Shown one piece after another: positions 1-64,000 of a stretch of 64,000 nt of DNA; position 1 is the stretch's first letter, and each line of letters begins with the position of its first letter. The position numbers and the translations under genes are program-made. The notes under the pieces are model-generated. The model ran no database searches. It saw only the letters and a list, made by a program, of their open reading frames with translations, and was not told the DNA's origin. The DNA is from Pseudomonas fluorescens (GTDB taxonomy: Bacteria > Pseudomonadota > Gammaproteobacteria > Pseudomonadales > Pseudomonadaceae). Location: positions 1,241,001 to 1,305,000 of the forward strand of contig NZ_CP015637.1 of NCBI RefSeq assembly GCF_001708445.1, read 5' to 3'.

Positions 1-350
1 TCCAGCGTGTCCACCCGGCCATTCCAGAACTGCTTGAAGTTCAGGCTGGCGTTGAACACCGTTGGGGTGTTGATCGCCACGGGCTTACCGTCGAAGCCCA
101 GGGAGAACGGCTTGTTGTCGGCACCACCGGATTCCAGGCGATGACAGCTGGCACATGACAGGGTGTTATTGACCGACAGGCGCGGCTCGTTGAACAACTG
201 GCGGCCCAGTTCGACCTTGGCCGGGTCGAGTTCCGGAACCGGCGGTAACGGTTTGAGCGCTTCGTCCAGCGGCGCCGCCACCAGCGGGGCTCCCGCGCCC
301 ATCCATAACGTGAGCAGGAGGCCAAGACGGTAAATTGGAACTTCGCTCAA
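1..350 (-). CDS. Cytochrome c peroxidase / MauG-family protein (N-terminal part, cut by window edge)
   Basis: A periplasmic di-haem peroxidase-type protein; only the first ~116 residues are inside the window. The start chosen is TTG at 350, because AAGGAG lies 7 nt upstream. The protein opens with a hydrophobic signal peptide ending near VAA (residue ~26). The sequence after it fits the CCP/MauG family (ELGRQLF, then haem-binding C66-A-S-C69-H70). The family reduces peroxide or modifies partner proteins using c-type haems; the second haem site would lie outside. It runs in the same direction as the GGDEF/EAL gene behind it, with only 25 bp between them. The family call is firm; substrate is unknown. 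Confidence 0.8.
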   Translation of the reverse strand, partial: MSEVPIYRLGLLLTLWMGAGAPLVAAPLDEALKPLPPVPELDPAKVELGRQLFNEPRLSVNNTLSCASCHRLESGGADNKPFSLGFDGKPVAINTPTVFNASLNFKQFWNGRVDTL

Positions 351-375
351 GCGAGCACTCCTTGCAGGCACGGGG

Positions 376-2250
376 CTATTGACGGGGCATCAGCGAGTCG
401 CAACCCACCCGCAGCAACTGGGCAAAGTCCTTCGCGGGCAGGGCCTGGCTGAACAGATACCCCTGGCCCTCTTCACATTGGAGCGCCTTGAGGACATTCA
501 ACTGTTCGATGGTTTCCACCCCTTCGGCGATGATGTTCAACTCCAGGCTCTTGCCCAGGGCGATGATAGCGCTGATCAGCTGTTTGTCCCGGCTGTTTAC
601 AGTCAAGCCGTGCACGAATGATTGATCGATCTTCAGCACATCGATGGGGAAACGGCGCAGGTAGCTGAGGCTGCAGTAACCGGTGCCGAAATCATCCAGC
701 GCCAGGCGCACCCCCATGGCCTTGATTTTCTGCAGGGTTTCGACGGTGTCGTCGACATTCTGCATCAGCACGCTTTCGGTGATCTCCAGCTCCAGCTGGG
801 CGGGCGGCAGGCCGGTCTGTTCGAGGATGGCGGCCAGGTTAGCGACAAAATCCCGCTGGCGGAAGTCGAGGGCCGAGATGTTCACAGAGATGCACAGGGG
901 AAACTGGCCCATCGAGCGCCAGGCCTGTGCTTGCGTGCAGGCTTGGCGCAACACCCATTGGGTGAGGGGGATGATCAGGCCACTGTCTTCGGCAACGGGT
1001 ATGAAATCGGCTGGGCCGATCCAACCCGATTGCGGTTGAAACCAGCGTAAGAGTGCCTCGGCCCCGACGATGCGGCCGGATGTCAAATCCAGCTTGGGTT
1101 GGTAGTGCAGCACAAACTCGTCGCGTTCCAACGCCTGGTGCATCGCGCTTTCCAGGTCTTGCTGGTGCCGGGCGCGCAGGTTCATGTCCTCGGTATAAAA
1201 CCTGAAGTCGTCCGGGCCATGTTCCTTGCTGGCGTGCATGGCGGTTTCCGCGTGCTTGATCAGCTCGACCGCCGTACCGCTGTCATTGGGATAAATGCTG
1301 ATGCCCAGGCTCGCAGTGACGCTCAGGTCATGGCTCGCGATATGCCGGGTGATGTTGATCGCCTTGAGCAATTTTTGTGCGACGTGCTGGGTTTGCCGAG
1401 GGTGCTGAATATCGTTGAGCACGATGACGAACTCGTCGGAGCCATACCGGAACACCGAATCCGACTCACGCACCGCTGCCACCAGGCTTTGGCTGACATG
1501 CTTGAGCACCTCGTCACCCACGGGATAACCCAGGGCGTTGTTGATGCGCTTGAACCGGTCCAGGCCAATGAAGATGACGGCCAGTTGAGTGTCGTGACGC
1601 CTGCCGAGGGCAATGGCCTGGGTCAATCGGTCGCCCAGCAGTGTGCTGTTGGGCAACTCGGTCAGCGCGTCGTATTGCAGCAGGTGCGACACCTTCAGCA
1701 GTTCCTGCACCCGTTCTTCAATGGTGCGCTCCAGGCCAATGACCTTGAGTGCGACGTCCTGGGCGAGCTGCCATTTCCAGGTGAGAGCGCTGGCCATCTG
1801 GCGTATTTCCAGGTGGTCGAACGGCTTTTTCAGGATCAACAGTTGGTCGTTGTACTTCAACCGCGCTTCGATCGCTTCAAAGGAATAGTCGGAATAAGCC
1901 GTACACAGGGCAATTTGCAGGTGGGGGTCGACGTTCCACAGTTGTTCAATGGTTTGCAGGCCATCCCAGCCAGGCGGCATGCGCATGTCGATGAACACCA
2001 TGGCATACGGGGCGTCGGCCGCCAGGGCTTGGTTGACCAGGGCAAGCGCCTCCTGGCCCTGGTAGGCGGAGTCCAGCTCGAAGGCCTGGCGCAGCACTGG
2101 CGCGGTGCCGAACAGGGTTTCCTCGAGGCTGTCCATGGACGGCTCGCCGTTTGGATCGGCACACAGGATCTTGCGGAAGTCCTCATGGATCGAGGCCGAG
2201 TCATCGACGATCAGAATGCGACGGTTGGCCCGTCCTGAATCCGGGCTCAT
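376..2250 (-). CDS. Response regulator with REC, GGDEF and EAL domains
   Basis: A 624-residue c-di-GMP signalling protein. Order: receiver domain (~10-150, phosphoacceptor D88, K142 in KKPF), linker helix, GGDEF domain (~190-350), EAL domain (~365-615). The cyclase signature reads GSDEF (270-274) instead of GGDEF, while an RxxD inhibitory site (R261-D264) is kept. The EAL part has the expected residues (EAL 398-400, SVNIS, EITES, DDFGTGY, LKID, AEGVET). The likely output is therefore c-di-GMP hydrolysis, with the GGDEF domain perhaps sensing nucleotide. ATG at 2250 has GGGGAG upstream. It is divergent from the YN-GYP regulator at 2504, so the two may share a signal. Confidence 0.93.
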   Translation of the reverse strand: MSPDSGRANRRILIVDDSASIHEDFRKILCADPNGEPSMDSLEETLFGTAPVLRQAFELDSAYQGQEALALVNQALAADAPYAMVFIDMRMPPGWDGLQTIEQLWNVDPHLQIALCTAYSDYSFEAIEARLKYNDQLLILKKPFDHLEIRQMASALTWKWQLAQDVALKVIGLERTIEERVQELLKVSHLLQYDALTELPNSTLLGDRLTQAIALGRRHDTQLAVIFIGLDRFKRINNALGYPVGDEVLKHVSQSLVAAVRESDSVFRYGSDEFVIVLNDIQHPRQTQHVAQKLLKAINITRHIASHDLSVTASLGISIYPNDSGTAVELIKHAETAMHASKEHGPDDFRFYTEDMNLRARHQQDLESAMHQALERDEFVLHYQPKLDLTSGRIVGAEALLRWFQPQSGWIGPADFIPVAEDSGLIIPLTQWVLRQACTQAQAWRSMGQFPLCISVNISALDFRQRDFVANLAAILEQTGLPPAQLELEITESVLMQNVDDTVETLQKIKAMGVRLALDDFGTGYCSLSYLRRFPIDVLKIDQSFVHGLTVNSRDKQLISAIIALGKSLELNIIAEGVETIEQLNVLKALQCEEGQGYLFSQALPAKDFAQLLRVGCDSLMPRQ

Positions 2251-2503
2251 GGCGCACTCCCCAACTGCAAACGACTCGACGACATAACGACCCCTTCCCT
2301 GAGACTACGTTTAAGCACAGTGTTGGCCTTCGGTGACAGCATAGTCGAGCGCGCTTGAATTTGATGGCCAGTTGGCGTCAAATCACCCCGGTTCCTGCTG
2401 CACGATAGGCAACGCCAGTCGACCTGGCTTCCGGTGACGGGTCAAGGTGTGACATAAGGGTTCAAGTTCGCTCAATTTTGTTTTATTCGAAGGCAGAGTC
2501 GCC

Positions 2504-3832
2504 ATGGACGCACAACTCGCTACGACATCGCCCTATAAACCCACCATTCTGCTGGTTGACGACGAAGAATCGATCCTCAACAGCCTGCGTCGCCTCCTGC
2601 GCGGTCAACCCTACGAGGTCATGCTGGCAACCAGCGGCGCCCAGGCCCTGGACATCATGGCGGCCCATCCCATCGACCTGGTGATGAGCGATGCACGCAT
2701 GCCGGGCATGAATGGGGCCGAGCTGCTGGCCAGGGTCCATCAGTTGTACCCGTCGACCGGTCGCATCCTGCTGACGGGCTACGCTGACCTGCCGACCATC
2801 GTCAAGGCGATTAACGATGGGCAGATCGATCGCTATATCAGCAAGCCCTGGAATGACGATGAGTTGCAGTTGACCCTGCGCCAGTGCGTTGAGCACCAGC
2901 GCCTGGAGCGCCTGACCCGCGACCAGAACGAGCAATTGAAAGTGCTCAATGCCACCCTGGAAAAACGCGTGGCGGCGCGCACCGCCGAGTTGCAACAGAC
3001 CGCCGACATGCTCGACCTGGCCTACGACGAGCTCAAGCGCAGCTATGTGACCGGCACCGAGGTGTTTTCGCTGTTGGCCAACCTGCGCTTACCCAAGCAG
3101 AAGCAGACCAATCGCCAGTTGATCGAATTGATCCGGGTGTATTGCAGGGCCCAGGCGATCGACGAAGCCAGTGCCCGCGACCTGGCCATGGCCGCCGCGC
3201 TCTACAACATTGGCAAGTTGAGCTGGAGCGACAGCATGATGGTCGCGCCATCGGACATGCTGCACAGTACCGATCGCGAGCGTTATCGGGCCTATCCGAC
3301 CCAGAGCGAGTCGTTGCTGATGACCCTGGAGCCGATGAAGGACGCGGCACGCTTGATCCGCCATCACCAGGAGCGTTGGGACGGCACGGGTTTCCCCGAC
3401 CACCTCAAGGGCGAGCAGATCCCCTCGGGGTCGCGGTTGTTGAAACTGGCCGTCGACTTTATCGAGTTACAAAAGGGCTTGATCCTCGAGCGGCAGATGA
3501 ACAGCGATGAAGCGCTGCTCTTTATTCGCAAATATGCCGGCAAACTCTACGACCCGGACATGCTGGAGGACTTTATCCACGCGTGCGCTGCCTTCCTCAG
3601 CGACGTGACGTTGGGCGACCCGAGCGTGAAGGCGCTGACCACCCGCGAACTGACCGAAGGCATGGTGCTGGCGCGCAATCTCAATGCCGATAACGGCATG
3701 TTGCTGCTCAACGCCGGCAAGGTGTTGAACCTGCCGCTGGTGGACAAGCTGATTGCGTTTGAAGCGATGGAAGGGGCCAAGTACACCGTGTTTATCAAAG
3801 ACCCTGAAGAAGGTGCGCTGCTTTCCGATTGA
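2504..3832 (+). CDS. Response regulator with degenerate HD-GYP (YN-GYP) domain
   Basis: 442 residues: receiver domain (~13-130; phosphoacceptor D63, K114), a coiled-coil linker (~130-180) and an HD-GYP-type output domain (~185-370), followed by a C-terminal extension. The catalytic HD of HDIGK is replaced by Y234-N235 (LYNIGK), and the GYP loop reads HHQERWDGTGFP (287-298). From general knowledge, P. aeruginosa PA2572 is a known YN-GYP protein and is not expected to hydrolyse c-di-GMP directly; this looks like the same type. A signalling or protein-interaction role is more likely than catalysis. Divergent from the REC-GGDEF-EAL gene. The start codon has only a weak ribosome site. Confidence 0.88.
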   Translation: MDAQLATTSPYKPTILLVDDEESILNSLRRLLRGQPYEVMLATSGAQALDIMAAHPIDLVMSDARMPGMNGAELLARVHQLYPSTGRILLTGYADLPTIVKAINDGQIDRYISKPWNDDELQLTLRQCVEHQRLERLTRDQNEQLKVLNATLEKRVAARTAELQQTADMLDLAYDELKRSYVTGTEVFSLLANLRLPKQKQTNRQLIELIRVYCRAQAIDEASARDLAMAAALYNIGKLSWSDSMMVAPSDMLHSTDRERYRAYPTQSESLLMTLEPMKDAARLIRHHQERWDGTGFPDHLKGEQIPSGSRLLKLAVDFIELQKGLILERQMNSDEALLFIRKYAGKLYDPDMLEDFIHACAAFLSDVTLGDPSVKALTTRELTEGMVLARNLNADNGMLLLNAGKVLNLPLVDKLIAFEAMEGAKYTVFIKDPEEGALLSD

Positions 3833-3880
3833 GGCGCTTTCTGTGATCCTTGCGGCCCTTTCATTCGAGGCAGCCTGTAC

Positions 3881-4294
3881 ATGACCACTACGATTCGAAT
3901 CGCCGCGGCCCTGCTGATCGGCGGCGACGGCCAAACCCTGCTGGTGCGCAAGCGTGGCACCCAGGCTTTCATGCAACCCGGCGGCAAGATCGACGCCGGT
4001 GAGCAACCTGTCCAAGCCCTGGCCCGTGAGCTGTACGAAGAACTGAACCTGCAGATTGACCCCGGCGCGGCCGTGTACCTCGGCCGCTTCTCGGCCCCGG
4101 CTGCCAACGAGCCGGGTTTCACCGTGCAAGCCGAGTTGTTCCAGGTACACATTGATGTACCGGTGAGCCCCGCCGCTGAAATCGAAGAGGTGCGCTGGAT
4201 TGACCCGGCCGGTGATGGTGGCCTGGCGCTGGCGCCGTTGACCCGTGACCTGATCCTGCCGTTTTATCGCGAATCCCTGGCCAGTACTGTCTGA
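3881..4294 (+). CDS. Nudix hydrolase
   Basis: 137 residues with a complete Nudix box, GKIDAGE followed seven residues later by RELYEELN (~39-61). This fits GX5EX7REUXEEXGU, the Mg2+-binding helix used to cleave nucleoside diphosphate-linked compounds. The family removes damaged nucleotides or sugar/alcohol diphosphate conjugates; the substrate cannot be read from sequence. It is 49 bp after the YN-GYP gene on the same strand and converges on metR, with 13 bp between the two stops. GAGGCAG lies a little upstream of the ATG. Confidence 0.9.
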   Translation: MTTTIRIAAALLIGGDGQTLLVRKRGTQAFMQPGGKIDAGEQPVQALARELYEELNLQIDPGAAVYLGRFSAPAANEPGFTVQAELFQVHIDVPVSPAAEIEEVRWIDPAGDGGLALAPLTRDLILPFYRESLASTV

Positions 4295-4307
4295 CGGGGA
4301 GAGGGGT

Positions 4308-5225
4308 TCAGCGCACCGCGCTGACCCCGTCCAGCGTGGAAAACGAAGTGTCCTTGGCCGTCAGCAGGAAGTCGCGCATGTACGGCGCATCCAGCATGTC
4401 CGCACGAATCCCCGCATACAACGTGGCAAACAGCCCTTTCTCGCCCAGGCGCTTGGCCTTCACGTAACCGCGCGAGCTGTATTCATGCAGCGCCCAATGG
4501 GGCATGCCGCACACGCCACGACCGCTGGCCACCAGTTGCATCATCATCACCGTCAGTTCCGAGGTCCGCACCTGGGCCGGTTCCACGTCGGCCGGCTCCA
4601 GGAAGCGGGTGAAGATGTCCAGGCGGTCACGTTCCACCGGGTAGGTGATCAGGGTTTCAGTGAGCAGGTCTTGCGGCACGATGTAGGCTTTGTTCGCCAG
4701 CGCATGCTGGTTGGCCACGGCGAGCATCGCTTCGTAAGTGAACAGCGGCACATAGGTAATGCCCGGCAGTTCCAGTGGGTCAGAGGTCACCACCAGGTCC
4801 AGGTCGCCGCGAGCCAGGGCCGGCAGGGGGGCGAAGGCAAACCCCGAGGCCAGGTCCAGTTCGACTTCGGGCCAGGCGTCACGGAACTGGTCGATGGTCG
4901 GCATCAACCATTGGAAGCAGCTGTGGCACTCGATCGCCATGTGCAGGCGCCCGGCGGTGCCGCCGACCAACCGCGCGATATCGCGCTCGGCACCCCGCAG
5001 CAAGGGCAGGGTGGCATCGGCCAGTTGCAGCAGACGCAGGCCGGCGCTGGTGAAACGCACGGGTTTGGTCTTGCGCACGAACAACGGCATGCCCAGGCGC
5101 TCTTCAAGCTCCTTGAACTGGTGGGACAGCGCCGATTGCGTCAGGTGCAGGCGCTCGGCGGCTTCCACCAGGCTGTCGGCTTCGCGCAGGGCGTGCAGGG
5201 TCTTGAGGTGACGGATCTCGAGCAC
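4308..5225 (-). CDS. metR: LysR-type transcriptional regulator MetR
   Basis: 305 residues. The N-terminal winged HTH (~1-60: HLTQSALSHQFKELEERLG) is followed by a LysR effector domain. Sequence features typical of MetR are CHSCFQWLMPTIDQF and DLVVTSDPL, where homocysteine is the co-inducer. MetR controls methionine biosynthesis genes. The next gene is divergent and has a TGAA-N5-TTCA MetR box between the two starts, consistent with metR controlling it or itself. In P. aeruginosa PAO1 metR also sits beside a hydrolase gene and glpM/glpD; that gene order is kept here but spread over 20 kb. Confidence 0.93.
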   Translation of the reverse strand: MLEIRHLKTLHALREADSLVEAAERLHLTQSALSHQFKELEERLGMPLFVRKTKPVRFTSAGLRLLQLADATLPLLRGAERDIARLVGGTAGRLHMAIECHSCFQWLMPTIDQFRDAWPEVELDLASGFAFAPLPALARGDLDLVVTSDPLELPGITYVPLFTYEAMLAVANQHALANKAYIVPQDLLTETLITYPVERDRLDIFTRFLEPADVEPAQVRTSELTVMMMQLVASGRGVCGMPHWALHEYSSRGYVKAKRLGEKGLFATLYAGIRADMLDAPYMRDFLLTAKDTSFSTLDGVSAVR

Positions 5226-5351
5226 GGGCTCTCCATGAGGATAGTTTGTGACAAGTTGCGATAGCGTGAGTTTGTCTCATGTTCGCGGGCCTGTCGACCA
5301 CGACCACCGGGCACTCTTCATCAAACTGTCATGGAAGTGTGGCAGCGCGCT

Positions 5352-5364
5352 TGAACAAACTTCA
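5352..5364 (+). promoter_or_regulatory. Candidate MetR-binding site
   Basis: TGAACAAACTTCA matches the MetR consensus TGAA-N5-TTCA exactly, with the central A/T the consensus favours. It lies between the divergent metR and the alpha/beta hydrolase gene, 44 bp before the hydrolase ATG. Binding is inferred. Confidence 0.6.
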
Positions 5365-5407
5365 TCAGACTCGCGCTCTACTGGGGTTCTGCGTTTCGGT
5401 GTTTTTC

Positions 5408-6427
5408 ATGCGCGTGTTGTTTTTACTGGCCGCTCTACTATTCGGCCTGCCGTCTTTTGCGGCTTCTCGATGTGATGTCAATGTCCCGACCCAAACGGTC
5501 GACCTGGCTCAGGTGAGCATCGCTTACCAGAGCATCGGCCGTGCGTCCGATCCTGCATTGCTGCTGGTGATGGGCCTGGGCGGGCAGTTGATCCACTGGC
5601 CGGATGAAGTGGTCGTCGCCCTGTGCCAGCAAGGTTTCCGGGTGATTCGCTACGACAACCGTGACGTTGGCCTGTCCACCTGGCGCCAGGCACCGGCCAG
5701 CGCCAACCTGACCTTCGAAGTGCTGCGCTACAAGCTCGGCCTGCCGGTGGCCGCGCCCTACACCCTGACCGACATGGCCGACGATGCCCTGGGCTTGATG
5801 GACGCGTTGCAGATCCGCCAATTCCATGTGCTGGGCGCGAGCATGGGCGGCATGATCGCCCAGCACCTGGCCGCCATGGCGCCGCAGCGCGTGGAAAGCC
5901 TGACGCTGATCATGACCAGCTCTGGCGCTGAAGGCTTGCCGGCCCCGAATGCAGCGCTGGTGCAGTTGTTGTCGCGACGCAGCGCGCCGAATCGTGAAGT
6001 GGCGCTGGAGCAGCAGGCGGATTTGCTCGCGGCGTTGGGCAGCCCGAACGTGAAGGATGATCGCCAGGCGTTGTTGCACCAGGCGGCGCTGTCCTACGAC
6101 CGCGCCTTCAACCCGGAAGGCGTGAAGCGCCAGATCATGGCGATCCTCGCCGAACCGAGCCGCGTGCCGCTGCTCAACCAATTACGCGTGCCGACCCTGG
6201 TGGTCCACGGCACCGCCGACCCGTTGCTGCCGGTGATGCACGGCGTGCACCTGGCGGCGCATATCCAGGGCAGCCAATTGAAGTTGATTCCCGGCATGGC
6301 CCACCGTTTCCAGGAAGCGTTCAAGGCGCCGCTGCTGACGGCGGTTCTACCGTACCTGCAAGCCCATCGCGAAGATGCTGCACATTGGGCGCAGATTGAC
6401 CTGGGCGAGCCTTCGAAGGTGTTGTGA
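5408..6427 (+). CDS. Exported alpha/beta hydrolase
   Basis: 339 residues from the ATG at 5408, chosen because the product then begins with a clean signal peptide ([20 protein letters not shown]) and the MetR box stays upstream. An in-frame ATG at 5279 would add 43 residues with no signal character. Alpha/beta hydrolase fold with nucleophile elbow GASMGG, acid in HGTADPLLP and His in GMAHRF. The substrate is unknown; esterase or lipase-like activity is the usual assumption. It matches the position of PAO1 PA3586, next to metR. There is no strong Shine-Dalgarno, so the start is less certain than the function class. Confidence 0.85.
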
Positions 6428-6482
6428 CATTGGTGTATCGTGCAACTTTTGTGGCACATGAATGCCAGCGAGGTTGCCTACC

Positions 6483-7136
6483 ATGAGTACTCCCCTGAAA
6501 ATCGATTTCGTCAGCGACGTGTCCTGCCCCTGGTGCATCATCGGCCTGCGTGGCCTGACCGAAGCCCTCGACCAACTGGGCAGCGAGGTGCAGGCCGAGA
6601 TCCATTTCCAGCCGTTCGAACTGAACCCGAACATGCCCGCCGAGGGGCAGAACATCGTCGAGCACATCACCGAGAAATACGGTTCCACCGCCGAACAGTC
6701 CCAGGCCAATCGTGAGCGCATCCGTGACATGGGGGCCGCGCTGGGCTTTGCCTTTCGTACCGACGGCCAGAGCCGTATCTACAACACCTTCGACGCCCAT
6801 CGCCTGCTGCATTGGGCCGGGTTGGAAGGCTTGCAGTACAACCTCAAGGAAGCGTTGTTCAAGGCCTATTTCACCGATGGTCAAGACCCGTCCGACCACG
6901 CCACCCTGGCGATCATCGCCGAGAGCGTCGGCCTGGACCTCAAGCGCGCGGCCGAGATTCTCGCCAGCGACGAATACGCCGCAGAAGTCCGCGAGCAGGA
7001 GCAGTTGTGGATCTCCCGTGGCGTGACGTCGGTGCCGACCATCGTGTTCAACGATCAATACGCTGTCAGCGGTGGCCAGCCGGCCGAAGCCTTTGTGGGG
7101 GCGATTCGCCAGATCATCAACGAAGCCAAAAACTGA
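6483..7136 (+). CDS. DsbA-family (FrnE-like) oxidoreductase
   Basis: 217 residues, thioredoxin fold with DsbA insertion. The active site CPWC is at residues ~18-21 in SDVSCPWCIIG, and the cis-Pro loop is near the C-terminus (SVPTIVF). There is no signal peptide, so the protein is probably cytosolic, as for FrnE-like proteins. These act as disulfide isomerases/oxidoreductases, some in oxidative or polyketide-related settings. The ATG at 6483 is preferred over 6462 because the conserved N-terminus (PLKIDFVSDVSCPWC) begins just after it and GAGG sits about 8 nt upstream. 55 bp separate it from the hydrolase gene. Confidence 0.88.
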   Translation: MSTPLKIDFVSDVSCPWCIIGLRGLTEALDQLGSEVQAEIHFQPFELNPNMPAEGQNIVEHITEKYGSTAEQSQANRERIRDMGAALGFAFRTDGQSRIYNTFDAHRLLHWAGLEGLQYNLKEALFKAYFTDGQDPSDHATLAIIAESVGLDLKRAAEILASDEYAAEVREQEQLWISRGVTSVPTIVFNDQYAVSGGQPAEAFVGAIRQIINEAKN

Positions 7137-7154
7137 AGTCGAACACTGATCCAA

Positions 7155-7445
7155 ATGTGGGAGGGGGCTTGGTCCCGATGGCTTAGTGTCAGCCGATAAA
7201 GATGTTGAATGTGCCACTGCTATCGGGGCATGGGTATCTACACAATTTCCAGTGGTCTGTGGCGAGGGAGCTTGGTCCCGTGGCGGCCTTCGGGCCGACC
7301 GCTTTTTTGGAGTTTTAGCGAGTACATATCGGTCGGCCCGAAGGCCGCCACGGGACCAAGCTCCCTCGCCACAGACCGCTGAAAAAAGTTGTGTAGATAC
7401 TTATGCCCCGATGAGGCCGCCATCGGGGCAAGCCCCCTCCCACAT
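7155..7445. repeat. Nested intergenic palindromic repeat (~290 bp)
   Basis: This fills most of the 7137-7563 gap. Three nested inverted arms are visible: the outer pair ATGTGGGAGGGGGCTTGG (7155 on) with CCCCCTCCCACAT (to 7445); the middle pair ATCGGGGCA (7222-7230) with TGCCCCGAT (7403-7411) plus GTATCTACACAA with TTGTGTAGATAC; and the inner pair, about 50 bp, around CTGTGGCGAGGGAGCTTGGT and its complement (about 7257-7378). It looks like one palindromic repeat inserted into another. No gene is supported inside it. Confidence 0.8.
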
Positions 7446-7563
7446 CAGTTCTGCGCAGGCTTCAAGCCTTCGCTCGTTCACCCGCTGGCCCGCCCCTTGC
7501 ATTGACCCCCTAAAGCCCAGCCGGTATCCGGTTGGGCGCTGCCATTAGGGGTGAAACACTACC

Positions 7564-8484
7564 TTGAATATTCTTGACCTCGACCACAGCCTCACCGGTC
7601 AGGCGCCGATTGCCCAACGTTTGGCCAGTGGCCGCGCCAACCGTATCGACTTGCTGGACCTGGGCCCTAAATTACGCCTGTGGTCCACCGAAAAAACCTG
7701 GAAGCGCTTCGCCGAACGCCTGGCCCACCGGCCGCGGCCCACCAATGCGCGGCCGGAAATTCTATTTGTCGGCTCCGGCGATTATCACCACCTCACGCCG
7801 GCATTCCTCGCGGATTTGAAAGAACCTGTCAGCCTGATCCACTTCGACAACCACCCCGACTGGGTGCGCCTGGCACCCAAGCGGCACTGTGGTTCGTGGG
7901 TCAACCGTGCGCTGAAAATGCCGGCGATCCAACGTATCGTGACCCTCGGCCCGTGCAGCGACGACCTGCATAACCCGCAACTGCGCGGTGGCAACCTTGG
8001 CGCCCTCAAGCGCGGGAAATTGCAGCTGTTTCCGTGGCAGCACCCGCCATCGAAGGTCTGGGGCCGGGTGGGCGATGGTGCTGGCCACCAGCAGCAGGAA
8101 AACTACCTGCACTGGCGCAACCTGGCGGAGCTCGACTGGGCGGCCTTTCTGGACCAGATGATCACCAGTCTGCCCACCGAGGCGATCTGGATCACCATCG
8201 ACAAAGATGTGCTGGCCAGTGAAGACGCAGCCACCAACTGGGACCAGGGCGGCATGCGCCTGACCCACCTGCTCCAGGCGCTGCGGGCCCTGGCGGCGCG
8301 CAAGCGGATCATCGGCATCGACGTGTGCGGCGAGTTCGCCACGCCGGTGTTCAGTAACGCGTTCAAGCGTTGGGAGGCCAAGTCCGACCAGCCGCCGCCG
8401 GAGCGTTGGAGCACGGAGGATTTGCAGCGCAACGCTGCCACCAACGAAGCCCTGATCAACCTGTTTGAGGAGCTGTTCCCGTGA
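7564..8484 (+). CDS. Arginase/ureohydrolase-fold protein of unknown substrate
   Basis: 306 residues with a TTG start at 7564 (AGGGGTG upstream). Three segments line up with the metal site of the arginase/agmatinase superfamily: GSGDYHHL (70-77), D95-N-H97-P-D99 matching DxHxD, and D213-K-D215 matching DxD, followed by GIDVCGEF (251-258). The rest is divergent from classical arginase, so the substrate cannot be named. It overlaps the next gene by 4 nt, so it is translationally coupled to two small EamA proteins; together they may process and export a small molecule, which is inference. Confidence 0.72.
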   Translation: MNILDLDHSLTGQAPIAQRLASGRANRIDLLDLGPKLRLWSTEKTWKRFAERLAHRPRPTNARPEILFVGSGDYHHLTPAFLADLKEPVSLIHFDNHPDWVRLAPKRHCGSWVNRALKMPAIQRIVTLGPCSDDLHNPQLRGGNLGALKRGKLQLFPWQHPPSKVWGRVGDGAGHQQQENYLHWRNLAELDWAAFLDQMITSLPTEAIWITIDKDVLASEDAATNWDQGGMRLTHLLQALRALAARKRIIGIDVCGEFATPVFSNAFKRWEAKSDQPPPERWSTEDLQRNAATNEALINLFEELFP

Positions 8485-8858
8485 CCCTGACCGTGGTGTT
8501 GCTGGTGGCCTTTTCCATCGTGCTCGATGTGATCGGCCAACTGTGTTTCAAGATTGGCCTGGACCGCCTGCCAGCGCTGGAGGGTGAGTTTCGCCTGAAT
8601 GCCTTCTGGGGCCAGGTGTTCAATGCGCCGTTGCTGTGGGCCGGGATCGGCGCCTATGCCATCGAGTTCTTCGTCTGGCTGGAAGCCTTGTCCCGTGCGC
8701 CGTTGAGCCTGTTGTTCCCGGCGGCGGCGCTGGCTTATTGCGGGGTGGTGCTGGCAGGCAAGCTGGTGCTCAAGGAAACCGTCAGCCGGCGCCGTTGGCT
8801 GGGAACCCTGGTGATTACCCTGGGGGTGATGTTGGTGGCGATTGGGAGTCAGGCATGA
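8481..8858 (+). CDS. Small EamA/DMT-type membrane protein (first of a pair)
   Basis: 125 residues with four predicted membrane helices (about 4-24, 51-71, 75-93, 104-124): one half of a drug/metabolite transporter fold. It starts inside the stop region of the arginase-like gene and overlaps the next small membrane gene by 4 nt (ATGA). Pairs of 4-TM proteins of this size work as heterodimers in SMR/ArnE-ArnF type flippases, so a heterodimeric transporter is the simplest model. The substrate is unknown. Confidence 0.75.
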   Translation: MTLTVVLLVAFSIVLDVIGQLCFKIGLDRLPALEGEFRLNAFWGQVFNAPLLWAGIGAYAIEFFVWLEALSRAPLSLLFPAAALAYCGVVLAGKLVLKETVSRRRWLGTLVITLGVMLVAIGSQA

Positions 8859-9271
8859 ATACGCAGGATGTTGTGGTAGCGCGCCCAAGTGGCTGGTTGC
8901 ACGGGCGCCTCGGCACCGTGGTGCTGTGGGCCTTGCTGATTTGTACCGAAAGCGCCGGGCAGTTGTTTACCAAGGTGGCTGGCAACCAACTGGGCCAGAT
9001 GGATTTCAACTGGCAGTGGTTGTCCGAGGTGGCGCGCAACCCAGGGATTCTGGCGGCGATCGCCAGTTACATCGGGGCGTTTTTCGTGTGGATGCTGATT
9101 CTGCGGCGCAGCAGCCTGTCCCTGGCGTTCCCCCTGAGTTCGTTGGTGTTTGTGGTGGTGCTGCTCGGTTCGTGGCTGGGGCTGGGGGAACACATCAGCC
9201 TGCTGCATTGGGTGGGGGTTGCGGTGATTATCGGCGGGATCGCCCTGCTGGCCGAGGGCGAAGAAAACTGA
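8855..9271 (+). CDS. Small EamA/DMT-type membrane protein (second of a pair)
   Basis: 138 residues from ATG 8855, which overlaps the preceding stop as ATGA. An N-terminal tail (~1-20) precedes four membrane helices (about 22-38, 63-83, 88-107, 115-133). It resembles its partner but has its own N-terminal extension, as in heterodimeric small transporters. It is the last gene of the arginase-like operon, with a strong hairpin 10 bp beyond its stop. Confidence 0.75.
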   Translation: MNTQDVVVARPSGWLHGRLGTVVLWALLICTESAGQLFTKVAGNQLGQMDFNWQWLSEVARNPGILAAIASYIGAFFVWMLILRRSSLSLAFPLSSLVFVVVLLGSWLGLGEHISLLHWVGVAVIIGGIALLAEGEEN

Positions 9272-9280
9272 AATCGCCCT

Positions 9281-9315
9281 TCCCGTAGCAGCTGGGTCAC
9301 ACAGCTGCTACGGGA
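9281..9315. terminator. Convergent hairpin terminator
   Basis: A 14-bp perfect stem (TCCCGTAGCAGCTG with CAGCTGCTACGGGA) lies between the EamA gene and the convergent desaturase gene. It has no strong U-run, so it may also be a short palindromic repeat that has been recruited. Confidence 0.55.
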
Positions 9316-9321
9316 GGGAGG

Positions 9322-10188
9322 TCAGGGTTTGCGGTGTGCAACCAAAAAGCCCAGGCCGTGTGACACTGGAATCGACTTGACCCCCGCCGCACGCTGTTGC
9401 TCGGCAATTTCCCGATGAAACGCCTTCATCTTGGTCCAGTGCATTTTGGGCCGGTAGTGGTGTTCGGCGTGGTAGCCGTTGTTCATCCAGATCAGGTTGT
9501 ACAACCGGCTATAGGAACTCACGCCCCAAGCGATCGGCAGGTCCGGGTTGCCGCCGAAGTGCTCATAGTAGCCATTGAGCGATGACAGGCACTGGCCCAG
9601 GTACCAGAACGGCAATAACCACAACACCGCCTGCCAGTTGTAGAACGCCAGGGCGATGTAGAACGCCACTGTCACGCCGATCTCGACCTTGACCCAGCGC
9701 GCATCCGCCGGGCGCTTGCGCTTCATTTCGTCATAGAACGGCTTGGGGTCGTCACGGAAGAAACTGAGGAAGGTATAGGCCCAGGGATTCTCCGGCTGCC
9801 CATCCTTGCCGCGCTGGTAGATCGACAGGGGGTCGATGGTGTGCCCATCCGGCCCCGGCAGATCGGCGTTACCGCGATGATGGCGGTTGTGGATATCGCG
9901 GTAGAGCGTCTGGGAAAAGCCGATGGTCACCGACAGCAACAGGTCGAAGGCGCGGTTCATCGCGCGATGGCTGAAGTAGGCGTTGTGGATCTGGTTGTGC
10001 GAGATGCTGTTGATGCTCCACGACAGGCTCACCGCGTAGAGCAGCGCCAGGGGCAACAGGGCCCACCCGCTCAGGCTATGAAAGGCGGTTACCAGCCAGA
10101 TGACAAAAACGAAATGGGCCAGGCCCATCGTGATGGGGACCAGGTCCCAGAGCGAGTGGTGCAGCAGGCGGTAAGCGGGGCGAGCCAT
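9322..10188 (-). CDS. Membrane fatty acid desaturase-family protein
   Basis: 288 residues with several hydrophobic spans and the three histidine clusters of di-iron membrane desaturases: HNQIHNAYFSH (~65-75), HNRHH (~101-105) and HAEHH (~241-245). The family inserts double bonds or hydroxyl groups into lipid chains at the inner membrane. AGGAC lies upstream of ATG 10188. It is transcribed towards the EamA pair and in the same direction as the MipA-like gene behind it, 76 bp away. The precise substrate is not deducible. Confidence 0.85.
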   Translation of the reverse strand: MARPAYRLLHHSLWDLVPITMGLAHFVFVIWLVTAFHSLSGWALLPLALLYAVSLSWSINSISHNQIHNAYFSHRAMNRAFDLLLSVTIGFSQTLYRDIHNRHHRGNADLPGPDGHTIDPLSIYQRGKDGQPENPWAYTFLSFFRDDPKPFYDEMKRKRPADARWVKVEIGVTVAFYIALAFYNWQAVLWLLPFWYLGQCLSSLNGYYEHFGGNPDLPIAWGVSSYSRLYNLIWMNNGYHAEHHYRPKMHWTKMKAFHREIAEQQRAAGVKSIPVSHGLGFLVAHRKP

Positions 10189-10264
10189 GAATAGCGTCCT
10201 GAAGAAATGAATTCCGGGGCGTCATTGCAAGGCTCAGACCAGTTTGTAAGAAGGTGTGTGCTTA

Positions 10265-11035
10265 TTAGTCGAACTTGTAGCTGATGGCTGTCTGTACCTG
10301 GCCCTGGTTCACGTCCCCGGTCGCCTTGACGATAGTGCTATTGGCCGCCGAGCCCACCAGGTGCACCCAGCTGGCGCTGGTCAGCAGCGACCAGTGGGAC
10401 GCCAGGGGGAATTCAAAACTCTGGGTCAGCGTCATGTTCTGGAAGCCCGCGCTGGCGTTGTAGGCGCGAATGCCGGAGGCCGCGGATTCGTTGGAGTCCA
10501 CGCCGAAATAGGTCTGGGTCTGGCGGGCGTCGGCAAAGTGCGCCATCAGGCCGGTGCTGCCAATAATCCCGCTGCCCAGTGGGTAGCCCAACTCACCGCC
10601 GAGCTTACCCAGTACGCCACTTTGATCATGCCCGCCACCAACGGCCTGGCCCACCTGGGCGTACACACGCCAGAAATCGACCGGGGCGTATTGAATGAAA
10701 CCACCGATTTCGGCCATGTCCGAGACATTGCGCAGGCCGCGCAGTGAGCCGTTGGCCGTACGCCCCTGCAGGTAATTGATATAGGGGCCGGCGGTAAAAC
10801 CGTTGGTATTGAGGGCGCTCCAGGTCAGGCCGTCATCGGTGCCCAGGCTGACGCTGCCCCAGTCGAGGTCCACGTAGGGGATGGGCCGCGTTTCGTAGCG
10901 ACTGGCGGTCGGGTCATGGGGTTGATAAGCGATACCTGCGCCGACTTCGCCGGTGATGCCTTCTGCCAGGGCTGCGCTGGAAAAGCCCCAGAGTCCCAAT
11001 AAACCGGCGAATACAGCAGAAGTAACCTTGAACAT
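10265..11035 (-). CDS. MipA/OmpV-family outer membrane protein
   Basis: 256 residues from ATG 11035, which gives a good signal peptide (MFKVTSAVFAGLLGLWGFSSAALA). The rest is an outer-membrane beta-barrel pattern: alternating hydrophobic strands, a scaffold-protein-like N-terminal strand (GEVGAGIAYQP) and a C-terminal strand ending in an aromatic (YKFD). MipA proteins interact with murein synthase/hydrolase complexes in E. coli, and OmpV-like members are general porin-like proteins; which applies here is unknown. Confidence 0.82.
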   Translation of the reverse strand: MFKVTSAVFAGLLGLWGFSSAALAEGITGEVGAGIAYQPHDPTASRYETRPIPYVDLDWGSVSLGTDDGLTWSALNTNGFTAGPYINYLQGRTANGSLRGLRNVSDMAEIGGFIQYAPVDFWRVYAQVGQAVGGGHDQSGVLGKLGGELGYPLGSGIIGSTGLMAHFADARQTQTYFGVDSNESAASGIRAYNASAGFQNMTLTQSFEFPLASHWSLLTSASWVHLVGSAANSTIVKATGDVNQGQVQTAISYKFD

Positions 11036-11276
11036 GGAGCGTTTCCTTATCTGGCCATGCGCGCATGAACGCGCGAAGGGGGGGCCTGGCGCAAGCACTC
11101 ATCTTGTTTGTAGAAAGCTACAAAAATTGTAGCTCCTGCGACACATATCGCCCGAATTACCCGCCAAACCCCCAGCCCTGCTGGGCCCAGGCCAGTTGGC
11201 ACAGTCCCTGCTCTACCCCTTCTGCAAGCGCACACAGCGCGCTCTTCTTCAAGCCCTCCAACTCAAGGACAGGCAG

Positions 11277-11990
11277 ATGATCCACTGGCATATCGTGTGT
11301 GACTTCGACGGGACCATTACCCCCACCGATGTCATCGACAACGTCCTCCAACGCTTCGCGGGTCCCGAATGGGAAACCATCGAGCAGGAATGGTTGGATG
11401 GGCATATCGGTTCACGCGAATGCCTGAGCCGCCAACTGGCGCTGATCAAGGCCACCCCCAGCGAACTGCTGGCGTATTTCGACAGCGTCGAGATCGACCC
11501 GGACTTCCCGGATTTCGTTGATCACGTCATCGGCCTCGGGGCCTCCGTCGAAGTGGTCAGCGACGGCATCGAGCAGGGTATCGCGCGGATTCTGTCGCGC
11601 AACTACGTGACCCTGCTGCCGATCCTCGCCAACCGCCTGCGCCAGGTCGACCAGGACAGCTGGCGCATCGACTTCCCGTATTCCAGCGATGCGTGCCGCG
11701 CCGCGTCGGGCAACTGCAAGTGCAAGTCCACGCCGCGCAACAAGCGCGTGCTGGTGATCGGCGATGGCAAGTCCGACATGTGCGTCGCGTCCACCGCCGA
11801 TTTCGTCTTCGCCAAAGGCAGCCTCGCCCAGTACTGCGAAGCCAACAACATTCCCCACGCGCGCTTCGACACCTTCGCCGAAGTGACCGCATTGCTGGCC
11901 AGGCTGCCCCAGGGCATTGCCGCCAACGCCACCACCTTTGCTGCGACTGACCTCTCTATTGAAAATCAGGAACTCTTCCACCATGTCTGA
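11277..11990 (+). CDS. MtnX-like HAD-IB phosphatase
   Basis: 237 residues from ATG 11277 (AAGGACAGG just upstream). HAD motif I is DFDGT (DxDxT, near residue 9) and motif IV is GDGKSD (~161-166). A cysteine-rich insert, CRAASGNCKCKS, precedes motif IV. MtnX dephosphorylates a methionine-salvage intermediate, but no other salvage gene is nearby, so a different phosphorylated substrate is likely. It overlaps the aminotransferase start by 8 nt, so the two proteins are probably made together. Confidence 0.82.
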   Translation: MIHWHIVCDFDGTITPTDVIDNVLQRFAGPEWETIEQEWLDGHIGSRECLSRQLALIKATPSELLAYFDSVEIDPDFPDFVDHVIGLGASVEVVSDGIEQGIARILSRNYVTLLPILANRLRQVDQDSWRIDFPYSSDACRAASGNCKCKSTPRNKRVLVIGDGKSDMCVASTADFVFAKGSLAQYCEANNIPHARFDTFAEVTALLARLPQGIAANATTFAATDLSIENQELFHHV

Positions 11991-13377
11991 TATCCGTATC
12001 GCTACCGCCGAAGACCAGGTGCTTCTGGATAAAGAAGCCAAGTACTGCTCGTACGGCGACACTGTCCACTACATCGAGCCGCCGCGCATTTTCAGCCGCT
12101 GCGAAGGCTCCTACGTGTGGGACACCGAAGACCAGGCCTACCTCGACCTGCAAATGTGGTACTCGGCCGTCAACTTCGGCTATGCCAACCCGCGCCTGAA
12201 CAATGCGCTGAAACAGCAGATCGACACCCTGCCGCAAATCGCCAGCCAGTACCTGCACAAAGGCAAGATCGAGCTGTCGGAAATGATCGCGGTCGATGCC
12301 AAGAAGAAATTCGGCCTCGACGGTCGCGTCCACTTCAACGTCGGCGGTTCGCAGTCGATCGAAGACTCCCTGAAGGTCGTACGTAACGCCACCAACGGCA
12401 AGAGCCTGATGTTCGCCTTCGAAGGCGGCTACCACGGGCGCACCCTCGGCGCTTCGTCGATCACTTCCAGCTACCGCTACCGTCGTCGCTACGGCCACTT
12501 CGGCGAGCGTGCGCAGTTCATCCCGTTCCCGTACCACTTCCGCGGCCCTAAAGGCATGACCAAGGAAGAATACGGCAGCCACTGCGTGCAGCAATTCGCC
12601 CGCCTGTTCGAGACCGAATACAACGGCGTGTGGGACCCGAAAGTCGGCCAGAGTGAATACGCCGCGTTCTACGTCGAGCCGATCCAGGGCACCGGCGGTT
12701 ATGTGATCCCGCCGATGAACTTCTACAGCGAGCTGAAGAAGGTTCTCGACCAGCACGGCATCCTGATGGTGTCCGATGAAATCCAGATGGGCTTCTATCG
12801 CACCGGCAAGCTGTGGTCGATCGAGCACTTCGACGTCAAGCCAGACATCATCGTGTTCGGCAAGGCGCTGACCAACGGCCTCAACCCGCTGGGCGGTATC
12901 TGGGCCCGTGAAGAGTTGATCAACCCGAAGGTCTTCCCGCCAGGTTCGACCCACTCCACCTTCGCCTCCAACCCATTGGGCACGGCGGTGGGCCTGGAAA
13001 TGTTCAAGATGACCAACGAAGTCGACTACGGCGCGATGGTCATGGCCAAGGGCAAATACTTCCTGGAAGGCCTGCAGGACTTGCAGAAACGTTTCCCGAT
13101 CATCGGCGACGTCGACGGCCTGGGCCTGGCGCTGCGCTGCGAAATCTGCGGCCCGGATGGCTTCACGCCAGACAAGGCGACCCTGGACTACATGGTCGAG
13201 GAAGGTATGAAAGGCGACATGGTGGTAGACGGCCGCAAGCTGGGCCTGATCCTCGATGTGGGCGGCTACTACAAGAACGTGATCACCCTGGCACCGTCCC
13301 TGGAAATCAGCTACCCGGAAATCGAGCTGGGCCTGAAGCTGCTCGAGCAACTGCTGGTGCGGGCGACCAAACGGTGA
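11983..13377 (+). CDS. Class III (PLP-dependent) aminotransferase
   Basis: 464 residues from ATG 11983. Class III features: an N-terminal substrate loop, GGYHGRTLGA, the cofactor aspartate in SDEIQMGF and the Schiff-base lysine in FGKALTNGL. The family includes ornithine, GABA and diaminobutyrate aminotransferases; the acceptor cannot be told from sequence. It is translationally coupled on both sides (HAD phosphatase upstream; hydrolase downstream by GTGA overlap), so the three act in one pathway that I do not recognise. Confidence 0.88.
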   Translation: MSDIRIATAEDQVLLDKEAKYCSYGDTVHYIEPPRIFSRCEGSYVWDTEDQAYLDLQMWYSAVNFGYANPRLNNALKQQIDTLPQIASQYLHKGKIELSEMIAVDAKKKFGLDGRVHFNVGGSQSIEDSLKVVRNATNGKSLMFAFEGGYHGRTLGASSITSSYRYRRRYGHFGERAQFIPFPYHFRGPKGMTKEEYGSHCVQQFARLFETEYNGVWDPKVGQSEYAAFYVEPIQGTGGYVIPPMNFYSELKKVLDQHGILMVSDEIQMGFYRTGKLWSIEHFDVKPDIIVFGKALTNGLNPLGGIWAREELINPKVFPPGSTHSTFASNPLGTAVGLEMFKMTNEVDYGAMVMAKGKYFLEGLQDLQKRFPIIGDVDGLGLALRCEICGPDGFTPDKATLDYMVEEGMKGDMVVDGRKLGLILDVGGYYKNVITLAPSLEISYPEIELGLKLLEQLLVRATKR

Positions 13378-14249
13378 AACCGGCAGAGATCGACCTCGGT
13401 GAAGGTGATGCCGGCTTCGTTCTCGGTGAAGGTCCGGTCGGGATCCTGTTGATCCACGGCCTGACCGGCACTCCGACGGAACTGCGCCAGGTCGCCAAGG
13501 GCCTGGCCAAGGTGGGCAATTGCACGGTGTACGTGCCCACCCTGGCCGGGCACTGCGGTGACAACAGCGACCTGCAGGCTACCGGCTGGCTGGACTGGTA
13601 CGAAGGTGTGCGCAAGACCTTCGCCCAGGTCAAGCAGCGCCATGCACAGGTGTTTGTCGGTGGCTTGTCCATGGGGGCGGTGATGTCGATGTACGTCGCC
13701 GCCGAACACCCTGGGCAAGTCGCCGGGCTGCTGATGTATTCCACGACGTTGAAGTACGACGGCTGGAGCATCAACAAGCTGGCGTTCCTCACGCCGTTGC
13801 TGATGAAGATTCCGTTCGGCGTGCACATCTGCCGCTTCGAAGAGAAGCCGCCGTATGGCATCAAGAACGAACGCCTGCGGGCGATTGTCGAGCGGCAGAT
13901 GAAGGAAGGGGAGAGCAGCGAAGCCGGTTTGTTGACCATGGAAGGCATCACGGTGCGCGAGTTGCACCGTATGAACGCCGTGGTCAAGAAGCGCATGCCC
14001 GAGGTCAAGGTGCCGGCGCTGGTGTTGCATTCCATCGAGGACGACATCACCAGCCGTTGGAACGCTGACTACGTGGAACGCCACCTTGGCGGGCCGGTGA
14101 CCAAGATCCTGCTGGACAACTGCTACCACATGATCACCGTCGACCTGCAATACCGCCGCGTGATCGAGTTGAGTACGGAGTTTGTCGAGCGACACTCCGC
14201 ACTCTCCAGCGAGCTGGCGGGTTGTGGTGAGCTGGCTGCTTGTGGCTAA
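13374..14249 (+). CDS. Alpha/beta hydrolase (carboxylesterase-like)
   Basis: 291 residues with GTG start at 13374, overlapping the aminotransferase stop. Oxyanion-hole HGLTGTP, nucleophile elbow GLSMGA, acid in HSIEDDI and His in CYHMIT resemble Est30/monoacylglycerol lipase-type carboxylesterases. It has no signal peptide and is probably cytosolic. As the last gene of the HAD-aminotransferase operon it may deacylate or hydrolyse the product; this is inference. It is followed by a long palindromic repeat. Confidence 0.85.
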   Translation: MKPAEIDLGEGDAGFVLGEGPVGILLIHGLTGTPTELRQVAKGLAKVGNCTVYVPTLAGHCGDNSDLQATGWLDWYEGVRKTFAQVKQRHAQVFVGGLSMGAVMSMYVAAEHPGQVAGLLMYSTTLKYDGWSINKLAFLTPLLMKIPFGVHICRFEEKPPYGIKNERLRAIVERQMKEGESSEAGLLTMEGITVRELHRMNAVVKKRMPEVKVPALVLHSIEDDITSRWNADYVERHLGGPVTKILLDNCYHMITVDLQYRRVIELSTEFVERHSALSSELAGCGELAACG

Positions 14250-14266
14250 CGGGGCTGTTTGCCCTC

Positions 14267-14475
14267 ATGCCGTTCAGTTAAGCGGACATCGCCTTCTGTA
14301 GGAGCGAGGGGGACGCCTAGTTCTTGCTCGCGAAAAACGTCAACGATAACGCGTGTTTCCTGAATCTTGCTCGCGAAAAACGTCAACGATAACGCGTGTT
14401 TCCTGAATGAACGCGGCGTCTGTGAGTTCTTCGCGAGCAAGCTCGCTCCTACAAAAAACCTTAACTGAACGGCAT
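14267..14475. repeat. MITE-like palindromic repeat with internal tandem duplication (copy 1)
   Basis: Bounded by a perfect 15-bp terminal inverted repeat, ATGCCGTTCAGTTAA (14267-14281) and its complement (14461-14475). Inside lie GTAGGAGCGAG and, inverted, CTCGCTCCTAC. A 43-bp unit beginning CTTGCTCGCGAAAAACGTC occurs twice head to tail with no mismatch (14323-14365 and 14366-14408). A second copy of the element without the duplication is at 32324-32476. No transposase or ORF is inside. Confidence 0.85.
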
Positions 14476-14560
14476 TAGGGCAAGCCCGCTCGCCACAACA
14501 AGCCTGATCACCATAGCCACAACGCGTCCGCTTGGCACAGGCCATAACAAGGGAAATGAT

Positions 14561-15685
14561 GTGATCACCACCCAAGCTTTCCCGACCGTCCGGGCCATCC
14601 CGCGCAGTGCCTGGAACGACTGCTTTCCCGGTGCGCTGGAGGACTGGGACTATTACGTCGCGGTGGAACACGCGGCCATCGCCGATTTTCAATGGCGTTA
14701 CCTGGCGGTTTTTGAAAACGGCACGCTGGTGGCTGTGGCCGCCGCGTTCATCACCCATTATCGGCTCGACACCACGGTGTCGGGCGCCGGCAAGCGCTTG
14801 ACCGAGCGTCTGGAGCGACTGTGGCCGGGTGTTTTGCAATTGGGCCTGTATGCCATTGGCTCGCCGGTGGCCGAGCGTTGCGACGCCGGGTTTGCCAGTG
14901 ACGTGCCGCAGGGGCGACGCCCGCTGTTGCTCCAGCATTTGCTCCAGGCCGCCCGCCAGGATGCCGATGCGTTCGGTATCGGCCTGGTGGCGGTCAAGGA
15001 TGCGCCGGCCAATGATCCGCACTGGGCCGACAGCTGCCGGGCGGCGGGTTTCCAGAGCATGCCGAGCCTGCCCACCGGGGTATTGCCGCTGCCCTATGGC
15101 TCGGTGGACGCCTACCTGGGGTCGCTGGGCAAGTCCACGCGCAAGGACCTGCGCCGCAAACTGCGCGCACCGGGCCCACGTGTCGAGTGGCGACGCAATA
15201 TCGACGACGTGCTGCCCGAGGTCATGCGCCTGTACGAGGCCACGCTCACCCGCGCCGACCTGCAGTTCGAGCGCCTGCCCGCCGGCTACTTCACCGGCGT
15301 GCTCGAACGCCTTGGAGAGCGTGCGGTCTGTGTACTTTACTGGGTGGACGCGCAGTTGGTGGCGTTCAACCTGATCCTGGTAGACCAGCATCGGTTGGTC
15401 GATAAGTTCTTCGGGCACGACGTCGAGTACACCCGTGACTACAACTTGTACTTCCGCAGTTGGCTGACCAATGTCGATTACTGTATCCAGCACAATATTG
15501 CAGTGTATGAGTGCGGCCAGGCCGGGTATGCCAGTAAGCTGCGCCTGGGGTGCGAGTTCGAAGGCAACAGCCTGTTCTTCCGCCACCGCAATCGGCTGGT
15601 GAACACCCTGCTCAAAGTAGTGAAGATTTTTATCCGACCGGATCGTTCCGACCCTGCCATGGCTGCTGCGATAAGCGAAACCTGA
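14561..15685 (+). CDS. GNAT-fold acyltransferase-like protein (DUF482/FemAB-like)
   Basis: 374 residues with GTG start at 14561 (AAGGGAAA upstream). It looks like a double GNAT/FemAB-type fold: an N-terminal half, then KSTRKDLRRKLR, LVAFNLILVD, FFGHDVEYTRDYNLYF and a terminal ECGQAGYASKLRLG. This resembles the E-A-G-x-Q-x-x-K segment of the 'peptidoglycan biosynthesis/recognition' family. The acyl substrate is unknown. Its stop shares one base with the start of a sensor kinase, so acyltransferase and two-component system are one operon. It may be a target or effector of that system. Confidence 0.65.
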   Translation: MITTQAFPTVRAIPRSAWNDCFPGALEDWDYYVAVEHAAIADFQWRYLAVFENGTLVAVAAAFITHYRLDTTVSGAGKRLTERLERLWPGVLQLGLYAIGSPVAERCDAGFASDVPQGRRPLLLQHLLQAARQDADAFGIGLVAVKDAPANDPHWADSCRAAGFQSMPSLPTGVLPLPYGSVDAYLGSLGKSTRKDLRRKLRAPGPRVEWRRNIDDVLPEVMRLYEATLTRADLQFERLPAGYFTGVLERLGERAVCVLYWVDAQLVAFNLILVDQHRLVDKFFGHDVEYTRDYNLYFRSWLTNVDYCIQHNIAVYECGQAGYASKLRLGCEFEGNSLFFRHRNRLVNTLLKVVKIFIRPDRSDPAMAAAISET

Positions 15686-17463
15686 TGATCACCAAGACCC
15701 GCCAGAAAGCCCGTCCCTTTGCCATTTCGCGCTGGAGCGTCCAGCGCAAGCTGGTGCTGGCGTTCTGGTTGGTCAGCGTCATCCCGACCATGATCGCGGC
15801 TGAGCTGGCCGCCACCACGTTGTCGCAGATTTTCGACAGCAACGTGCGCATCTGGCTGCAGGAGTCGACCAAGATCGTCAAGGACGAGATCGGTGACATC
15901 CTGCATGACAACGCGCGCATGGCTAAATTGTTCCTGCGCTACACCAGCCCGCCCTCCAGCCGGCAGGCAGCCAAGCACGACCGGCTGACCGCCGATATCG
16001 CCCAGGCGACGGATATCGACGTGGTGGCGCTGATTCGCACCAGCGACCACAAGCTGGTGTTCAGCACCGCCTCCGACGACATCGTCAAGCAGATCAGCCT
16101 GACCAGCAACGCGGTGTTGCAGACCGTGCAAGTGGCGGGGGTGAGTACCGGTATCGTGGTCTCGACCTTCGAGACCACCCGGGACGATGTCGACTATGTG
16201 TTGCTGGTGGCGACCTACCTGGACAGCAGCTTCCTGACCAGCGTGGCCGATGTGCACTCCCTCGACCTGCGTTTGTACCTGGCCAATCCGGGCGGCTTTA
16301 CGGAAATCTTCTCGACCCAGCGCTTTCAGGATCACCCCTCGCGCATTCCGAAGAGTGTCGAGGCCGCATTGCGCAGCACCCGCCAGCCCAGCGAGCAGTT
16401 CACCAATAACTACAGCGGGTTGTACTGGCCGATATTCAATGACAATGGCGAGCTGCAAGGGGTGATCTTCAGTGGCCTGCTGCGGCATACCAGCCTGGTG
16501 GGGCTGGTGAACCAGAGCAATCTGTTTGTGCTGATTTTCCTGCTCAGTTCGGCGTTGTCCCTGGCGGCGGGGGTGCTGGTGTCGCGGCGCCTGACCCAGC
16601 CGTTGCGTGACCTGTCCCAGGGCGTAAGCGCAGTGATTTCGGGCAACTACACACACCGGGTGGTGGTCAGCGGTGGCGATGAGCTGGCGCAATTGAGCAG
16701 CACCTTCAACCATATGACCGAGCGCCTGGGCGAGCTGCATCACCTCGAGGCCCAGCTGCGTCGGCGTGACCGCCTGCATGCCCTGGGCGAGGTCGCCATG
16801 GGCCTGGCCCATGAAATCCGCAACCCGCTGGGCATCATCAAGACCGCCACCCAGTTGCTGCATCGTCGCTCCGACCTGCCGGAAAGCGACAGGCGCCATT
16901 TGGAATACGTGATCAGCGAGGTCAGCCGGATCAACGACCTGATCACCGAATTCCTCGACTTCGCCAAACCCAATCCGCCCTTGCGCGTGTTGCAGGCGGC
17001 GCGCCCATTGGTCGAAGAAATCCTCGGCTTCTGCGGCCCGGAGCTGGCGACCCACAACATCCAGGCGCAGATCGACGACCAGGCCCCCGGCGCGACGATC
17101 TATGCCGACGCCAAGCAGCTCAAGCAGGCGTGCCTGAACCTGATCCTCAACGCCATCGATGCAATGCCCGAAGGCGGGCGCCTGACCCTGGGCATTCGCA
17201 CGGTCAACGACAACACCGTCATCAGCATCGCCGACACCGGGCAGGGCATTGCGGCGGATATGATCGAGCGCATCTTCACGCCATTCGTCACCACCAAGGC
17301 ATCCGGCACCGGCCTGGGCCTGGCTAAAGTCTATTCGATCATGGAAAGTCATGACGGCAGCATCGAATGTGTCAGTGAGAACGATGCGGGCGCCACCTTC
17401 AGCCTGTACATTCCGGCTCATGGTGAAGACGACGCTGATGATGAGGAAAGTCATGACGCATAA
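15685..17463 (+). CDS. Sensor histidine kinase
   Basis: 592 residues from ATG 15685. Membrane helix ~22-44, a periplasmic sensing region (~45-310), a second helix (~315-335), HAMP (RRLTQPLRDLSQGV), dimerisation/phosphorylation box with H in GLAHEIRNPLG, then the ATPase domain (N box NLILNAIDAMPEGG, DTGQGI, TGLGLAKVYSI). It overlaps the NtrC-type regulator gene by 11 nt and is clearly its partner. The sensed signal is unknown; the periplasmic region has the mixed alpha/beta character of Cache/PAS-like sensors, which is inference. Confidence 0.92.
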   Translation: MITKTRQKARPFAISRWSVQRKLVLAFWLVSVIPTMIAAELAATTLSQIFDSNVRIWLQESTKIVKDEIGDILHDNARMAKLFLRYTSPPSSRQAAKHDRLTADIAQATDIDVVALIRTSDHKLVFSTASDDIVKQISLTSNAVLQTVQVAGVSTGIVVSTFETTRDDVDYVLLVATYLDSSFLTSVADVHSLDLRLYLANPGGFTEIFSTQRFQDHPSRIPKSVEAALRSTRQPSEQFTNNYSGLYWPIFNDNGELQGVIFSGLLRHTSLVGLVNQSNLFVLIFLLSSALSLAAGVLVSRRLTQPLRDLSQGVSAVISGNYTHRVVVSGGDELAQLSSTFNHMTERLGELHHLEAQLRRRDRLHALGEVAMGLAHEIRNPLGIIKTATQLLHRRSDLPESDRRHLEYVISEVSRINDLITEFLDFAKPNPPLRVLQAARPLVEEILGFCGPELATHNIQAQIDDQAPGATIYADAKQLKQACLNLILNAIDAMPEGGRLTLGIRTVNDNTVISIADTGQGIAADMIERIFTPFVTTKASGTGLGLAKVYSIMESHDGSIECVSENDAGATFSLYIPAHGEDDADDEESHDA

Positions 17464-18850
17464 CGTATTGGTGGTCGACGACGAGCCCAAGCTCTGTGAC
17501 TTGCTGTCCTCCGCCCTGGGCCAGAACGGCATCCAGGTGTTCACCGCGGGCAACGGCCTGCATGCGCTCAAAGTGCTGGAGCAGGAAGACATCGACCTGG
17601 TGATCAGTGACTGGCGCATGCCCGGCATGGACGGGCCGGCGCTGCTGGCCGAAATCAAGGTGCGATTTCCCCAGGTACCGGTGATCGTGATGACCGCCTA
17701 CAGCACGGTAAAAAATGCCGTGCAGTCGATGCGCAACGGCGCCTACGACTACATCGCCAAGCCGTTCGATATCGACGAGCTGGACATCACCGTGGCCAAA
17801 GCCCTGCAATTTCGCGACATCATGCGCGACAACGCGCGCATGCGTGCCGAACTGGATGAACACGCGCAGTTCGACAGCCTGGTGGGCGATAGCCCGGCGT
17901 TTCGCAAGGTACTGCACGCCGTGGACTCGGTGCGTGACAGTACCGCAACCATCTTGCTGACCGGCGAAAGCGGCACCGGCAAGGAGATGGTCGCCCGCGC
18001 CATCCACAAGCACGGCAGCCGTGCCGACAAGCCTTTCGTGGCGGTCAATTGCGCGGCGATCCCCGAAGGGCTGCTGGAAAGCGAAATGTTCGGTCATCGC
18101 AAGGGCGCCTTTACCGGCGCCGTGTCTGATCGGGTAGGGCGCTTTATGCAGGCCGACAAGGGCACGCTGTTTCTCGACGAAGTGGGCGATATGCCCCTGG
18201 CGTTGCAAGCCAAGATCCTGCGCGCCTTGCAGGAGCGGGTGATCGAACCGGTGGGTGACCCCCGCGAGCGCAAGGTGGACGTGCGTGTGATCGCGGCCAC
18301 CAACAAGAACTTGCTGGAGGCGGTGGCCAACAAAGAGTTTCGCGAAGACCTGTATTACCGTCTCAATGTGTTTCCGATCCCGCTGCCGGCCCTGCGTGAA
18401 CGTGTGGAAGATATCGCACCCCTGGCCCGGCATTTCGCCCAGACCCTCAGCGCCACCGCCGGCAAACGCATCACCGGCTTCAGCGCCGAAGCGTTGCAGG
18501 CCATGGCGGCGTATCACTGGCCGGGCAATATCCGTGAGCTGCAGAACTGCGTTGAGCGGGCGACTATCGTGGCCGCAAAGCCGGTGATCGAGGATATCGA
18601 CCTGCCGGGTTATCTGTTTGCGTCCAAGCCAAGCGAGGGCGGTGTGACGGCGATCCTCAGCGACGGGCCGGGCATTCCCCAGGACCTGGATGCGGCGCTG
18701 GCCGAGGTCGAGAAAGCCTACATTCTTGCGGCGTTGCACGAGTGCCATGGCGTGCAGGCTGCGGCGGCGGCGAAGATCGGGATTTCCGAGCGCAGCTTCT
18801 GGTATCGGTTGAAGAAACTCGGGATCCAGATCGACAAGATAGTCCGCTGA
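17453..18850 (+). CDS. NtrC-family sigma54-dependent response regulator
   Basis: 465 residues from ATG 17453. Receiver (~1-120; D in VISDWRMPG), AAA+ domain with Walker A GESGTGKE, an intact GAFTGA sigma54-contact loop, Walker B LFLDEVGD and arginine fingers in YYRLNVFPIPLPALRER. The C-terminus is a Fis-type HTH (AAAAAKIGISERSFWYRLKK). Works with the upstream kinase to activate sigma54 promoters. No clear -24/-12 site was found before the GNAT gene, so its target may be elsewhere. Confidence 0.93.
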   Translation: MTHNVLVVDDEPKLCDLLSSALGQNGIQVFTAGNGLHALKVLEQEDIDLVISDWRMPGMDGPALLAEIKVRFPQVPVIVMTAYSTVKNAVQSMRNGAYDYIAKPFDIDELDITVAKALQFRDIMRDNARMRAELDEHAQFDSLVGDSPAFRKVLHAVDSVRDSTATILLTGESGTGKEMVARAIHKHGSRADKPFVAVNCAAIPEGLLESEMFGHRKGAFTGAVSDRVGRFMQADKGTLFLDEVGDMPLALQAKILRALQERVIEPVGDPRERKVDVRVIAATNKNLLEAVANKEFREDLYYRLNVFPIPLPALRERVEDIAPLARHFAQTLSATAGKRITGFSAEALQAMAAYHWPGNIRELQNCVERATIVAAKPVIEDIDLPGYLFASKPSEGGVTAILSDGPGIPQDLDAALAEVEKAYILAALHECHGVQAAAAAKIGISERSFWYRLKKLGIQIDKIVR

Positions 18851-18907
18851 CGCAACCGGGATAAAACGGTGGAAGGGGGCTTGCTCCCACAATTGGATTG
18901 AGTGGTG

Positions 18908-19246
18908 TCAGGCGTGGACGCGTACCCACACGCTGACTAACACCGTCGCGGCCATCAGCCACGCTACCGCTGCTACGGCTAAAGAGGCCTCCAGCCGCAT
19001 CCTATCCACCATCACGTACAACGTCGCCAGGTACACAAAATACGGAATGATCGACCACATCCCAAACAGGATCGTGGTCTTCAAATCGTCCACCGAGCGG
19101 CCCTTGCCGACGATGTAATGAGCGATCAGCGCAAAGGTCGGAAACAGCGGCACCAGCCCGGCGATGTAGTAGTTTCTGGTCTTGGCCAGCGCCGCCAGGA
19201 TCAGCACCACTGCCGCGCCCAGTGCGGCCTTCAATACAAGATCCAT
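18908..19246 (-). CDS. glpM: GlpM-family inner membrane protein
   Basis: 112 residues, almost wholly hydrophobic, with about four membrane helices. It matches the GlpM family, described in P. aeruginosa beside glpD and linked there to alginate production. The start shares one base with the aauR stop, so here it is the third gene of an aauS-aauR-glpM operon and not next to glpD. Its biochemical role is unknown. Confidence 0.82.
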   Translation of the reverse strand: MDLVLKAALGAAVVLILAALAKTRNYYIAGLVPLFPTFALIAHYIVGKGRSVDDLKTTILFGMWSIIPYFVYLATLYVMVDRMRLEASLAVAAVAWLMAATVLVSVWVRVHA

Positions 19247-20586
19247 CAGTGGCTCAACCCGTATTTCTTGACTTTGTCGAACAGCGTGGTCTTGGCCATC
19301 CCCAGTTCCTGGCTGGCCTGGGTCAGGTTGCCGCCGCTGCGTTGCAGGGCGTCGTTGAGCAGGTTGCGCTCGAAGGCTTCCACGGCCTCGGTAAAGGCCA
19401 GGCCCTGGCCGCCGCTGCTGGCGCCGCTTTTCTTGAAGGCGGGCAGGCCCAGGGCGAAGCGTTCGGCGACGTTGCGCAGTTCGCGCACGTTACCGGGCCA
19501 GTCGTGGCTCATCAGGCTGGACAGGGTCTGGTTGTCGAGGTCCGGAACGCTGCGGTCAAAGCGCAGTGATGACTGCTGCAGGAAGTGCTCGAACAGTTGC
19601 AGGATGTCTTCGCGGCGTTCGCGCAGGGGCGGCAGTTCCAGGGTGACCACGTTGAGGCGGTAGTACAGGTCGCTGCGGAACTGGTTGGCGCGGCTCAGTT
19701 CATCGAGGTTGGACTTGGTGGCGGCGATCACCCGGCAATCCACGGCCACGCTCTGGTTCGAACCCAGGCGTTCCAGGGTGCGCTCCTGCAACACGCGCAG
19801 CAACTTGATCTGCAAGTTGATCGGCATACTTTCCACTTCATCGAGAAACAGCGTGCCTTGGTGGGCGTGTTCGATCTTGCCGATGCGACGTTTGCCGGCG
19901 CCGGTAAAGGCGTTGGCTTCGTGGCCGAAGATTTCGCTTTCGAACAGGTTTTCCGGCAGGCCGCCACAGTTCAGCGCAACGAACGGGTGATCGTGGCGCC
20001 GGCTGAAATCATGCAGGCAGCGCGCGACCAGTTCCTTGCCGGTGCCGGTCTCGCCTTCGATCAGCACGTTGGCCGAGGTGTCGGCGACGTTGGCGATCAA
20101 TTCGCGCAGGTTCTGCATGGCCGGCGAACGGCCGATGATGCGGCCTTCGAGGGAGTCGCGCTCGGCCAACTGGCGGCGCAGCGACCAGACTTCCCGCGCC
20201 AGCCCGCGTTGTTCCAGGGCGCGGCGGGCCACATCGACCAGGCGCTCGGGGGAGAAGGGCTTTTCCATGAAGTCGTAGGCGCCGTTGCGCATGGCGCCGA
20301 CGGCCATGGAGATATCGCCATGCCCGGTGATCAGCACCACCGGCAGGCTTTTATCCAGGGCCTTGAGGCGGGTCAGCAGTTCCAGGCCGTCGATGCCCGG
20401 CAGGCGAATATCGCTGATGACGATGCCGGCAAAGTTTTCGTCGACGTGCTTCAACGCCTCTTCGGCACTGGCCACACCGACGCTGGGGATGTCCTCCAGC
20501 GCGAAGGCTTGCTGGCAGCCGAGCAGCACATGGGGGTCGTCTTCGACGATCAGGACGGTCAGGTCAGTGTTTTTTTCTACGTTCAT
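19246..20586 (-). CDS. aauR: AauR, sigma54-dependent regulator of acidic amino acid use
   Basis: 446 residues: receiver domain (~9-125; D in VISDIRLPG), AAA+ domain (GETGTGKE, LFLDEVESM, YYRLNVVTLELPPLRER) and Fis-type HTH (NLTQASQELGMAKTTLFDKVKK). The DctD-like sequence and location next to aatJQMP identify it as AauR. The usual GAFTGA loop reads NAFTGA here. AauR with AauS responds to glutamate/aspartate and activates aat genes through sigma54; two matching binding sites are seen upstream of aatJ. It overlaps aauS by 4 nt. Confidence 0.88.
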   Translation of the reverse strand: MNVEKNTDLTVLIVEDDPHVLLGCQQAFALEDIPSVGVASAEEALKHVDENFAGIVISDIRLPGIDGLELLTRLKALDKSLPVVLITGHGDISMAVGAMRNGAYDFMEKPFSPERLVDVARRALEQRGLAREVWSLRRQLAERDSLEGRIIGRSPAMQNLRELIANVADTSANVLIEGETGTGKELVARCLHDFSRRHDHPFVALNCGGLPENLFESEIFGHEANAFTGAGKRRIGKIEHAHQGTLFLDEVESMPINLQIKLLRVLQERTLERLGSNQSVAVDCRVIAATKSNLDELSRANQFRSDLYYRLNVVTLELPPLRERREDILQLFEHFLQQSSLRFDRSVPDLDNQTLSSLMSHDWPGNVRELRNVAERFALGLPAFKKSGASSGGQGLAFTEAVEAFERNLLNDALQRSGGNLTQASQELGMAKTTLFDKVKKYGLSH

Positions 20587-22487
20587 GTCGACTCAGTTTT
20601 TTGAGCGCCCGCCAAAGGCAGGCAGAGGACAAAGGCCGTACCACCACTGGCTGGGTGTTCCACGGCGAGGTTGCCACCCGTGGCCGCCGCGAGGCTGGCG
20701 GACAGGGTCAGGCCCAGGCCGAGGCCTTGCTCGCCGGGTTTGGTGGTGAAGAACGGTTCGAACAGATGCTTGCGTGCCTCGGGGTCGATGCCGTGGCCGT
20801 TGTCGCGCACAAGCAGGCGATATTTACCGTCGGCGCTGCTGCCTTCGAGCCACAGTTCGGGGGCCGGTTGTGCCTGCATCGCATCGAGGGCATTGCCGAT
20901 CAGGTTGACCAGGATCTGTTCCAGGCGTGTCTGGTCGATCTGCAAAAGGGCAGGGGAGAAGTCGCGGTGCAGGGTCAGCGGCAGGCTGTCCAGGCGTGCG
21001 CCGAGCACCTGGAACGCGGCGTCCACGGCCTTGCCCAGGTTGGCTTCGCCCTGGTCATCGCCCCGCCGGGCAAAGGAGCGCAGGCTGGCGGTGATGCGGC
21101 CCATGCGGTCGATCAGTTCGTTGATGGTCTTGAGGTTGGCGCTGGCGGTATCCAGCGCCCCGCGTTCGAGGAAGCGCACCGTGTTGCCGGACAACGTGCG
21201 CAGCGCGGCCAGGGGTTGGTTCAGTTCGTGGGCGATGCTGGTGGACATCTGGCCGATGGCGGCGAGCTTGCCGGCCTGCACCAGTTCATCCTGGGCGCGG
21301 CGCAGGGTCTCTTCGGCCTGGCGCCGTTCGCGAATCTGGCCCTTGAGCCGCTCGTTGCTGGCGCGCAGGTCGGCGGTACGTTCGGCAATCCGACGTTCCA
21401 GCTGGCTGTTGGCTTCCTGCAATGCCTCCCGAGCGGCGAGGCGGGTGGCGATGACTTTGCGCCGCTCGTTCCAGGCAATCAACAGGAATGCCACCAGACC
21501 AAAGGCGACGGCCACCAGGATGCCCTGGTTGATTGCGGCGCGGCGCAGGTCGTTGAGCGGGGTGAGCAGGGTGAAATTCCAGGGTGTGTCGCTCAGCGGT
21601 CGAGTCTGGGCGAGGTAGCTGACCTCCCGCTCGTCCGCCACCACTTCGCTGTTGGCCGGGAAGGTCAGTTTTTCGGTGCCTTCGTTGAGGCGCTCGCGGG
21701 CCAGGGGTTCCAGTTCGTTGAGCGTGGCCCAGTAATATTGCAGGCTGTGGGCCAGGCGTTCCTTGGTCTCGTCACTCAGCGGTCGCACGGCCTTGAGGCG
21801 GCGGGCCGGGTCGCTGGAGAGGATGATGATGCCGTTCTCATCGCTGACAAATGCTTCGAGGCGTGCGCGCTGCCAGCGTTCTTCCAAGGCTTCGAGGCGC
21901 ACCTTGACCACGGCGACGCCGATGATCTTGCCGTGCTCTTCCAGGCCGTGGGCCAGGTAGTAGCCGGGTTCGCCGTTGGTGCTGCCGATGCCGTAGAAAC
22001 GCCCTGGCTGGCCGCGTACCGCGTTCTGGAAATAGGCCCGGAAGGACAGGTCTTCACCCTGGTAGCTGTCGGCGTCGCGCCAGTTGCTGGTGGCCAGCAC
22101 CCTGCCGGTGGTGTCCATCACGTAGATGGCTCGGCTGCGGCTGCGTCGGTTCAGGCCTTCGAGGTAGTCGTTGACGGTTTTGCGGGTTTCTTGGTTTGGG
22201 TCGGCCAGCAGCTTGGAGACACTGGATTCCAGTTCCAGGAGGCTGGGCAGGTAGGTGTATTTGCTCAGTTCACTTTCGACCGTGCGGGCGTGCAACTCCA
22301 GTTGGCGCTCGCCGGTATCGCTGAGGGTGCGGATACCGTAGTACTCACTGATCCAGAAGCCGATGTAACCCAGGCCGACCATCAGGGCGATGATCAACGG
22401 CGGCAGGAACAGTTGGCGAATCAGGCGGGGCTTCACGGCAAGTGATGGCGGCGCGGCGCGATAGAGGTTGGGGTCGCATTTCATCAC
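20583..22487 (-). CDS. aauS: AauS, sensor kinase for acidic amino acids
   Basis: 634 residues, DctB-like. Membrane helix ~26-48, a large periplasmic double-Cache-like region (~50-305), second helix (~308-330), a coiled coil (~335-400) and kinase core with H in SIAHELNQPLAAL. ATPase motifs are NLIGNALDAM, DNGHGIDPEA and GLGLGLTLS. DctB-type sensors read C4-dicarboxylates; the neighbouring transporter suggests glutamate/aspartate, as in P. putida. Translationally coupled to aauR. Confidence 0.88.
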   Translation of the reverse strand: MMKCDPNLYRAAPPSLAVKPRLIRQLFLPPLIIALMVGLGYIGFWISEYYGIRTLSDTGERQLELHARTVESELSKYTYLPSLLELESSVSKLLADPNQETRKTVNDYLEGLNRRSRSRAIYVMDTTGRVLATSNWRDADSYQGEDLSFRAYFQNAVRGQPGRFYGIGSTNGEPGYYLAHGLEEHGKIIGVAVVKVRLEALEERWQRARLEAFVSDENGIIILSSDPARRLKAVRPLSDETKERLAHSLQYYWATLNELEPLARERLNEGTEKLTFPANSEVVADEREVSYLAQTRPLSDTPWNFTLLTPLNDLRRAAINQGILVAVAFGLVAFLLIAWNERRKVIATRLAAREALQEANSQLERRIAERTADLRASNERLKGQIRERRQAEETLRRAQDELVQAGKLAAIGQMSTSIAHELNQPLAALRTLSGNTVRFLERGALDTASANLKTINELIDRMGRITASLRSFARRGDDQGEANLGKAVDAAFQVLGARLDSLPLTLHRDFSPALLQIDQTRLEQILVNLIGNALDAMQAQPAPELWLEGSSADGKYRLLVRDNGHGIDPEARKHLFEPFFTTKPGEQGLGLGLTLSASLAAATGGNLAVEHPASGGTAFVLCLPLAGAQKTEST

Positions 22488-22580
22488 AGATGCCTTGGGT
22501 CAACCAGTTATGGTGACGATGTTTGTCCTGCTGCGAGCGGACTGATTGTGGCGAGCGGGCTTGTGGTGGGTGGGCGTGTG

Positions 22581-22712
22581 GTGGCGAGCGGGCTTGCCCC
22601 GCGTTGGGCCGCGGAGCGGCCCCAAACCAGCTACTGAGGATTGCCTGACACACCGCATTCCTCAGTACTGGGGCCGCTCCGCGGCCCAACGCGGGGCAAG
22701 CCCGCTCGCCAC
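22581..22712. repeat. Long perfect hairpin repeat (44-bp arms)
   Basis: Left arm 22581-22624 (starts GTGGCGAGCGGGCTTGCCCC) and right arm 22669-22712 are perfect reverse complements. The inner part (CTACTGAGGATT / ATTCCTCAGTACT) is nearly so. Partial direct copies of GTGGCGAGCGGGCTTG lie just outside, at 22549. It sits between aauS and aatP, both on the minus strand, and could act as a terminator or mRNA barrier between transporter and regulator genes. Confidence 0.8.
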
Positions 22713-22753
22713 AACAAGCCCGCCCGCCCTCGCAGAAGGTAGCGCTGCTGTTT

Positions 22754-23488
22754 TTAGTGCTGCAGGATTTTCTCAAGGAAGTGCTGCGCACGCTCGGAGC
22801 GGGCGCTGATGTCGCCGAAGAATTCTTCTTTCGGGCAGTCTTCGATGATCTTGCCGGCGTCCATGAAGATCACGCGGTCGGCCACTTTGCGGGCGAAGCC
22901 CATTTCGTGGGTCACACACATCATGGTCATGCCTTCCTGGGCCAGTTGCACCATCACGTCCAGCACTTCGTTGACCATTTCCGGGTCGAGGGCGGAGGTC
23001 GGTTCGTCGAACAGCATGACGATCGGGTCCATGGCCAGGGCGCGGGCAATCGCCACACGTTGCTGCTGGCCACCGGAAAGCTGGCCAGGGTGCTTGTGGG
23101 CGTGGGCCGACAGGCCAACACGATCAAGCAGTTGCAGGCCTTTCTTGGTGGCTTCTTCCTTGCTGCGGCCGAGCACCTTGATCTGCGCAATGGTCAGGTT
23201 TTCGGTGATGGTCAGGTGCGGGAACAGCTCGAAGTGCTGGAACACCATGCCCACGCGCGAACGCAACTTCGGCAGGTCGGTCTTCGGATCGGCGATGGAC
23301 GTGCCGTCGACGATCACATCGCCCTTCTGGAACGGTTCCAGCGCGTTGACGCATTTGATCAGGGTGGATTTGCCCGAACCGGACGGCCCGCACACCACGA
23401 TCACTTCGCCTTTCTTGACCTCGGTGCTGCAATCGGTCAGCACCTGGAAGTCGCCATACCACTTGTTGACATTCTTGATAGAGATCAT
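22754..23488 (-). CDS. aatP: Acidic amino acid ABC transporter, ATP-binding protein
   Basis: 244 residues, polar amino acid ABC ATPase. Walker [10 protein letters not shown], signature [15 protein letters not shown], Walker [13 protein letters not shown], His switch CVTHEMGF. It powers import of glutamate/aspartate with AatQ and AatM and the binding protein AatJ. It overlaps aatM by 4 nt. All four genes run on the minus strand in J-Q-M-P order, the arrangement known in P. putida. Confidence 0.92.
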
Positions 23489-24156
23489 ACGGCAAACCTT
23501 TTTTGCAGACGCTTGACCAGCAGCGAGGCGGAAAAGCTGATGATGAAGTAGACGACACCGGCGAAGATCAGGAACTCATTGGAGCGGCCAATGATGTCGC
23601 CGTTGGAGCGGGCGGAGTTGAGGAAGTCCACCAGGCCCACGGTGTAGACCAGCGAGGTGTCCTGGAACAGGATGATGCTCTGTTGCAGCAGCAACGGGGT
23701 CATCTTGCGGAACGCCTGGGGCAGGATGATCAGGCGCATGGTCTGGCCGTAGGTCATGCCCATCGCTTGTGCGGCGGCCATCTGGCCCTTGGGGATCGAC
23801 TGCACGCCGGCCCGTACGATCTCGCAGAAGTACGCGGCCTCGAACATCATGAACGCCACGACGCAGGAGGTGAATGCCCCGATTGGCGTGTCCTGGCCGG
23901 TGATCCAGCGCAGTACGAACGGTACCGCCAGGTAGAACCAGGTGATCACCAGCAGCAGCGGGATCGAACGGAAGTAGTTCACATAGGCGCCGGCCACGCG
24001 GGACAACAGCTTGTTGGACGACAGGCGCATCAGGGCCAGGACGGTGCCGATGATGATGCCGCCGACCACGCCCATGACCATCAGCTTCAAGGTCATGACC
24101 ATGCCGTTCCACAGGCCCGGGATGGCGGGGATGATGCCGCTGAAATCGAATTCCAT
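23485..24156 (-). CDS. aatM: Acidic amino acid ABC transporter, permease AatM
   Basis: 223 residues with a HisM/GltK-type permease pattern: five or so membrane helices and the EAA loop ([22 protein letters not shown]) that docks onto the ATPase. It forms the membrane channel with AatQ. Its first base is the last base of the aatQ stop, so the two permeases are coupled. Confidence 0.9.
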
Positions 24157-24902
24157 TATTTACCCCCCACGGAGATCAGGCCGGGCACTGCGACTTTCTT
24201 CTCGACCACGCGCATCAGCAGCATCAGGCTCATGTTCAGGGTGAAGTAGATCAGCGTGGCCAGGGTGAAGGCCTCGAACAGGTTGGCCGAGAACTCGGCG
24301 GTCTGCTTGGTTTGCGCCAGCAGTTCCATCAGGCCGATCAAGGACGCCACGGAGGAGTTCTTGAACACGTTGAGGAATTCCGAGGTAAGCGGCGGAATGA
24401 TGATCCGGTAGGCCTGGGGCAGCAGCACGTTCCAGTAGATCTGCGGCAGCTTGAAGCCCATGGCGCGTGCGGCCGCTTCTTGGCCACGTGGCAGCGCCTG
24501 GATGCCGGTGCGCACCTGTTCACACACACGGGCGGCGGTGAACAGGCCCAGGCACACGACAACGCTCAGGTAGGCCGAGGTGGTCGGGTTGAGGTCCTGC
24601 TTGTACCAGTCCTGCAGGTTCTGCGGCAGCAGGTCGGGTATCAGGAAGTACCAGATGAACAGCTGCACCAGCAGCGGTACGTTACGAAACAGTTCCACGT
24701 AGCAGGTCGCGATGCCCGATACGAGACGGTTTGGCACGGTGCGCATGACGCCCAGAATGGACCCCAGCAGCAAGGCGATAATCCATGCCACGACAGCGAT
24801 GGCGATGGTCCAGCCCAGGCCGGCGATGTACCAGTCGAGATAAGTCTCGCTGCCCACGCCGGTGGACTTGAAGAACACGCCCCAGTCCCAGTTGTAATTC
24901 AT
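24156..24902 (-). CDS. aatQ: Acidic amino acid ABC transporter, permease AatQ
   Basis: 248 residues from ATG 24902, chosen because GGGAGA lies just upstream and the next in-frame ATG (24935) has none. HisM/GltJ-type permease with an EAA loop (AAARAMGFKLPQIYWNVLLPQA). It is separated from aatJ by 194 bp containing a hairpin, so it is likely made at lower level than the binding protein. Confidence 0.9.
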   Translation of the reverse strand: MNYNWDWGVFFKSTGVGSETYLDWYIAGLGWTIAIAVVAWIIALLLGSILGVMRTVPNRLVSGIATCYVELFRNVPLLVQLFIWYFLIPDLLPQNLQDWYKQDLNPTTSAYLSVVVCLGLFTAARVCEQVRTGIQALPRGQEAAARAMGFKLPQIYWNVLLPQAYRIIIPPLTSEFLNVFKNSSVASLIGLMELLAQTKQTAEFSANLFEAFTLATLIYFTLNMSLMLLMRVVEKKVAVPGLISVGGK

Positions 24903-25051
24903 TAGGGTCTCCCCTCGAGATCGATCGATGTACAAGCACCCGCTTGGGGAAGATCCTTTCCCGCCTGACGACGAACGTCAGGCACACGCGATCGGCTCGA
25001 AAACCGCCAGGTCGAGTGTTCCAAAATACAGCCAGCAGGTAGTAACAGACG

Positions 25052-25077
25052 CCTGAGGGAGCGTTGGCTCCCTCAGG
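25052..25077 (-). terminator. Attenuating hairpin between aatJ and aatQ
   Basis: CCTGAGGGAG, 6-nt loop, CTCCCTCAGG: a perfect 10-bp stem just after the aatJ stop. It has no U-run, so it probably stabilises aatJ mRNA or ends only part of the transcripts, giving excess binding protein over permease, a common arrangement in ABC uptake operons. Confidence 0.6.
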
Positions 25078-25096
25078 AGATAAGGTTAGTCAGTAT

Positions 25097-26023
25097 TTAG
25101 ATCTTTACTTCCGGCGCCGGCTTGTCGGTCGGGTTCTTGATCAGTTCCTTGACCTTTTCGCTCATCGGGAAGTTAAGGTTCAGACCTTTTGGTGGGATCG
25201 GGCTTTCGAACCACTTGGCGTAGATCTTGTTGATTTCGCCGGACTTGTACAGGCCGACGATGGCGTCATCCACGGCTTTCTTGAAGGCTGGGTCGTCTTT
25301 GCGAACCATGCAGGCATAGGCTTCAAAGGACTGCGGTGTACCGGTAATGACCCAGTCATCCGGCTTCTTGGCCTTGGCCTCTTCACCGGCCAGCAGGGCG
25401 TCGTCCATCATGAACGCTACGGCACGGCCGCTTTCCAGCATCTGGAAGGACTCGCCGTGGTCTTTGGCGGAGATGACGTTCATGCCCATCTGCTTGTCGG
25501 CGTTCATCGCCTTGATGATGCGCTCGGACGTGGTGCCGGCGGTGGTCACGACGTTCTTGCCTTTCAGGTCGGCAAAGTCGGCGTAGCTAGGCTTGCCTTC
25601 CTTGTCTTTCTTGACCAGCAGGCGAGTGCCGATTTCGAAGATGTTGGTGGTGAAGGCGACTTGCTGGGCGCGTTCGGCGTTGTTGGTGGTGGAACCGCAC
25701 TCGATGTCCACGGTGCCGTTCTGCACCAGCGGGATACGGGTCTGCGAGGTGACCAGGTTGTACTTGGTCTGCAGGTCGGGTTTGTTCAGGTCTTTTTTCA
25801 GGGCTTCGACGATGGCCAGCTGGATGTCGTGGGAGTAGCCCACTGGCTTGCCTGAAGCATCCGCAATGTAGGAAAACGGAATGGAGCTGTCGCGGTGCCC
25901 GAGGGTGATGGTGCCGGAGTCGTTGATTTTCTTCAGTGTGCCGGTGAGTTCGGCGGCGAAAACTGGAGTGCTGATCAGAGCAGCAGCGATAGCTGCGCCC
26001 AAAATATGGGGAACGATGCGCAT
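25097..26023 (-). CDS. aatJ: Glutamate/aspartate periplasmic binding protein AatJ
   Basis: 308 residues from ATG 26023 (GAGGAAG upstream). Signal peptide MRIVPHILGAAIAAALISTPVFAA, then a type II solute-binding fold with family motifs (TITLGHRDSSIPFSY, PVGYSHDIQLAIVEAL). It captures glutamate/aspartate in the periplasm and delivers them to AatQM. It is the first gene of the aat operon and has a sigma54 promoter and AauR sites upstream. Confidence 0.93.
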   Translation of the reverse strand: MRIVPHILGAAIAAALISTPVFAAELTGTLKKINDSGTITLGHRDSSIPFSYIADASGKPVGYSHDIQLAIVEALKKDLNKPDLQTKYNLVTSQTRIPLVQNGTVDIECGSTTNNAERAQQVAFTTNIFEIGTRLLVKKDKEGKPSYADFADLKGKNVVTTAGTTSERIIKAMNADKQMGMNVISAKDHGESFQMLESGRAVAFMMDDALLAGEEAKAKKPDDWVITGTPQSFEAYACMVRKDDPAFKKAVDDAIVGLYKSGEINKIYAKWFESPIPPKGLNLNFPMSEKVKELIKNPTDKPAPEVKI

Positions 26024-26136
26024 CAATACTTCCTCGACATTTGTTTTTTTTATGAAGCCGGCTAGACGGCTCTCTTGTACGGCGAATGCCCGTGACGGCT
26101 CCTGAGGCGTCCAAGGCAATCGTGAGAGAGTGTAGA

Positions 26137-26152
26137 GCATGAGTCGTGCCAG
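26137..26152 (-). promoter_or_regulatory. Sigma54 promoter of aatJQMP
   Basis: On the minus strand the sequence reads TGGCACGACTCATGCT, against the consensus TGGCACG-N4-TTGCW. GG and GC are exactly 10 bp apart. It lies ~115 bp before the aatJ start. AauR is a sigma54 activator, so promoter type and regulator agree. Confidence 0.85.
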
Positions 26153-26227
26153 ACCGGGAGGAAAAGGTTAACTGCTTGATTTATATCGATATTAACTTTG
26201 CGTGACGGCAAATTTGCAACGGTTCGA

Positions 26228-26241
26228 TCCGGCAAACCGAA
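26228..26241. promoter_or_regulatory. AauR upstream activating site 1
   Basis: TCCGGCAAACCGAA matches the AauR inverted repeat TTCGG-N4-CCGAA with one mismatch. It lies about 76 bp upstream of the -24 element of the aatJ promoter. Confidence 0.7.
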
Positions 26242-26258
26242 TCAGATGATGGATTGCG

Positions 26259-26272
26259 TTCGGAAAACCGAA
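26259..26272. promoter_or_regulatory. AauR upstream activating site 2
   Basis: TTCGGAAAACCGAA is a perfect match to TTCGG-N4-CCGAA, the site reported for AauR in P. putida. It lies 31 bp (three helical turns) from site 1, at enhancer distance from the sigma54 promoter. Confidence 0.8.
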
Positions 26273-26288
26273 TGTGGAGGCCGGCATG

Positions 26289-26324
26289 AAAAAGCCCCTG
26301 TGCCACAGGGCGCAGGGGCTTTTG
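26289..26324 (-). terminator. Terminator of glpD
   Basis: AAAAGCCCCTG and CAGGGGCTTTT form an 11-bp stem just after the glpD stop, with A-run/T-run flanks that give a U-tract on the minus strand. Confidence 0.85.
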
Positions 26325-26337
26325 TACGACGGGTCCG

Positions 26338-27876
26338 TCAGGCTGCCTGGATGCGGCTACGGTTCTGTTCAACCTTGGACAGGTAACGTTGCACGTTGTC
26401 CTGTTCTTCCGGGGTGGTGAACAGGCCGAGCTTGGTGCGGCGCCACAGGATGTCCTGGGGTTGGGTCGCCCACTCTTCGGCACACAGGTAGTCGACTTCG
26501 CGGGTGTACAGGCCGCCACCCAGGTGGTCACCCAGGTCGGCCAGGGTGTGTACGCCTTCCAGCAGGCGCCAGGTACGGCTGCCGTAGGTGGTGGACCAAC
26601 GGCGTGCGATCTCGCTGGGTATCCAGTCGAATTTGGCGCGAATGGCCTCGGCCAGCGCTTCTGGCGTGGTCATGTCCTCGCCACCGGGCAGGCTGGCCGT
26701 GGCAGTCCAGCTTGGGCGCATCTGGGTGAAGTACGGTGCCAATTGCGCCATCGCCGATTCGGCGAGCTTGCGATAGGTGGTCAGCTTGCCGCCGAATACC
26801 GACAGGATCGGTGCTTCGCCCGTGCCGCCGGAGAGGGACAGGGTGTAGTCGCGGGTGATGGCCGAGGGGTTGTCCGACTCGTCATTGCACAGCGGACGCA
26901 CCCCGGAATAGGTGTGGACGATGTCGTCGCGGCTCAGCTGTTTCTTGAAGTGGGCGTTGACGACTTTGAGCATGTAGTCGGTTTCGCCTTCGGTAATCGC
27001 CACTTTTGCCGGGTCGCCGGTGTATTCGCGGTCGGTGGTGCCGATGATGGTCAGGTGGTTCAGGTAGGGAATGGTGAAGACGATACGCTGGTCTTCGTTC
27101 TGCAGGATGTGCGCGTGGGCGCCTTCATACAATTTCGGCACGATCAGGTGGCTGCCCTGGATCAGGCGGATACCGTAGGGCGAGTCGAGCTTCAGGTCTT
27201 CCTTGATGAACTTGGCGACCCATGGGCCGGCTGCATTCACCAGCGCCTTGGCGCGGATCGAGAACAGGCTGCCATCGGCGCGTTCCATGTTCATTTCCCA
27301 CAGGCCCTTGCTGCGGTGGGCGCTGACGCAACGGGTCTGGGTGTGGATATGCGCGCCTTTTTCACGGGCGGCGATGGCATTGAGTACGACCAGGCGGGCG
27401 TCATCGACCCAGCAGTCGGAGTATTCGAAGCCTTTGGTGATTTCGCTTTTCAGCGGGCTGTCAGGGCCGAACTTGAGGCTTTTCGAGCCGGCGAGCTTTT
27501 CCCGCTTGCCCAAGTGGTCATACAGGAACAGGCCGGCACGGATCATCCACGCCGGACGCAGGTGCGGGCGGTGTGGCAGCACAAAGCGCATTTGTTTGAC
27601 GATGTGCGGTGCCTTGCCCAGCAGCACTTCACGTTCGGCCAGGGCTTCGCGCACCAGGCGGAATTCGTAATGTTCGAGGTAGCGCAGGCCGCCATGGATC
27701 AGCTTGCTGCTGGCGGAAGAGGTGTGGCTGGCCAGGTCGTCCTTTTCGCAAAGGAACACCGACAGACCGCGCCCGGCTGCGTCTGCTGCAATGCCGACGC
27801 CATTGATCCCGCCACCGATAACGGCAACGTCATAGACTTCGGCAAGCGGTGGAGCAGGCAAGGTAGAAGGGTTCAT
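26338..27876 (-). CDS. glpD: Glycerol-3-phosphate dehydrogenase (FAD, respiratory)
   Basis: 512 residues from ATG 27876. The FAD-binding dinucleotide fold is at the N-terminus (DVAVIGGGINGVGIAADAAGRG), followed by family motifs SSASSKLIHGGLRYLE and GVRPL, and a C-terminal domain. It oxidises glycerol-3-phosphate to DHAP at the inner membrane and passes electrons to quinone. It ends the glpF-glpK-glpR-glpD gene row, all on the minus strand. A GlpR-like palindrome is 36-49 bp before its start, so it probably has its own GlpR-controlled promoter. Confidence 0.96.
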   Translation of the reverse strand: MNPSTLPAPPLAEVYDVAVIGGGINGVGIAADAAGRGLSVFLCEKDDLASHTSSASSKLIHGGLRYLEHYEFRLVREALAEREVLLGKAPHIVKQMRFVLPHRPHLRPAWMIRAGLFLYDHLGKREKLAGSKSLKFGPDSPLKSEITKGFEYSDCWVDDARLVVLNAIAAREKGAHIHTQTRCVSAHRSKGLWEMNMERADGSLFSIRAKALVNAAGPWVAKFIKEDLKLDSPYGIRLIQGSHLIVPKLYEGAHAHILQNEDQRIVFTIPYLNHLTIIGTTDREYTGDPAKVAITEGETDYMLKVVNAHFKKQLSRDDIVHTYSGVRPLCNDESDNPSAITRDYTLSLSGGTGEAPILSVFGGKLTTYRKLAESAMAQLAPYFTQMRPSWTATASLPGGEDMTTPEALAEAIRAKFDWIPSEIARRWSTTYGSRTWRLLEGVHTLADLGDHLGGGLYTREVDYLCAEEWATQPQDILWRRTKLGLFTTPEEQDNVQRYLSKVEQNRSRIQAA

Positions 27877-27911
27877 CGGCTGGCCTCGCGATCTTTTTCG
27901 TATTGGAATTC

Positions 27912-27925
27912 GAACATTAATGTTC
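27912..27925. promoter_or_regulatory. Candidate GlpR operator at glpD
   Basis: GAACATTAATGTTC is a perfect 14-bp palindrome, extended by CG on one side (ATGTTCG on the minus strand). The half-site ATGTTCG is the core of the E. coli GlpR operator. glpR is the next gene, so operator function is plausible. Confidence 0.6.
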
Positions 27926-28061
27926 ATTTGCGAAAATGGTAGCTGATAAACGCGCCCACAGCCACCCGACTTCGATTGAAAAAACTCATCGAAGGGGCGA
28001 GAAAAGAAAATTTGTGAACATGAAACCGAGGCAGGCTTAGGTAATGGCCTGTCAGATAGAT

Positions 28062-28152
28062 CGCCATCGGGGCAAGTCGAATCGTCGCACCGCCCCTCCC
28101 ACATTTGAGCGGGTTCACACATCAAAGGTGGGAGGAGCTCGCCCCGATGGCG
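28062..28152. repeat. Palindromic repeat between glpR and glpD
   Basis: Outer arms CGCCATCGGGGC (28062-28073) and GCCCCGATGGCG (28141-28152) are perfect inverted repeats. Inner arms CCTCCCACATTTGA and ATCAAAGGTGGGAGG are imperfect. It belongs to the same sequence family as the outer part of the 7155-7445 element. Confidence 0.7.
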
Positions 28153-28164
28153 TCAATGCAGGCG

Positions 28165-28920
28165 CTAGACCACTTCCAGGCGAACCTTATGCTGGTTCAA
28201 CAACTGCACCAGCGCCGGCACGGGCTGCTGGTCGGTCACCAGGCAGTCCACCAGGCTGATCGGCCCAAGGCGAATCATGGCATTGCGCCCGAACTTGCTC
28301 GAGTCCGCCGCCAGGATCACCTGGCGTGCATTGGCGATGATCGCCTGTGACACCCGCACTTCCTGGTAATCGAAGTCGAGCAGGCTGCCGTCCTCGTCAA
28401 TGCCGCTGATACCCACCAGGGCGAAGTCGACTTTGAACTGGTTGATAAAGTCCACGCTGGCCTGGCCCACCACGCCGCCATCACGGCGCACATTACCGCC
28501 GGTCAGCAACACATCGAAGTCGTCCTTGGCACTGAGCATGGTGGCGACGTTGAGGTTGTTGGTGATGATTTTCAGGTGATTGTGGTTTAACAGCGCACGT
28601 GCGATGGATTCGGTGGTGGTGCCGATGTTGATGAACAGCGACGCGTGATCGGGGATTTGCGCGGCGATGGCTTCGCCGATGCGCTGTTTCTCGTCGCGCA
28701 TCTGGTCGGCACGCATGGCGTAGGCGGTGTTTTCGACACTGGAGTCATAGGCCGCGCCGCCGTGGTAGCGGCGCAGCAGATTGGCGTCCGCCAGCTGGTT
28801 GATATCGCGGCGGATGGTTTGCGGGGTGACAACGAATAGCTGCGCCATTTCCTCGATACTGACGTAGCCGCGTTCGCGGACCAGTTCGAGGATTTGTTGC
28901 TGGCGGGGAGGCAGATTCAT
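28165..28920 (-). CDS. glpR: DeoR-family glycerol-3-phosphate regulon repressor
   Basis: 251 residues. DeoR-type N-terminal HTH ([21 protein letters not shown], ~19-40) and a sugar-phosphate-binding C-terminal domain ([31 protein letters not shown]). It represses glp genes; glycerol-3-phosphate relieves it. It lies between glpK and glpD in the usual pseudomonad order. Confidence 0.93.
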
Positions 28921-29015
28921 GGGGCGTCCTTTGGGCTGCCATACAAAAGTGGCCCATGATGACGCAGGAATCTGCTCCCTGCCAGTTACAACCCTATATG
29001 GGTCCTGCGCTTGGC

Positions 29016-30599
<1,584 letters not shown>

Positions 30600-30602
30600 C
30601 TA

Positions 30603-31457
30603 TCAGGAAATACGCGTTTCGCCGTTGACGGCGGCTTCTTTGGCCTCCGCTGCGGCAGGTGCGGCGCTTGGCAGATGGCGGGCAATCAGCCCGCGATAAG
30701 CTGCGGCACCGAGGCAAGCACCGACAATCGGCGCGAAAATCGGAACCAGGAAGTAGGGAATGTCGCGTCCGCCAGTAAAGGCCATTTCACCCCAGCCGGC
30801 GAAAAAGGTCATCAGCTTGGGCCCGAAATCCCGCGCAGGGTTCATCGCAAAACCGGTCAATGGGCCCATGGCGCTGCCGATGACTGCGATCAGCAAGCCA
30901 ATCAGCAACGGAGCAAGGGGGCCGCGTGGCAAGCCGTTGTTATCGTCGGTCAGGGCCATGATCACGCCCATCAGGATGGCGGTGATGACCATTTCCACCA
31001 GGAACGCCTGAGCGGTGCTCAGCAGCGCATGGGGGTAGGTCGAAAACACCGAGGCTAGTTCCAGGCTGGCCTGGGTCCCACGCACCAAATGGTGGGTTTG
31101 TTCGTAATCGAAAAACAGATTGCTATAGAGCATGTACACCAGCGCCGCGGAGCAGAAGGCACCGGCGACCTGGGCGAGGATATAGAAGGGCAGCTTACGC
31201 TTGTCGAAATCGGCGAAAAGACACAGGGCAATACTCACCGCCGGATTGAGGTGAGCCCCGGAGATACCGGCGCTCAGGTAGATCGCCATGCTGACGCCGA
31301 TCCCCCAGATGATACTGATTTCCCACAAACCAAAGCTGGCACCCGCGACTTTGAGGGCAGCGACACATCCTGTACCGAAGAAGATCAGAAGCGCAGTCCC
31401 CAGGAATTCGGCCATGCATTGGCTCGAAAGTGAAGGCTGTTGAAGTGCAGTTGTCAT
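30603..31457 (-). CDS. glpF: Glycerol facilitator (aquaglyceroporin)
   Basis: 284 residues from ATG 31457. Six membrane helices and both NPA boxes: HLNPAVS (~68-74) and MNPARDFGP, the D after NPAR being the glycerol-channel type. There is a Glu-rich, Ala-rich C-terminal tail. It lets glycerol diffuse into the cell for GlpK. First gene of the glp row. Confidence 0.95.
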   Translation of the reverse strand: MTTALQQPSLSSQCMAEFLGTALLIFFGTGCVAALKVAGASFGLWEISIIWGIGVSMAIYLSAGISGAHLNPAVSIALCLFADFDKRKLPFYILAQVAGAFCSAALVYMLYSNLFFDYEQTHHLVRGTQASLELASVFSTYPHALLSTAQAFLVEMVITAILMGVIMALTDDNNGLPRGPLAPLLIGLLIAVIGSAMGPLTGFAMNPARDFGPKLMTFFAGWGEMAFTGGRDIPYFLVPIFAPIVGACLGAAAYRGLIARHLPSAAPAAAEAKEAAVNGETRIS

Positions 31458-31784
31458 GGAAAACCTCAATTTGTTGTTCTTGTCAGGCGTCGGGCCTCAA
31501 CGGGCCTTGCGCGATTTTCACCGTGTCGAGGATCCCCATCCTCGGCGCGGCTTACTGCTCGAATACTGCGGCTGTATTCCTACAGTATTCGGAAACGAAA
31601 AAATATAGACAAGAATGACGCCTGTCAAAGGTCGAAAGTGAACTATTAGTCATTTTCCAACTATAGGTTTGATGAATGATCACGCTCGTCACCGCAAGTG
31701 TTGACGGGAGTCAGGGGCGTACTAGAGCGTTTTGTGTGGGCTTGGCCTAGAATCTGTCCTCTGTTTGCCACGCCTGGAGCATGC
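31458..31784. other. Divergent glpF / ybaK intergenic region with inverted repeats
   Basis: No gene is supported in these 327 bp. Two inverted repeats lie upstream of glpF: CGAGGAT-N4-ATCCTCG (31527-31544) and CGAATACTG-N14-CAGTATTCG (31560-31568 with 31583-31591). The second is a plausible GlpR or other operator for glpFK, but it does not match a known consensus well. The part nearest ybaK is A+T-rich and probably holds both promoters. Confidence 0.4.
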
Positions 31785-32255
31785 ATGACCCCTGCACTGG
31801 ATTTGTTGAAAAAAGTTCGCGCCGAACATCGCATTCACAGTTATGAACACGATCCCAAAGCGTCGTCGTATGGTCTGGAGGCCGCGGAAAAGTTGGGTCT
31901 TGACCCGGCTCAGGTGTTCAAGACCCTGTTGGCGAGCAGCGAAAAAGGCGAGTTATTGGTGGCGGTGGTGCCGGTCGTCGGAAGTCTGGATTTAAAAGCC
32001 TTGGCCCATGCGGCCGGGGTGAAAAAAGTCGAGATGGCTGACCCGGCGGCGGCGCAACGGTCGACGGGCTACCTGTTGGGCGGTATCAGCCCGCTGGGGC
32101 AGAAAAAGCGCTTGCGCACGTTTATCGATACGACGGCGCAGCCGTTCGCGACGATTTTTGTCAGTGCGGGGAGACGGGGGCTGGAAGTGGAATTGTCCGC
32201 CGCAGTGCTGGCGGAACATACCCAGGCCAAATTCGCGCCGATTGGCAGGGCTTGA
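31785..32255 (+). CDS. ybaK: Cys-tRNA(Pro)/Cys-tRNA(Cys) deacylase YbaK/EbsC
   Basis: 156 residues from the second ATG of ATGCATG (TGGAGC upstream). YbaK/EbsC fold with [20 protein letters not shown], the conserved lysine in VFKTL, and [14 protein letters not shown]. It hydrolyses mischarged Cys-tRNA(Pro). It stands alone, divergent from glpF, and is followed by a MITE-like repeat. Confidence 0.92.
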
Positions 32256-32323
32256 TCAGTTACTTCCTGATCCTGCGTATTGCCTGTAAACCATGCCCCT
32301 GGGTTGTACCGGGGCAAGCCCTA

Positions 32324-32476
32324 ATGCCGTTCAGTTAAGCGTACGTTGCCTTCTGTAGGAGCGAGCTTGCTCGCGAAAAACGTCAACGATGACGCGTGTT
32401 TCCTGAATCAACGCGGCGCCTGTGAGTTTTTCGCGAGCAAGCTCGCTCCTACAAAAAAGCCTTGACTGAACGGCAT
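32324..32476. repeat. MITE-like palindromic repeat (copy 2, without duplication)
   Basis: Same element as 14267-14475: terminal inverted repeat ATGCCGTTCAGTTAA / TTGACTGAACGGCAT (one mismatch), inner GTAGGAGCGAGCTTGCTCGC and its complement, and one copy of the unit that is doubled in copy 1. At 153 bp it shows the likely basic length. No ORF. Confidence 0.85.
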
Positions 32477-32547
32477 CAGGGCAAGGGGGGCAGTTTGCTG
32501 TGCGACGGTGCTAAGTCGGGGGCCTCCCACATTTCGACCCGGTTTCT

Positions 32548-33663
32548 TCAAATACTGCTGGCCGGGCTGTAGCGCCGTACGCCTGACTCGGACCGTGGTA
32601 CCTGCGCCGCGACGCTGCCGCAGGCCTGGAACAGCACCAGGTGTTCAGCCGCGACGCGAATCCCGACATCCGCACCGACCTGATGGTCGGCATGGCTGGG
32701 AAAGATCGATTCCAGTTGTGCGCCGGTCGGCAGTTGCAAGCGGTACAAGGTCGATGCGCCGAGGAAGGTCTTGCCGACAATTCGCGCTTTCAAAGCGCTG
32801 TCCGGCGCGTAGACGATGTCGTCCGGGCGCAGCAACACGTCCACGGCGCCGCCGGTCGGCCAGGAGTAGGCACGGTTGCCGCGCAGTTCGCCCAGCTCGG
32901 TATTGACGGATTCCGGGGTGCTTAGCTGGCCACGAATGAAATAACCCTGGCCAATGAAGCTGGCGACATAGGGCGTCAGAGGTTCGTGATAGAGGTTGTA
33001 GGGCGTATCCCACTGCTCCAGGCGGCCTTCCTTGAATACGCCGACATGGTCGCTCACGGCGAAAGCTTCTTCCTGGTCATGGGTTACCAGGATCGCACTG
33101 GTGCCGCGGGCTTTGAGGATGTCGCGCACCTCGTGGCTGAGCTTGCGCCGCAGTTCGCCATCAAGGTTGGAGAACGGCTCATCCAGCAGCAGCAGTTGGG
33201 GCTCCGGCGCCAAGGCACGGGCGAGGGCCACACGTTGCTGCTGCCCCCCGGAAAGCTCGTGGGGGAAGCGCTTGCCCAGGTTCTTCAGATTGACCAGCTC
33301 CAGCAGCTCGGCGACCACGCGGTCTTTCTGCGGGTGCTTGCGAATGCCGAAGGCGATGTTGTCGGCCACGCAGAGGTGAGGGAACAGCGCGTAGTCCTGG
33401 AAGACCATGCCAATGCGACGTTTCTCTGGGGCAAGGGTGAAGCCGGCGCTGGAGATGACTTCGCCTGCCAGGCTGATTTCACCGTCGTGCACCGGTTCGA
33501 ACCCGGCAATCGCGCGCAGGGTGGTGGTCTTGCCGCACCCCGAGGAACCCAGCAGGCAGCCGATGTCGCCGGCATTCAGGTGCAGGTTGAGATTCTGCAC
33601 CACCCGTTGGTCTTGATAGCCGCATGCCAGATTGCGCAGGTTCAGCAGTAAGGACTGGCTCAT
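32548..33663 (-). CDS. ABC transporter ATP-binding protein (FbpC/PotA-like, orphan)
   Basis: 371 residues. Walker [11 protein letters not shown], signature [15 protein letters not shown], Walker [13 protein letters not shown], His switch [10 protein letters not shown], then a C-terminal TOBE/OB domain (~240-350) typical of iron(III), spermidine or molybdate importers. No permease or binding protein is adjacent; instead it overlaps argF by 4 nt. PAO1 has a similar gene (PA3538) at argF. Substrate unknown; it may energise a permease encoded elsewhere. Confidence 0.85.
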
Positions 33664-34580
33664 GCGTGGTGGTACGCCGGCTCGACCAGGAACTCAAGCA
33701 GGGCCTTTTGCGCGTGCAGGCGGTTTTCAGCCTGGTCCCAGGCGACCGAACGTTGATCGTCAAGCAGGTCGAGGCTGATTTCTTCGCCACGGTGGGCGGG
33801 CAGGCAGTGCATGAACAGCACATCCGGCGCGGCCAGGTCGAGCAGGGCGCGGGTTACCTGGAATGGCGCAAACAGCGCCAGGCGCTTGGCGGTTTCGTCT
33901 TCCTGGCCCATGGAGGTCCAGACGTCGGTGCTGACCAGATGCGCACCGATCACTGCCTCGCGCGGGTCGCGCACAACGGTGACGCGGTCACCCGCCTGTG
34001 CCAGGAAGCGGGCGTCAGGCTCGTAGCCTTCCGGGCAGGCGATACGCAGTTGGAAATCGAATTGGATCGCCGCTTCTATATAGCTGTTGCACATATTGTT
34101 GCCGTCGCCGATCCAGGCCACGGTCTTGCCCTGGATCGAGCCACGGTGTTCGAGAAAGGTCTGCATGTCCGCCAGTAACTGGCAAGGGTGCAGGTCATCG
34201 GACAGGCCGTTGATCACCGGGACGCGTGAGTTGGCGGCAAATTCAGTCAGGGTGCTGTGGGCAAAGGTACGGATCATCACCGCATCGAGCATGCGCGACA
34301 TGACGATCGCGCAATCGCTGATCGGCTCGCCACGGCCCAGTTGGGTGTCGCGCGGCGACAGGAAGATGGCCTGGCCACCCAGCTGGATCATGCCGGCTTC
34401 GAAGGACAAGCGGGTGCGAGTCGACGACTTCTCGAAAATCATCCCGAGCACGCGGTTTTTCAAAGGCTCGAACAGTACGCCGCGGTTACGCAGGTCTTTA
34501 AGCTCAATGCCTCGACGGATCACGCTGACCAGCTCTTCGGGCGTGCAATCCATCAGGGAGAGAAAGTGCCTTGCGCTCAT
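33660..34580 (-). CDS. argF: Ornithine carbamoyltransferase (anabolic)
   Basis: 306 residues from ATG 34580 (MSARHF; an extra ATG at 34583 is possible, both served by AAAGG). Carbamoyl phosphate motif [24 protein letters not shown], the ornithine-binding region [10 protein letters not shown]. It makes citrulline from ornithine in arginine synthesis. A tandem ArgR operator lies 106 bp upstream, consistent with repression by arginine. The downstream ABC ATPase is translationally coupled. Confidence 0.95.
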
Positions 34581-35014
34581 CATTAACTACCTTTTTGCAA
34601 CAGACCGCAGATACTCAAAGCCTTGTTTATTGTGACAACGGGCGAGACCTGCGGCGAAAGCCGCACGGGGCGACGAAATAGGGGAAGGCGCGATCTTATA
34701 ATTAAATGTCGCGTCTTACCAATAGGGCTACGGTTTTTAGGGGTGTTCAAGAAGGGCGCGAGAGCGCTTTTGAAGACGATTTCCTGACAGCAGCGGGTCA
34801 TTTGTACACTGGCGTTACGACCTTTTGCAATCTGCGAGGCCGGGCCCAGGCCAGGCTGCGTCGCTTTCAGGGGCTGCGCAGGCGTTTTCTGAAACATTTG
34901 CTCACGCTTAGCCATGGCTTAGCCTGATGCTCGTCGATTCACAGGACGAACGTTGCTGGCGCCTCTGGCGGTCGCGGCCCATAGTTGGGCCAAAGCCCAA
35001 TAAAGAGACTGGCC
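34581..35014. other. argF / molybdopterin oxidoreductase intergenic region
   Basis: 434 bp between divergent genes. It holds the ArgR operator at 34686-34727. The half next to the oxidoreductase gene is ordinary GC-rich sequence in which I see no convincing gene, hairpin or further operator. Confidence 0.5.
34686..34727 (+). promoter_or_regulatory. Tandem ArgR operator of argF
   Basis: Two head-to-tail half-sites fit TGTCGC-N8-AA-N5, the pseudomonad ArgR pattern: AGGCGC-N8-AA (34686-34701) then TGTCGC-N8-AA (34707-34722), exactly one 21-bp unit apart. The second is perfect; the first has 4 of 6 core bases. Position upstream of argF fits arginine repression. Confidence 0.8.
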
Positions 35015-37123
35015 ATGACCAAGACTCTCCATCACCGTGCCTGCCATCTGTGCGAAGCCATTTGTGGCTTGACCCTGGAAACCACCCGCGCCGACGACGG
35101 TAGCCTGGCCATTACCTCGATCAAGGGGGACCCGCAGGACACGTTCAGTCGCGGCCATATCTGCCCCAAGGCTGTGGCGTTGCAGGATATCCAGAATGAC
35201 CCGGACCGCCTGCACCAGCCTATGTTGCGGGTGGGCAGCGAATGGCAGCCGATCCCCTGGGAAGACGCCTTTGCCCTGGTCGCCGAGCGACTGGCGGGGA
35301 TCCAGGCGCGGCATGGGCAGAATGCCGTGGCGGTGTATCAGGGCAACCCCAGCGTGCACAACTATGGGCTGATGACCCACAGTAACTACTTTCTCGGCCT
35401 GTTGAAGACGCGCAATCGGTTTTCCGCAACCTCGGTGGACCAATTACCCCATCACCTCACCAGTCACCTGATGTACGGCCATGGCCTGTTGCTGCCGATC
35501 CCGGACATCGACCACACCGACTTCATGCTGATCCTCGGCGGCAACCCCCTGGCGTCCAACGGCAGCATCATGACCGTGCCTGATGTGGAGAAGCGTCTCA
35601 AGGCCATCCAGGCCCGGGGGGGCAAAGTGGTGGTGGTCGATCCGCGGCGCAGCGAGACGGCGGCGATGGCCGACCAGCACATTTTCGTGCGGCCTGGCGG
35701 GGATGCGGCGCTATTGTTTGGCTTGCTCAACACGCTGTTTGCCGAGGACCTGACCCGCGACAGCCATCTGCCGGTTGAGGGCCTGGAAGAAGTACGCCGC
35801 GCTATCGCCGGATTTACCCCAGAGGCCATGAGCCGTCAGTGTGCGGTGCCTGCCGGGCAGATTCGCCAGTTGGCGCGGGACTTCGCCGCGGCGGACAAGG
35901 CCGTGTGTTACGGACGGATGGGGGTTTCGACCCAGGCGTTCGGCACGCTGTGCCATTGGCTGGTGCAATTGATCAACCTGGTGACTGGCAACCTCGACCG
36001 CGAGGGTGGTGCGCTCTGCACCAGCCCTGCAGTGGATCTGGTGGCCTCCACCGGCGGTGGGCATTTCAACCGCTGGCAGAGCCGGGTTTCCGGGCGCCCG
36101 GAGTACGGCGGCGAGTTGCCCGTGTCGGCACTGGCTGAGGAAATGCTCACCGAAGGCGAAGGACAGATCCGCGCCCTGGTGACAGTGGCCGGTAACCCGG
36201 TGCTCTCGACACCCAATGGGCGTCAGTTGGAACAGGCTCTGGACGGGCTCGAGTTCATGGTCAGTGTCGACCTCTATATCAACGAAACCACGCGATACGC
36301 CGACCTGATCCTGCCGTCCACCTCGGCGCTGGAAAACGACCATTACGACACCACGTTCAATATGTTCGCCGTACGCAATGTCACCCGTTTCAATCGCGCG
36401 ATCCTGCCCAAGCCTGAGGGCGCGCTGCATGACTGGGAAATCTTTGTCGGGTTGGCCAAGGCTTTTGCGGCGCGGACCGGTGTGGCACTCAAGCCGATCC
36501 TACCGCCGGCGCAGATGATCGATTTCGGGCTGCGCGCGGGTGCCTACGGTGATGCGTCCGCTCACAAATTGTCGGTGGCAATGCTGGCGGACCATCCCCA
36601 TGGCGTGGACCTGGGGCCGCTCAAGCCCAATCTTGCCGAGCGACTGAAAACGGCCAACGGCCGGGTGCAGGCGGCCCCTGCGGTGATCCTGGCAGACCTG
36701 GCGCGTTTTGCGGCGCAGCCGGTACCCGTGGACGACGAACTGCTGCTGATCGGCCGCCGCCATGTGCGCAGCAACAATTCCTGGATGCATAACTATCATC
36801 GGCTGGTGAAGGGCAAGCCGCGCCATCAGTTGCTGATGCACCCTGATGACCTGGCCAGCCGTCGGTTGAGTGATGGGCAGCGGGTGAGGGTCAGTTCGCG
36901 TATCGGCATGATTGAGGTGGAGGTCGTGGCCAGTTTGGACATGATGCCTGGCGTCGTCAGCTTGCCCCATGGTTGGGGGCATGGGCGTCCGGGGGTGCAG
37001 ATGGCTATCGCCAGCACTCAGCCTGGGGCCAGTGCCAACGACCTGACCGACGAGCGGCAGTTGGATGAGCTGTCGGGGAACGCGGCGCTCAATGGCGTGC
37101 CTGTACAGGTCGCGGCCGCATAA
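35015..37123 (+). CDS. Molybdopterin-dependent oxidoreductase
   Basis: 702 residues from ATG 35015. The N-terminal [4Fe-4S] site is C-x2-C-x3-C (CHLCEAIC) plus GHICPKA, followed by molybdopterin-binding motifs (YQGNPSVHNYG, LILGGNPLASNGS, VVVDPRRSETA) and a C-terminal molydopterin dinucleotide-binding domain (MHPDDLASRRL). No Tat signal and no partner subunit, so probably a cytosolic one-subunit enzyme of the formate dehydrogenase/nitrate reductase family. Substrate not deducible. 87 bp before grxD on the same strand. Confidence 0.85.
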   Translation: MTKTLHHRACHLCEAICGLTLETTRADDGSLAITSIKGDPQDTFSRGHICPKAVALQDIQNDPDRLHQPMLRVGSEWQPIPWEDAFALVAERLAGIQARHGQNAVAVYQGNPSVHNYGLMTHSNYFLGLLKTRNRFSATSVDQLPHHLTSHLMYGHGLLLPIPDIDHTDFMLILGGNPLASNGSIMTVPDVEKRLKAIQARGGKVVVVDPRRSETAAMADQHIFVRPGGDAALLFGLLNTLFAEDLTRDSHLPVEGLEEVRRAIAGFTPEAMSRQCAVPAGQIRQLARDFAAADKAVCYGRMGVSTQAFGTLCHWLVQLINLVTGNLDREGGALCTSPAVDLVASTGGGHFNRWQSRVSGRPEYGGELPVSALAEEMLTEGEGQIRALVTVAGNPVLSTPNGRQLEQALDGLEFMVSVDLYINETTRYADLILPSTSALENDHYDTTFNMFAVRNVTRFNRAILPKPEGALHDWEIFVGLAKAFAARTGVALKPILPPAQMIDFGLRAGAYGDASAHKLSVAMLADHPHGVDLGPLKPNLAERLKTANGRVQAAPAVILADLARFAAQPVPVDDELLLIGRRHVRSNNSWMHNYHRLVKGKPRHQLLMHPDDLASRRLSDGQRVRVSSRIGMIEVEVVASLDMMPGVVSLPHGWGHGRPGVQMAIASTQPGASANDLTDERQLDELSGNAALNGVPVQVAAA

Positions 37124-37209
37124 GGTGCCCGAGCACCGCGCTGGAATTTTGCGTTACAATGCGCCACCGTGCCGACCTGTGAGTCGCAAAGTTCCAGCCG
37201 AGGTGTTCC

Positions 37210-37548
37210 ATGGATATCATCGAAACGATCAAAGAGCAGATTGCCAACAACACCATTCTGCTTTACATGAAGGGCGCCCCAAACGCTCCGCAGTGCGGTT
37301 TCTCCGCGAAGGCGTCCCAGGCCGTCATGCAGTGTGGCGAGAAATTCGCCTACGTGGATATCCTGCAAAACCCGGAAATTCGCGCCAACCTGCCTAAGTA
37401 CGCCAACTGGCCGACATTCCCACAGCTGTGGGTTGACGGTGAACTGGTCGGCGGCAGCGATATCATCACTGAAATGGCCGCTGACGGTTCGTTGCAGACG
37501 CTGATCAAAGACGCAGCGGCAAAAGCGGCAGCCAAGACTGAAGCTTGA
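37210..37548 (+). CDS. grxD: Monothiol glutaredoxin (Grx4 type)
   Basis: 112 residues with the monothiol site CGFS (QCGFSAKASQAV, ~28-31), TFPQLWVDGELVGGSDI for glutathione binding and an Ala/Lys-rich tail. Grx4 proteins carry glutathione-bound [2Fe-2S] clusters and pass them in iron-sulfur assembly. Neighbouring bfr, bfd and peroxiredoxin genes make this an iron and redox stretch. Confidence 0.95.
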   Translation: MDIIETIKEQIANNTILLYMKGAPNAPQCGFSAKASQAVMQCGEKFAYVDILQNPEIRANLPKYANWPTFPQLWVDGELVGGSDIITEMAADGSLQTLIKDAAAKAAAKTEA

Positions 37549-37570
37549 TGCTGGTGTAAAAGCGCGTAAT

Positions 37571-37608
37571 AAAAAGCCCCGCTTCTCCTGAGAGAGCGGG
37601 GCTTTTTT
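37571..37608. terminator. Bidirectional terminator between grxD and bfr
   Basis: AAAAGCCCCGCT and AGCGGGGCTTTT form a 12-bp stem (37572-37606) with A- and T-runs on either side, serving both convergent genes. Confidence 0.9.
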
Positions 37609-37625
37609 GTACCTGTCGCTAAGGG

Positions 37626-38096
37626 TTATTCACCCATCTGCGATTGCAGGTAGTTCTCCAGGCTGACCTTGTCGATCAGGCCCAGTTGGGTTTCCAGCCA
37701 GTCGATATGTTCTTCCTGGTCTTCCAGGATATCTTCCAGCAGTTCACGGCTGCCGAAGTCGCCTTTGGTTTCACAGTGGGCAATGGCGGCCTTGAGGTCG
37801 CTGTGGCTCTTGCGCTCGAAGCCCAGGTCGCTGTTGATCATTTCCTGGGTGTGTTCGCCGATGTTCAGCTTGCCCAGGTCCTGCACGTTGGGCAGGCCTT
37901 CCAGGAACAGGATGCGCTTGATCAGCGCGTCGGCGTCCTTCATGGCCTTGATCGATTCTTTGTATTCGCGTTTGCCCAGCTTTTCGAGGCCCCAATCGTC
38001 ATACATGCGTGCATGCAGGAAGTACTGATTGATCGCGACCAGTTCATTGCCAAGGATTTTATTGAGTTGCTGGATGACTGAGATGTCGCCTTTCAT
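37626..38096 (-). CDS. bfr: Bacterioferritin, haem-ligand (beta-type) subunit
   Basis: 156 residues, four-helix ferritin fold, very similar overall to bacterioferritins. The haem ligand M52 is present (IKAMKDAD), E18 and the EEHIDW segment (E127/H130) are present, but the ferroxidase ligands E51 and H54 of classical Bfr are Ala and Asp here. Such subunits bind haem and need a partner with an intact ferroxidase centre; P. putida has such an alpha/beta pair. The partner is not in this window. Divergent bfd and grxD nearby. Confidence 0.92.
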
Positions 38097-38254
38097 GACT
38101 GGGGTCCTGCCCTGTAATAGCTGTATATAGGGCGGAGTTTGAGTGTCGAAACCCCTACTGTCAAACCTAAGTTATTGAATAATAAATGAAAATTAATAGG
38201 AATAAGAATGTTTGTGTTCCGCGTCTTGACGCTAACTAATTGAAATACGGGCAT

Positions 38255-38284
38255 AAAAAAACCGGACACTCTGTCCGGTTCTTT
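38255..38284 (-). terminator. Terminator of bfd
   Basis: ACCGGACA-CTC-TGTCCGGT stem (38261-38279) with an A-run on the left, i.e. a U-tract on the minus strand, just after bfd. Confidence 0.85.
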
Positions 38285-38297
38285 AAAACACGCTTAT

Positions 38298-38516
38298 TTA
38301 AGCGTGTGTAAATTCTGCTGAGTAGGGGAGCGCGGCCTGGGCTGTTTGCAGCTGCGTCAGGGTTTCCCGTACCACTTGCTTGGCGAGGCAGGCGCATTTG
38401 CCGCATTGGCTGGCAACGCCGGTGGTTTCACGCACTTCTTTGTAGCTGCAGCAACCTTCATAGATTGCTTCGCGGATTTGTCCGTCGGTGACGCCAGTGC
38501 AGAGGCAGACATACAT
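38298..38516 (-). CDS. bfd: Bacterioferritin-associated ferredoxin
   Basis: 72 residues, [2Fe-2S] protein with the Bfd cysteine set: C4 and C6 (CLC) and CGKC (C38/C41 region). It binds bacterioferritin and reduces the core to release iron. Separate from bfr by 201 bp and its own terminator. A Fur-box-like sequence lies upstream, fitting induction by low iron. Confidence 0.94.
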   Translation of the reverse strand: MYVCLCTGVTDGQIREAIYEGCCSYKEVRETTGVASQCGKCACLAKQVVRETLTQLQTAQAALPYSAEFTHA

Positions 38517-38564
38517 AAGGGAGAACCGTCGCGGGTTGAGGCTTAAGTGCGATGGATCTTAATG

Positions 38565-38584
38565 TTAACGAGAATGATTGTCAA
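38565..38584 (-). promoter_or_regulatory. Fur-box-like site upstream of bfd
   Basis: AACGAGAATGATTGTCA resembles the GATAATGATAATCATTATC Fur consensus over the AGAATGATT core. It lies ~50 bp before the bfd start. bfd is Fur-repressed in other bacteria, including P. aeruginosa. Confidence 0.55.
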
Positions 38585-38682
38585 AGTAGAATCGTAGGTC
38601 TTTAGGCTAAACGCCCGCGCGCTGACGAACGGTTTTTTCAGTGTATGATGTTCGGTCTTCACGAAGCGTGACTGCGTCACAG

Positions 38683-38706
38683 GTCTGTCGCTTAGGTGCG
38701 ACAGAC
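38683..38706 (+). promoter_or_regulatory. Stem-loop in the leader of the peroxiredoxin gene
   Basis: GTCTGTCGC and GCGACAGAC form a perfect 9-bp stem with a 6-nt loop, 52 bp before the peroxiredoxin start. It could be an operator or an mRNA structure; I know no matching regulator. Confidence 0.4.
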
Positions 38707-38758
38707 TCGAGGCCGGTCCTTTTACTTCAATCGTCACCCCTACATCAGGAGATAACCC

Positions 38759-39361
38759 ATGAGCGTACTCGTCGGTAAACAAGCCCCGGATTTCGACGTC
38801 CCAGCCGTCCTCGGCAATGGCGAAATCGTTGACAGCTTCAAATTGTCTGAAGCCATCAAAGGCAAATACGGCCTGGTGTTTTTCTACCCGCTGGACTTCA
38901 CCTTTGTCTGCCCTTCGGAACTGATCGCCCTGGATCACCGCATGGCCGATTTCAAGGCGCGCAATGTTGAAGTGGTCGCCGTTTCCATCGACTCCCATTT
39001 CACCCACAACGCCTGGCGTAACACTGCCATCAATGATGGCGGCATCGGCAAAGTCCAATACACCATGGCTGCCGACATGAAGCACGACATCGCCAAGGCC
39101 TACGACGTTGAGTCCGAAGGCGGCGTGGCTTTCCGTGGCGCGTTCCTGATCGATGACAAGGGCGTTGTGCGCTCGCAGATCATCAACGACCTGCCGCTGG
39201 GCCGTAACATGGAAGAGCTGATCCGTCTGGTCGACGCCCTGCAATTCCACGAAGAACACGGCGAAGTCTGCCCTGCCAACTGGAAAAAAGGCGATAAAGG
39301 CATGAACGCTTCGCCTGAAGGTGTTGCGGCTTACCTGACCGAGAACGCTGGCAAGCTGTAA
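38759..39361 (+). CDS. 2-Cys peroxiredoxin (AhpC/TSA family)
   Basis: 200 residues. Peroxidatic Cys in FTFVCPSE (~residue 51), resolving Cys in EVCPANW (~172), thioredoxin-like fold. It reduces hydrogen and organic peroxides, usually with thioredoxin. CAGGAGA ribosome site before the ATG. Position next to bfd and rnt matches PAO1 PA3529. Confidence 0.95.
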   Translation: MSVLVGKQAPDFDVPAVLGNGEIVDSFKLSEAIKGKYGLVFFYPLDFTFVCPSELIALDHRMADFKARNVEVVAVSIDSHFTHNAWRNTAINDGGIGKVQYTMAADMKHDIAKAYDVESEGGVAFRGAFLIDDKGVVRSQIINDLPLGRNMEELIRLVDALQFHEEHGEVCPANWKKGDKGMNASPEGVAAYLTENAGKL

Positions 39362-39375
39362 GCCAGATTCCGGGT

Positions 39376-39408
39376 AAAAAAAACCGGCCTGAGAGGGCCG
39401 GTTTTTTT
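39376..39408. terminator. Bidirectional terminator between peroxiredoxin and rnt
   Basis: AAACCGGCC-TGAGAG-GGCCGGTTT stem (39381-39404) with A-run before and T-run after, serving the convergent peroxiredoxin and rnt genes. Confidence 0.88.
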
Positions 39409-39425
39409 ATGCGCGGGCGATGAAC

Positions 39426-40097
39426 TCAGTCGCTGAAGTCTTCCCAGCCACCCATCTGTTTCCAACGGTTGACGATACCGCAGAACAGTTCGGCGGTCTT
39501 TTCAGTGTCGTAGCGGGCCGAATGGGCTTCGCGTCCGTCAAAGTCGATACCGGCCGCCTGGCAGGCTTTGGCCAAGACGGTCTGGCCATAGGCCAGGCCG
39601 GCCAGGGTCGCCGTGTCAAAGCTGGAGAACGGGTGGAACGGGTTGCGCTTCATGTCCAGGCGTGCCACTGCGGCGTTGAGGAAGCCCAGGTCGAAGCTGC
39701 TGTTGTGACCCACCAGGATCGCGCGTTTGCAGCCATTGGCCTTCAATGCCTTGCGCACGCCACGAAAGATATCGGTCAGCGCCGCTTCTTCACTGACTGC
39801 CATGCGCAACGGGTGATCAAGCTTGATCCCGGTGAACTCCAGGGCCGCGGCTTCGATATTGGCGCCTTCGAACGGTTCAACCCGGAAGAAGTGCGTGTGT
39901 TCCGGGAACACGAAGCCCTGTTCATCCATGCCAATGGTGGTGGCCGCGATTTCCAGCAGGGCATCGGTGGCGCAGTTGAAGCCCCCGGTTTCTACGTCGA
40001 TGACAACCGGCAGATAGCCGCGAAACCGCTCGGCCATCGGGTGACGGGAGCCGCCACCGCTATGCTCGTGTTCGTCGTCGTAATGGTCTTCACTCAC
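39426..40097 (-). CDS. rnt: Ribonuclease T
   Basis: 223 residues, DEDDh 3'-5' exonuclease: [10 protein letters not shown] (D,E), HNSSFDLGF (D), [12 protein letters not shown] (H,D). It trims tRNA and 5S rRNA 3' ends. Start overlaps the pyrC stop by 4 nt. An acidic/His-rich N-terminal stretch precedes the domain. Confidence 0.95.
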
Positions 40098-41140
40098 TTG
40101 CTTTCCTCCAGCAGGCGCCAGCGCAGTGTTTCACCGGCGCGCAGCGGGATAACAGTCAGCTCGCCAAACGGCAGGCTGGCAGGGGCGGTCCAGTCTTCAC
40201 GGACCAGGGTAATGCGATCGGTATTCGCCGGCAGGCCATAGAAACGTGGACCGTTGAGGCTGGCGAAGCCTTCGAGCTTGTCCAGGGCATTGCGCTGTTC
40301 GAATGCTTCGGCATACAGCTCGATGGCGGCATACGCGGTGTAGCACCCGGCACAACCGCATGCGGCTTCCTTGGCGTGCTGGGCATGGGGAGCCGAGTCG
40401 GTACCGAGGAAGAACTTCGGGTTGCCGCTGGTGGCGGCGTCCAGCAAGGCCACCTGGTGGGTATTGCGCTTGAGAATCGGCAGGCAATAGAAGTGCGGCC
40501 GAATCCCGCCCACCAGCATGTGGTTGCGGTTGTAGAGCAGGTGATGCGCAGTGATGGTCGCGCCCACGTTGGCCGAGGCCTCGGTGACGAACTGCACGGC
40601 ATCCGCCGTGGTGATGTGTTCGAACACCACCTTGAGCGTGGGGAACAGCTCGACCACGCGGCGCATGTGCTCGTCGATGAAGATCTTCTCGCGATCGAAC
40701 ACGTCGACGTCGCCACGGGTGACTTCACCGTGGATCAACAGCGGCATGCCAACTTCAGCCATGGCTTCGATGGCGGGCAGGATCTTATCGATGCTGGTCA
40801 CGCCTGAGTCGGAGTTGGTGGTTGCGCCCGCCGGGTACAGCTTGGCGGCGTGCACGAAACCGCAGGCCTTGGCCTCACGAATTTCTTCGGGCTGGGTGCG
40901 GTCGGTCAGGTAGAGCACCATCAGCGGTTCGAAGCGGCTGCCGGCCGGCCGCGCAGCGAGGATACGCTGGCGATAGGCGTCGGCTTGCTCGGCATTGCGC
41001 ACCGGAGGTACCAGGTTAGGCATGATGATGGCGCGGCCAAACGTACGCGCTACATCGGCCACGGTTTGGGGCAACGCAGCACCATCGCGAAGATGAATAT
41101 GCCAGTCGTCGGGACGCAGCAGGGTCAGGCGGTCGGACAT
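40094..41140 (-). CDS. pyrC: Dihydroorotase
   Basis: 348 residues from ATG 41140. Metal site [10 protein letters not shown], carbamylated lysine in [28 protein letters not shown] and LGTDSAPH. This is the E. coli-type (class II) PyrC that closes the pyrimidine ring precursor. Coupled to rnt. Confidence 0.96.
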
Positions 41141-41296
41141 TGGGGATTCCAGGCGGGTCAATCTGGTGGGAATGCTACCGGAAAAGACTCTTGCAGGCAC
41201 TCGCTATCAAGTTTTGCAGGATGCGACCGATATCCCTGGGTATGCCTTAACGATGTATGACGCTTTGAAGTGTTGTAGAAACCAGTGGAGCCTCCC

Positions 41297-42205
41297 GTGC
41301 GCCAGCATTATCTAGCCCTGCTCAGTGTGTTCGCCAGCCTGCCTGCGATGGCCCTCACGTTCCAGACACGTCTGGAAAATATTGAGTGGAAGGTGGAAGG
41401 CGACCAATTCGAGTGCCGCCTGACCCAGCCGATCACCGATTTCGGCTCGGGTGAGTTCGTGCGCCGGGCCGGCGAGCAGGCCACGTTCCGTTTGAAAGCC
41501 TACAGCGGCGCGTTGGGCGCGGGCTCGGCCACGTTGCTGGCGGCCGCTGCGCCCTGGCAACCGGGCCGGGGCGATATCAACCTCGGCGCCGTGCACGCGG
41601 GCAGTGGCGACGTTCTGTTCAACAGTTCCCAGGCCCAGGCCGGGCGCCTGTTCACCGGTTTGCTTGAGGGGCGCAGCCCGACCGTGCGGCATTACGCCCG
41701 CGAGGGCGGCTATTCGGAAATTCGCCTGTTACCGGTGAAATTCAACAAGGCCTATAACGACTATCAACTGTGCACCGCCAAGCTGTTACCGATGAATTAC
41801 GATCAGGTCAAACAGACCGAAATCGGCTTCCCCGGTGGAGGCATCGAACTGGATGCTGCGGCCAAGCGCAAGCTGGCGGTGATTCTCGCGTTCATGAAAG
41901 CCGACCCGACGGTGAACCATATCGAGTTGAACGGCCACTCCGACAACAGCGGCAATCGCCTGACCAACCGCGATGTGTCGCGCCGGCGTGCCCTGGCGGT
42001 GATGGACTACTTCAAGGCCAATGGTATCCAGGAGTCGCAGATCACGATGCGCTTCCATGGCGAAAGCTACCCCCTGGCGCCTAATACCAACGCCGCCAAC
42101 CGCGCCCGTAACCGCCGCGTGAACATTCAGCTCGAGCGCGTTGCCGTTCCGGACAAAACGGCGCCCCAGGCCAAGGCCCCCAGCAACCCTGCTGCCACGT
42201 CATAA
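41297..42205 (+). CDS. motY: MotY-like OmpA-domain envelope protein
   Basis: 302 residues from GTG 41297 (TGGAG 6 nt upstream). Signal peptide ending near PAMA, an N-terminal MotY-type domain (TFQTRLENIEWKVEGDQFECRL), then OmpA-type peptidoglycan binding (IELNGHSDNSGN, NRDVSRRRALAV, ANRARNRRVNIQL). MotY forms the flagellar T-ring that anchors the stator. It matches PAO1 PA3526 in position, between pyrC and argG. The Pro/Ala tail is probably disordered. Confidence 0.85.
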   Translation: MRQHYLALLSVFASLPAMALTFQTRLENIEWKVEGDQFECRLTQPITDFGSGEFVRRAGEQATFRLKAYSGALGAGSATLLAAAAPWQPGRGDINLGAVHAGSGDVLFNSSQAQAGRLFTGLLEGRSPTVRHYAREGGYSEIRLLPVKFNKAYNDYQLCTAKLLPMNYDQVKQTEIGFPGGGIELDAAAKRKLAVILAFMKADPTVNHIELNGHSDNSGNRLTNRDVSRRRALAVMDYFKANGIQESQITMRFHGESYPLAPNTNAANRARNRRVNIQLERVAVPDKTAPQAKAPSNPAATS

Positions 42206-42238
42206 AGTGCGACCATCGGTCGCTCGGTCGACATAATC

Positions 42239-42280
42239 TGTCGCTTTATCTTCATTTGCTGTCGCGCCCCTGTAAATTCA
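42239..42280 (+). promoter_or_regulatory. Tandem ArgR operator of argG
   Basis: Two direct half-sites TGTCGC (42239-42244 and 42260-42265), each followed by N8 and CA or AA, 21 bp apart. This matches TGTCGC-N8-AA-N5 almost perfectly. It overlaps the likely -35 region of a promoter with -10 TAGAAT (42294-42299), so ArgR would block argG transcription when arginine is plentiful. Confidence 0.88.
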
Positions 42281-42334
42281 CGGTTTTGGTCGGTAGAATC
42301 GACGCCTTTCCGTAAAACCCCGTGGAGTGATGGC

Positions 42335-43552
42335 ATGGCCGACGTAAACAAGGTCGTTCTCGCGTATTCCGGCGGCCTGGACACTTCGGTGATCCTCAAG
42401 TGGCTGCAGGATACTTATAACTGTGAAGTGGTGACCTTCACCGCTGACCTGGGTCAGGGCGAAGAGGTCGAACCTGCACGTGCCAAGGCGCAAGCCATGG
42501 GCGTGAAAGAGATCTACATTGACGACCTGCGCGAAGAGTTCGTCCGCGATTTCGTTTTCCCGATGTTTCGCGCCAACACCGTCTACGAAGGTGAGTACCT
42601 GCTGGGTACTTCCATCGCACGCCCGCTGATCGCCAAGCGCTTGATCGAAATCGCCAACGAAACCGGCGCTGACGCCATTTCCCATGGTGCCACCGGCAAG
42701 GGCAACGACCAGGTACGCTTCGAATTGGGCGCCTACGCGCTGAAGCCTGGTGTGAAAGTGATTGCTCCTTGGCGTGAGTGGGACCTGCTGTCCCGTGAAA
42801 AGCTGATGGATTACGCTGAAAAGCACGCGATCCCGATCGAGCGTCATGGCAAGAAGAAATCCCCGTACTCGATGGATGCCAACCTGCTGCACATCTCCTA
42901 TGAAGGCGGTGTGCTGGAAGACACCTGGACCGAGCACGAAGAAGACATGTGGAAATGGACCGTCTCCCCGGAGAACGCTCCCGACAAGCCGCAATACCTG
43001 GAACTGACCTACCGCAACGGCGATATCGTCGCGCTGGACGGTGTCGAAATGACCCCGGCCACCGTGCTGGCGACCTTGAACCGTATCGGTGGCGCGCACG
43101 GTATCGGCCGTCTCGACATCGTCGAGAACCGCTACGTGGGCATGAAGTCCCGTGGCTGCTATGAAACCCCGGGTGGCACCATCATGCTGCGCGCTCACCG
43201 CGCCATCGAATCCATCACCCTGGATCGCGAAGTGGCTCACCTCAAAGACGAGCTGATGCCCAAGTACGCCAGCCTGATCTACACCGGCTACTGGTGGAGC
43301 CCTGAGCGCCTGATGCTGCAACAGATGATCGATGCTTCCCAGGTCCACGTGAACGGCGTTGTACGTCTGAAGCTGTACAAGGGCAATGTGATCGTTACTG
43401 GTCGTAAGTCGGATGAATCGCTGTTCGACGCCAATATCGCCACCTTCGAAGAAGATGGCGGCGCCTACAACCAGGCGGACGCGGCAGGCTTCATCAAGTT
43501 GAACGCACTGCGCATGCGCATTGCGGCCAACAAGGGTCGCAAGTTGTTCTGA
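42335..43552 (+). CDS. argG: Argininosuccinate synthase
   Basis: 405 residues. ATP pyrophosphatase P-loop [12 protein letters not shown] at the N-terminus, then [19 protein letters not shown] region ([11 protein letters not shown]), and RGCYETPGG. It joins citrulline and aspartate in arginine synthesis. Repressor site upstream, terminator downstream. Confidence 0.97.
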
Positions 43553-43573
43553 GTCTTTAAGATGGTGTGAAAG

Positions 43574-43603
43574 ATGGCCCCTTTTTCAAGGGGCCATTTT
43601 TTT
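43574..43603 (+). terminator. Terminator of argG
   Basis: ATGGCCCC...GGGGCCAT stem (43574-43597) followed by a T-run, 22 bp after the argG stop. Confidence 0.9.
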
Positions 43604-43604
43604 G

Positions 43605-44162
43605 CCTTGAAAAAGGTGGGAACCCCATATGTTTAAGCAGTGTTTAATGCGGAATTTTAAGCGCTTAAAAAGTTGAGTTTGCGGGCGTAGCTGTTTTTAA
43701 AGGTATGAATGAATTATTTACACCTGATCAGGAACTATGTCTTACAGAAAATTCACTCACAAAAGTACGGGGCAGTTGTAAGACGCAGAAAGTTCTGTAG
43801 GAAAATTAGGGTGTAAGTAGATATGTTAAATGGAACTGAAAGAGTCAGGCTTTTTTTGCCAGCTCGTACGCGTGAAGGCGACAAACAAGGGGCGTTTCCT
43901 GAAACTCCTGTGCGCCACGTTTACCTTCACCCCCTTATGTATTGGATATTTCACTCAAAATATGTGTGCCCCCGGAAAGGTCTGAAAGGCTCCATAAAAC
44001 TCGATACATCCGCGTTGGTGATTTTTTGTAGGTTAATTCCTATCTGGTTGTGGGTTGGGTCTCTGCTTGCTGTTGCTCAGGGGGGAATGCTATGCCAACT
44101 AGGAAACGACTAGGCTATTGTGCTTGCTCTGAATAATTCGAACAGCGAAATTGGACTTTCTC
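43605..44162. other. AT-rich intergenic region before the BvgA-like regulator
   Basis: About 560 bp, clearly more A+T-rich than its surroundings. It contains a palindrome TTTTAAGCGCTTAAAA (43651-43666) and an inverted repeat GTCTTACA/TGTAAGAC (43739-43746, 43777-43784). A 96-codon reading frame at 43823-44113 has no ribosome site and no recognisable domain, so I do not call it a gene. It may be a regulatory region or acquired DNA. Confidence 0.4.
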
Positions 44163-44795
44163 ATGAATAAAGTGCTGATCGTGGATGATCATCCCGTCAT
44201 TCGTCTTGCTGTGCGTATGCTAATGGAACGCCATGGTTATGAGGTCGTTGCCGAGACCGATAACGGTGTCGATGCGTTGCAACTTGCGCGGGAGCATATG
44301 CCGGACATTGTCATACTGGATATTGGAATTCCCAAACTGGATGGTCTGGAAGTTATCTGTCGACTGTCCTCCACCAAACAGGCCACGCCGTTCAAGGTGC
44401 TGGTGCTGACATCGCAGGCACCCGGGCATTTCTCCATGCGTTGCATGCAGGCAGGGGCGGCCGGCTACGTGTGCAAGCAGCAGGACCTGACCGAGTTGCT
44501 GAGTGCTATCAAGGCGGTGCTCTCCGGCTACAGTTACTTCCCGAATCAGGCGCTGAACTCGGTACGTTCCACCATGGGCAACGCCAGTGAGGCGGACATG
44601 GTCGAGCGTCTCTCCGGCCGGGAGATGATGGTATTGCAGCAATTGGCGCGTGGTAAAACCAACAAGGAGATTGCCGATGGCATGTTCCTCAGCAACAAGA
44701 CCGTGAGTACTTACAAAACGCGCTTGCTGCTCAAGCTCAATGCACGCTCCCTGGTCGACTTGATCGAGTTGGCCCAGCGCAACGGGCTGGTATAG
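44163..44795 (+). CDS. BvgA/EvgA-like NarL-family response regulator
   Basis: 210 residues from ATG 44163. Receiver with VDDH start, phosphoacceptor D53 (ILDIGIPKLDG) and K105 region; LuxR/NarL HTH at the C-terminus (LARGKTNKEIADGMFLSNKTVSTYKTRLLLKL). Across its whole length it resembles Bordetella BvgA. No hybrid sensor kinase is adjacent, so it is an orphan here; its kinase must be elsewhere. Such regulators control adhesion or biofilm genes, but the targets here are unknown. Confidence 0.88.
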   Translation: MNKVLIVDDHPVIRLAVRMLMERHGYEVVAETDNGVDALQLAREHMPDIVILDIGIPKLDGLEVICRLSSTKQATPFKVLVLTSQAPGHFSMRCMQAGAAGYVCKQQDLTELLSAIKAVLSGYSYFPNQALNSVRSTMGNASEADMVERLSGREMMVLQQLARGKTNKEIADGMFLSNKTVSTYKTRLLLKLNARSLVDLIELAQRNGLV

Positions 44796-44828
44796 GGGAG
44801 GGCGTCATCAAGGTAGATCGGCAGAAAA

Positions 44829-44849
44829 AAGCCTCCGCAAGGGAGGCTT
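44829..44849 (-). terminator. Terminator of the small PA3496-type gene
   Basis: AAGCCTCC-GCAAG-GGAGGCTT stem with an A-run on its left side (U-tract on the minus strand), 19 bp beyond the small gene's stop. It may also stop the convergent regulator transcript. Confidence 0.75.
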
Positions 44850-44868
44850 CCGGCCGTCATCGGCTCTA

Positions 44869-45051
44869 TCAGAGGTCGAAATCGTAGTCGGCCAGCTGTT
44901 TTTGCAAGCGTCGCTCTTCCAGGAGATTGTCGATAGTGCGGCGTTTGCTTAGATTGGTCTTGGCCACCTCTACTACAGGTGTTTCTGCCCCGTCGTCATC
45001 CGACTCAACGAGGTCGTCATCCACTTCCAGTTGTTCTTTGCCAGTGCTCAT
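44869..45051 (-). CDS. Small acidic protein, PA3496 family
   Basis: 60 residues: an acidic half (EVDDDLVESDDDGAE) and a basic, probably helical half (SKRRTIDNLLEERRLQKQL). It matches the PA3496 family of small proteins beside nth in Pseudomonas, annotated by some as envelope-integrity proteins; function is not established. Own terminator downstream. Confidence 0.75.
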   Translation of the reverse strand: MSTGKEQLEVDDDLVESDDDGAETPVVEVAKTNLSKRRTIDNLLEERRLQKQLADYDFDL

Positions 45052-45158
45052 AAGGTTAACTCCGGGCTAAGACTGCCGTTGGCGCTCCTTATAACGATAA
45101 TCCATGGATGGGTAAAAAAGATTTTTTCAATCGACTGATCGTAAAAATCAATGATTCC

Positions 45159-45797
45159 TCAATCGTCGGAGGTTTTTTCCTTGTACTCGCACAGGTCCTC
45201 GATGCGACAGCTGCCGCAGCGTGGCTTGCGCGCCTGGCAGACATAACGCCCGTGCAGGATCAGCCAATGATGCGAATCGAGCAGATAGGGCTTGGGAACA
45301 AACTTCATCAGCTGCTTTTCCACTTCCACCACGTTCTTCCCGCGTGCAATGCCGGTGCGGTTGCTGACACGAAAAATATGTGTGTCCACGGCCATTGTCA
45401 GCTGGCGAAACGCCGTATTGAGCACCACATTGGCCGTCTTGCGGCCCACGCCGGGCAGCGCTTCCAAGGCTTCGCGTGTTTGCGGTACTTCACCGCCATG
45501 CCGCTCCACCAGCAGGCGGCAGGTCTCGATGACATTCTTGGCCTTGCTGTTATACAGGCCGATGGTCTTGATGTACTCGGACAAACCCTCAACGCCCAGG
45601 GCATAAATCGCCGCGGGTGTGTTCGCCACAGGAAATAGCTTGGCCGTGGCCTTGTTGACGCCCACATCGGTCGATTGGGCCGAGAGAATCACGGCAATCA
45701 GCAACTCGAATGGCGATGAGTAGGCCAGTTCGGTCTTGGGTTCCGGATTGTCTTCGTGAAGCCTGCGAAAAATTTCCAATCGTTTTGCGGCGTTCAT
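45159..45797 (-). CDS. nth: Endonuclease III
   Basis: 212 residues. Helix-hairpin-helix LPGVGRKTANVVL with catalytic Lys, catalytic Asp in VDTHIFRVSNR and the C-terminal [4Fe-4S] site C-x6-C-x2-C-x5-C (CQARKPRCGSCRIEDLC). Bifunctional glycosylase/AP lyase for oxidised pyrimidines. Immediately downstream of the rnf genes, its usual location in gammaproteobacteria. Confidence 0.96.
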   Translation of the reverse strand: MNAAKRLEIFRRLHEDNPEPKTELAYSSPFELLIAVILSAQSTDVGVNKATAKLFPVANTPAAIYALGVEGLSEYIKTIGLYNSKAKNVIETCRLLVERHGGEVPQTREALEALPGVGRKTANVVLNTAFRQLTMAVDTHIFRVSNRTGIARGKNVVEVEKQLMKFVPKPYLLDSHHWLILHGRYVCQARKPRCGSCRIEDLCEYKEKTSDD

Positions 45798-45822
45798 GGG
45801 GCGAGCGGCTCCTTGCTGGCGG

Positions 45823-46317
45823 TCAGCGTGATTTCGAGTAGTGGGCCCAGGCTTGGCACCCTGCGAGCAGTAACCCGAGCAGGATAAACCCGGCAGGCAT
45901 GAATGTGGTGGCGGTACCGGCGCGTAGCAACCCCAGCAGTATCAGCAGGGCGGCGAAAAGGCCAAACAGCCGCAGGCGTGCCTTGTGCTGGCCGGCCGCG
46001 AAGAAGCCGCCGTGTTCCAGTACTACGCATTGCACGCTGATCATGGCGAGATAGAGGCCCAGTTGCTGATAGGTCGTGAGTGCAAATGCCTGCAACAGTA
46101 ACTGCACGACACTGACCAGGGTCGCGGCCAGCATCAGGCTGGCAATCAACCGTAAGGGGGCGCTGAGGCGGGATCGCACACCTGCCATGACCAGGCCATA
46201 CAGCGTCACGACTAGCACGGACAGCCCCAGGAAACTCAGGGCCTTGGGCAGCGTGTCACTCACTCCGATCAACGGTGTCAGCATCAGCGTATTGGCCAGG
46301 CCAAAGGCTTTAGTCAT
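45823..46317 (-). CDS. rnfE: Short RnfE homologue (Rnf complex membrane subunit)
   Basis: 164 residues from ATG 46317, against ~230 for usual RnfE. It aligns through LANTLMLTPLIGVSDTLPKAL and TTYQQLGLYLAMISVQCVVLEHGGFFA; a middle segment of ~40 residues and both ends are missing. The Cys of LLGLCPLL is replaced by Thr (LMLTPLI), while the second Cys is kept (VQC). It has five or so membrane helices. It overlaps rnfG by 8 nt, and nth follows. It is a membrane partner of RnfA in the normal complex. Confidence 0.78.
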   Translation of the reverse strand: MTKAFGLANTLMLTPLIGVSDTLPKALSFLGLSVLVVTLYGLVMAGVRSRLSAPLRLIASLMLAATLVSVVQLLLQAFALTTYQQLGLYLAMISVQCVVLEHGGFFAAGQHKARLRLFGLFAALLILLGLLRAGTATTFMPAGFILLGLLLAGCQAWAHYSKSR

Positions 46318-46894
46318 GGGCCGCGTGCTCCAGCAATGCAGATCGATGTTCGTCGAAAAAACGCAGCGCATCGTGGGCGGCATTGGACACCGCGCGGGAA
46401 GTCAGGGTCGCGCCTGCCATCTGATCGAATGTCGGGTCTTTCAGGTCGCTGCGGGTGCGGCCTTTGAAGGCGGCCAGCCAAGGGTTGCCGGGCTCACTGA
46501 TATGGCCACCAAGGCTTGGGGTTTCCGAGTGCGCCAGCGGTTTGATTGCCAGCAGCTTACCGTCGCGGTCGATGGCCACCAGCAGTTCAATCGGCCCGCC
46601 GTAGCCGTTGGCTTGTAACCGCAGGATCACGGCGCTTGCCTGGCCGGCCAGGGTTGCCAAGTAGCCACCTTGAAGCTGGCTGTTTGACAGGGGTTGGGGA
46701 GCGATCGCCAGCGCCTGGTCCAAGGGCTGGTTGTCGTAGCGGTCCGCGGGTAGCAGGTCGAGTAGGGCCTGACGCTGTTGCGCCTGGGCTTGGAGCGCCA
46801 CATGGCCGGCGGTCAGGTGCTGCAGCCCCAAGGTCAAGGCGATGCCGCCCATGCTAATCAGCAGCGCCAACAGCAGGCCTCGGGTGACTCTCAT
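46310..46894 (-). CDS. rnfG: RnfG, flavin-carrying subunit
   Basis: 194 residues from ATG 46894 (overlaps rnfD by 4 nt). One N-terminal membrane anchor (VTRGLLLALLISMGGIALTLG), then an FMN-binding domain in the periplasm (LVAIDRDGKLLAIKPLAHSETPSLG) and the flavin attachment region DQMAGATLTS, with the acceptor Thr retained. RnfG passes electrons by a covalently bound FMN. Confidence 0.87.
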   Translation of the reverse strand: MRVTRGLLLALLISMGGIALTLGLQHLTAGHVALQAQAQQRQALLDLLPADRYDNQPLDQALAIAPQPLSNSQLQGGYLATLAGQASAVILRLQANGYGGPIELLVAIDRDGKLLAIKPLAHSETPSLGGHISEPGNPWLAAFKGRTRSDLKDPTFDQMAGATLTSRAVSNAAHDALRFFDEHRSALLEHAAHD

Positions 46895-47850
46895 GCATTC
46901 ACCTGCGGCTGTTTCGGTGCCACCAGGCGCTCCAGCGCGGGCACGGCCAGGTTCATCAGCAATACTGCGAAGGCTACCCCGTCCGGGTAACCGCCCCACG
47001 TGCGAATCAGATAGGTCAGCGCGCCTACGCCCGCGCCAAAGAGCAGGCGTGCCCGCGGGCTCCTGGGGCCCGACACCGGCTCGGTGATGATGAAAAAGGC
47101 GCCGAGAAGGGTGGCGCCGGTCAGCAGATGAAACAGCGGCGAGCCATGGGAATCCGAACCCGACCCGTTCCAGCACAGCAGGCTGATCACAAATAGGCTG
47201 CCCAGCATGCCAACGGGTGCATGCCAGCTGAACACGCGCTGCCATAACAGCCAGAGGCCACCCATGAGATAGGCCAGGCCGACCCACTCGCTGGCCCTGC
47301 CGCCGAAATGCCCAAATGCCGGGCTGCGCGCGAACAGCTCGTCGATGGTCAGGCTCTTGTTGATTCGCAGGGCATCCAAGGCGGTGGCCTGGGCCCAGGC
47401 ATCCGGCGCCGCGCCGTGCAGGCCCAGAACCTGATTGACGCCGGCCAGCAGGTCCAGGCCATGGGGCGCCGGCCAGTGGCTCATGGGTTGGGGAAAGGCC
47501 ACCAGCATCAGGGCGTACCCGACCATGGCCGGATTGAATGGGTTTCGATTGCCACCATACAAGTGCTTGCCCAGCAGCAACCCTCCGGTGACAGCGGCTA
47601 CACACAGCCACCATGGACAATAGGGTGGCAGGGCCAGGGCCAACAGTGTGGCGCTGACCAGGCTGCTCAGGTCACGAACGCGCCGTCCTCGCAGGCGGTC
47701 GACACCCGCGTCCACCAGTAGCGCGCATCCCCCAGCCAAGATCAAATTGATCAACACCCCCCATCCGTACCACCAGCACAGCGCCACGACGCCCGGCAGC
47801 GTTGCGAGCAACACGCGCTGCAAGGCCTGCTGCGGATCAGGCGTTGTCAT
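46891..47850 (-). CDS. rnfD: RnfD, flavin-carrying membrane subunit
   Basis: 319 residues from ATG 47850. About ten membrane helices, family motif [22 protein letters not shown] and the covalent FMN site [19 protein letters not shown]. It overlaps rnfB by 14 nt, which leaves no room for the rnfC gene that normally sits between B and D. Confidence 0.88.
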
Positions 47851-48799
47851 GGGCGTCCACCAGGCGCTGTGCCTCATCCAGCTTGCCTTGCGCCTCGGCC
47901 AATTGCTGCGGGTCGGCCTTCTGATCCTGGGCTCTCTTCAGCTCTGCGCGGCGCATGGCCAGTTGGATCTTGGCGCGCTTGAGTTCGGCGGTATTACTGG
48001 GGGCTGCAGCCTTGGGGGCGCTGTTCAACTCCAGCGCGGCAAGTGCCTGCTCTGCGGCCTCGAACTGCTGTTGCAGGACGATCAATTGCGACTGCTGCTC
48101 AAACGTCGGTGGATGCCCGAACGCCTTCAAGGATTTGTGCAGTTGGGCGCGACTCATGGCCACGCTGATTTTCGCTTGCTTGACCGCTGCCTCCCTCGCC
48201 GCCTGGGCTTTATCGACCTGCACTGGCTCCGGCGCAGCGGTGTGTCTGGTCCGGGCCAGGCGTTCGGCGATCTTGAGCGCTTCTTCCCGTCGCAGACGTG
48301 CATTGCGTTGCTCAAAGCGCCGTCGTGCACGATCACGCTTGAGGCCGCGCTGACGGCGTTGGTCTTCGTTGGTGGCGAGGCCTCCGACGATGGGTAGCGC
48401 CGTGAGCAACGGGTGCATTTCGATGCAATCGACCGGGCAGGGCGCGACGCACAGGTCACAACCCGTGCATTCGTCGATGATCACCGTGTGCATCAGCTTG
48501 GCGGCGCCGACGATGGCGTCCACCGGGCATGCCTGGATGCACTTGGTGCAACCGATGCACTCGGCTTCGCGGATATACGCAACCTGCGCGGGTGCCTCGC
48601 CCCGCGTGGCGTCCAGTTCCAGCACCGGCACTTTCAGCAACTGTGCCAGCCCGGCGATGGTTTCCTGCCCACCCGGCGGGCACTTGTTAATCGCCTCACC
48701 CTGGGCAATACCTTCGGCGTAAGGCTTGCAGCCTGGGTGGCCGCACTTGCCGCATTGAGTCTGCGGCAGCAGCGCGTCGATACGTTGAATCAGGTTCAT
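47837..48799 (-). CDS. rnfB: RnfB-like ferredoxin subunit with long helical tail and no membrane anchor
   Basis: 320 residues; usual RnfB is ~190. The N-terminal membrane helix is absent: it begins [15 protein letters not shown]. The 4Fe-4S site C16/C19/C24/C40 and the two ferredoxin clusters (C81-84-87-91 and C111-114-117-121) are intact. Residues ~140-320 form a charged, Ala/Gln/Lys-rich, probably coiled-coil tail with two similar units ([20 protein letters not shown] at 208 and [19 protein letters not shown] at 275). Overlaps rnfA by 4 nt and rnfD by 14. Confidence 0.88.
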
Positions 48800-49374
48800 G
48801 CTTTGAACATTGCGTTGAAGCCGAAGAAGGCCACTGCCATCAGCCCGACGCTGATCAGTTCGACCGGCAGGCCGCGAAAAGGCAGGGGGATGTCGTTGTC
48901 GGCGATGCGTTGGCGCAAGTCGCTGAACAGGCTCAGCACCAGCCAGAAACCGAGCCCGGCGCCCAGGCTCAATGCGGCCATGTGCACCACGCCTTTATCA
49001 TTTTGTGTCCCCATCACGACCACGGCCAGTACGCCGACGTTACCCAGCAGCAGTGGCCACAGACCGTTGGTTACCAGGGCGGGGCGCACGCGCGTCAGCA
49101 GGCTGAGCACCGGGTGGATCAACAGCGCGGTCAGCGGCAAAAACACAAATAGCCGCAGTGTCGTCAATGCGAACGGCTGCAACAGATAGTGGTCCAGCAG
49201 ATAACCCAGCACGCCGCTGAGCACCATCAATAGGGTGGTGGCGATCCCGAGCGCATGCAGCCGTTGGCGTGAGGCCAGGGCCAGCACCGGGTCGACCGCC
49301 AGCGGCATCTGCAACACGAAGTTGCTGATCAGGGCGGCGCTGACAAGGGTGAGGAACATATCGGTCATGGTCAT
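48796..49374 (-). CDS. rnfA: RnfA, membrane subunit lacking the cluster cysteines
   Basis: 192 residues (an alternative ATG at 49368 gives 190), six helices. It aligns along its length with RsxA/RnfA, for example [18 protein letters not shown] with NFVLVKFLGLCPFMGVS. The two Cys that hold the membrane [2Fe-2S] cluster in normal RnfA/RnfE are replaced (Asp in AVDPV, Val in GNVGV). First gene of the cluster. Confidence 0.83.
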
Positions 49375-49471
49375 GCCGGTTAAGCAAACAGGGCCTGATT
49401 ATCCGGCAAGCGAGAAGGGGGTACTAGCTGAAAAGCCCCGTCGCCGTAACGACAGGGCTGTTTCGCCGGGC

Positions 49472-51523
49472 TTACTTGATGCGTTGACCCGGCTTGGCGC
49501 CGCTGTCAGGGCTCAGCAGGTAGATTTCTTCGCCGCCAGGGCCAGCCGCCATCACCATGCCTTCGGAAATACCGAACTTCATTTTCCGCGGCTTGAGGTT
49601 GGCGATCATCATGGTCAGGCGACCATTGAGCTTGGAGGGGTCCGGATAGGCGCTCTTGATCCCGGAGAACACGTTGCGTTGCTCGTCACCGATATCCAAG
49701 GTCAGGCGCAGCAGCTTGTCGGCACCTTCAACGGCTTCGGCCTTGACGATCAGCGCAACGCGCAGGTCCACGGCGGCAAAGGCGTCGAACTCGATCTCCG
49801 GGGAGAGGGGGTCCTTGGCCAGTTCACCGTTGCCCGCTGGCGTCGATTCGCCGGTATCGGTCTGGCTGGCGACCAGGTCTTCTTTCGAAGCGTCGGTCAT
49901 GGCCTGGACTTTTACCGGGTCGATGCGGGTCATCAGTGGCTTGAACTCGTTCAGCGGGTGGTTGCCGAGCAGGGTGGCGTGGTCATTCCAGGTCAGCGGC
50001 GCGACGTTGAGGAACGCCTCGGCGTCGGCGGCCAGCAATGGCAGCACGGGCTTGAGGAAGATCACCAACTGGCGGAACAGGTTGACGCCGGTGGCGCAGA
50101 TCGCCTGGACTTCAGCCTGCTTGCCTTCCTGCTTGTTCAGCGACCACGGTGCCTTGTCGGCGATCCAGGCGTTGGCACGGTCGGCCAGGCCCATGATCTC
50201 GCGCATCGCGCGGGCAAAGTCGCGGGCCTCATAGGCATCGGCAATGCTTGGCGCGGCGGCCAGGAAGGCCTCGGTCAGTTCCGGCGCGGCATTTTCCGCC
50301 ACCATCACACCGGCGTTGCCCTTGTGGATGAACCCGGCGCAACGGCTGGCGATGTTGACGACTTTGCCCACCAGGTCGGAGTTGACCTTCTGTACGAAGT
50401 CTTCCAGGTTCAGGTCGAGGTCGTCGACGCCACGGCCCAGCTTGGAGGCGTAGTAGTAGCGCAGGTATTCCGGCGACAGGTGGTCCAGGTAGGTGCGCGC
50501 CTTGATAAAGGTGCCACGGGACTTGGACATCTTCTGGCCATTGACCGTCAGGTAACCGTGTACGGCGATGCCGGTTGGCTTGCGGTAGCCCGAACCTTCG
50601 AGCATGGCTGGCCAGAACAGGGCGTGGAAGTTGACGATGTCCTTGCCGATGAAGTGGTACAGCTCGGCGGTGGAGTCCTTGCCCCAGAAAGCGTCGAAGT
50701 CCAGCTCCGGCGTGCGGGCGCAGAGGTTCTTGAAGCTGGCCATGTAGCCGATCGGCGCGTCCAGCCACACGTAGAAGTACTTGCCTGGCTCGTCGGGGAT
50801 TTCGAAGCCGAAGTACGGCGCATCGCGGGAGATGTCCCACTGTTGCAGGCCGGCGTCCAGCCATTCGGCGATCTTGTTCGCCACGGCGTCCTGCAGGGTG
50901 CCGCTGCGGGTCCAGGTTTGCAGCATCTGCTGGAAATCCGGGAGCTTGAAGAAGAAGTGCTGGGAATCCTTGAGCACCGGGATGGCGCCGGAGATAGCCG
51001 AACGCGGGTTCTTCAGGTCAGTCGGTGCGTAGGTGGCACCGCATTTTTCGCAGTTGTCGCCGTACTGGTCTTCGGTGCCGCATTTTGGGCAGGTGCCCTT
51101 GATGAAGCGGTCGGCCAGGAACATTTTCTTTTCCGGGTCGAAATACTGCGTGATCGAACGCGTGGCAATGTGCCCGGCGTCGCGCAAGCGCTTATAGATC
51201 TGGCTCGACAGCTCGCGGTTTTCGTCGGAGTGGGTCGAGTGGAAGTTGTCGAAGTCCACCAGGAAGTCGGCAAAGTCGGCGCTGTGTTCAGCCTGCACAT
51301 TGGCGATCAGTTGTTCCGGGGTGATCCCTTCCTTTTCGGCGCGCAACATGATGGCCGAGCCGTGGGCGTCGTCCGCGCAGACATAGATGCATTGATTGCC
51401 GCGATGCTTCTGGAAGCGCACCCACATATCGGTCTGGATGTACTCAAGCATATGGCCAAGATGGATGGAACCATTGGCATAGGGCAGGGCGCTGGTGACG
51501 AGGATCTTGCGTGGCTCGGACAT
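49472..51523 (-). CDS. metG: Methionyl-tRNA synthetase
   Basis: 683 residues. Class I: HLGH (in [12 protein letters not shown]), KMSKS ([11 protein letters not shown]), zinc knuckle CPKC...CEKC (~145-165), and a C-terminal EMAP-type tRNA-binding domain ([21 protein letters not shown]). Divergent from apbC, as in other pseudomonads. Confidence 0.97.
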
Positions 51524-51695
51524 GGGGCTCGGCTACTTGATGAAACGGAGGTCGGCCACTATAAAGCGCCGGGAAATTTATTTCACCCCGTGGCGTTGTT
51601 TCAGCATCTTCCCTGTCTTCGAAAGCATGCCGTTAAGCCGCTGGAACGGTTAGGATAGCCGCCTGTTTCAGTCAGTCTTTTTTCGGGAGTAGCCC

Positions 51696-52790
51696 ATGAG
51701 CGCCGTCAATCGCGCAGCGGTGGAAGCCGTTCTTCGCCAATACACCGACCCCTATTTGAACCAGGACCCGGTAAGTGCCGGCTGTGTACGCGCCATCGAG
51801 GTCCAGGGCGATCAGGTGTCGGTCCAGATGGAACTGGGTTATGCCGCCGGCCTGTTCAAGAGCGGCTGGGCGCAGATGCTGCAAATGGCTATCGAAGGCC
51901 TGGACGGCGTGGGGTCGGCCAAGGTCGACATTCGGTGCGTGATCGCGCCGCACAAGGCCCAGGCGCAGATCCCAGGCCTGGCCAACGTCAAGAACGTGGT
52001 CGCAGTGGCGTCCGGCAAGGGCGGTGTGGGTAAGTCCACCACGGCGGCCAACCTGGCCCTGGCCCTGGCGCGTGAAGGTGCGCGGGTGGGCATTCTTGAC
52101 GCCGATATCTACGGCCCGAGCCAAGGCGTGATGTTCGGCATTGCCGAGGGCACGCGGCCGAAGGTCAAGGACCAGAAATGGTTCGTGCCGATTGAGTCCA
52201 TGGGTGTGGAAGTGATGTCCATGGCCTTCCTCACCGATGACAACACGCCGATGGTATGGCGCGGGCCGATGGTGTCCGGCGCACTGCTGCAACTGGTCAC
52301 GCAGACTGCCTGGGGCGACCTGGACTACCTGGTGATCGATATGCCGCCGGGCACGGGCGATATCCAACTGACCCTGGCGCAAAAAGTCCCGGTGGCTGGC
52401 TCGGTGATCGTGACCACGCCCCAGGACCTGGCGCTGCTCGACGCGAAGAAAGGCGTCGAGATGTTCCGCAAGGTCAATATCCCGGTGCTGGGCGTGGTGG
52501 AGAACATGGCGGTGCACATCTGCTCCAACTGCGGCCATGCCGAGCACTTGTTCGGTGAAGGGGGAGGCGAGAAGCTGGCGACCCAGTATGGCGTCGAACT
52601 GCTGGCCTCATTGCCGTTGTCGATGGGTATTCGCGAGCAGGCCGACGGCGGCAAGCCTACCGTGGCGGCCGAGCCCGATGGCCAGATCGCGATGATCTAT
52701 CAGGAGCTGGCCCGCCATGTCGGCGCACGAATCGTGCTGCAAGAGGCTGCGACGCAGGCCATGCCGACTATCACTGTCAGTGAAGATTGA
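51696..52790 (+). CDS. apbC: Iron-sulfur carrier / P-loop ATPase (Mrp/ApbC)
   Basis: 364 residues. N-terminal MIP18-like domain (~5-90), then the deviant Walker A SGKGGVGKST, and the CxxC (CSNCGH) that bridges a transient [4Fe-4S] cluster. It loads clusters into target proteins. Shine-Dalgarno GGGAG before ATG 51696. In PAO1 the gene is next to metG as here, but what follows (rsmZ) differs. Confidence 0.93.
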   Translation: MSAVNRAAVEAVLRQYTDPYLNQDPVSAGCVRAIEVQGDQVSVQMELGYAAGLFKSGWAQMLQMAIEGLDGVGSAKVDIRCVIAPHKAQAQIPGLANVKNVVAVASGKGGVGKSTTAANLALALAREGARVGILDADIYGPSQGVMFGIAEGTRPKVKDQKWFVPIESMGVEVMSMAFLTDDNTPMVWRGPMVSGALLQLVTQTAWGDLDYLVIDMPPGTGDIQLTLAQKVPVAGSVIVTTPQDLALLDAKKGVEMFRKVNIPVLGVVENMAVHICSNCGHAEHLFGEGGGEKLATQYGVELLASLPLSMGIREQADGGKPTVAAEPDGQIAMIYQELARHVGARIVLQEAATQAMPTITVSED

Positions 52791-52850
52791 GGGGGCAGGA
52801 TCGAGTCGGGACTGCCAAAGCGGCGAATTGCGCTTTTACGCAATGGCGCG

Positions 52851-52868
52851 TGTAAGCATTCGCTTACT
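52851..52868 (+). promoter_or_regulatory. GacA upstream activating sequence of rsmZ
   Basis: TGTAAG-CATTCG-CTTACT matches the GacA box TGTAAG-N6-CTTACA in all but the last base. It lies ~185 bp before the inferred rsmZ start, as in other Pseudomonas rsmZ genes. Confidence 0.85.
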
Positions 52869-53004
52869 TTTACGTAAGTGTTTGGTTTTTTTGCCCGCCC
52901 GTAGCGCCTCTAAATACCGGAGTGTTTTTCTATCTGATTGAAATATAACAACTATTTATTGTGTCTCGAGCAATGATAGCTGTCAGTCCAGCGGTTGGAT
53001 CGCG

Positions 53005-53032
53005 TTGAACTTCGCCGGGAACTCTCTAAGAT
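53005..53032 (+). promoter_or_regulatory. rsmZ core promoter
   Basis: -35 TTGAAC (53005-53010), 16-bp spacer, -10 TAAGAT (53027-53032). It predicts a start near 53040, at the beginning of the conserved RNA. Confidence 0.7.
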
Positions 53033-53039
53033 CAGCCCT

Positions 53040-53174
53040 GTGTCCACGGATTGGCACGGCCATCAAGGAACGATGGCTTGAAGGAACGTCGCAGGATGCG
53101 ATTCATCAGGATGATGAAAAGGAATAAAGGGACTAGGGAAAAAATGTGGGCGGGTCATACCGCCCCTTTTTTTT
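53040..53174 (+). ncRNA. rsmZ: RsmZ small RNA (RsmA/RsmE-sequestering)
   Basis: About 135 nt, made from a GacA-dependent promoter and ending at a terminator. It carries about eight GGA motifs. Three are in hairpin loops: CCATC-AAGGAA-CGATGG, TCGC-AGGA-TGCGA and TTCATC-AGGA-TGATGAA. This layout is that of RsmZ, which binds the RsmA/RsmE proteins and lifts their block on translation, switching on secondary metabolism. It is next to fdxA, as elsewhere in Pseudomonas, but rpoS, the usual neighbour on its other side, is absent and apbC is there instead. Function known from Pseudomonas; sequence boundaries inferred. Confidence 0.9.
53148..53174 (+). terminator. Terminator of rsmZ
   Basis: GGGCGG-GTCATA-CCGCCC followed by C and eight T. 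Typical intrinsic terminator forming the 3' end of the RNA. Confidence 0.88.
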
Positions 53175-53208
53175 GCCTGGAGAAAAGTGAGCGTCTGCCC
53201 CTGAACGC

Positions 53209-53236
53209 AAAAAAGGCCCGGAAGGGCCTTTTTTTT
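53209..53236 (-). terminator. Terminator of fdxA
   Basis: AAAAGGCCC-GGAA-GGGCCTTTT with long A and T runs, 15 bp after the fdxA stop; works on both strands. Confidence 0.88.
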
Positions 53237-53250
53237 GGACTGCGACGCTG

Positions 53251-53574
53251 TCAGCGCTCGAGTTCTTTGATCTTGCCTTTTTTGCCATCCCACTCTTCCG
53301 CGTCCGGCAGAGGTTCTTTCTTCTCGGTGATGTTCGGCCAGATTTCAGCCAGCTCGACGTTCAACTGGATAAATTCCTGCATGTCTTCCGGGACTTCGTC
53401 CTCGGAGAAAATAGCGACGGCCGGGCATTCAGGCTCACACAGGGCGCAGTCAATGCACTCGTCCGGGTGGATGACCAGGAAATTCGGGCCTTCGTAGAAG
53501 CAGTCCACCGGACACACTTCTACGCAGTCGGTGTACTTGCACTTGATGCAGTTGTCGGTGACGACGAAGGTCAT
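53251..53574 (-). CDS. fdxA: Seven-iron ferredoxin FdxA
   Basis: 107 residues. Cysteine pattern for one [3Fe-4S] and one [4Fe-4S] cluster ([17 protein letters not shown], then [12 protein letters not shown]). It carries electrons at low potential. Sits between rsmZ and mutS, the standard pseudomonad order. Confidence 0.95.
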
Positions 53575-53716
53575 TTCTAATTTTCTCCTCAGGCGGCGGC
53601 AGCGAAACCCCTTATGGTGGGGCTCGCGAGGTTCGAGAGCGATAGTCTGCGGACCAGGCTAAAAGCCCGCAGCATCCCAAACCGCGCGAGATAATATCAG
53701 CTTGCAAGCGTCTGCG

Positions 53717-56308
53717 TTAGACCCGTGTCTTCAGTGTATAGAGCATTTCCAGCGCTTTTCGCGGCGTCAAGTCGTCCAGGTCAAGCTTTGCCAACTCCTC
53801 CAGTACCGGATGGGGCAGGGTGGCGAACATATCACTCTGGTGTGGCGCGCTGGTTTTGCTGTTGGTTTTTTTCGGGCTCGCGACCACGGTTTCGTGGGGC
53901 AGGGCCGTGGCCTCCAGGCGGCTGAGGTGCTCGCGGGCGCGGGCGATTACGTCGTTGGGCACGCCCGCCAGTTGCGCCACGGCCAGGCCGTAACTCTGGC
54001 TGGCCGGCCCTGGCAGCACATGGTGCAGGAACACGATGCGCTCGTTGTGCTCGGTGGCATTGAGATGCACATTGGCCACCAACGGCTCGCTTTCCGGCAG
54101 CACGGTCAGTTCGAAATAGTGGGTGGCGAACAGCGTATAGGCGCGCAGGTGCGCCAGGCGTTCGGCCGCCGCCCAAGCCAGGGACAGGCCGTCGAAGGTA
54201 CTGGTGCCGCGACCGACTTCGTCCATCAGCACCAGGCTGCGGTCGGTGGCGTTGTGCAGGATATTCGCGGTTTCGCTCATTTCCACCATAAAGGTCGAAC
54301 GGCCACCGGCCAGGTCATCGCTGGAGCCGATCCGCGTGAAGATGCGGTCCACCAGGGACAGTTCGCAACTGGCCGCCGGTACGAAACTGCCAATATGCGC
54401 GAGCAGCACGATCAGGGCGGTTTGGCGCATGTAGGTGGATTTACCGCCCATGTTCGGACCGGTGATGACCAGCATGCGCGTATCGTCATCCAGCGACAGG
54501 TCGTTGGCGACGAACGGCGTGGTGAGCACCTGCTCCACCACCGGGTGGCGACCTTGCACGATGCGCATGCAGGGCTCGCTGACAAACCGCGGGCAGTTCA
54601 AGTCGAGGTTCAGAGCGCGTTCGGCAAGGTTGCTCAGTACATCCAGCTCTGCCAGGGCAGCGGCGGTGTCCTGAAGCGGCGCCAGTTGGCTGATCAGGTC
54701 TTCAAGCAGGTTTTCATAGAGCATCTTTTCCCGAGCCAGGGCGCGACTCTTGGCCGACAGCGCCTTGTCTTCGAATTCTTTCAGCTCTGGCGTGATAAAG
54801 CGCTCAGCGCCTTTGAGGGTCTGGCGACGCTGGTAATCGATGGGCGCCGACTCGGCCTGCTTGCTCGGCAACTCGATAAAGTAGCCATGCACGCGGTTGT
54901 AGCCGACCTTGAGGTTGGCCAGGCCGGTGCGCGCTTTTTCGCGGGCTTCCAGGTCGATCAGGAACTGCCCGGCGTTTTCGCTCAGGGACTGCAATTCATC
55001 CAGTTCGCTGTCGTAACCGGTCTTGAGTACGCCGCCATCGCGGATAATTGCCGGAGGATTGTCGATAATGGCCTTTTCCAGCAGCGCCGCGAGTGCCGGG
55101 TAGGTGCCGGCTGTGACGGCGAGTTGTTGCAGGTGGGGCGTGTCCAGCTCGGTCATTGCCACTTGCAACTGCGGCAGCGCGCTGAGCGCGTCGCGCAGGC
55201 GTGCCAGGTCACGGGGCCGCGCATTACGCAGGCCGATCCGCGCCAGGATGCGCTCGATATCGCCGATTTCCTTGAGCTGCGGTTGCAGCTTTTCAAAGCG
55301 ATAGCCGTCCAGCAGGCAAGTAATCGACGTCTGGCGCGCTTGCAAGACGGTCAGGTCGCGTAGCGGGCGGTTCAGCCAGCGGGTCAGCAGGCGGCTGCCC
55401 ATGGCGGTCTGGCAGCGGTCCACTACCGATTGCAACGTGTTGTCGCGGCCACCGGCCAGGTTGGTGTCCAGCTCCAGGTTGCGACGGCTCGCGCCATCGA
55501 GCACCACGGTGTCGTCCAGTCGCTCATGACGCAGGCTGCGCAAGTGCGGCAGGGCGGTGCGCTGGGTTTCCTTGGCGTAGCTGAGCAGGCAACCGGCGGC
55601 GCCGATGGCCAGGGTCAGGGTTTCACAGCCGAAGCCCTTGAGGTCTTGCACCGAGAATTGCTGGCACAGGCTTTTCAACGCCGAATCACGCTCGAAATCC
55701 CACGGCGCGCGACGCTTGGTCCCACGACGCTTTTCTGCCGGCAAGTCTTTTGGCCAGTCATCCGGGATCAACAACTCCACCGGGTTGATGCGCTCCAGCT
55801 CCGCCAGCAGGTTCTCCCAACCCTTGATCTCCTGCACGCTGAAGTTGCCGCTGGTGATATCCAGTACGGAAAGGCCGAACAAACGCTCATCGCCCAGGAC
55901 GGCGGCGATCAGGTTGTCACGTCGCTCATCCAGCAGCGCCTCATCACTCACCGTCCCCGGCGTAATAATGCGCACCACCTGACGTTCAACCGGCCCCTTG
56001 CTGGTGGCCGGGTCACCGATCTGCTCGCAGATCACCACCGACTCGCCCAGCTTCACCAGTTTGACGAGGTAGCCTTCCAGCGAGTGGTAAGGAATCCCAC
56101 ACATCGGAATCGACTGCCCTGCCGACTGCCCGCGCGCGGTCAGGGTGATGTCCAGCAATTTGGCCGCCTTCTTCGCGTCTTCATAGAAGATCTCGTAGAA
56201 GTCGCCCATGCGATAGAACATCAACTGATCAGGGTGCTGGTTTTTCAGGCGCCAGTACTGCTGCATCATCGGGGTGTGGGAGGACAGATCGGACGTGTTT
56301 TTACTCAT
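53717..56308 (-). CDS. mutS: DNA mismatch repair protein MutS
   Basis: 863 residues. N-terminal mismatch-binding Phe-x-Glu (GDFYEIF), connector and lever domains, ATPase with Walker [10 protein letters not shown], Walker [16 protein letters not shown] and the HTH tail. Recognises mispairs and recruits MutL. It is divergent from the tailocin repressor; the tailocin therefore lies in the mutS-side insertion site known in P. fluorescens. Confidence 0.97.
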
Positions 56309-56446
56309 TGGATAGTAGGCAAATTCGTTGAAAGTGGTGGGGCAAAGGGGGCGCTCGGCCCAGCATTTTTTGCGATGGGCGCAAGGTTAACACGCGAGGT
56401 CGGGGGTTCGCAGGTCGCAAGCGGGTAGGCGCGGCGGCATGGCATG

Positions 56447-56475
56447 TGCATAAAATATGCAAATTAGCATTTGCA
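56447..56475. promoter_or_regulatory. Palindromic operators before the tailocin repressor
   Basis: TGCATA-AAA-TATGCA (56447-56461) overlaps TGCAAAT-TAGC-ATTTGCA (56458-56475). The two perfect inverted repeats lie 32-60 bp before the repressor ATG, and the ATGCA core recurs before the tailocin promoter, which suggests autoregulation by the repressor. Confidence 0.65.
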
Positions 56476-56506
56476 AACCCAAAAAACTCCCGTCACTATC
56501 CGCGTT

Positions 56507-57241
56507 ATGCAAAAACGCAACGTTTCTATCGTCTTAAGAGAGCTGCTGGACCGCGACCGGATCTCCCCCACGGAGCTTCACCGGCGTACCGGCGTGCCTC
56601 AATCCACACTGTCCCGGATCCTCAGCGGCAAGATCGTTGATCCGTCGGACAAGCATATTTCCCGCATCGCCGAGTATTTTCGCGTCAGCACCGACCAACT
56701 GCGAGGGCGCGCAGCGGTGGGCGCTTTGCGTGATGATGGACGCGACCCGATGCATTCGGAACTCAAGGACATAAGCCTGTGGGATGACGACACCCCTGTG
56801 AATGACGACGAGGTGTCGATCCCCTTTCTGCGCGAGGTTGAATTGGCTGCTGGATCAGGAAGATTCGTCATCGAAGAAAGTGAGAAGGCCAGCCTGCGTT
56901 TTGGAAAGCGCAGCCTGCGGCATAACGGTGTGCAGTTCGACCAGGCCAAATGCGTGACGGTACGCGGCAACAGTATGTTGCCGGTGTTGCGCGATGGCGC
57001 GACGGTGGGGGTGAATGCGGGCAAGAGCGCCATTGGAGACATCGTTGATGGCGACTTGTACGCCATCAATCACAACGGCCAACTGCGGGTGAAACAGCTC
57101 TACCGCCTGCCTTCCGGGATTCGCCTGCGCAGTTTCAACCGCGATGAGCACCCGGACGAGGACTACAGCTTCCAGGACATCCAGGATGAGCAAATCAGCA
57201 TCCTGGGTCATGTGTTCTGGTGGGGCATGTACGCCCGTTAA
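56507..57241 (+). CDS. Tailocin/prophage repressor (XRE HTH + S24 peptidase, PrtR-like)
   Basis: 244 residues from ATG 56507 (an ATG at 56471 is possible; neither has a good ribosome site). N-terminal Cro/C1 HTH (ISPTELHRRTGVPQSTLSRIL) and a LexA-like C-terminal domain with Ser in RGNSMLPVLRDG and Lys in LRVKQLYRL. RecA-stimulated self-cleavage would release the tailocin genes after DNA damage, as for PrtR in pyocins. The operators flank both its own start and the downstream promoter. Confidence 0.88.
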   Translation: MQKRNVSIVLRELLDRDRISPTELHRRTGVPQSTLSRILSGKIVDPSDKHISRIAEYFRVSTDQLRGRAAVGALRDDGRDPMHSELKDISLWDDDTPVNDDEVSIPFLREVELAAGSGRFVIEESEKASLRFGKRSLRHNGVQFDQAKCVTVRGNSMLPVLRDGATVGVNAGKSAIGDIVDGDLYAINHNGQLRVKQLYRLPSGIRLRSFNRDEHPDEDYSFQDIQDEQISILGHVFWWGMYAR

Positions 57242-57257
57242 CCACCTTGTGTAAGAC

Positions 57258-57285
57258 AAAGCCCGCTATCGAGCGGGCTTTTTTT
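57258..57285 (+). terminator. Terminator of the repressor gene
   Basis: AAAGCCCGCT-ATCG-AGCGGGCTTT then T-run, 17 bp after the repressor stop. Confidence 0.9.
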
Positions 57286-57326
57286 CGCCTGCACAAAATC
57301 GTCAACCCTTTGCCCATAAGGCTGAA

Positions 57327-57396
57327 AATGCATTTATGCATTTCCTTGCTAAAAATAAATGCATTTGTGCATTGACTGTATATGCATACATGCATA
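57327..57396. promoter_or_regulatory. Three ATGCAT-type operators in the tailocin promoter region
   Basis: AATGCAT-TT-ATGCATT (57327-57342), AATGCAT-TT-GTGCATT (57358-57373, one mismatch) and TATGCATACATGCATA (57381-57396). They share the ATGCAT-N2-ATGCAT pattern. The second covers the start of the -35 box and the third lies in the promoter spacer, so a bound repressor would block RNA polymerase. Confidence 0.65.
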
Positions 57397-57400
57397 TTCT
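57372..57400 (+). promoter_or_regulatory. Sigma70 promoter for the tailocin leader
   Basis: -35 TTGACT (57372-57377), 17-bp spacer, -10 TATTCT (57395-57400). Near-ideal spacing. Predicted start ~57407. Confidence 0.75.
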
Positions 57401-57406
57401 TTGTTC

Positions 57407-57763
57407 CAAGCCAGCCAACAAGGCCTGGTGGAGGCGGCAAGGATGCTGCCAAGGAAGACAAGGAAGGCACGCAACATCGGCAAGGACGCCATCAGAGCGA
57501 TGGCAAGGATGCCAGGTAACACCGGCAAGGATGCCGACGCTCTTTAGTGACACCGCTTCAACGAACAGGCAGCGATGAATCGGCCTCAACGGTTCAGAGG
57601 GTTGGCAACTGACCCGGGTGTGCAGCGTAAAGCACCAGAAGCAGTTATCCGGCAGACAGGGATCGTGGTCGGAAAAACATCGAGGAAAGGTCCGTACCGC
57701 GCCAGTAGCGCCGAAAGACCGAGGACCGCATTACTGAAAAGCCCGGGTAACCGGGCTTTTTGG
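57407..57763 (+). ncRNA. Terminated tailocin leader transcript (possible regulatory RNA or small-protein gene)
   Basis: About 355 nt run from the repressor-controlled promoter to a strong intrinsic terminator, before the holin gene. The sequence repeats GGCAAGGATGC-like units (57436, 57502, 57525). A 34-codon frame at 57443-57547 has GGAGG upstream and would give a basic N-terminal half (MLPRKTRKARNIGKDAIRAM). The rest has no convincing coding frame. It could be a small RNA, an attenuation leader or an mRNA for a small activator; I cannot decide from sequence. Confidence 0.4.
57737..57763 (+). terminator. Terminator ending the tailocin leader
   Basis: AAAAGCCCGG-GTAA-CCGGGCTTTT with further T, 72 bp before the holin gene and downstream of the leader promoter. 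Read-through would be needed for that promoter to reach the structural genes. Confidence 0.85.
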
Positions 57764-57834
57764 AATGCCTACCTACACATGGAATTACCCAAGCGCCGGC
57801 ACTCTGCCGGCATTGTTCAGCCAGGAGGCGTGAC

Positions 57835-58179
57835 ATGACAAACGAGCAGCAAGCGTTAGCGGAAATGCCTATCTGGCTGGTGATCGTACTGGCCCTGGTC
57901 GGCGGGGTCTCCGGCGAAATGTGGCGCGCCGACAAGGAGGGCGCGCGGGGCTGGTCGCTGGTGCGGCGCCTGGCCCTGCGGTCGGGAGCATGCATGGTCT
58001 GCGGGGTGTCGGCATTGATGCTGTGCTACGCCGCGGGGATGTCGATCTGGACTGCCGGCGCCATTGGTTGCCTGACCGCCATGGCGGGGGCCGACGTTGC
58101 CATCGGCCTCTATGAACGCTGGGCGGCCAAGCGCATCGGGGTCAACGAGACCCCGCCTTCCCGCCCGGATCAGCCGTAA
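57835..58179 (+). CDS. Holin-like membrane protein
   Basis: 114 residues from ATG 57835 (GGAGG 7 nt upstream). Two or three membrane helices (about 12-28, 52-74, 78-96) and a charged tail, typical of small phage holins, and the first structural-side gene after the repressor, where P. fluorescens tailocins carry the holin. It would make pores for endolysin and tailocin release. Confidence 0.75.
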   Translation: MTNEQQALAEMPIWLVIVLALVGGVSGEMWRADKEGARGWSLVRRLALRSGACMVCGVSALMLCYAAGMSIWTAGAIGCLTAMAGADVAIGLYERWAAKRIGVNETPPSRPDQP

Positions 58180-58200
58180 CCGTTGCAAGGACGCGACTAC

Positions 58201-58716
58201 ATGACACTTATCGAAAAACCTTCCCAGCTCCCCGTGGCGATTGGGGAAGCGCTCAAGCGCGCCTTTCCACTATTGCGCGTCGGCAATCATCAAGACTTCC
58301 AGGGCGCCAGCGACAGAACCGGTGTGCTGATTACCGTGGAGCGCAACGGCCCCGACGTTCGCTCCTTTGAAGGGCGCAAGGCCCACGCCTTGGCGGTTTC
58401 ACTCCGCGTCACGGTTGCCAGCGGGGCTACTGCTTTTGACGCCTGTGACCTGGCTAGCCAATTGATGGACCTGGCGTTGGATAACCGCTGGGGCCTGCCG
58501 CCTGATCAGTGCGACCTGCCCACGGCCATCGTCGCGGCACCGACGGTACTCACCGGTAACGAAACGGACTACGACAGCTGGACCGTGTCCTTCACCCAAA
58601 ACCTCTATTTCGGCCCGTCGCTGCTCGAAGATCCCACAGGTACGCCGTTGTTTGCCTGCACCTGGGAAGTCTCGGACATCGACGATCCGGATCAATATCG
58701 CCCGTTGCAGGAGTAG
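58201..58716 (+). CDS. Tailocin structural protein of unknown role
   Basis: 171 residues from ATG 58201. No membrane helix; a mixed alpha/beta domain with VAIGEALKRAFPLLRVGNH and EVSDIDD near the end. It comes directly before the baseplate spike gene, with 3 bp between. It is probably a small tail or baseplate assembly protein; no exact family was recognised. Confidence 0.65.
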   Translation: MTLIEKPSQLPVAIGEALKRAFPLLRVGNHQDFQGASDRTGVLITVERNGPDVRSFEGRKAHALAVSLRVTVASGATAFDACDLASQLMDLALDNRWGLPPDQCDLPTAIVAAPTVLTGNETDYDSWTVSFTQNLYFGPSLLEDPTGTPLFACTWEVSDIDDPDQYRPLQE

Positions 58717-58719
58717 GCC

Positions 58720-59331
58720 ATGTTCGACGCATTGTTACGCATGCAACTGGGGCCGATTATCGAGCGCCTGGCGGAAATGGAAGCCCAGCTCGAAGACCTG
58801 TATCGACGCGCGGATAGTTTCTGCCGCATTGGCGTGTGCCAGGAGGTCGACGCCGCCGGCAATACCTGCAAGGTCAGCCACGGTGAGTTGCTCAGCCCGG
58901 CGATCCGTTTCTTCAACCCCAGTGCCGGGGCGCAGAGCGAAACCCGCATTCCTTCCGTGGGGGAGCAATGTCTGTTGCTCAACTACGGCGGTGGAGAGGG
59001 CGGTGCGCAGTCTGTAGCTCTCTTCGGCCTCAACAGTAGCTTGTTTCCGCCGGTCTCCAGCGTTGCGTCGTTGACCCGACGCCGTTATCAGGACGGTACC
59101 CAGAGCGATTACGACGACGCCAGCCACACCTTCAACTGGGCCAACGGCCCCACGACCCTCAGCGGTTCCCGCGAACAGGTCGAGGTGAAAGTCGGCCCCG
59201 CCACCCTGCAAATGACGGCCGATCACATCGCTGTGCAACTCGGTGCCGTCGGCCTGCTGCTGGACGCTGGCGGTGTGCACTTGAGCGGCCCACTGGTGGA
59301 TCACCAGGGCCGTGTGATCAGCAGCGCATAA
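58720..59331 (+). CDS. Baseplate assembly protein V (spike)
   Basis: 203 residues, gpV-type: a helical N-terminus, an OB-fold (SFCRIGVCQEVDAAGNTCKVSHG), then a Gly/Thr-rich beta-helix (TTLSGSREQVEVKVGPATLQMTADHI). It forms the membrane-piercing spike below the tube. In the P2 tail order V-W-J-I. Confidence 0.88.
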   Translation: MFDALLRMQLGPIIERLAEMEAQLEDLYRRADSFCRIGVCQEVDAAGNTCKVSHGELLSPAIRFFNPSAGAQSETRIPSVGEQCLLLNYGGGEGGAQSVALFGLNSSLFPPVSSVASLTRRRYQDGTQSDYDDASHTFNWANGPTTLSGSREQVEVKVGPATLQMTADHIAVQLGAVGLLLDAGGVHLSGPLVDHQGRVISSA

Positions 59332-59340
59332 GGATTTGCC

Positions 59341-59673
59341 ATGATCGGAATCGATAGGAACACCGGGGCAGCGGTCGATGACTGGCTGCAATTTGTACAG
59401 CGTGCCACCCGAGCGCTGACCACCCCCGTGGGCACTCGCCAGAAGCGCCCGTTGTACGGCTCGCTGATCCCGCAATTGCTCGGCCAGAACCTCGGTGACG
59501 ATCTGCTGATCCTCGCCCAAAGCCACGCCGCGCAAGCGTTCTACACCACCCAGAACGGCATCGCCGATTTCCAACCCCAGGTCATTGTCGCCACGCGCCA
59601 GGGCGCAGGTTTATTGCTGCGTTTTGCCGGTACCTGGAAAAACCGCCAACAATCCTTCGAGGTCGTGACATGA
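59341..59673 (+). CDS. Baseplate protein W (GPW/gp25 family)
   Basis: 110 residues, GPW/gp25 fold (NTGAAVDDW, LTTPVGTRQKRPLYGSLIPQLLGQN). It sets the contractile sheath on the baseplate. Overlaps gene J by 4 nt. Confidence 0.9.
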   Translation: MIGIDRNTGAAVDDWLQFVQRATRALTTPVGTRQKRPLYGSLIPQLLGQNLGDDLLILAQSHAAQAFYTTQNGIADFQPQVIVATRQGAGLLLRFAGTWKNRQQSFEVVT

Positions 59674-60665
59674 GCATGCTGATCCCTGGCCAGAACCAAC
59701 TGGCGGAGCCGGCGATTATCGCGGTCGATGAATTCGAACCGCTGCTGGCGGAGTTCAAGGCGTTCGTCGTCGACTACGTCGCCACCCGCGCGCCGCAAAC
59801 CGCAGCCAAGCTCAAGGTCAGCCTCGATAACGAAAGCGAGCTGCTGACCCTGGCCCTGGAAGCGTTTTGCGTTCGGCTGCAAACTCATGAGCGCAAATAC
59901 AACGCCCGTATCAAGCAGATGCTGGCGTGGTGGGCCACCGGCAGCAACCTGGATGCGCGCCTGGCCGACATGGGCCTGGAGCGCCAGGTGCTCGACCCCG
60001 GCGACCCGGCCGCCTTCCCGCCGGTGCCACCCACCCTGGAAAGCGACGACGATGCGCGCCTGCGCTATTACCTGGCACCCCATGCGCCGGCAGCGGGTTC
60101 GCGCATGCAGTACCGCCGCGAAGTGTTCACCCTCGGCGAGCGGCCGTCGGTCAAGGTGCAGAGCGCCACGCCGGGCGTGGTGACCGTCACCTACACCTTC
60201 GATCCGGACGGCTACGCAGCCCAGGTCAAGGATGGCAACGGGCGACGTACGGCACCTGGCGAAGTAACGGTCACCGTATTGTCCAGGGACGGGGATGGCA
60301 CACCTTCCGCCGATTTACTCGACGGTGTGCGGCGACATTTCGCACGGCCGGATGTACGACCGGAAACCGATCTGGTCACCGTGCAGGCTGCGCAGATTCA
60401 ACGGTACAAAATTCGTGTGGTGGCCAAGATCAATGCCGGACCGGATTCGGGCCTGACTCAAGTGGCTGCGCAGCAACTGCTGCAAACCTACGCCGACTCC
60501 TGTCATCGCCTGGAAGGCCGGGTCGACCCAAGCTGGATCGACTACGCCATCCACAGCGCCGGCGCCGCGCAACTGCACATCCTCGAACCGCTGGAGCCGA
60601 TCATCAGCACGGCGTTCCAGGCCCCGTATTGCACGGGTGTCGAGGTGGAGGTGCGCACGCTATGA
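59670..60665 (+). CDS. Baseplate assembly protein J
   Basis: 331 residues, gpJ/Mu gp47 family. N-terminal helical part, then the conserved A-G-S-R segment (APAAGSRMQYRREVFTLGE) and VKVQSATPGVVTVTYTFDPDG. Builds the baseplate ring with W and I. Its stop overlaps the next gene as ATGA. Confidence 0.9.
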   Translation: MSMLIPGQNQLAEPAIIAVDEFEPLLAEFKAFVVDYVATRAPQTAAKLKVSLDNESELLTLALEAFCVRLQTHERKYNARIKQMLAWWATGSNLDARLADMGLERQVLDPGDPAAFPPVPPTLESDDDARLRYYLAPHAPAAGSRMQYRREVFTLGERPSVKVQSATPGVVTVTYTFDPDGYAAQVKDGNGRRTAPGEVTVTVLSRDGDGTPSADLLDGVRRHFARPDVRPETDLVTVQAAQIQRYKIRVVAKINAGPDSGLTQVAAQQLLQTYADSCHRLEGRVDPSWIDYAIHSAGAAQLHILEPLEPIISTAFQAPYCTGVEVEVRTL

Positions 60666-61300
60666 GTGAAGCCAAATCGAGTCTGCTGCCCGCCAATAGC
60701 TCACCGATGGAAAAGGCGCTGGACCTGGGATTCGGCACGTTGCTCGAGCGGGTCATGCCGCCGTTTCCGGCGCTGATGAACACGCTGCAAACGCCCTCCG
60801 AATTCCTCCCATACCTGGCCGCCGACCGAGGCGTCAGCGAATGGGACGCGGATGCCAGCGAGACGGAAAAGCGTCTCACCGTGGGTTTGTCCTGGCAGAT
60901 CCAGCGCCAGGCGGGCCTACCCAAGGCCTTGAGCCATGCGGTGGAATCGCTGGGTTTCAGCCCCAACATCCGCGCCTGGTATCAACAGCGGCCATTGGGG
61001 GCGCCTTACACCTTCGATGTGCAGGCGATTATCGGGCGCAGTTGGTCCAGCGGCGACCATAACCGACTGATTCGGCGTATCAACGCCGCGAAGAGCGAGC
61101 GTGACCAAGCGACGATTACCGTGGTTCACCAGACGCAAGGACGCCTTGGCCTGACCGCGATTGTTCACGCGCCTTTTAACGACAGCGAGTTAAGCCTGCA
61201 AGGCGCGTTACCCGAACTGGCCTTAGGCGCTCGACTTAACAGTGCCGGCGTCGCCCGGCACTACACCCTTAACGACTACGACCTCAGGGCGCAGCCATGA
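60662..61300 (+). CDS. Tail protein I
   Basis: 212 residues from ATG 60662, gpI family: SLLPANSSPMEKALD, LPYLAADRGVSEWD and a C-terminal beta part that links to the fibre. It joins the fibre to the baseplate. A longer reading frame from 59927 is only an out-of-frame shadow of gene J. Confidence 0.88.
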   Translation: MSEAKSSLLPANSSPMEKALDLGFGTLLERVMPPFPALMNTLQTPSEFLPYLAADRGVSEWDADASETEKRLTVGLSWQIQRQAGLPKALSHAVESLGFSPNIRAWYQQRPLGAPYTFDVQAIIGRSWSSGDHNRLIRRINAAKSERDQATITVVHQTQGRLGLTAIVHAPFNDSELSLQGALPELALGARLNSAGVARHYTLNDYDLRAQP

Positions 61301-61839
61301 CAGATGACATTACGCGCCTGGTGCGCTTCACCTCCAAGGGATTGGATGAAGTGCTCCAGGCAAAGAACCAGGGCTTGAAAGGCGAAATCACCCACATCGG
61401 CGCCGGCACCGGCCGCTACAACCCAGACGGCACGGAAGTGGCCTTGCGTGACGAGCGCCAGCGGGTCGCCATTGTGGATTACGAGAACCTGGGCGACCGG
61501 CAACTCAGGATGGCCGCACTGTTTGACGGCGAGGCCGAATATGAAATCGGCGAGTTCGGGTTTTATCTCGCCAGCGGGACTTTGCTAGCGGTGTATTCCG
61601 TGGCAGGGAAGTTGTTGACGTATAAAGCGGCGGCAGCGCGAGTACTGCAAAAGTTCACGCTGGATATTTCGCCGTTGCCAGCGAACAGTGTGACGATTGT
61701 GGTGGGGAGTGAAAACCTCAATGTGCTACTGGTCGATGAGTTGGCGACACTCTCTGCTGCCAGTGTTGACACTATGGCCAGAGGGGTCGGACTGTTGTTT
61801 CGCGTGATGAAACTTGAACATAGGAATGGTGATTTTTGA
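61297..61839 (+). CDS. Tail fibre N-terminal-like protein
   Basis: 180 residues. It resembles the baseplate-attachment part of phage fibres (TDDITRLVRFTSKGLDEVLQAKNQGLKGEITHIGAGTG, ending in a short coil). It is short for a full fibre and lacks a collar or receptor-binding tip; the next gene supplies one. Either a two-piece fibre or a remnant of a longer one. Confidence 0.68.
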   Translation: MTDDITRLVRFTSKGLDEVLQAKNQGLKGEITHIGAGTGRYNPDGTEVALRDERQRVAIVDYENLGDRQLRMAALFDGEAEYEIGEFGFYLASGTLLAVYSVAGKLLTYKAAAARVLQKFTLDISPLPANSVTIVVGSENLNVLLVDELATLSAASVDTMARGVGLLFRVMKLEHRNGDF

Positions 61840-61906
61840 ATGTGAGTTTCTTGGTGTTGACCAGTGAGATTCTACTGAATGATCAAACAGATAAGGAGAT
61901 CTGATT

Positions 61907-62659
61907 TTGAGTACAGAACAGCAACTGGCGGCCGTCGTCAGCGCGGCGAATAGTCTTACCAGTGTCGTGACTGGCAAGGTAGGTGAGATAGATAAGGCGA
62001 TTGCGGATGCCCGGCGCGCTTACGATGCACAGCTTTTGGATCTGAAGAGCCGTTTGCCCAGGCTTGCAGTTACCAAGAACTTCAACTTGTATCCTAGTGC
62101 GGATGGGAAGTTGATCGAAAATTGGGGGATTCACGGCGAGGTTACCAGCAGCAAACTTCGGTCGATTACCACCACGTCTCAAGCTACAGGTCGTCCGCAG
62201 GCAGATGTGGATTTCATGCTTCAGGTTCAGGCAGATGTCCGCGAACAATTTCCTGGCTTCGATATCAGGGCGAGTGAGTATTGGCGGACGATCGTTAATG
62301 TGTGGCAATTAAAATGGGCCACCGCCGATGCGAGTCCTTGGCTTGCTTTCCCTTATACGGTTGATACTGCGCTTGCTAATGGAACAGGTGCGGTTCCGCT
62401 CAACTCGTATATCACGTTGGGTGCTTTTGTGCGTGTCGTGGAGGGTTCAATCACGGGGGCCTGGAGTAGCGGGGCGGTTAAAGGGAAATGGCGCTGGTGT
62501 TCGGCGGTTGTTGCACCCAGTGAACTATTCGGCGCCTATTATCACCTTCATCCTATGCGTACTTCCGCTTCCGGTATTGTCGAAGTGATGTTGGCAGGTG
62601 CTTGCACGGGGGTGGTTACCAGTCCCGGCGACTGGGGAACTATGTTGGCTTTGAATTAA
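61907..62659 (+). CDS. Tail fibre / receptor-binding protein (variable)
   Basis: 250 residues with TTG start at 61907 (AAGGAG 8 nt upstream). An N-terminal heptad-like region (AAVVSAANSLTSVVTGKVGEIDKAI) is followed by a compact C-terminal domain rich in Trp, Thr and Gly. It is more A+T-rich than genes around it, consistent with recent exchange of the host-range module. Probably decides which strains are killed. Confidence 0.65.
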   Translation: MSTEQQLAAVVSAANSLTSVVTGKVGEIDKAIADARRAYDAQLLDLKSRLPRLAVTKNFNLYPSADGKLIENWGIHGEVTSSKLRSITTTSQATGRPQADVDFMLQVQADVREQFPGFDIRASEYWRTIVNVWQLKWATADASPWLAFPYTVDTALANGTGAVPLNSYITLGAFVRVVEGSITGAWSSGAVKGKWRWCSAVVAPSELFGAYYHLHPMRTSASGIVEVMLAGACTGVVTSPGDWGTMLALN

Positions 62660-62668
62660 GGAGAGACC

Positions 62669-62905
62669 ATGAAACCAATTTTTGTACCTGCAGAACTTCA
62701 TCCACTCATTAAATGGCAAGTCATTCGTAGTGCTCGCGATAAAGACTTGTCAGCCAGTGATTACGCCGCAATGCCCGACTATCCAATGTTGGATAAAAAC
62801 AAGTCGGCGTTCGTCGTTTATCGTCAAGGGCTTCGAGACATCCCGGATCAAGGCGCGGACCCCGATGCAGTGATTTGGCCGGAAAAACCCGCTTTCCTTA
62901 AATAA
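62669..62905 (+). CDS. Tail fibre assembly/chaperone-like protein
   Basis: 78 residues, strong AAGGAGAG ribosome site. Small, with ALHPLIKWQVIRSARD-like start (AELHPLIKWQVIRSARDKD) and a Pro/Trp-rich end, as seen in proteins encoded just after fibre genes. It probably helps fold the fibre of the preceding gene and was acquired with it, as it shares the lower GC content. Confidence 0.6.
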   Translation: MKPIFVPAELHPLIKWQVIRSARDKDLSASDYAAMPDYPMLDKNKSAFVVYRQGLRDIPDQGADPDAVIWPEKPAFLK

Positions 62906-62908
62906 CCT

Positions 62909-62930
62909 ACCGCGAAAGCGGTTTTTTTTT
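62909..62930 (+). terminator. Terminator after fibre genes
   Basis: ACCGC-GAAA-GCGGT followed by a long T-run. A second hairpin, AAAGCCCCT-cccgc-AGGGGCTTT (62938-62960), follows directly. Confidence 0.82.
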
Positions 62931-62988
62931 GCCTCCCAAAGCCCCTCCCGCAGGGGCTTTGGCGTTTTCCACCCGGAGATTTGTCCCT

Positions 62989-63189
62989 ATGCAAAACCGC
63001 CAAACCTACACCGTCCTCATCCCTTTCCCCACCGGAGGCGGCCATTGGTCCACCGTCGGCGAGGAATTGGACCTGCTGGACATCGAAGCATCCGCCCTGC
63101 GCACCGCTGGCCGCCTGGAACTGACCAGCGTGCTCGCCGCGAAGGACACCACCCCGGCCAAAAAGGCCACCACCAAGAAGGCTGACTAA
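62989..63189 (+). CDS. Small tailocin protein before the sheath gene
   Basis: 66 residues from ATG 62989 (GGAG upstream). Two parts: a compact start (QTYTVLIPFPTGGGHWSTVGEELDLLDIEASAL) and a Lys/Ala-rich tail (AKKATTKKAD). Sheath genes in related phages also follow a small gene of unknown role. No function assigned. Confidence 0.6.
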   Translation: MQNRQTYTVLIPFPTGGGHWSTVGEELDLLDIEASALRTAGRLELTSVLAAKDTTPAKKATTKKAD

Positions 63190-63191
63190 TC

Positions 63192-64000
63192 ATGGCTGAG
63201 GTTTTGAACTTCGAGCACAACGGCATCACCGTGAATGCCACTGAATCCCCCGAGGCCATGGGTGGCCTGGGTGACAACGTAATCGGCCTGGTCGGCACCG
63301 CGCCGAATGCCCATGCATCGATCCCGAAAAACGCGCCGTTTCGCATCAACAGCTTCACCACCCAGGCGCTGCTGGACCCGACCGGTGCCGAGACCGGCAC
63401 GCTGTTCCATGCCGTGTACCAGATCCTCAAAGTGGTGAAGGTGCCGGTCTATGTGGTGATCGTGGAGGAGGGCGCGACCCCGGCCGATACCGTCAACAAT
63501 GTGATCGGCGGCAACGAGCCGGTCACCGGTCGCAAGTTGGGCCTGGCGGCACTGGCCAGCGTGCCGGAAGACTTGACCATCATCGGCGCCCCAGGCTTCA
63601 CCGGCACCAAGGCGGTGGCCGGTGAGTTCGCCGCGTTCGGCAAGCGCATCAAGGCCCGCGTGGTGCTGGATGGCAAGGACGCCTCGGTGGCCGACCAGGT
63701 GACCTACAGCGGCGAACTGGGCGGTGCCGACCTCGGTTTCGACCGTTGCCTGCTGGTGCACAACATGCCGTCGGTGTACTCCAAGGCGGCGAAGAAGAAT
63801 GTGTTCCTATCGCCGTCGTCCCTGGCCATTGCGGCGTTGGCCAAGGTCAAGCAATGGGAAAGCCCAGGCAACCAGGTGACGTTCGCTGAGGACGTTTCCC
63901 GCGTGGTCGAGTACAACATCCTCGACACCTCCACCGAAGGCGACCTGCTCAACCGCTACGGCGTGAGCTACTACGCCCGCACCATCCTGGGCGGTTTTTC
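63192..64000 (+). CDS. Contractile tail sheath protein (N-terminal part, cut by window end)
   Basis: 269 residues are inside the window. gpFI-type sheath: an N-terminal beta segment (MAEVLNFEHNGITVNATES), GLVGTAPNAHASIPKN and family blocks such as SPSSLAIAALAKV and GVSYYARTILGGF. Sheath rings contract and drive the tube through the target envelope; this shows that the tailocin is R-type (contractile). The tube and later genes are beyond the edge. Confidence 0.92.
   Translation, partial: MAEVLNFEHNGITVNATESPEAMGGLGDNVIGLVGTAPNAHASIPKNAPFRINSFTTQALLDPTGAETGTLFHAVYQILKVVKVPVYVVIVEEGATPADTVNNVIGGNEPVTGRKLGLAALASVPEDLTIIGAPGFTGTKAVAGEFAAFGKRIKARVVLDGKDASVADQVTYSGELGGADLGFDRCLLVHNMPSVYSKAAKKNVFLSPSSLAIAALAKVKQWESPGNQVTFAEDVSRVVEYNILDTSTEGDLLNRYGVSYYARTILGGF

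Follow-up and report, generated by a model that had tools for sequence, protein, structure and literature searches.

The 64,000-nucleotide stretch of the Pseudomonas fluorescens genome that we analysed (hereafter, the window) contains an rnf operon without rnfC, and its RnfB is, on alignment evidence, a fusion with the C-terminal tail of RnfC. Rnf is an ancient redox pump, in which a buried [2Fe-2S] cluster has been proposed, not without dispute, as the driver of ion transport. The RnfC-less form found in Pseudomonas seems to have lost both the NADH arm and this buried cluster while keeping an apparent flavin-only wire. Gene content, the fusion, the losses of cluster ligands, the kept flavin sites, the separability of the parts and the purifying selection acting on them are all features of the sequences themselves. 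The interpretation that we prefer, to which we give slightly less than an even chance, is that the operon holds two modules split from an ancestral RnfABCDGE: a flavin-only relay (ADGE) and an independently useful soluble ferredoxin (B*). The features of the locus are listed in Table 1.

Table 1. Genes and selected residues of the RnfC-less operon and its neighbours (window coordinates)
Feature	Position	Strand	Description
nth	45159..45797	(-)	downstream neighbour, conserved; presumably endonuclease III (name assigned by us)
rnfE	45823..46317	(-)	164 aa, shortened; one of two [2Fe-2S] cysteines left (Cys97)
rnfG	46310..46894	(-)	194 aa, FMN-binding subunit
RnfG Thr163 in AGATLTS	46406..46408	(-)	predicted covalent-FMN residue; Thr/Ser in 91/91
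rnfD	46891..47850	(-)	319 aa, flavin membrane subunit
RnfD Glu257	47080..47082	(-)	at riboflavin-site Asp (A. woodii D249), by alignment
RnfD Thr156	47383..47385	(-)	predicted covalent-FMN residue; Thr/Ser in 91/91
rnfB* (RnfB-RnfC-tail fusion)	47837..48799	(-)	320 aa, without membrane anchor, Fe-S cysteines retained
RnfC-derived helical tail of RnfB*	47840..48346	(-)	about residues 152-320
rnfA	48796..49374	(-)	192 aa; Rnf-Nqr family member with neither [2Fe-2S] cysteine left
RnfA Val113	49036..49038	(-)	in place of ligand Cys113, by alignment
RnfA Asp28	49291..49293	(-)	in place of ligand Cys25 (Acetobacterium woodii numbering), by alignment
metG	49472..51523	(-)	upstream neighbour, conserved; presumably methionyl-tRNA synthetase (name assigned by us)

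As the sequence-only reading had described, the five genes overlap at every junction (A/B by 4 nt, B/D by 14, D/G by 4 and G/E by 8) and rnfD starts inside rnfB, so that there is no room for a further gene. The arrangement is not due to chance, because the order MetG-A-B-D-G-E-Nth recurs in all 80 named loci retrieved with an RnfA query. All five products score over the cut-off of their Pfam profiles (RnfA, RnfB, RnfD, RnfG, RnfE); with the NCBIfam TIGR models this is true of RnfD and RnfG, while RnfA (110 bits against TIGR01943, cut-off 229) and RnfE (50 bits against TIGR01948, cut-off 213) fall far under it. In a tree in which 20 of 64 rows were used, the RnfC-less clusters form one clade on a long stem (support 100/99).

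The missing rnfC, also claimed in that reading, was confirmed by profile searches with PF13375 and TIGR01945, which recovered the gene nowhere in the complete, one-contig genome of 6.64 Mb. The best place for PF13375 was rejected as rnfC at 21.6 bits, below the cut-off of 25.6; by eye, its frame resembles a biotin carrier next to a biotin carboxylase. The nine places matched by TIGR01945 were likewise rejected, the best reaching 57 bits (cut-off 246) over profile positions 110-222 only; this match is probably NuoF. Of the RnfC subunit, with its NAD(H), FMN and Fe-S sites, the window genome thus retains only the tail, fused to RnfB, and the claim that NADH exchange of the usual kind is not possible holds. 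More broadly, no RnfC match at E 1e-20 occurs in 139 RnfD-bearing genomes, which by this definition make up our RnfC-less genome set. One could suppose that the exchange is restored by an NADH subunit that has escaped recognition, is encoded at another place in the genome and docks on RnfD: RnfD retains flavin sites, and in some genomes an RnfC-like protein adjoins an RnfD-like one. We consider this extremely improbable, given that the RnfC matches in the window genome are weak, partial stretches, that the 139 genomes have none at the threshold used, and that the riboflavin site of RnfD is changed.

RnfB starts directly at its Fe-S domain, without the membrane helix that anchors the RnfB of complete (RnfC-containing) clusters, and about 175 extra residues follow at its C-terminus, close to the 180 or so first estimated. 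In a structure model this tail is one long helix and two helical hairpins; the Fe-S domain was modelled poorly (mean pLDDT 64.8), and the tail is the sole usable part of the model. The suggestion that the tail derives from the C-terminus of a lost RnfC is borne out by its score against RnfC tails, 65.1 bits versus 27.7 for the best decoy. Among 65 RnfB* tails, the best match to a real RnfC tail has a median of 74.3 bits (lowest 24.6), compared to decoy maxima of 25.0 (residue-shuffled), 39.3 (heptad-shuffled) and 29.3 bits (reversed). Each of the 65 beats its own decoys, by which we reject a composition artefact, and 64 of the 65 beat every decoy. Orphan RnfB proteins of other families have short tails with weaker likeness to that of RnfC (at most 38.5 bits). 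Judged by these alignments, the tail is the C-terminal helical repeat of RnfC, and RnfB is therefore an RnfB-RnfC-tail fusion, here called B*. Its 13 aligned cysteines are all kept in the 65 RnfC-less clusters that have RnfB.

The ligands of the buried cluster were compared in 91 Pseudomonas clusters, 78 RnfC-less (65 with RnfB and 13 without) and 13 RnfC-containing. By cryo-EM the ligands are C25 and C113 of RnfA with C25 and C108 of RnfE, and mutation of these, or of the riboflavin residues N123/D249, is reported to abolish activity (PMC11889175). Neither RnfA position is a cysteine in any of the 78 RnfC-less clusters, versus both in 13/13 with RnfC. In the RnfC-less clusters with RnfB, the Cys25 position holds Asp in 61 of 65 (Ala in 2, a gap in 2) and the Cys113 position Ala in 59, Val in 3 and Gly in 3; the RnfA segment with C25 is deleted in 11 of the 13 clusters that also have no RnfB. 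In RnfE, C25 is a cysteine in none of the 67 aligned RnfC-less sequences, while C108 is kept in all 67; inspection by eye of 11 others finds it in all but one (locus L113). The window is thus left with one of the four ligands. Retention of C108 hints at a surviving role for this residue, and metal binding could persist through the RnfA Asp or through the cysteine left in RnfE; RnfA and RnfE may be more than a scaffold, because both are present in 78/78 ADGE loci.

The flavin sites have fared differently. Predicted covalent-FMN residues are found in both RnfD and RnfG, as in the Rnf complex, and the riboflavin residue N123 of RnfD is kept in 91/91 clusters. The D249 position, however, is Glu in 78/78 RnfC-less clusters, the 13 without RnfB included, and Asp in 13/13 with RnfC. 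Neither this change nor the ligand losses in RnfA and RnfE had been noticed in the sequence-only reading. ApbE, the flavin transferase, is found in 139/139 RnfC-less genomes versus 14 of 70 RnfD-negative ones, in a tally that ignores shared ancestry.

Two observations bear on whether B* and ADGE work together. There are 13 loci with ADGE and no RnfB; a relocated RnfB was rejected for these genomes, as 0/13 have one over the cut-off, and 12 of the 13 show weaker ferredoxin-type matches (at most 49.8 bits). Conversely, RnfB is present in 21 of 25 RnfD-less genomes tested, and B* stands alone at 12/12 RnfD-less loci examined, one of which (L306) bears clear deletion scars, with a scrap of rnfA that is the 5' end of the gene. 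By gene content, then, B* and A-D-G-E are separable modules, neither of which needs the other. Together with the origin of the tail in old RnfC sequence, this tells against the earlier proposal that the complex has to receive its electrons from some new partner bound to the tail. It also weighs on a reading in which B* occupies the seat of RnfC through the RnfC tail and passes electrons from its Fe-S clusters directly to the riboflavin of RnfD and on to RnfG, as one outward arm of a single five-subunit complex. That B* bears RnfC's own tail, has dropped its anchor, keeps its cysteines and is encoded in overlap with both rnfA and rnfD, and that the riboflavin site is altered wherever RnfC is missing, all fit such a complex; but the RnfB-less loci, the RnfD-less genomes with RnfB and the presence of the Glu change in clusters without RnfB make it unlikely.

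The possibility of decay in close relatives had been raised as well, and it stands in part. Relatives are found that lack part or all of the cluster; those close to the window lack A, D, G and E, which are therefore dispensable there. Median dN/dS in RnfC-less clusters with RnfB versus complete clusters is 0.228/0.042 for RnfA, 0.314/0.133 for RnfE, 0.151/0.134 for RnfD and 0.208/0.288 for RnfG, a contrast that is rough because the dS medians differ between groups (0.77-1.17 vs 0.38-0.57). Constraint is lower again in RnfB-less clusters, where the medians are 0.324 (A), 0.436 (E), 0.189 (D) and 0.257 (G), and 38% of 21 RnfE pairs exceed 0.5. The faster evolution of RnfA and RnfE, together with the losses in relatives and the scars of L306, would suit a decaying remnant in which electron transfer is lost. 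We regard this as quite unlikely, since where the genes are present the frames of A, D, G and E are open in 78/78 loci, the gene order is constant, the flavin residues are fixed, ApbE is found in all 139 genomes, and medians of 0.12-0.31 with RnfB and 0.19-0.44 without indicate purifying selection.

In the two-module interpretation, RnfA, D, G and E would form a membrane relay using flavins only: RnfD would hold riboflavin and an FMN and RnfG a further FMN, with the FMNs attached by ApbE. Electrons would most likely run via RnfD and RnfG, with a donor that is either cytoplasmic or a quinol at one end and a partner in the periplasm at the other. B* would be a soluble ferredoxin-type protein with the RnfC helical tail and a job of its own, which may or may not feed RnfD as well. 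With no RnfC (NAD(H), FMN and two Fe-S clusters) and no [2Fe-2S] site in RnfA/RnfE, the leg from ferredoxin to RnfG cannot work as in known Rnf proposals, nor can ion pumping gated by that cluster. We infer the cofactor occupancy, the electron path and its direction, the donor and acceptor, the activity and the absence of pumping. A stronger version, which we hold more tentatively, is that an ancestral ion pump was split into two independent devices, a non-pumping, flavin-only transmembrane wire (RnfADGE, with no need of NAD(H) or of an Fe-S cluster of its own) and the soluble RnfB-RnfC-tail ferredoxin, with lineages keeping either, both or neither. Pumping is contested: in other work the route of the sodium ions is assigned to RnfD/NqrB (PMC12174285, PMC9588780). 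RnfD, where this path would run, is kept in RnfC-less clusters, which counts against an absence of pumping in either version.

If the two-module interpretation is correct, the operon may represent a new route for electrons across a bacterial membrane. A natural form without cluster or RnfC, and with a selected flavin path, would show which parts of the machine are able to work alone, and would offer a native test of the model of [2Fe-2S]-driven pumping. For annotation, these results suggest that a set of RsxA, B, D, G and E in the annotation of a genome is no safe ground for assuming ferredoxin:NAD+ activity.

We found no description of an RnfC-less variant with fused subunits in the open-access literature, a search that covered few subscription papers. 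Canonical RnfABCDGE loci of Pseudomonas (L137-L149) occupy the same metG-nth site and share with the present operon the homologous core of RnfA, D, G and E, the RnfB Fe-S domain and the covalent-FMN and riboflavin-Asn positions; they differ from it in that here the RnfC body is missing and its tail sits on an anchorless RnfB, the [2Fe-2S] ligands are lost, the riboflavin-site Asp is Glu and RnfE is shortened. Solved homologues of Rnf subunits are found in PDB entries 9eri, 7zc6 and 8ahx, which we take to be from A. woodii, Clostridium tetanomorphum and Azotobacter vinelandii. NQR, the Na+-translocating NADH:quinone oxidoreductase, has a homologous core, and its NqrB/NqrC flavins are a model for electron exchange with quinones; unlike NQR, this cluster has neither NqrA nor NqrF. 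NQR also has a membrane [2Fe-2S] site (PMC11889175).

The SoxR-reducing RsxABCDGE of E. coli is a homologous operon, with RsxC present; it is reported to work with ApbE, and the system to comprise Rsx, RseC and ApbE (PMC11729352). The window genome has SoxR and ApbE matches, and a similar SoxR-reducing system, in which the role of RsxC falls to a different subunit, could be envisaged; we find it very unlikely, as by co-occurrence SoxR here tracks neither module. SoxR is over the cut-off in 4/4 genomes with neither module (one with an internal stop), 11/21 with RnfB and no RnfD, 12/13 with ADGE only, 10/13 with AB*DGE besides the window's own (one with an internal stop) and 3/10 with RnfC, and by these counts plain co-occurrence with the cluster is rejected. 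Finally, the NQR/RNF-like single-arm systems (Meheust et al. 2021, PMC8238504; PMC10979944) resemble the present operon in having a partial RnfD/RnfG arm, thought to run one way, outward, with an RnfG-like flavinylated partner, matched here by the FMN_bind domain and motif of RnfG. In those systems RnfD is reported to be fused to a NAD-binding domain, its FMN site is unconserved and only two subunits are described; here, by contrast, RnfD consists of NQR2_RnfD_RnfE alone, without a NAD domain, and the FMN site of RnfD is kept, as are RnfA and RnfE.

Pfam assigns all five proteins of the cluster in the window (RnfA, RnfB, RnfD, RnfG and RnfE); among the NCBIfam TIGR models, those for RnfB, RnfD and RnfG accept their proteins, and RnfA (110 bits, cut-off 229) and RnfE (50 bits, cut-off 213) fall far under the cut-off. 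The sequence-only reading had held that rnfC is missing from this cluster; the gene overlaps listed in the table bear this out, and in the whole genome, a single contig of 6.64 Mb (100% complete), a search with PF13375 and TIGR01945 found no rnfC, only partial stretches under the cut-off.

Features of the RnfC-less cluster in the window
Feature	Position	Strand	Remark
rnfA, rnfB, rnfD, rnfG, rnfE		minus	between metG and nth; overlaps 4, 14, 4, 8 nt
RnfA Asp at former C25 ligand position	49291-49293		nearly invariant in RnfB-bearing RnfC-less clusters, 61/65
RnfE Cys97, sole remaining [2Fe-2S] cysteine	46027-46029		kept in 67/67 aligned RnfC-less RnfE and 80/80 named loci

Within the genus, TIGR01945 (RnfC) matches occur in 36 of 249 genomes, and TIGR01946 (RnfD) matches above cut-off in 175; once four genomes are set aside because their RnfD matches, probably NqrB, lie under the cut-off, RnfD without any RnfC match is left in 139. 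From among the matches listed we retrieved 77 RnfC-less loci, as well as 13 complete clusters (with RnfC), L127 and L128 (complete but distant) and L129-L136 (eight RnfC-like/RnfD-like loci). With the window, the RnfC-less clusters number 78, 65 with and 13 without RnfB; the window RnfE as query detects RnfE in 60 and 7 of these, respectively, and the RnfE of relatives detects it in 11 more. A scan of named genomes with the RnfA alignment gave, as its best 80 loci, only Pseudomonas (marginalis, veronii, protegens, chlororaphis, brassicacearum, jessenii, viridiflava, strain FW300-N2E3 and others), all with the order MetG-A-B-D-G-E-Nth. These form a non-independent sample; the contigs of L193 and L121, for example, are equally long.

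L127 and L128, with no metG or nth in the retrieved stretch, are each a second Rnf cluster of their genome, perhaps of the nitrogen-fixation type. At L129-L136, in eight Pseudomonas genomes, a separate pair comprises an RnfC match, with frames open over 480-594 aa, and an RnfD-like protein; BLAST found no RnfA, RnfG or RnfE there. The riboflavin Asn and Asp are present in 8/8 of these RnfD-like proteins and the FMN Thr is not (Val in 6, gap in 2), and the L131 pair adjoins an ApbE-like lipoprotein frame.

In the available text of a cryo-EM study (PMC11889175), the ligands of the membrane [2Fe-2S] cluster are C25 and C113 of RnfA and C25 and C108 of RnfE (Acetobacterium woodii numbering), and mutation of these ligands, or of RnfD N123/D249 at the riboflavin, abolishes activity. 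All four cysteines are present in 13/13 complete clusters. In the 65 RnfC-less clusters with RnfB, RnfA has Asp (61), Ala (2) or a gap (2) at C25 and Ala (59), Val (3) or Gly (3) at C113; RnfE has Cys at C25 in 0/60 aligned sequences and keeps C108 in 60/60. Where RnfB is absent, the RnfA C25 segment is deleted in 11 of 13 clusters, with Asp in the other 2, and position C113 is Ala (10) or Val (3); C25 is absent and C108 present in each of the 7 RnfE that were aligned. The 11 RnfE outside the alignment, read by eye, have no Cys at C25, and have C108 in all but that of L113. The best 80 named loci show Asp (79) or Asn (1) at RnfA position 28, Ala (79) or Val (1) at position 113, RnfE C108 in 80, and never Cys at C25 among 76 readable. 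Order-wide, 274 of 293 genomes have an RnfA relative, and among the best 30 such loci both RnfA cysteines occur in 27/27 from outside the genus, the Asp form being limited to three Pseudomonas loci including the window. As read from these residues, the electron path of known Rnf would be cut in RnfC-less clusters.

At the riboflavin site, RnfD D249 is replaced by Glu in 78/78 RnfC-less clusters, and is Asp in 13/13 complete clusters, in 30/30 RnfD loci of RnfC-bearing genomes (a set overlapping the 13), and in L127, L128 and the eight RnfC-like/RnfD-like loci. N123 and both FMN residues (Thr/Ser), for which the accessible part of PMC9588780 gives RnfD T153 and RnfG T164 in C. tetanomorphum, are kept in 91/91 clusters, the FMN Thr of RnfD being positioned by motif; 13 RnfB cysteines are conserved in all 65 RnfB-bearing RnfC-less clusters. 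In the best 80 named loci, the RnfD Glu, the Asn and each FMN Thr are found in all 80.

Median dN/dS (from at most 250 randomly drawn pairs for each gene, retained at dS 0.05-1.5) is well under 1 for all genes of RnfC-less clusters, both with RnfB (A 0.228, B 0.121, D 0.151, G 0.208, E 0.314) and without (A 0.324, D 0.189, G 0.257, E 0.436, with 38% of 21 RnfE pairs above 0.5); complete clusters give A 0.042, B 0.055, D 0.134, G 0.288 and E 0.133. By this comparison, which is rough because dS ranges differ between the groups, RnfD and RnfG look constrained as in complete clusters, and RnfA, RnfE and RnfB look relaxed. All 179 genomes in which RnfD or NqrB is matched have ApbE, as do 139/139 RnfC-less RnfD genomes, versus 14/70 of the genomes without such a match, counts that ignore shared ancestry.

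RnfC of the complete Pseudomonas clusters (frames of 749-965 aa, 12 of 13 located by motif) has a long repeat tail behind its catalytic part, and the tails of RnfB from RnfC-less clusters align to it: that of L080 is 52% identical to RnfC of L146 over 189 residues, up to the final residue of RnfC, and that of the window 45% over 92 residues. Best scores of the 65 tails against RnfC tails have a median of 74.3 and a minimum of 24.6 bits (window 65.1). The likeness could be an artefact of composition, but this is ruled out: decoys reach at most 25.0 (shuffled), 39.3 (heptad-shuffled) and 29.3 bits (reversed), all 65 tails outscore their own decoys, and 64 outscore every decoy. The earlier idea that the tail is a remnant of the RnfC C-terminus is thus supported. 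The NCBI RsxC model matches window RnfB weakly (residues 77-290, 25.1 bits), a hit far under the cut-off that extends in part across the Fe-S domain. In the structure model, the tail of the window protein comprises a long helix and a pair of hairpins modelled with confidence. Many relatives have a longer RnfB (to 408 aa among the best 80 named loci) than the 320 aa of the window. The simplest history would be that the RnfC body was lost, the RnfC tail was fused to RnfB, and RnfB lost its N-terminal helix; we denote the product B*.

Six loci of other families of the order or class (L298, L300, L301, L302, L304, L305) have rnfB and nth in the retrieved stretch (with metG in L298, L302, L304 and L305) and no further rnf gene was found there; their short RnfB tails are in some cases weakly like that of B* (at most 38.5 bits), and L300 RnfB seems to have the N-terminal membrane helix and a tail together.

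The metG-nth site takes four forms: A-B-C-D-G-E, A-B*-D-G-E, A-D-G-E, or B* alone. MetG and Nth flank 65/65 RnfB-bearing and 13/13 RnfB-less RnfC-less loci; complete clusters are flanked by MetG in 12/13 and by Nth in 13/13. Elsewhere in the 13 RnfB-less genomes, no RnfB exceeds the cut-off. Conversely, of the 70 RnfD-negative genomes we tested 25 for RnfB (20 from among the genomes listed and five ApbE-negative): 21 have it above cut-off, and four have no RnfB or RnfD match. The 12 best-scoring of these RnfB loci are all metG-rnfB*-nth, with an RnfC-like tail of 39-82 bits. Around its open rnfB*, L306 retains about the first 100 and final 20 nt of rnfA along with the terminal 70 nt of rnfE, and in L309 roughly 100 nt of the rnfE 3' end survive; L310-L313 give only edge matches of at most about 30 nt, and the rest of the 12 have no clear rnf remnants. 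Because two-sided deletions spare rnfB*, the pattern suggests that B* is retained for a role of its own. Loss of RnfB probably happened repeatedly: on the RnfD tree the RnfB-less label makes 3 changes, all 3 forced by well-supported branches. For the B*-only label, two weakly resolved trees give 5 changes with 3 of them forced (Nth) and 8 with just 1 forced (RnfB). Judged by gene content, neither B* nor the RnfA, D, G, E module (ADGE) requires the other.

Since RnfC and the [2Fe-2S] site are gone, the expected membrane cofactors would be only the flavins of RnfD (riboflavin and FMN) and RnfG (FMN). The most economical reading is that of a relay with a single arm, linking a donor that is cytoplasmic or a quinol to a partner in the periplasm; B* may feed this relay through RnfD where both occur. 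Ion pumping is assigned to RnfA/E, gated by the [2Fe-2S] cluster, in the available text of PMC11889175, under which pumping would be unlikely once the cluster is lost; this is contested by the sodium path put in NqrB/RnfD in the accessible parts of PMC12174285 and PMC9588780.

We found no account of the RnfC-less variant in the open-access literature, and co-occurrence of SoxR follows neither ADGE nor B*. Because two defining features of Rnf, RnfC and the [2Fe-2S] ligands, are missing while the homologous core stays, we call the window cluster, on sequence grounds, an Rnf-derived variant. As far as the available portions of PMC8238504 and PMC10979944 describe them, the 'NQR/RNF-like' single-arm systems are alike in logic and unlike in parts.
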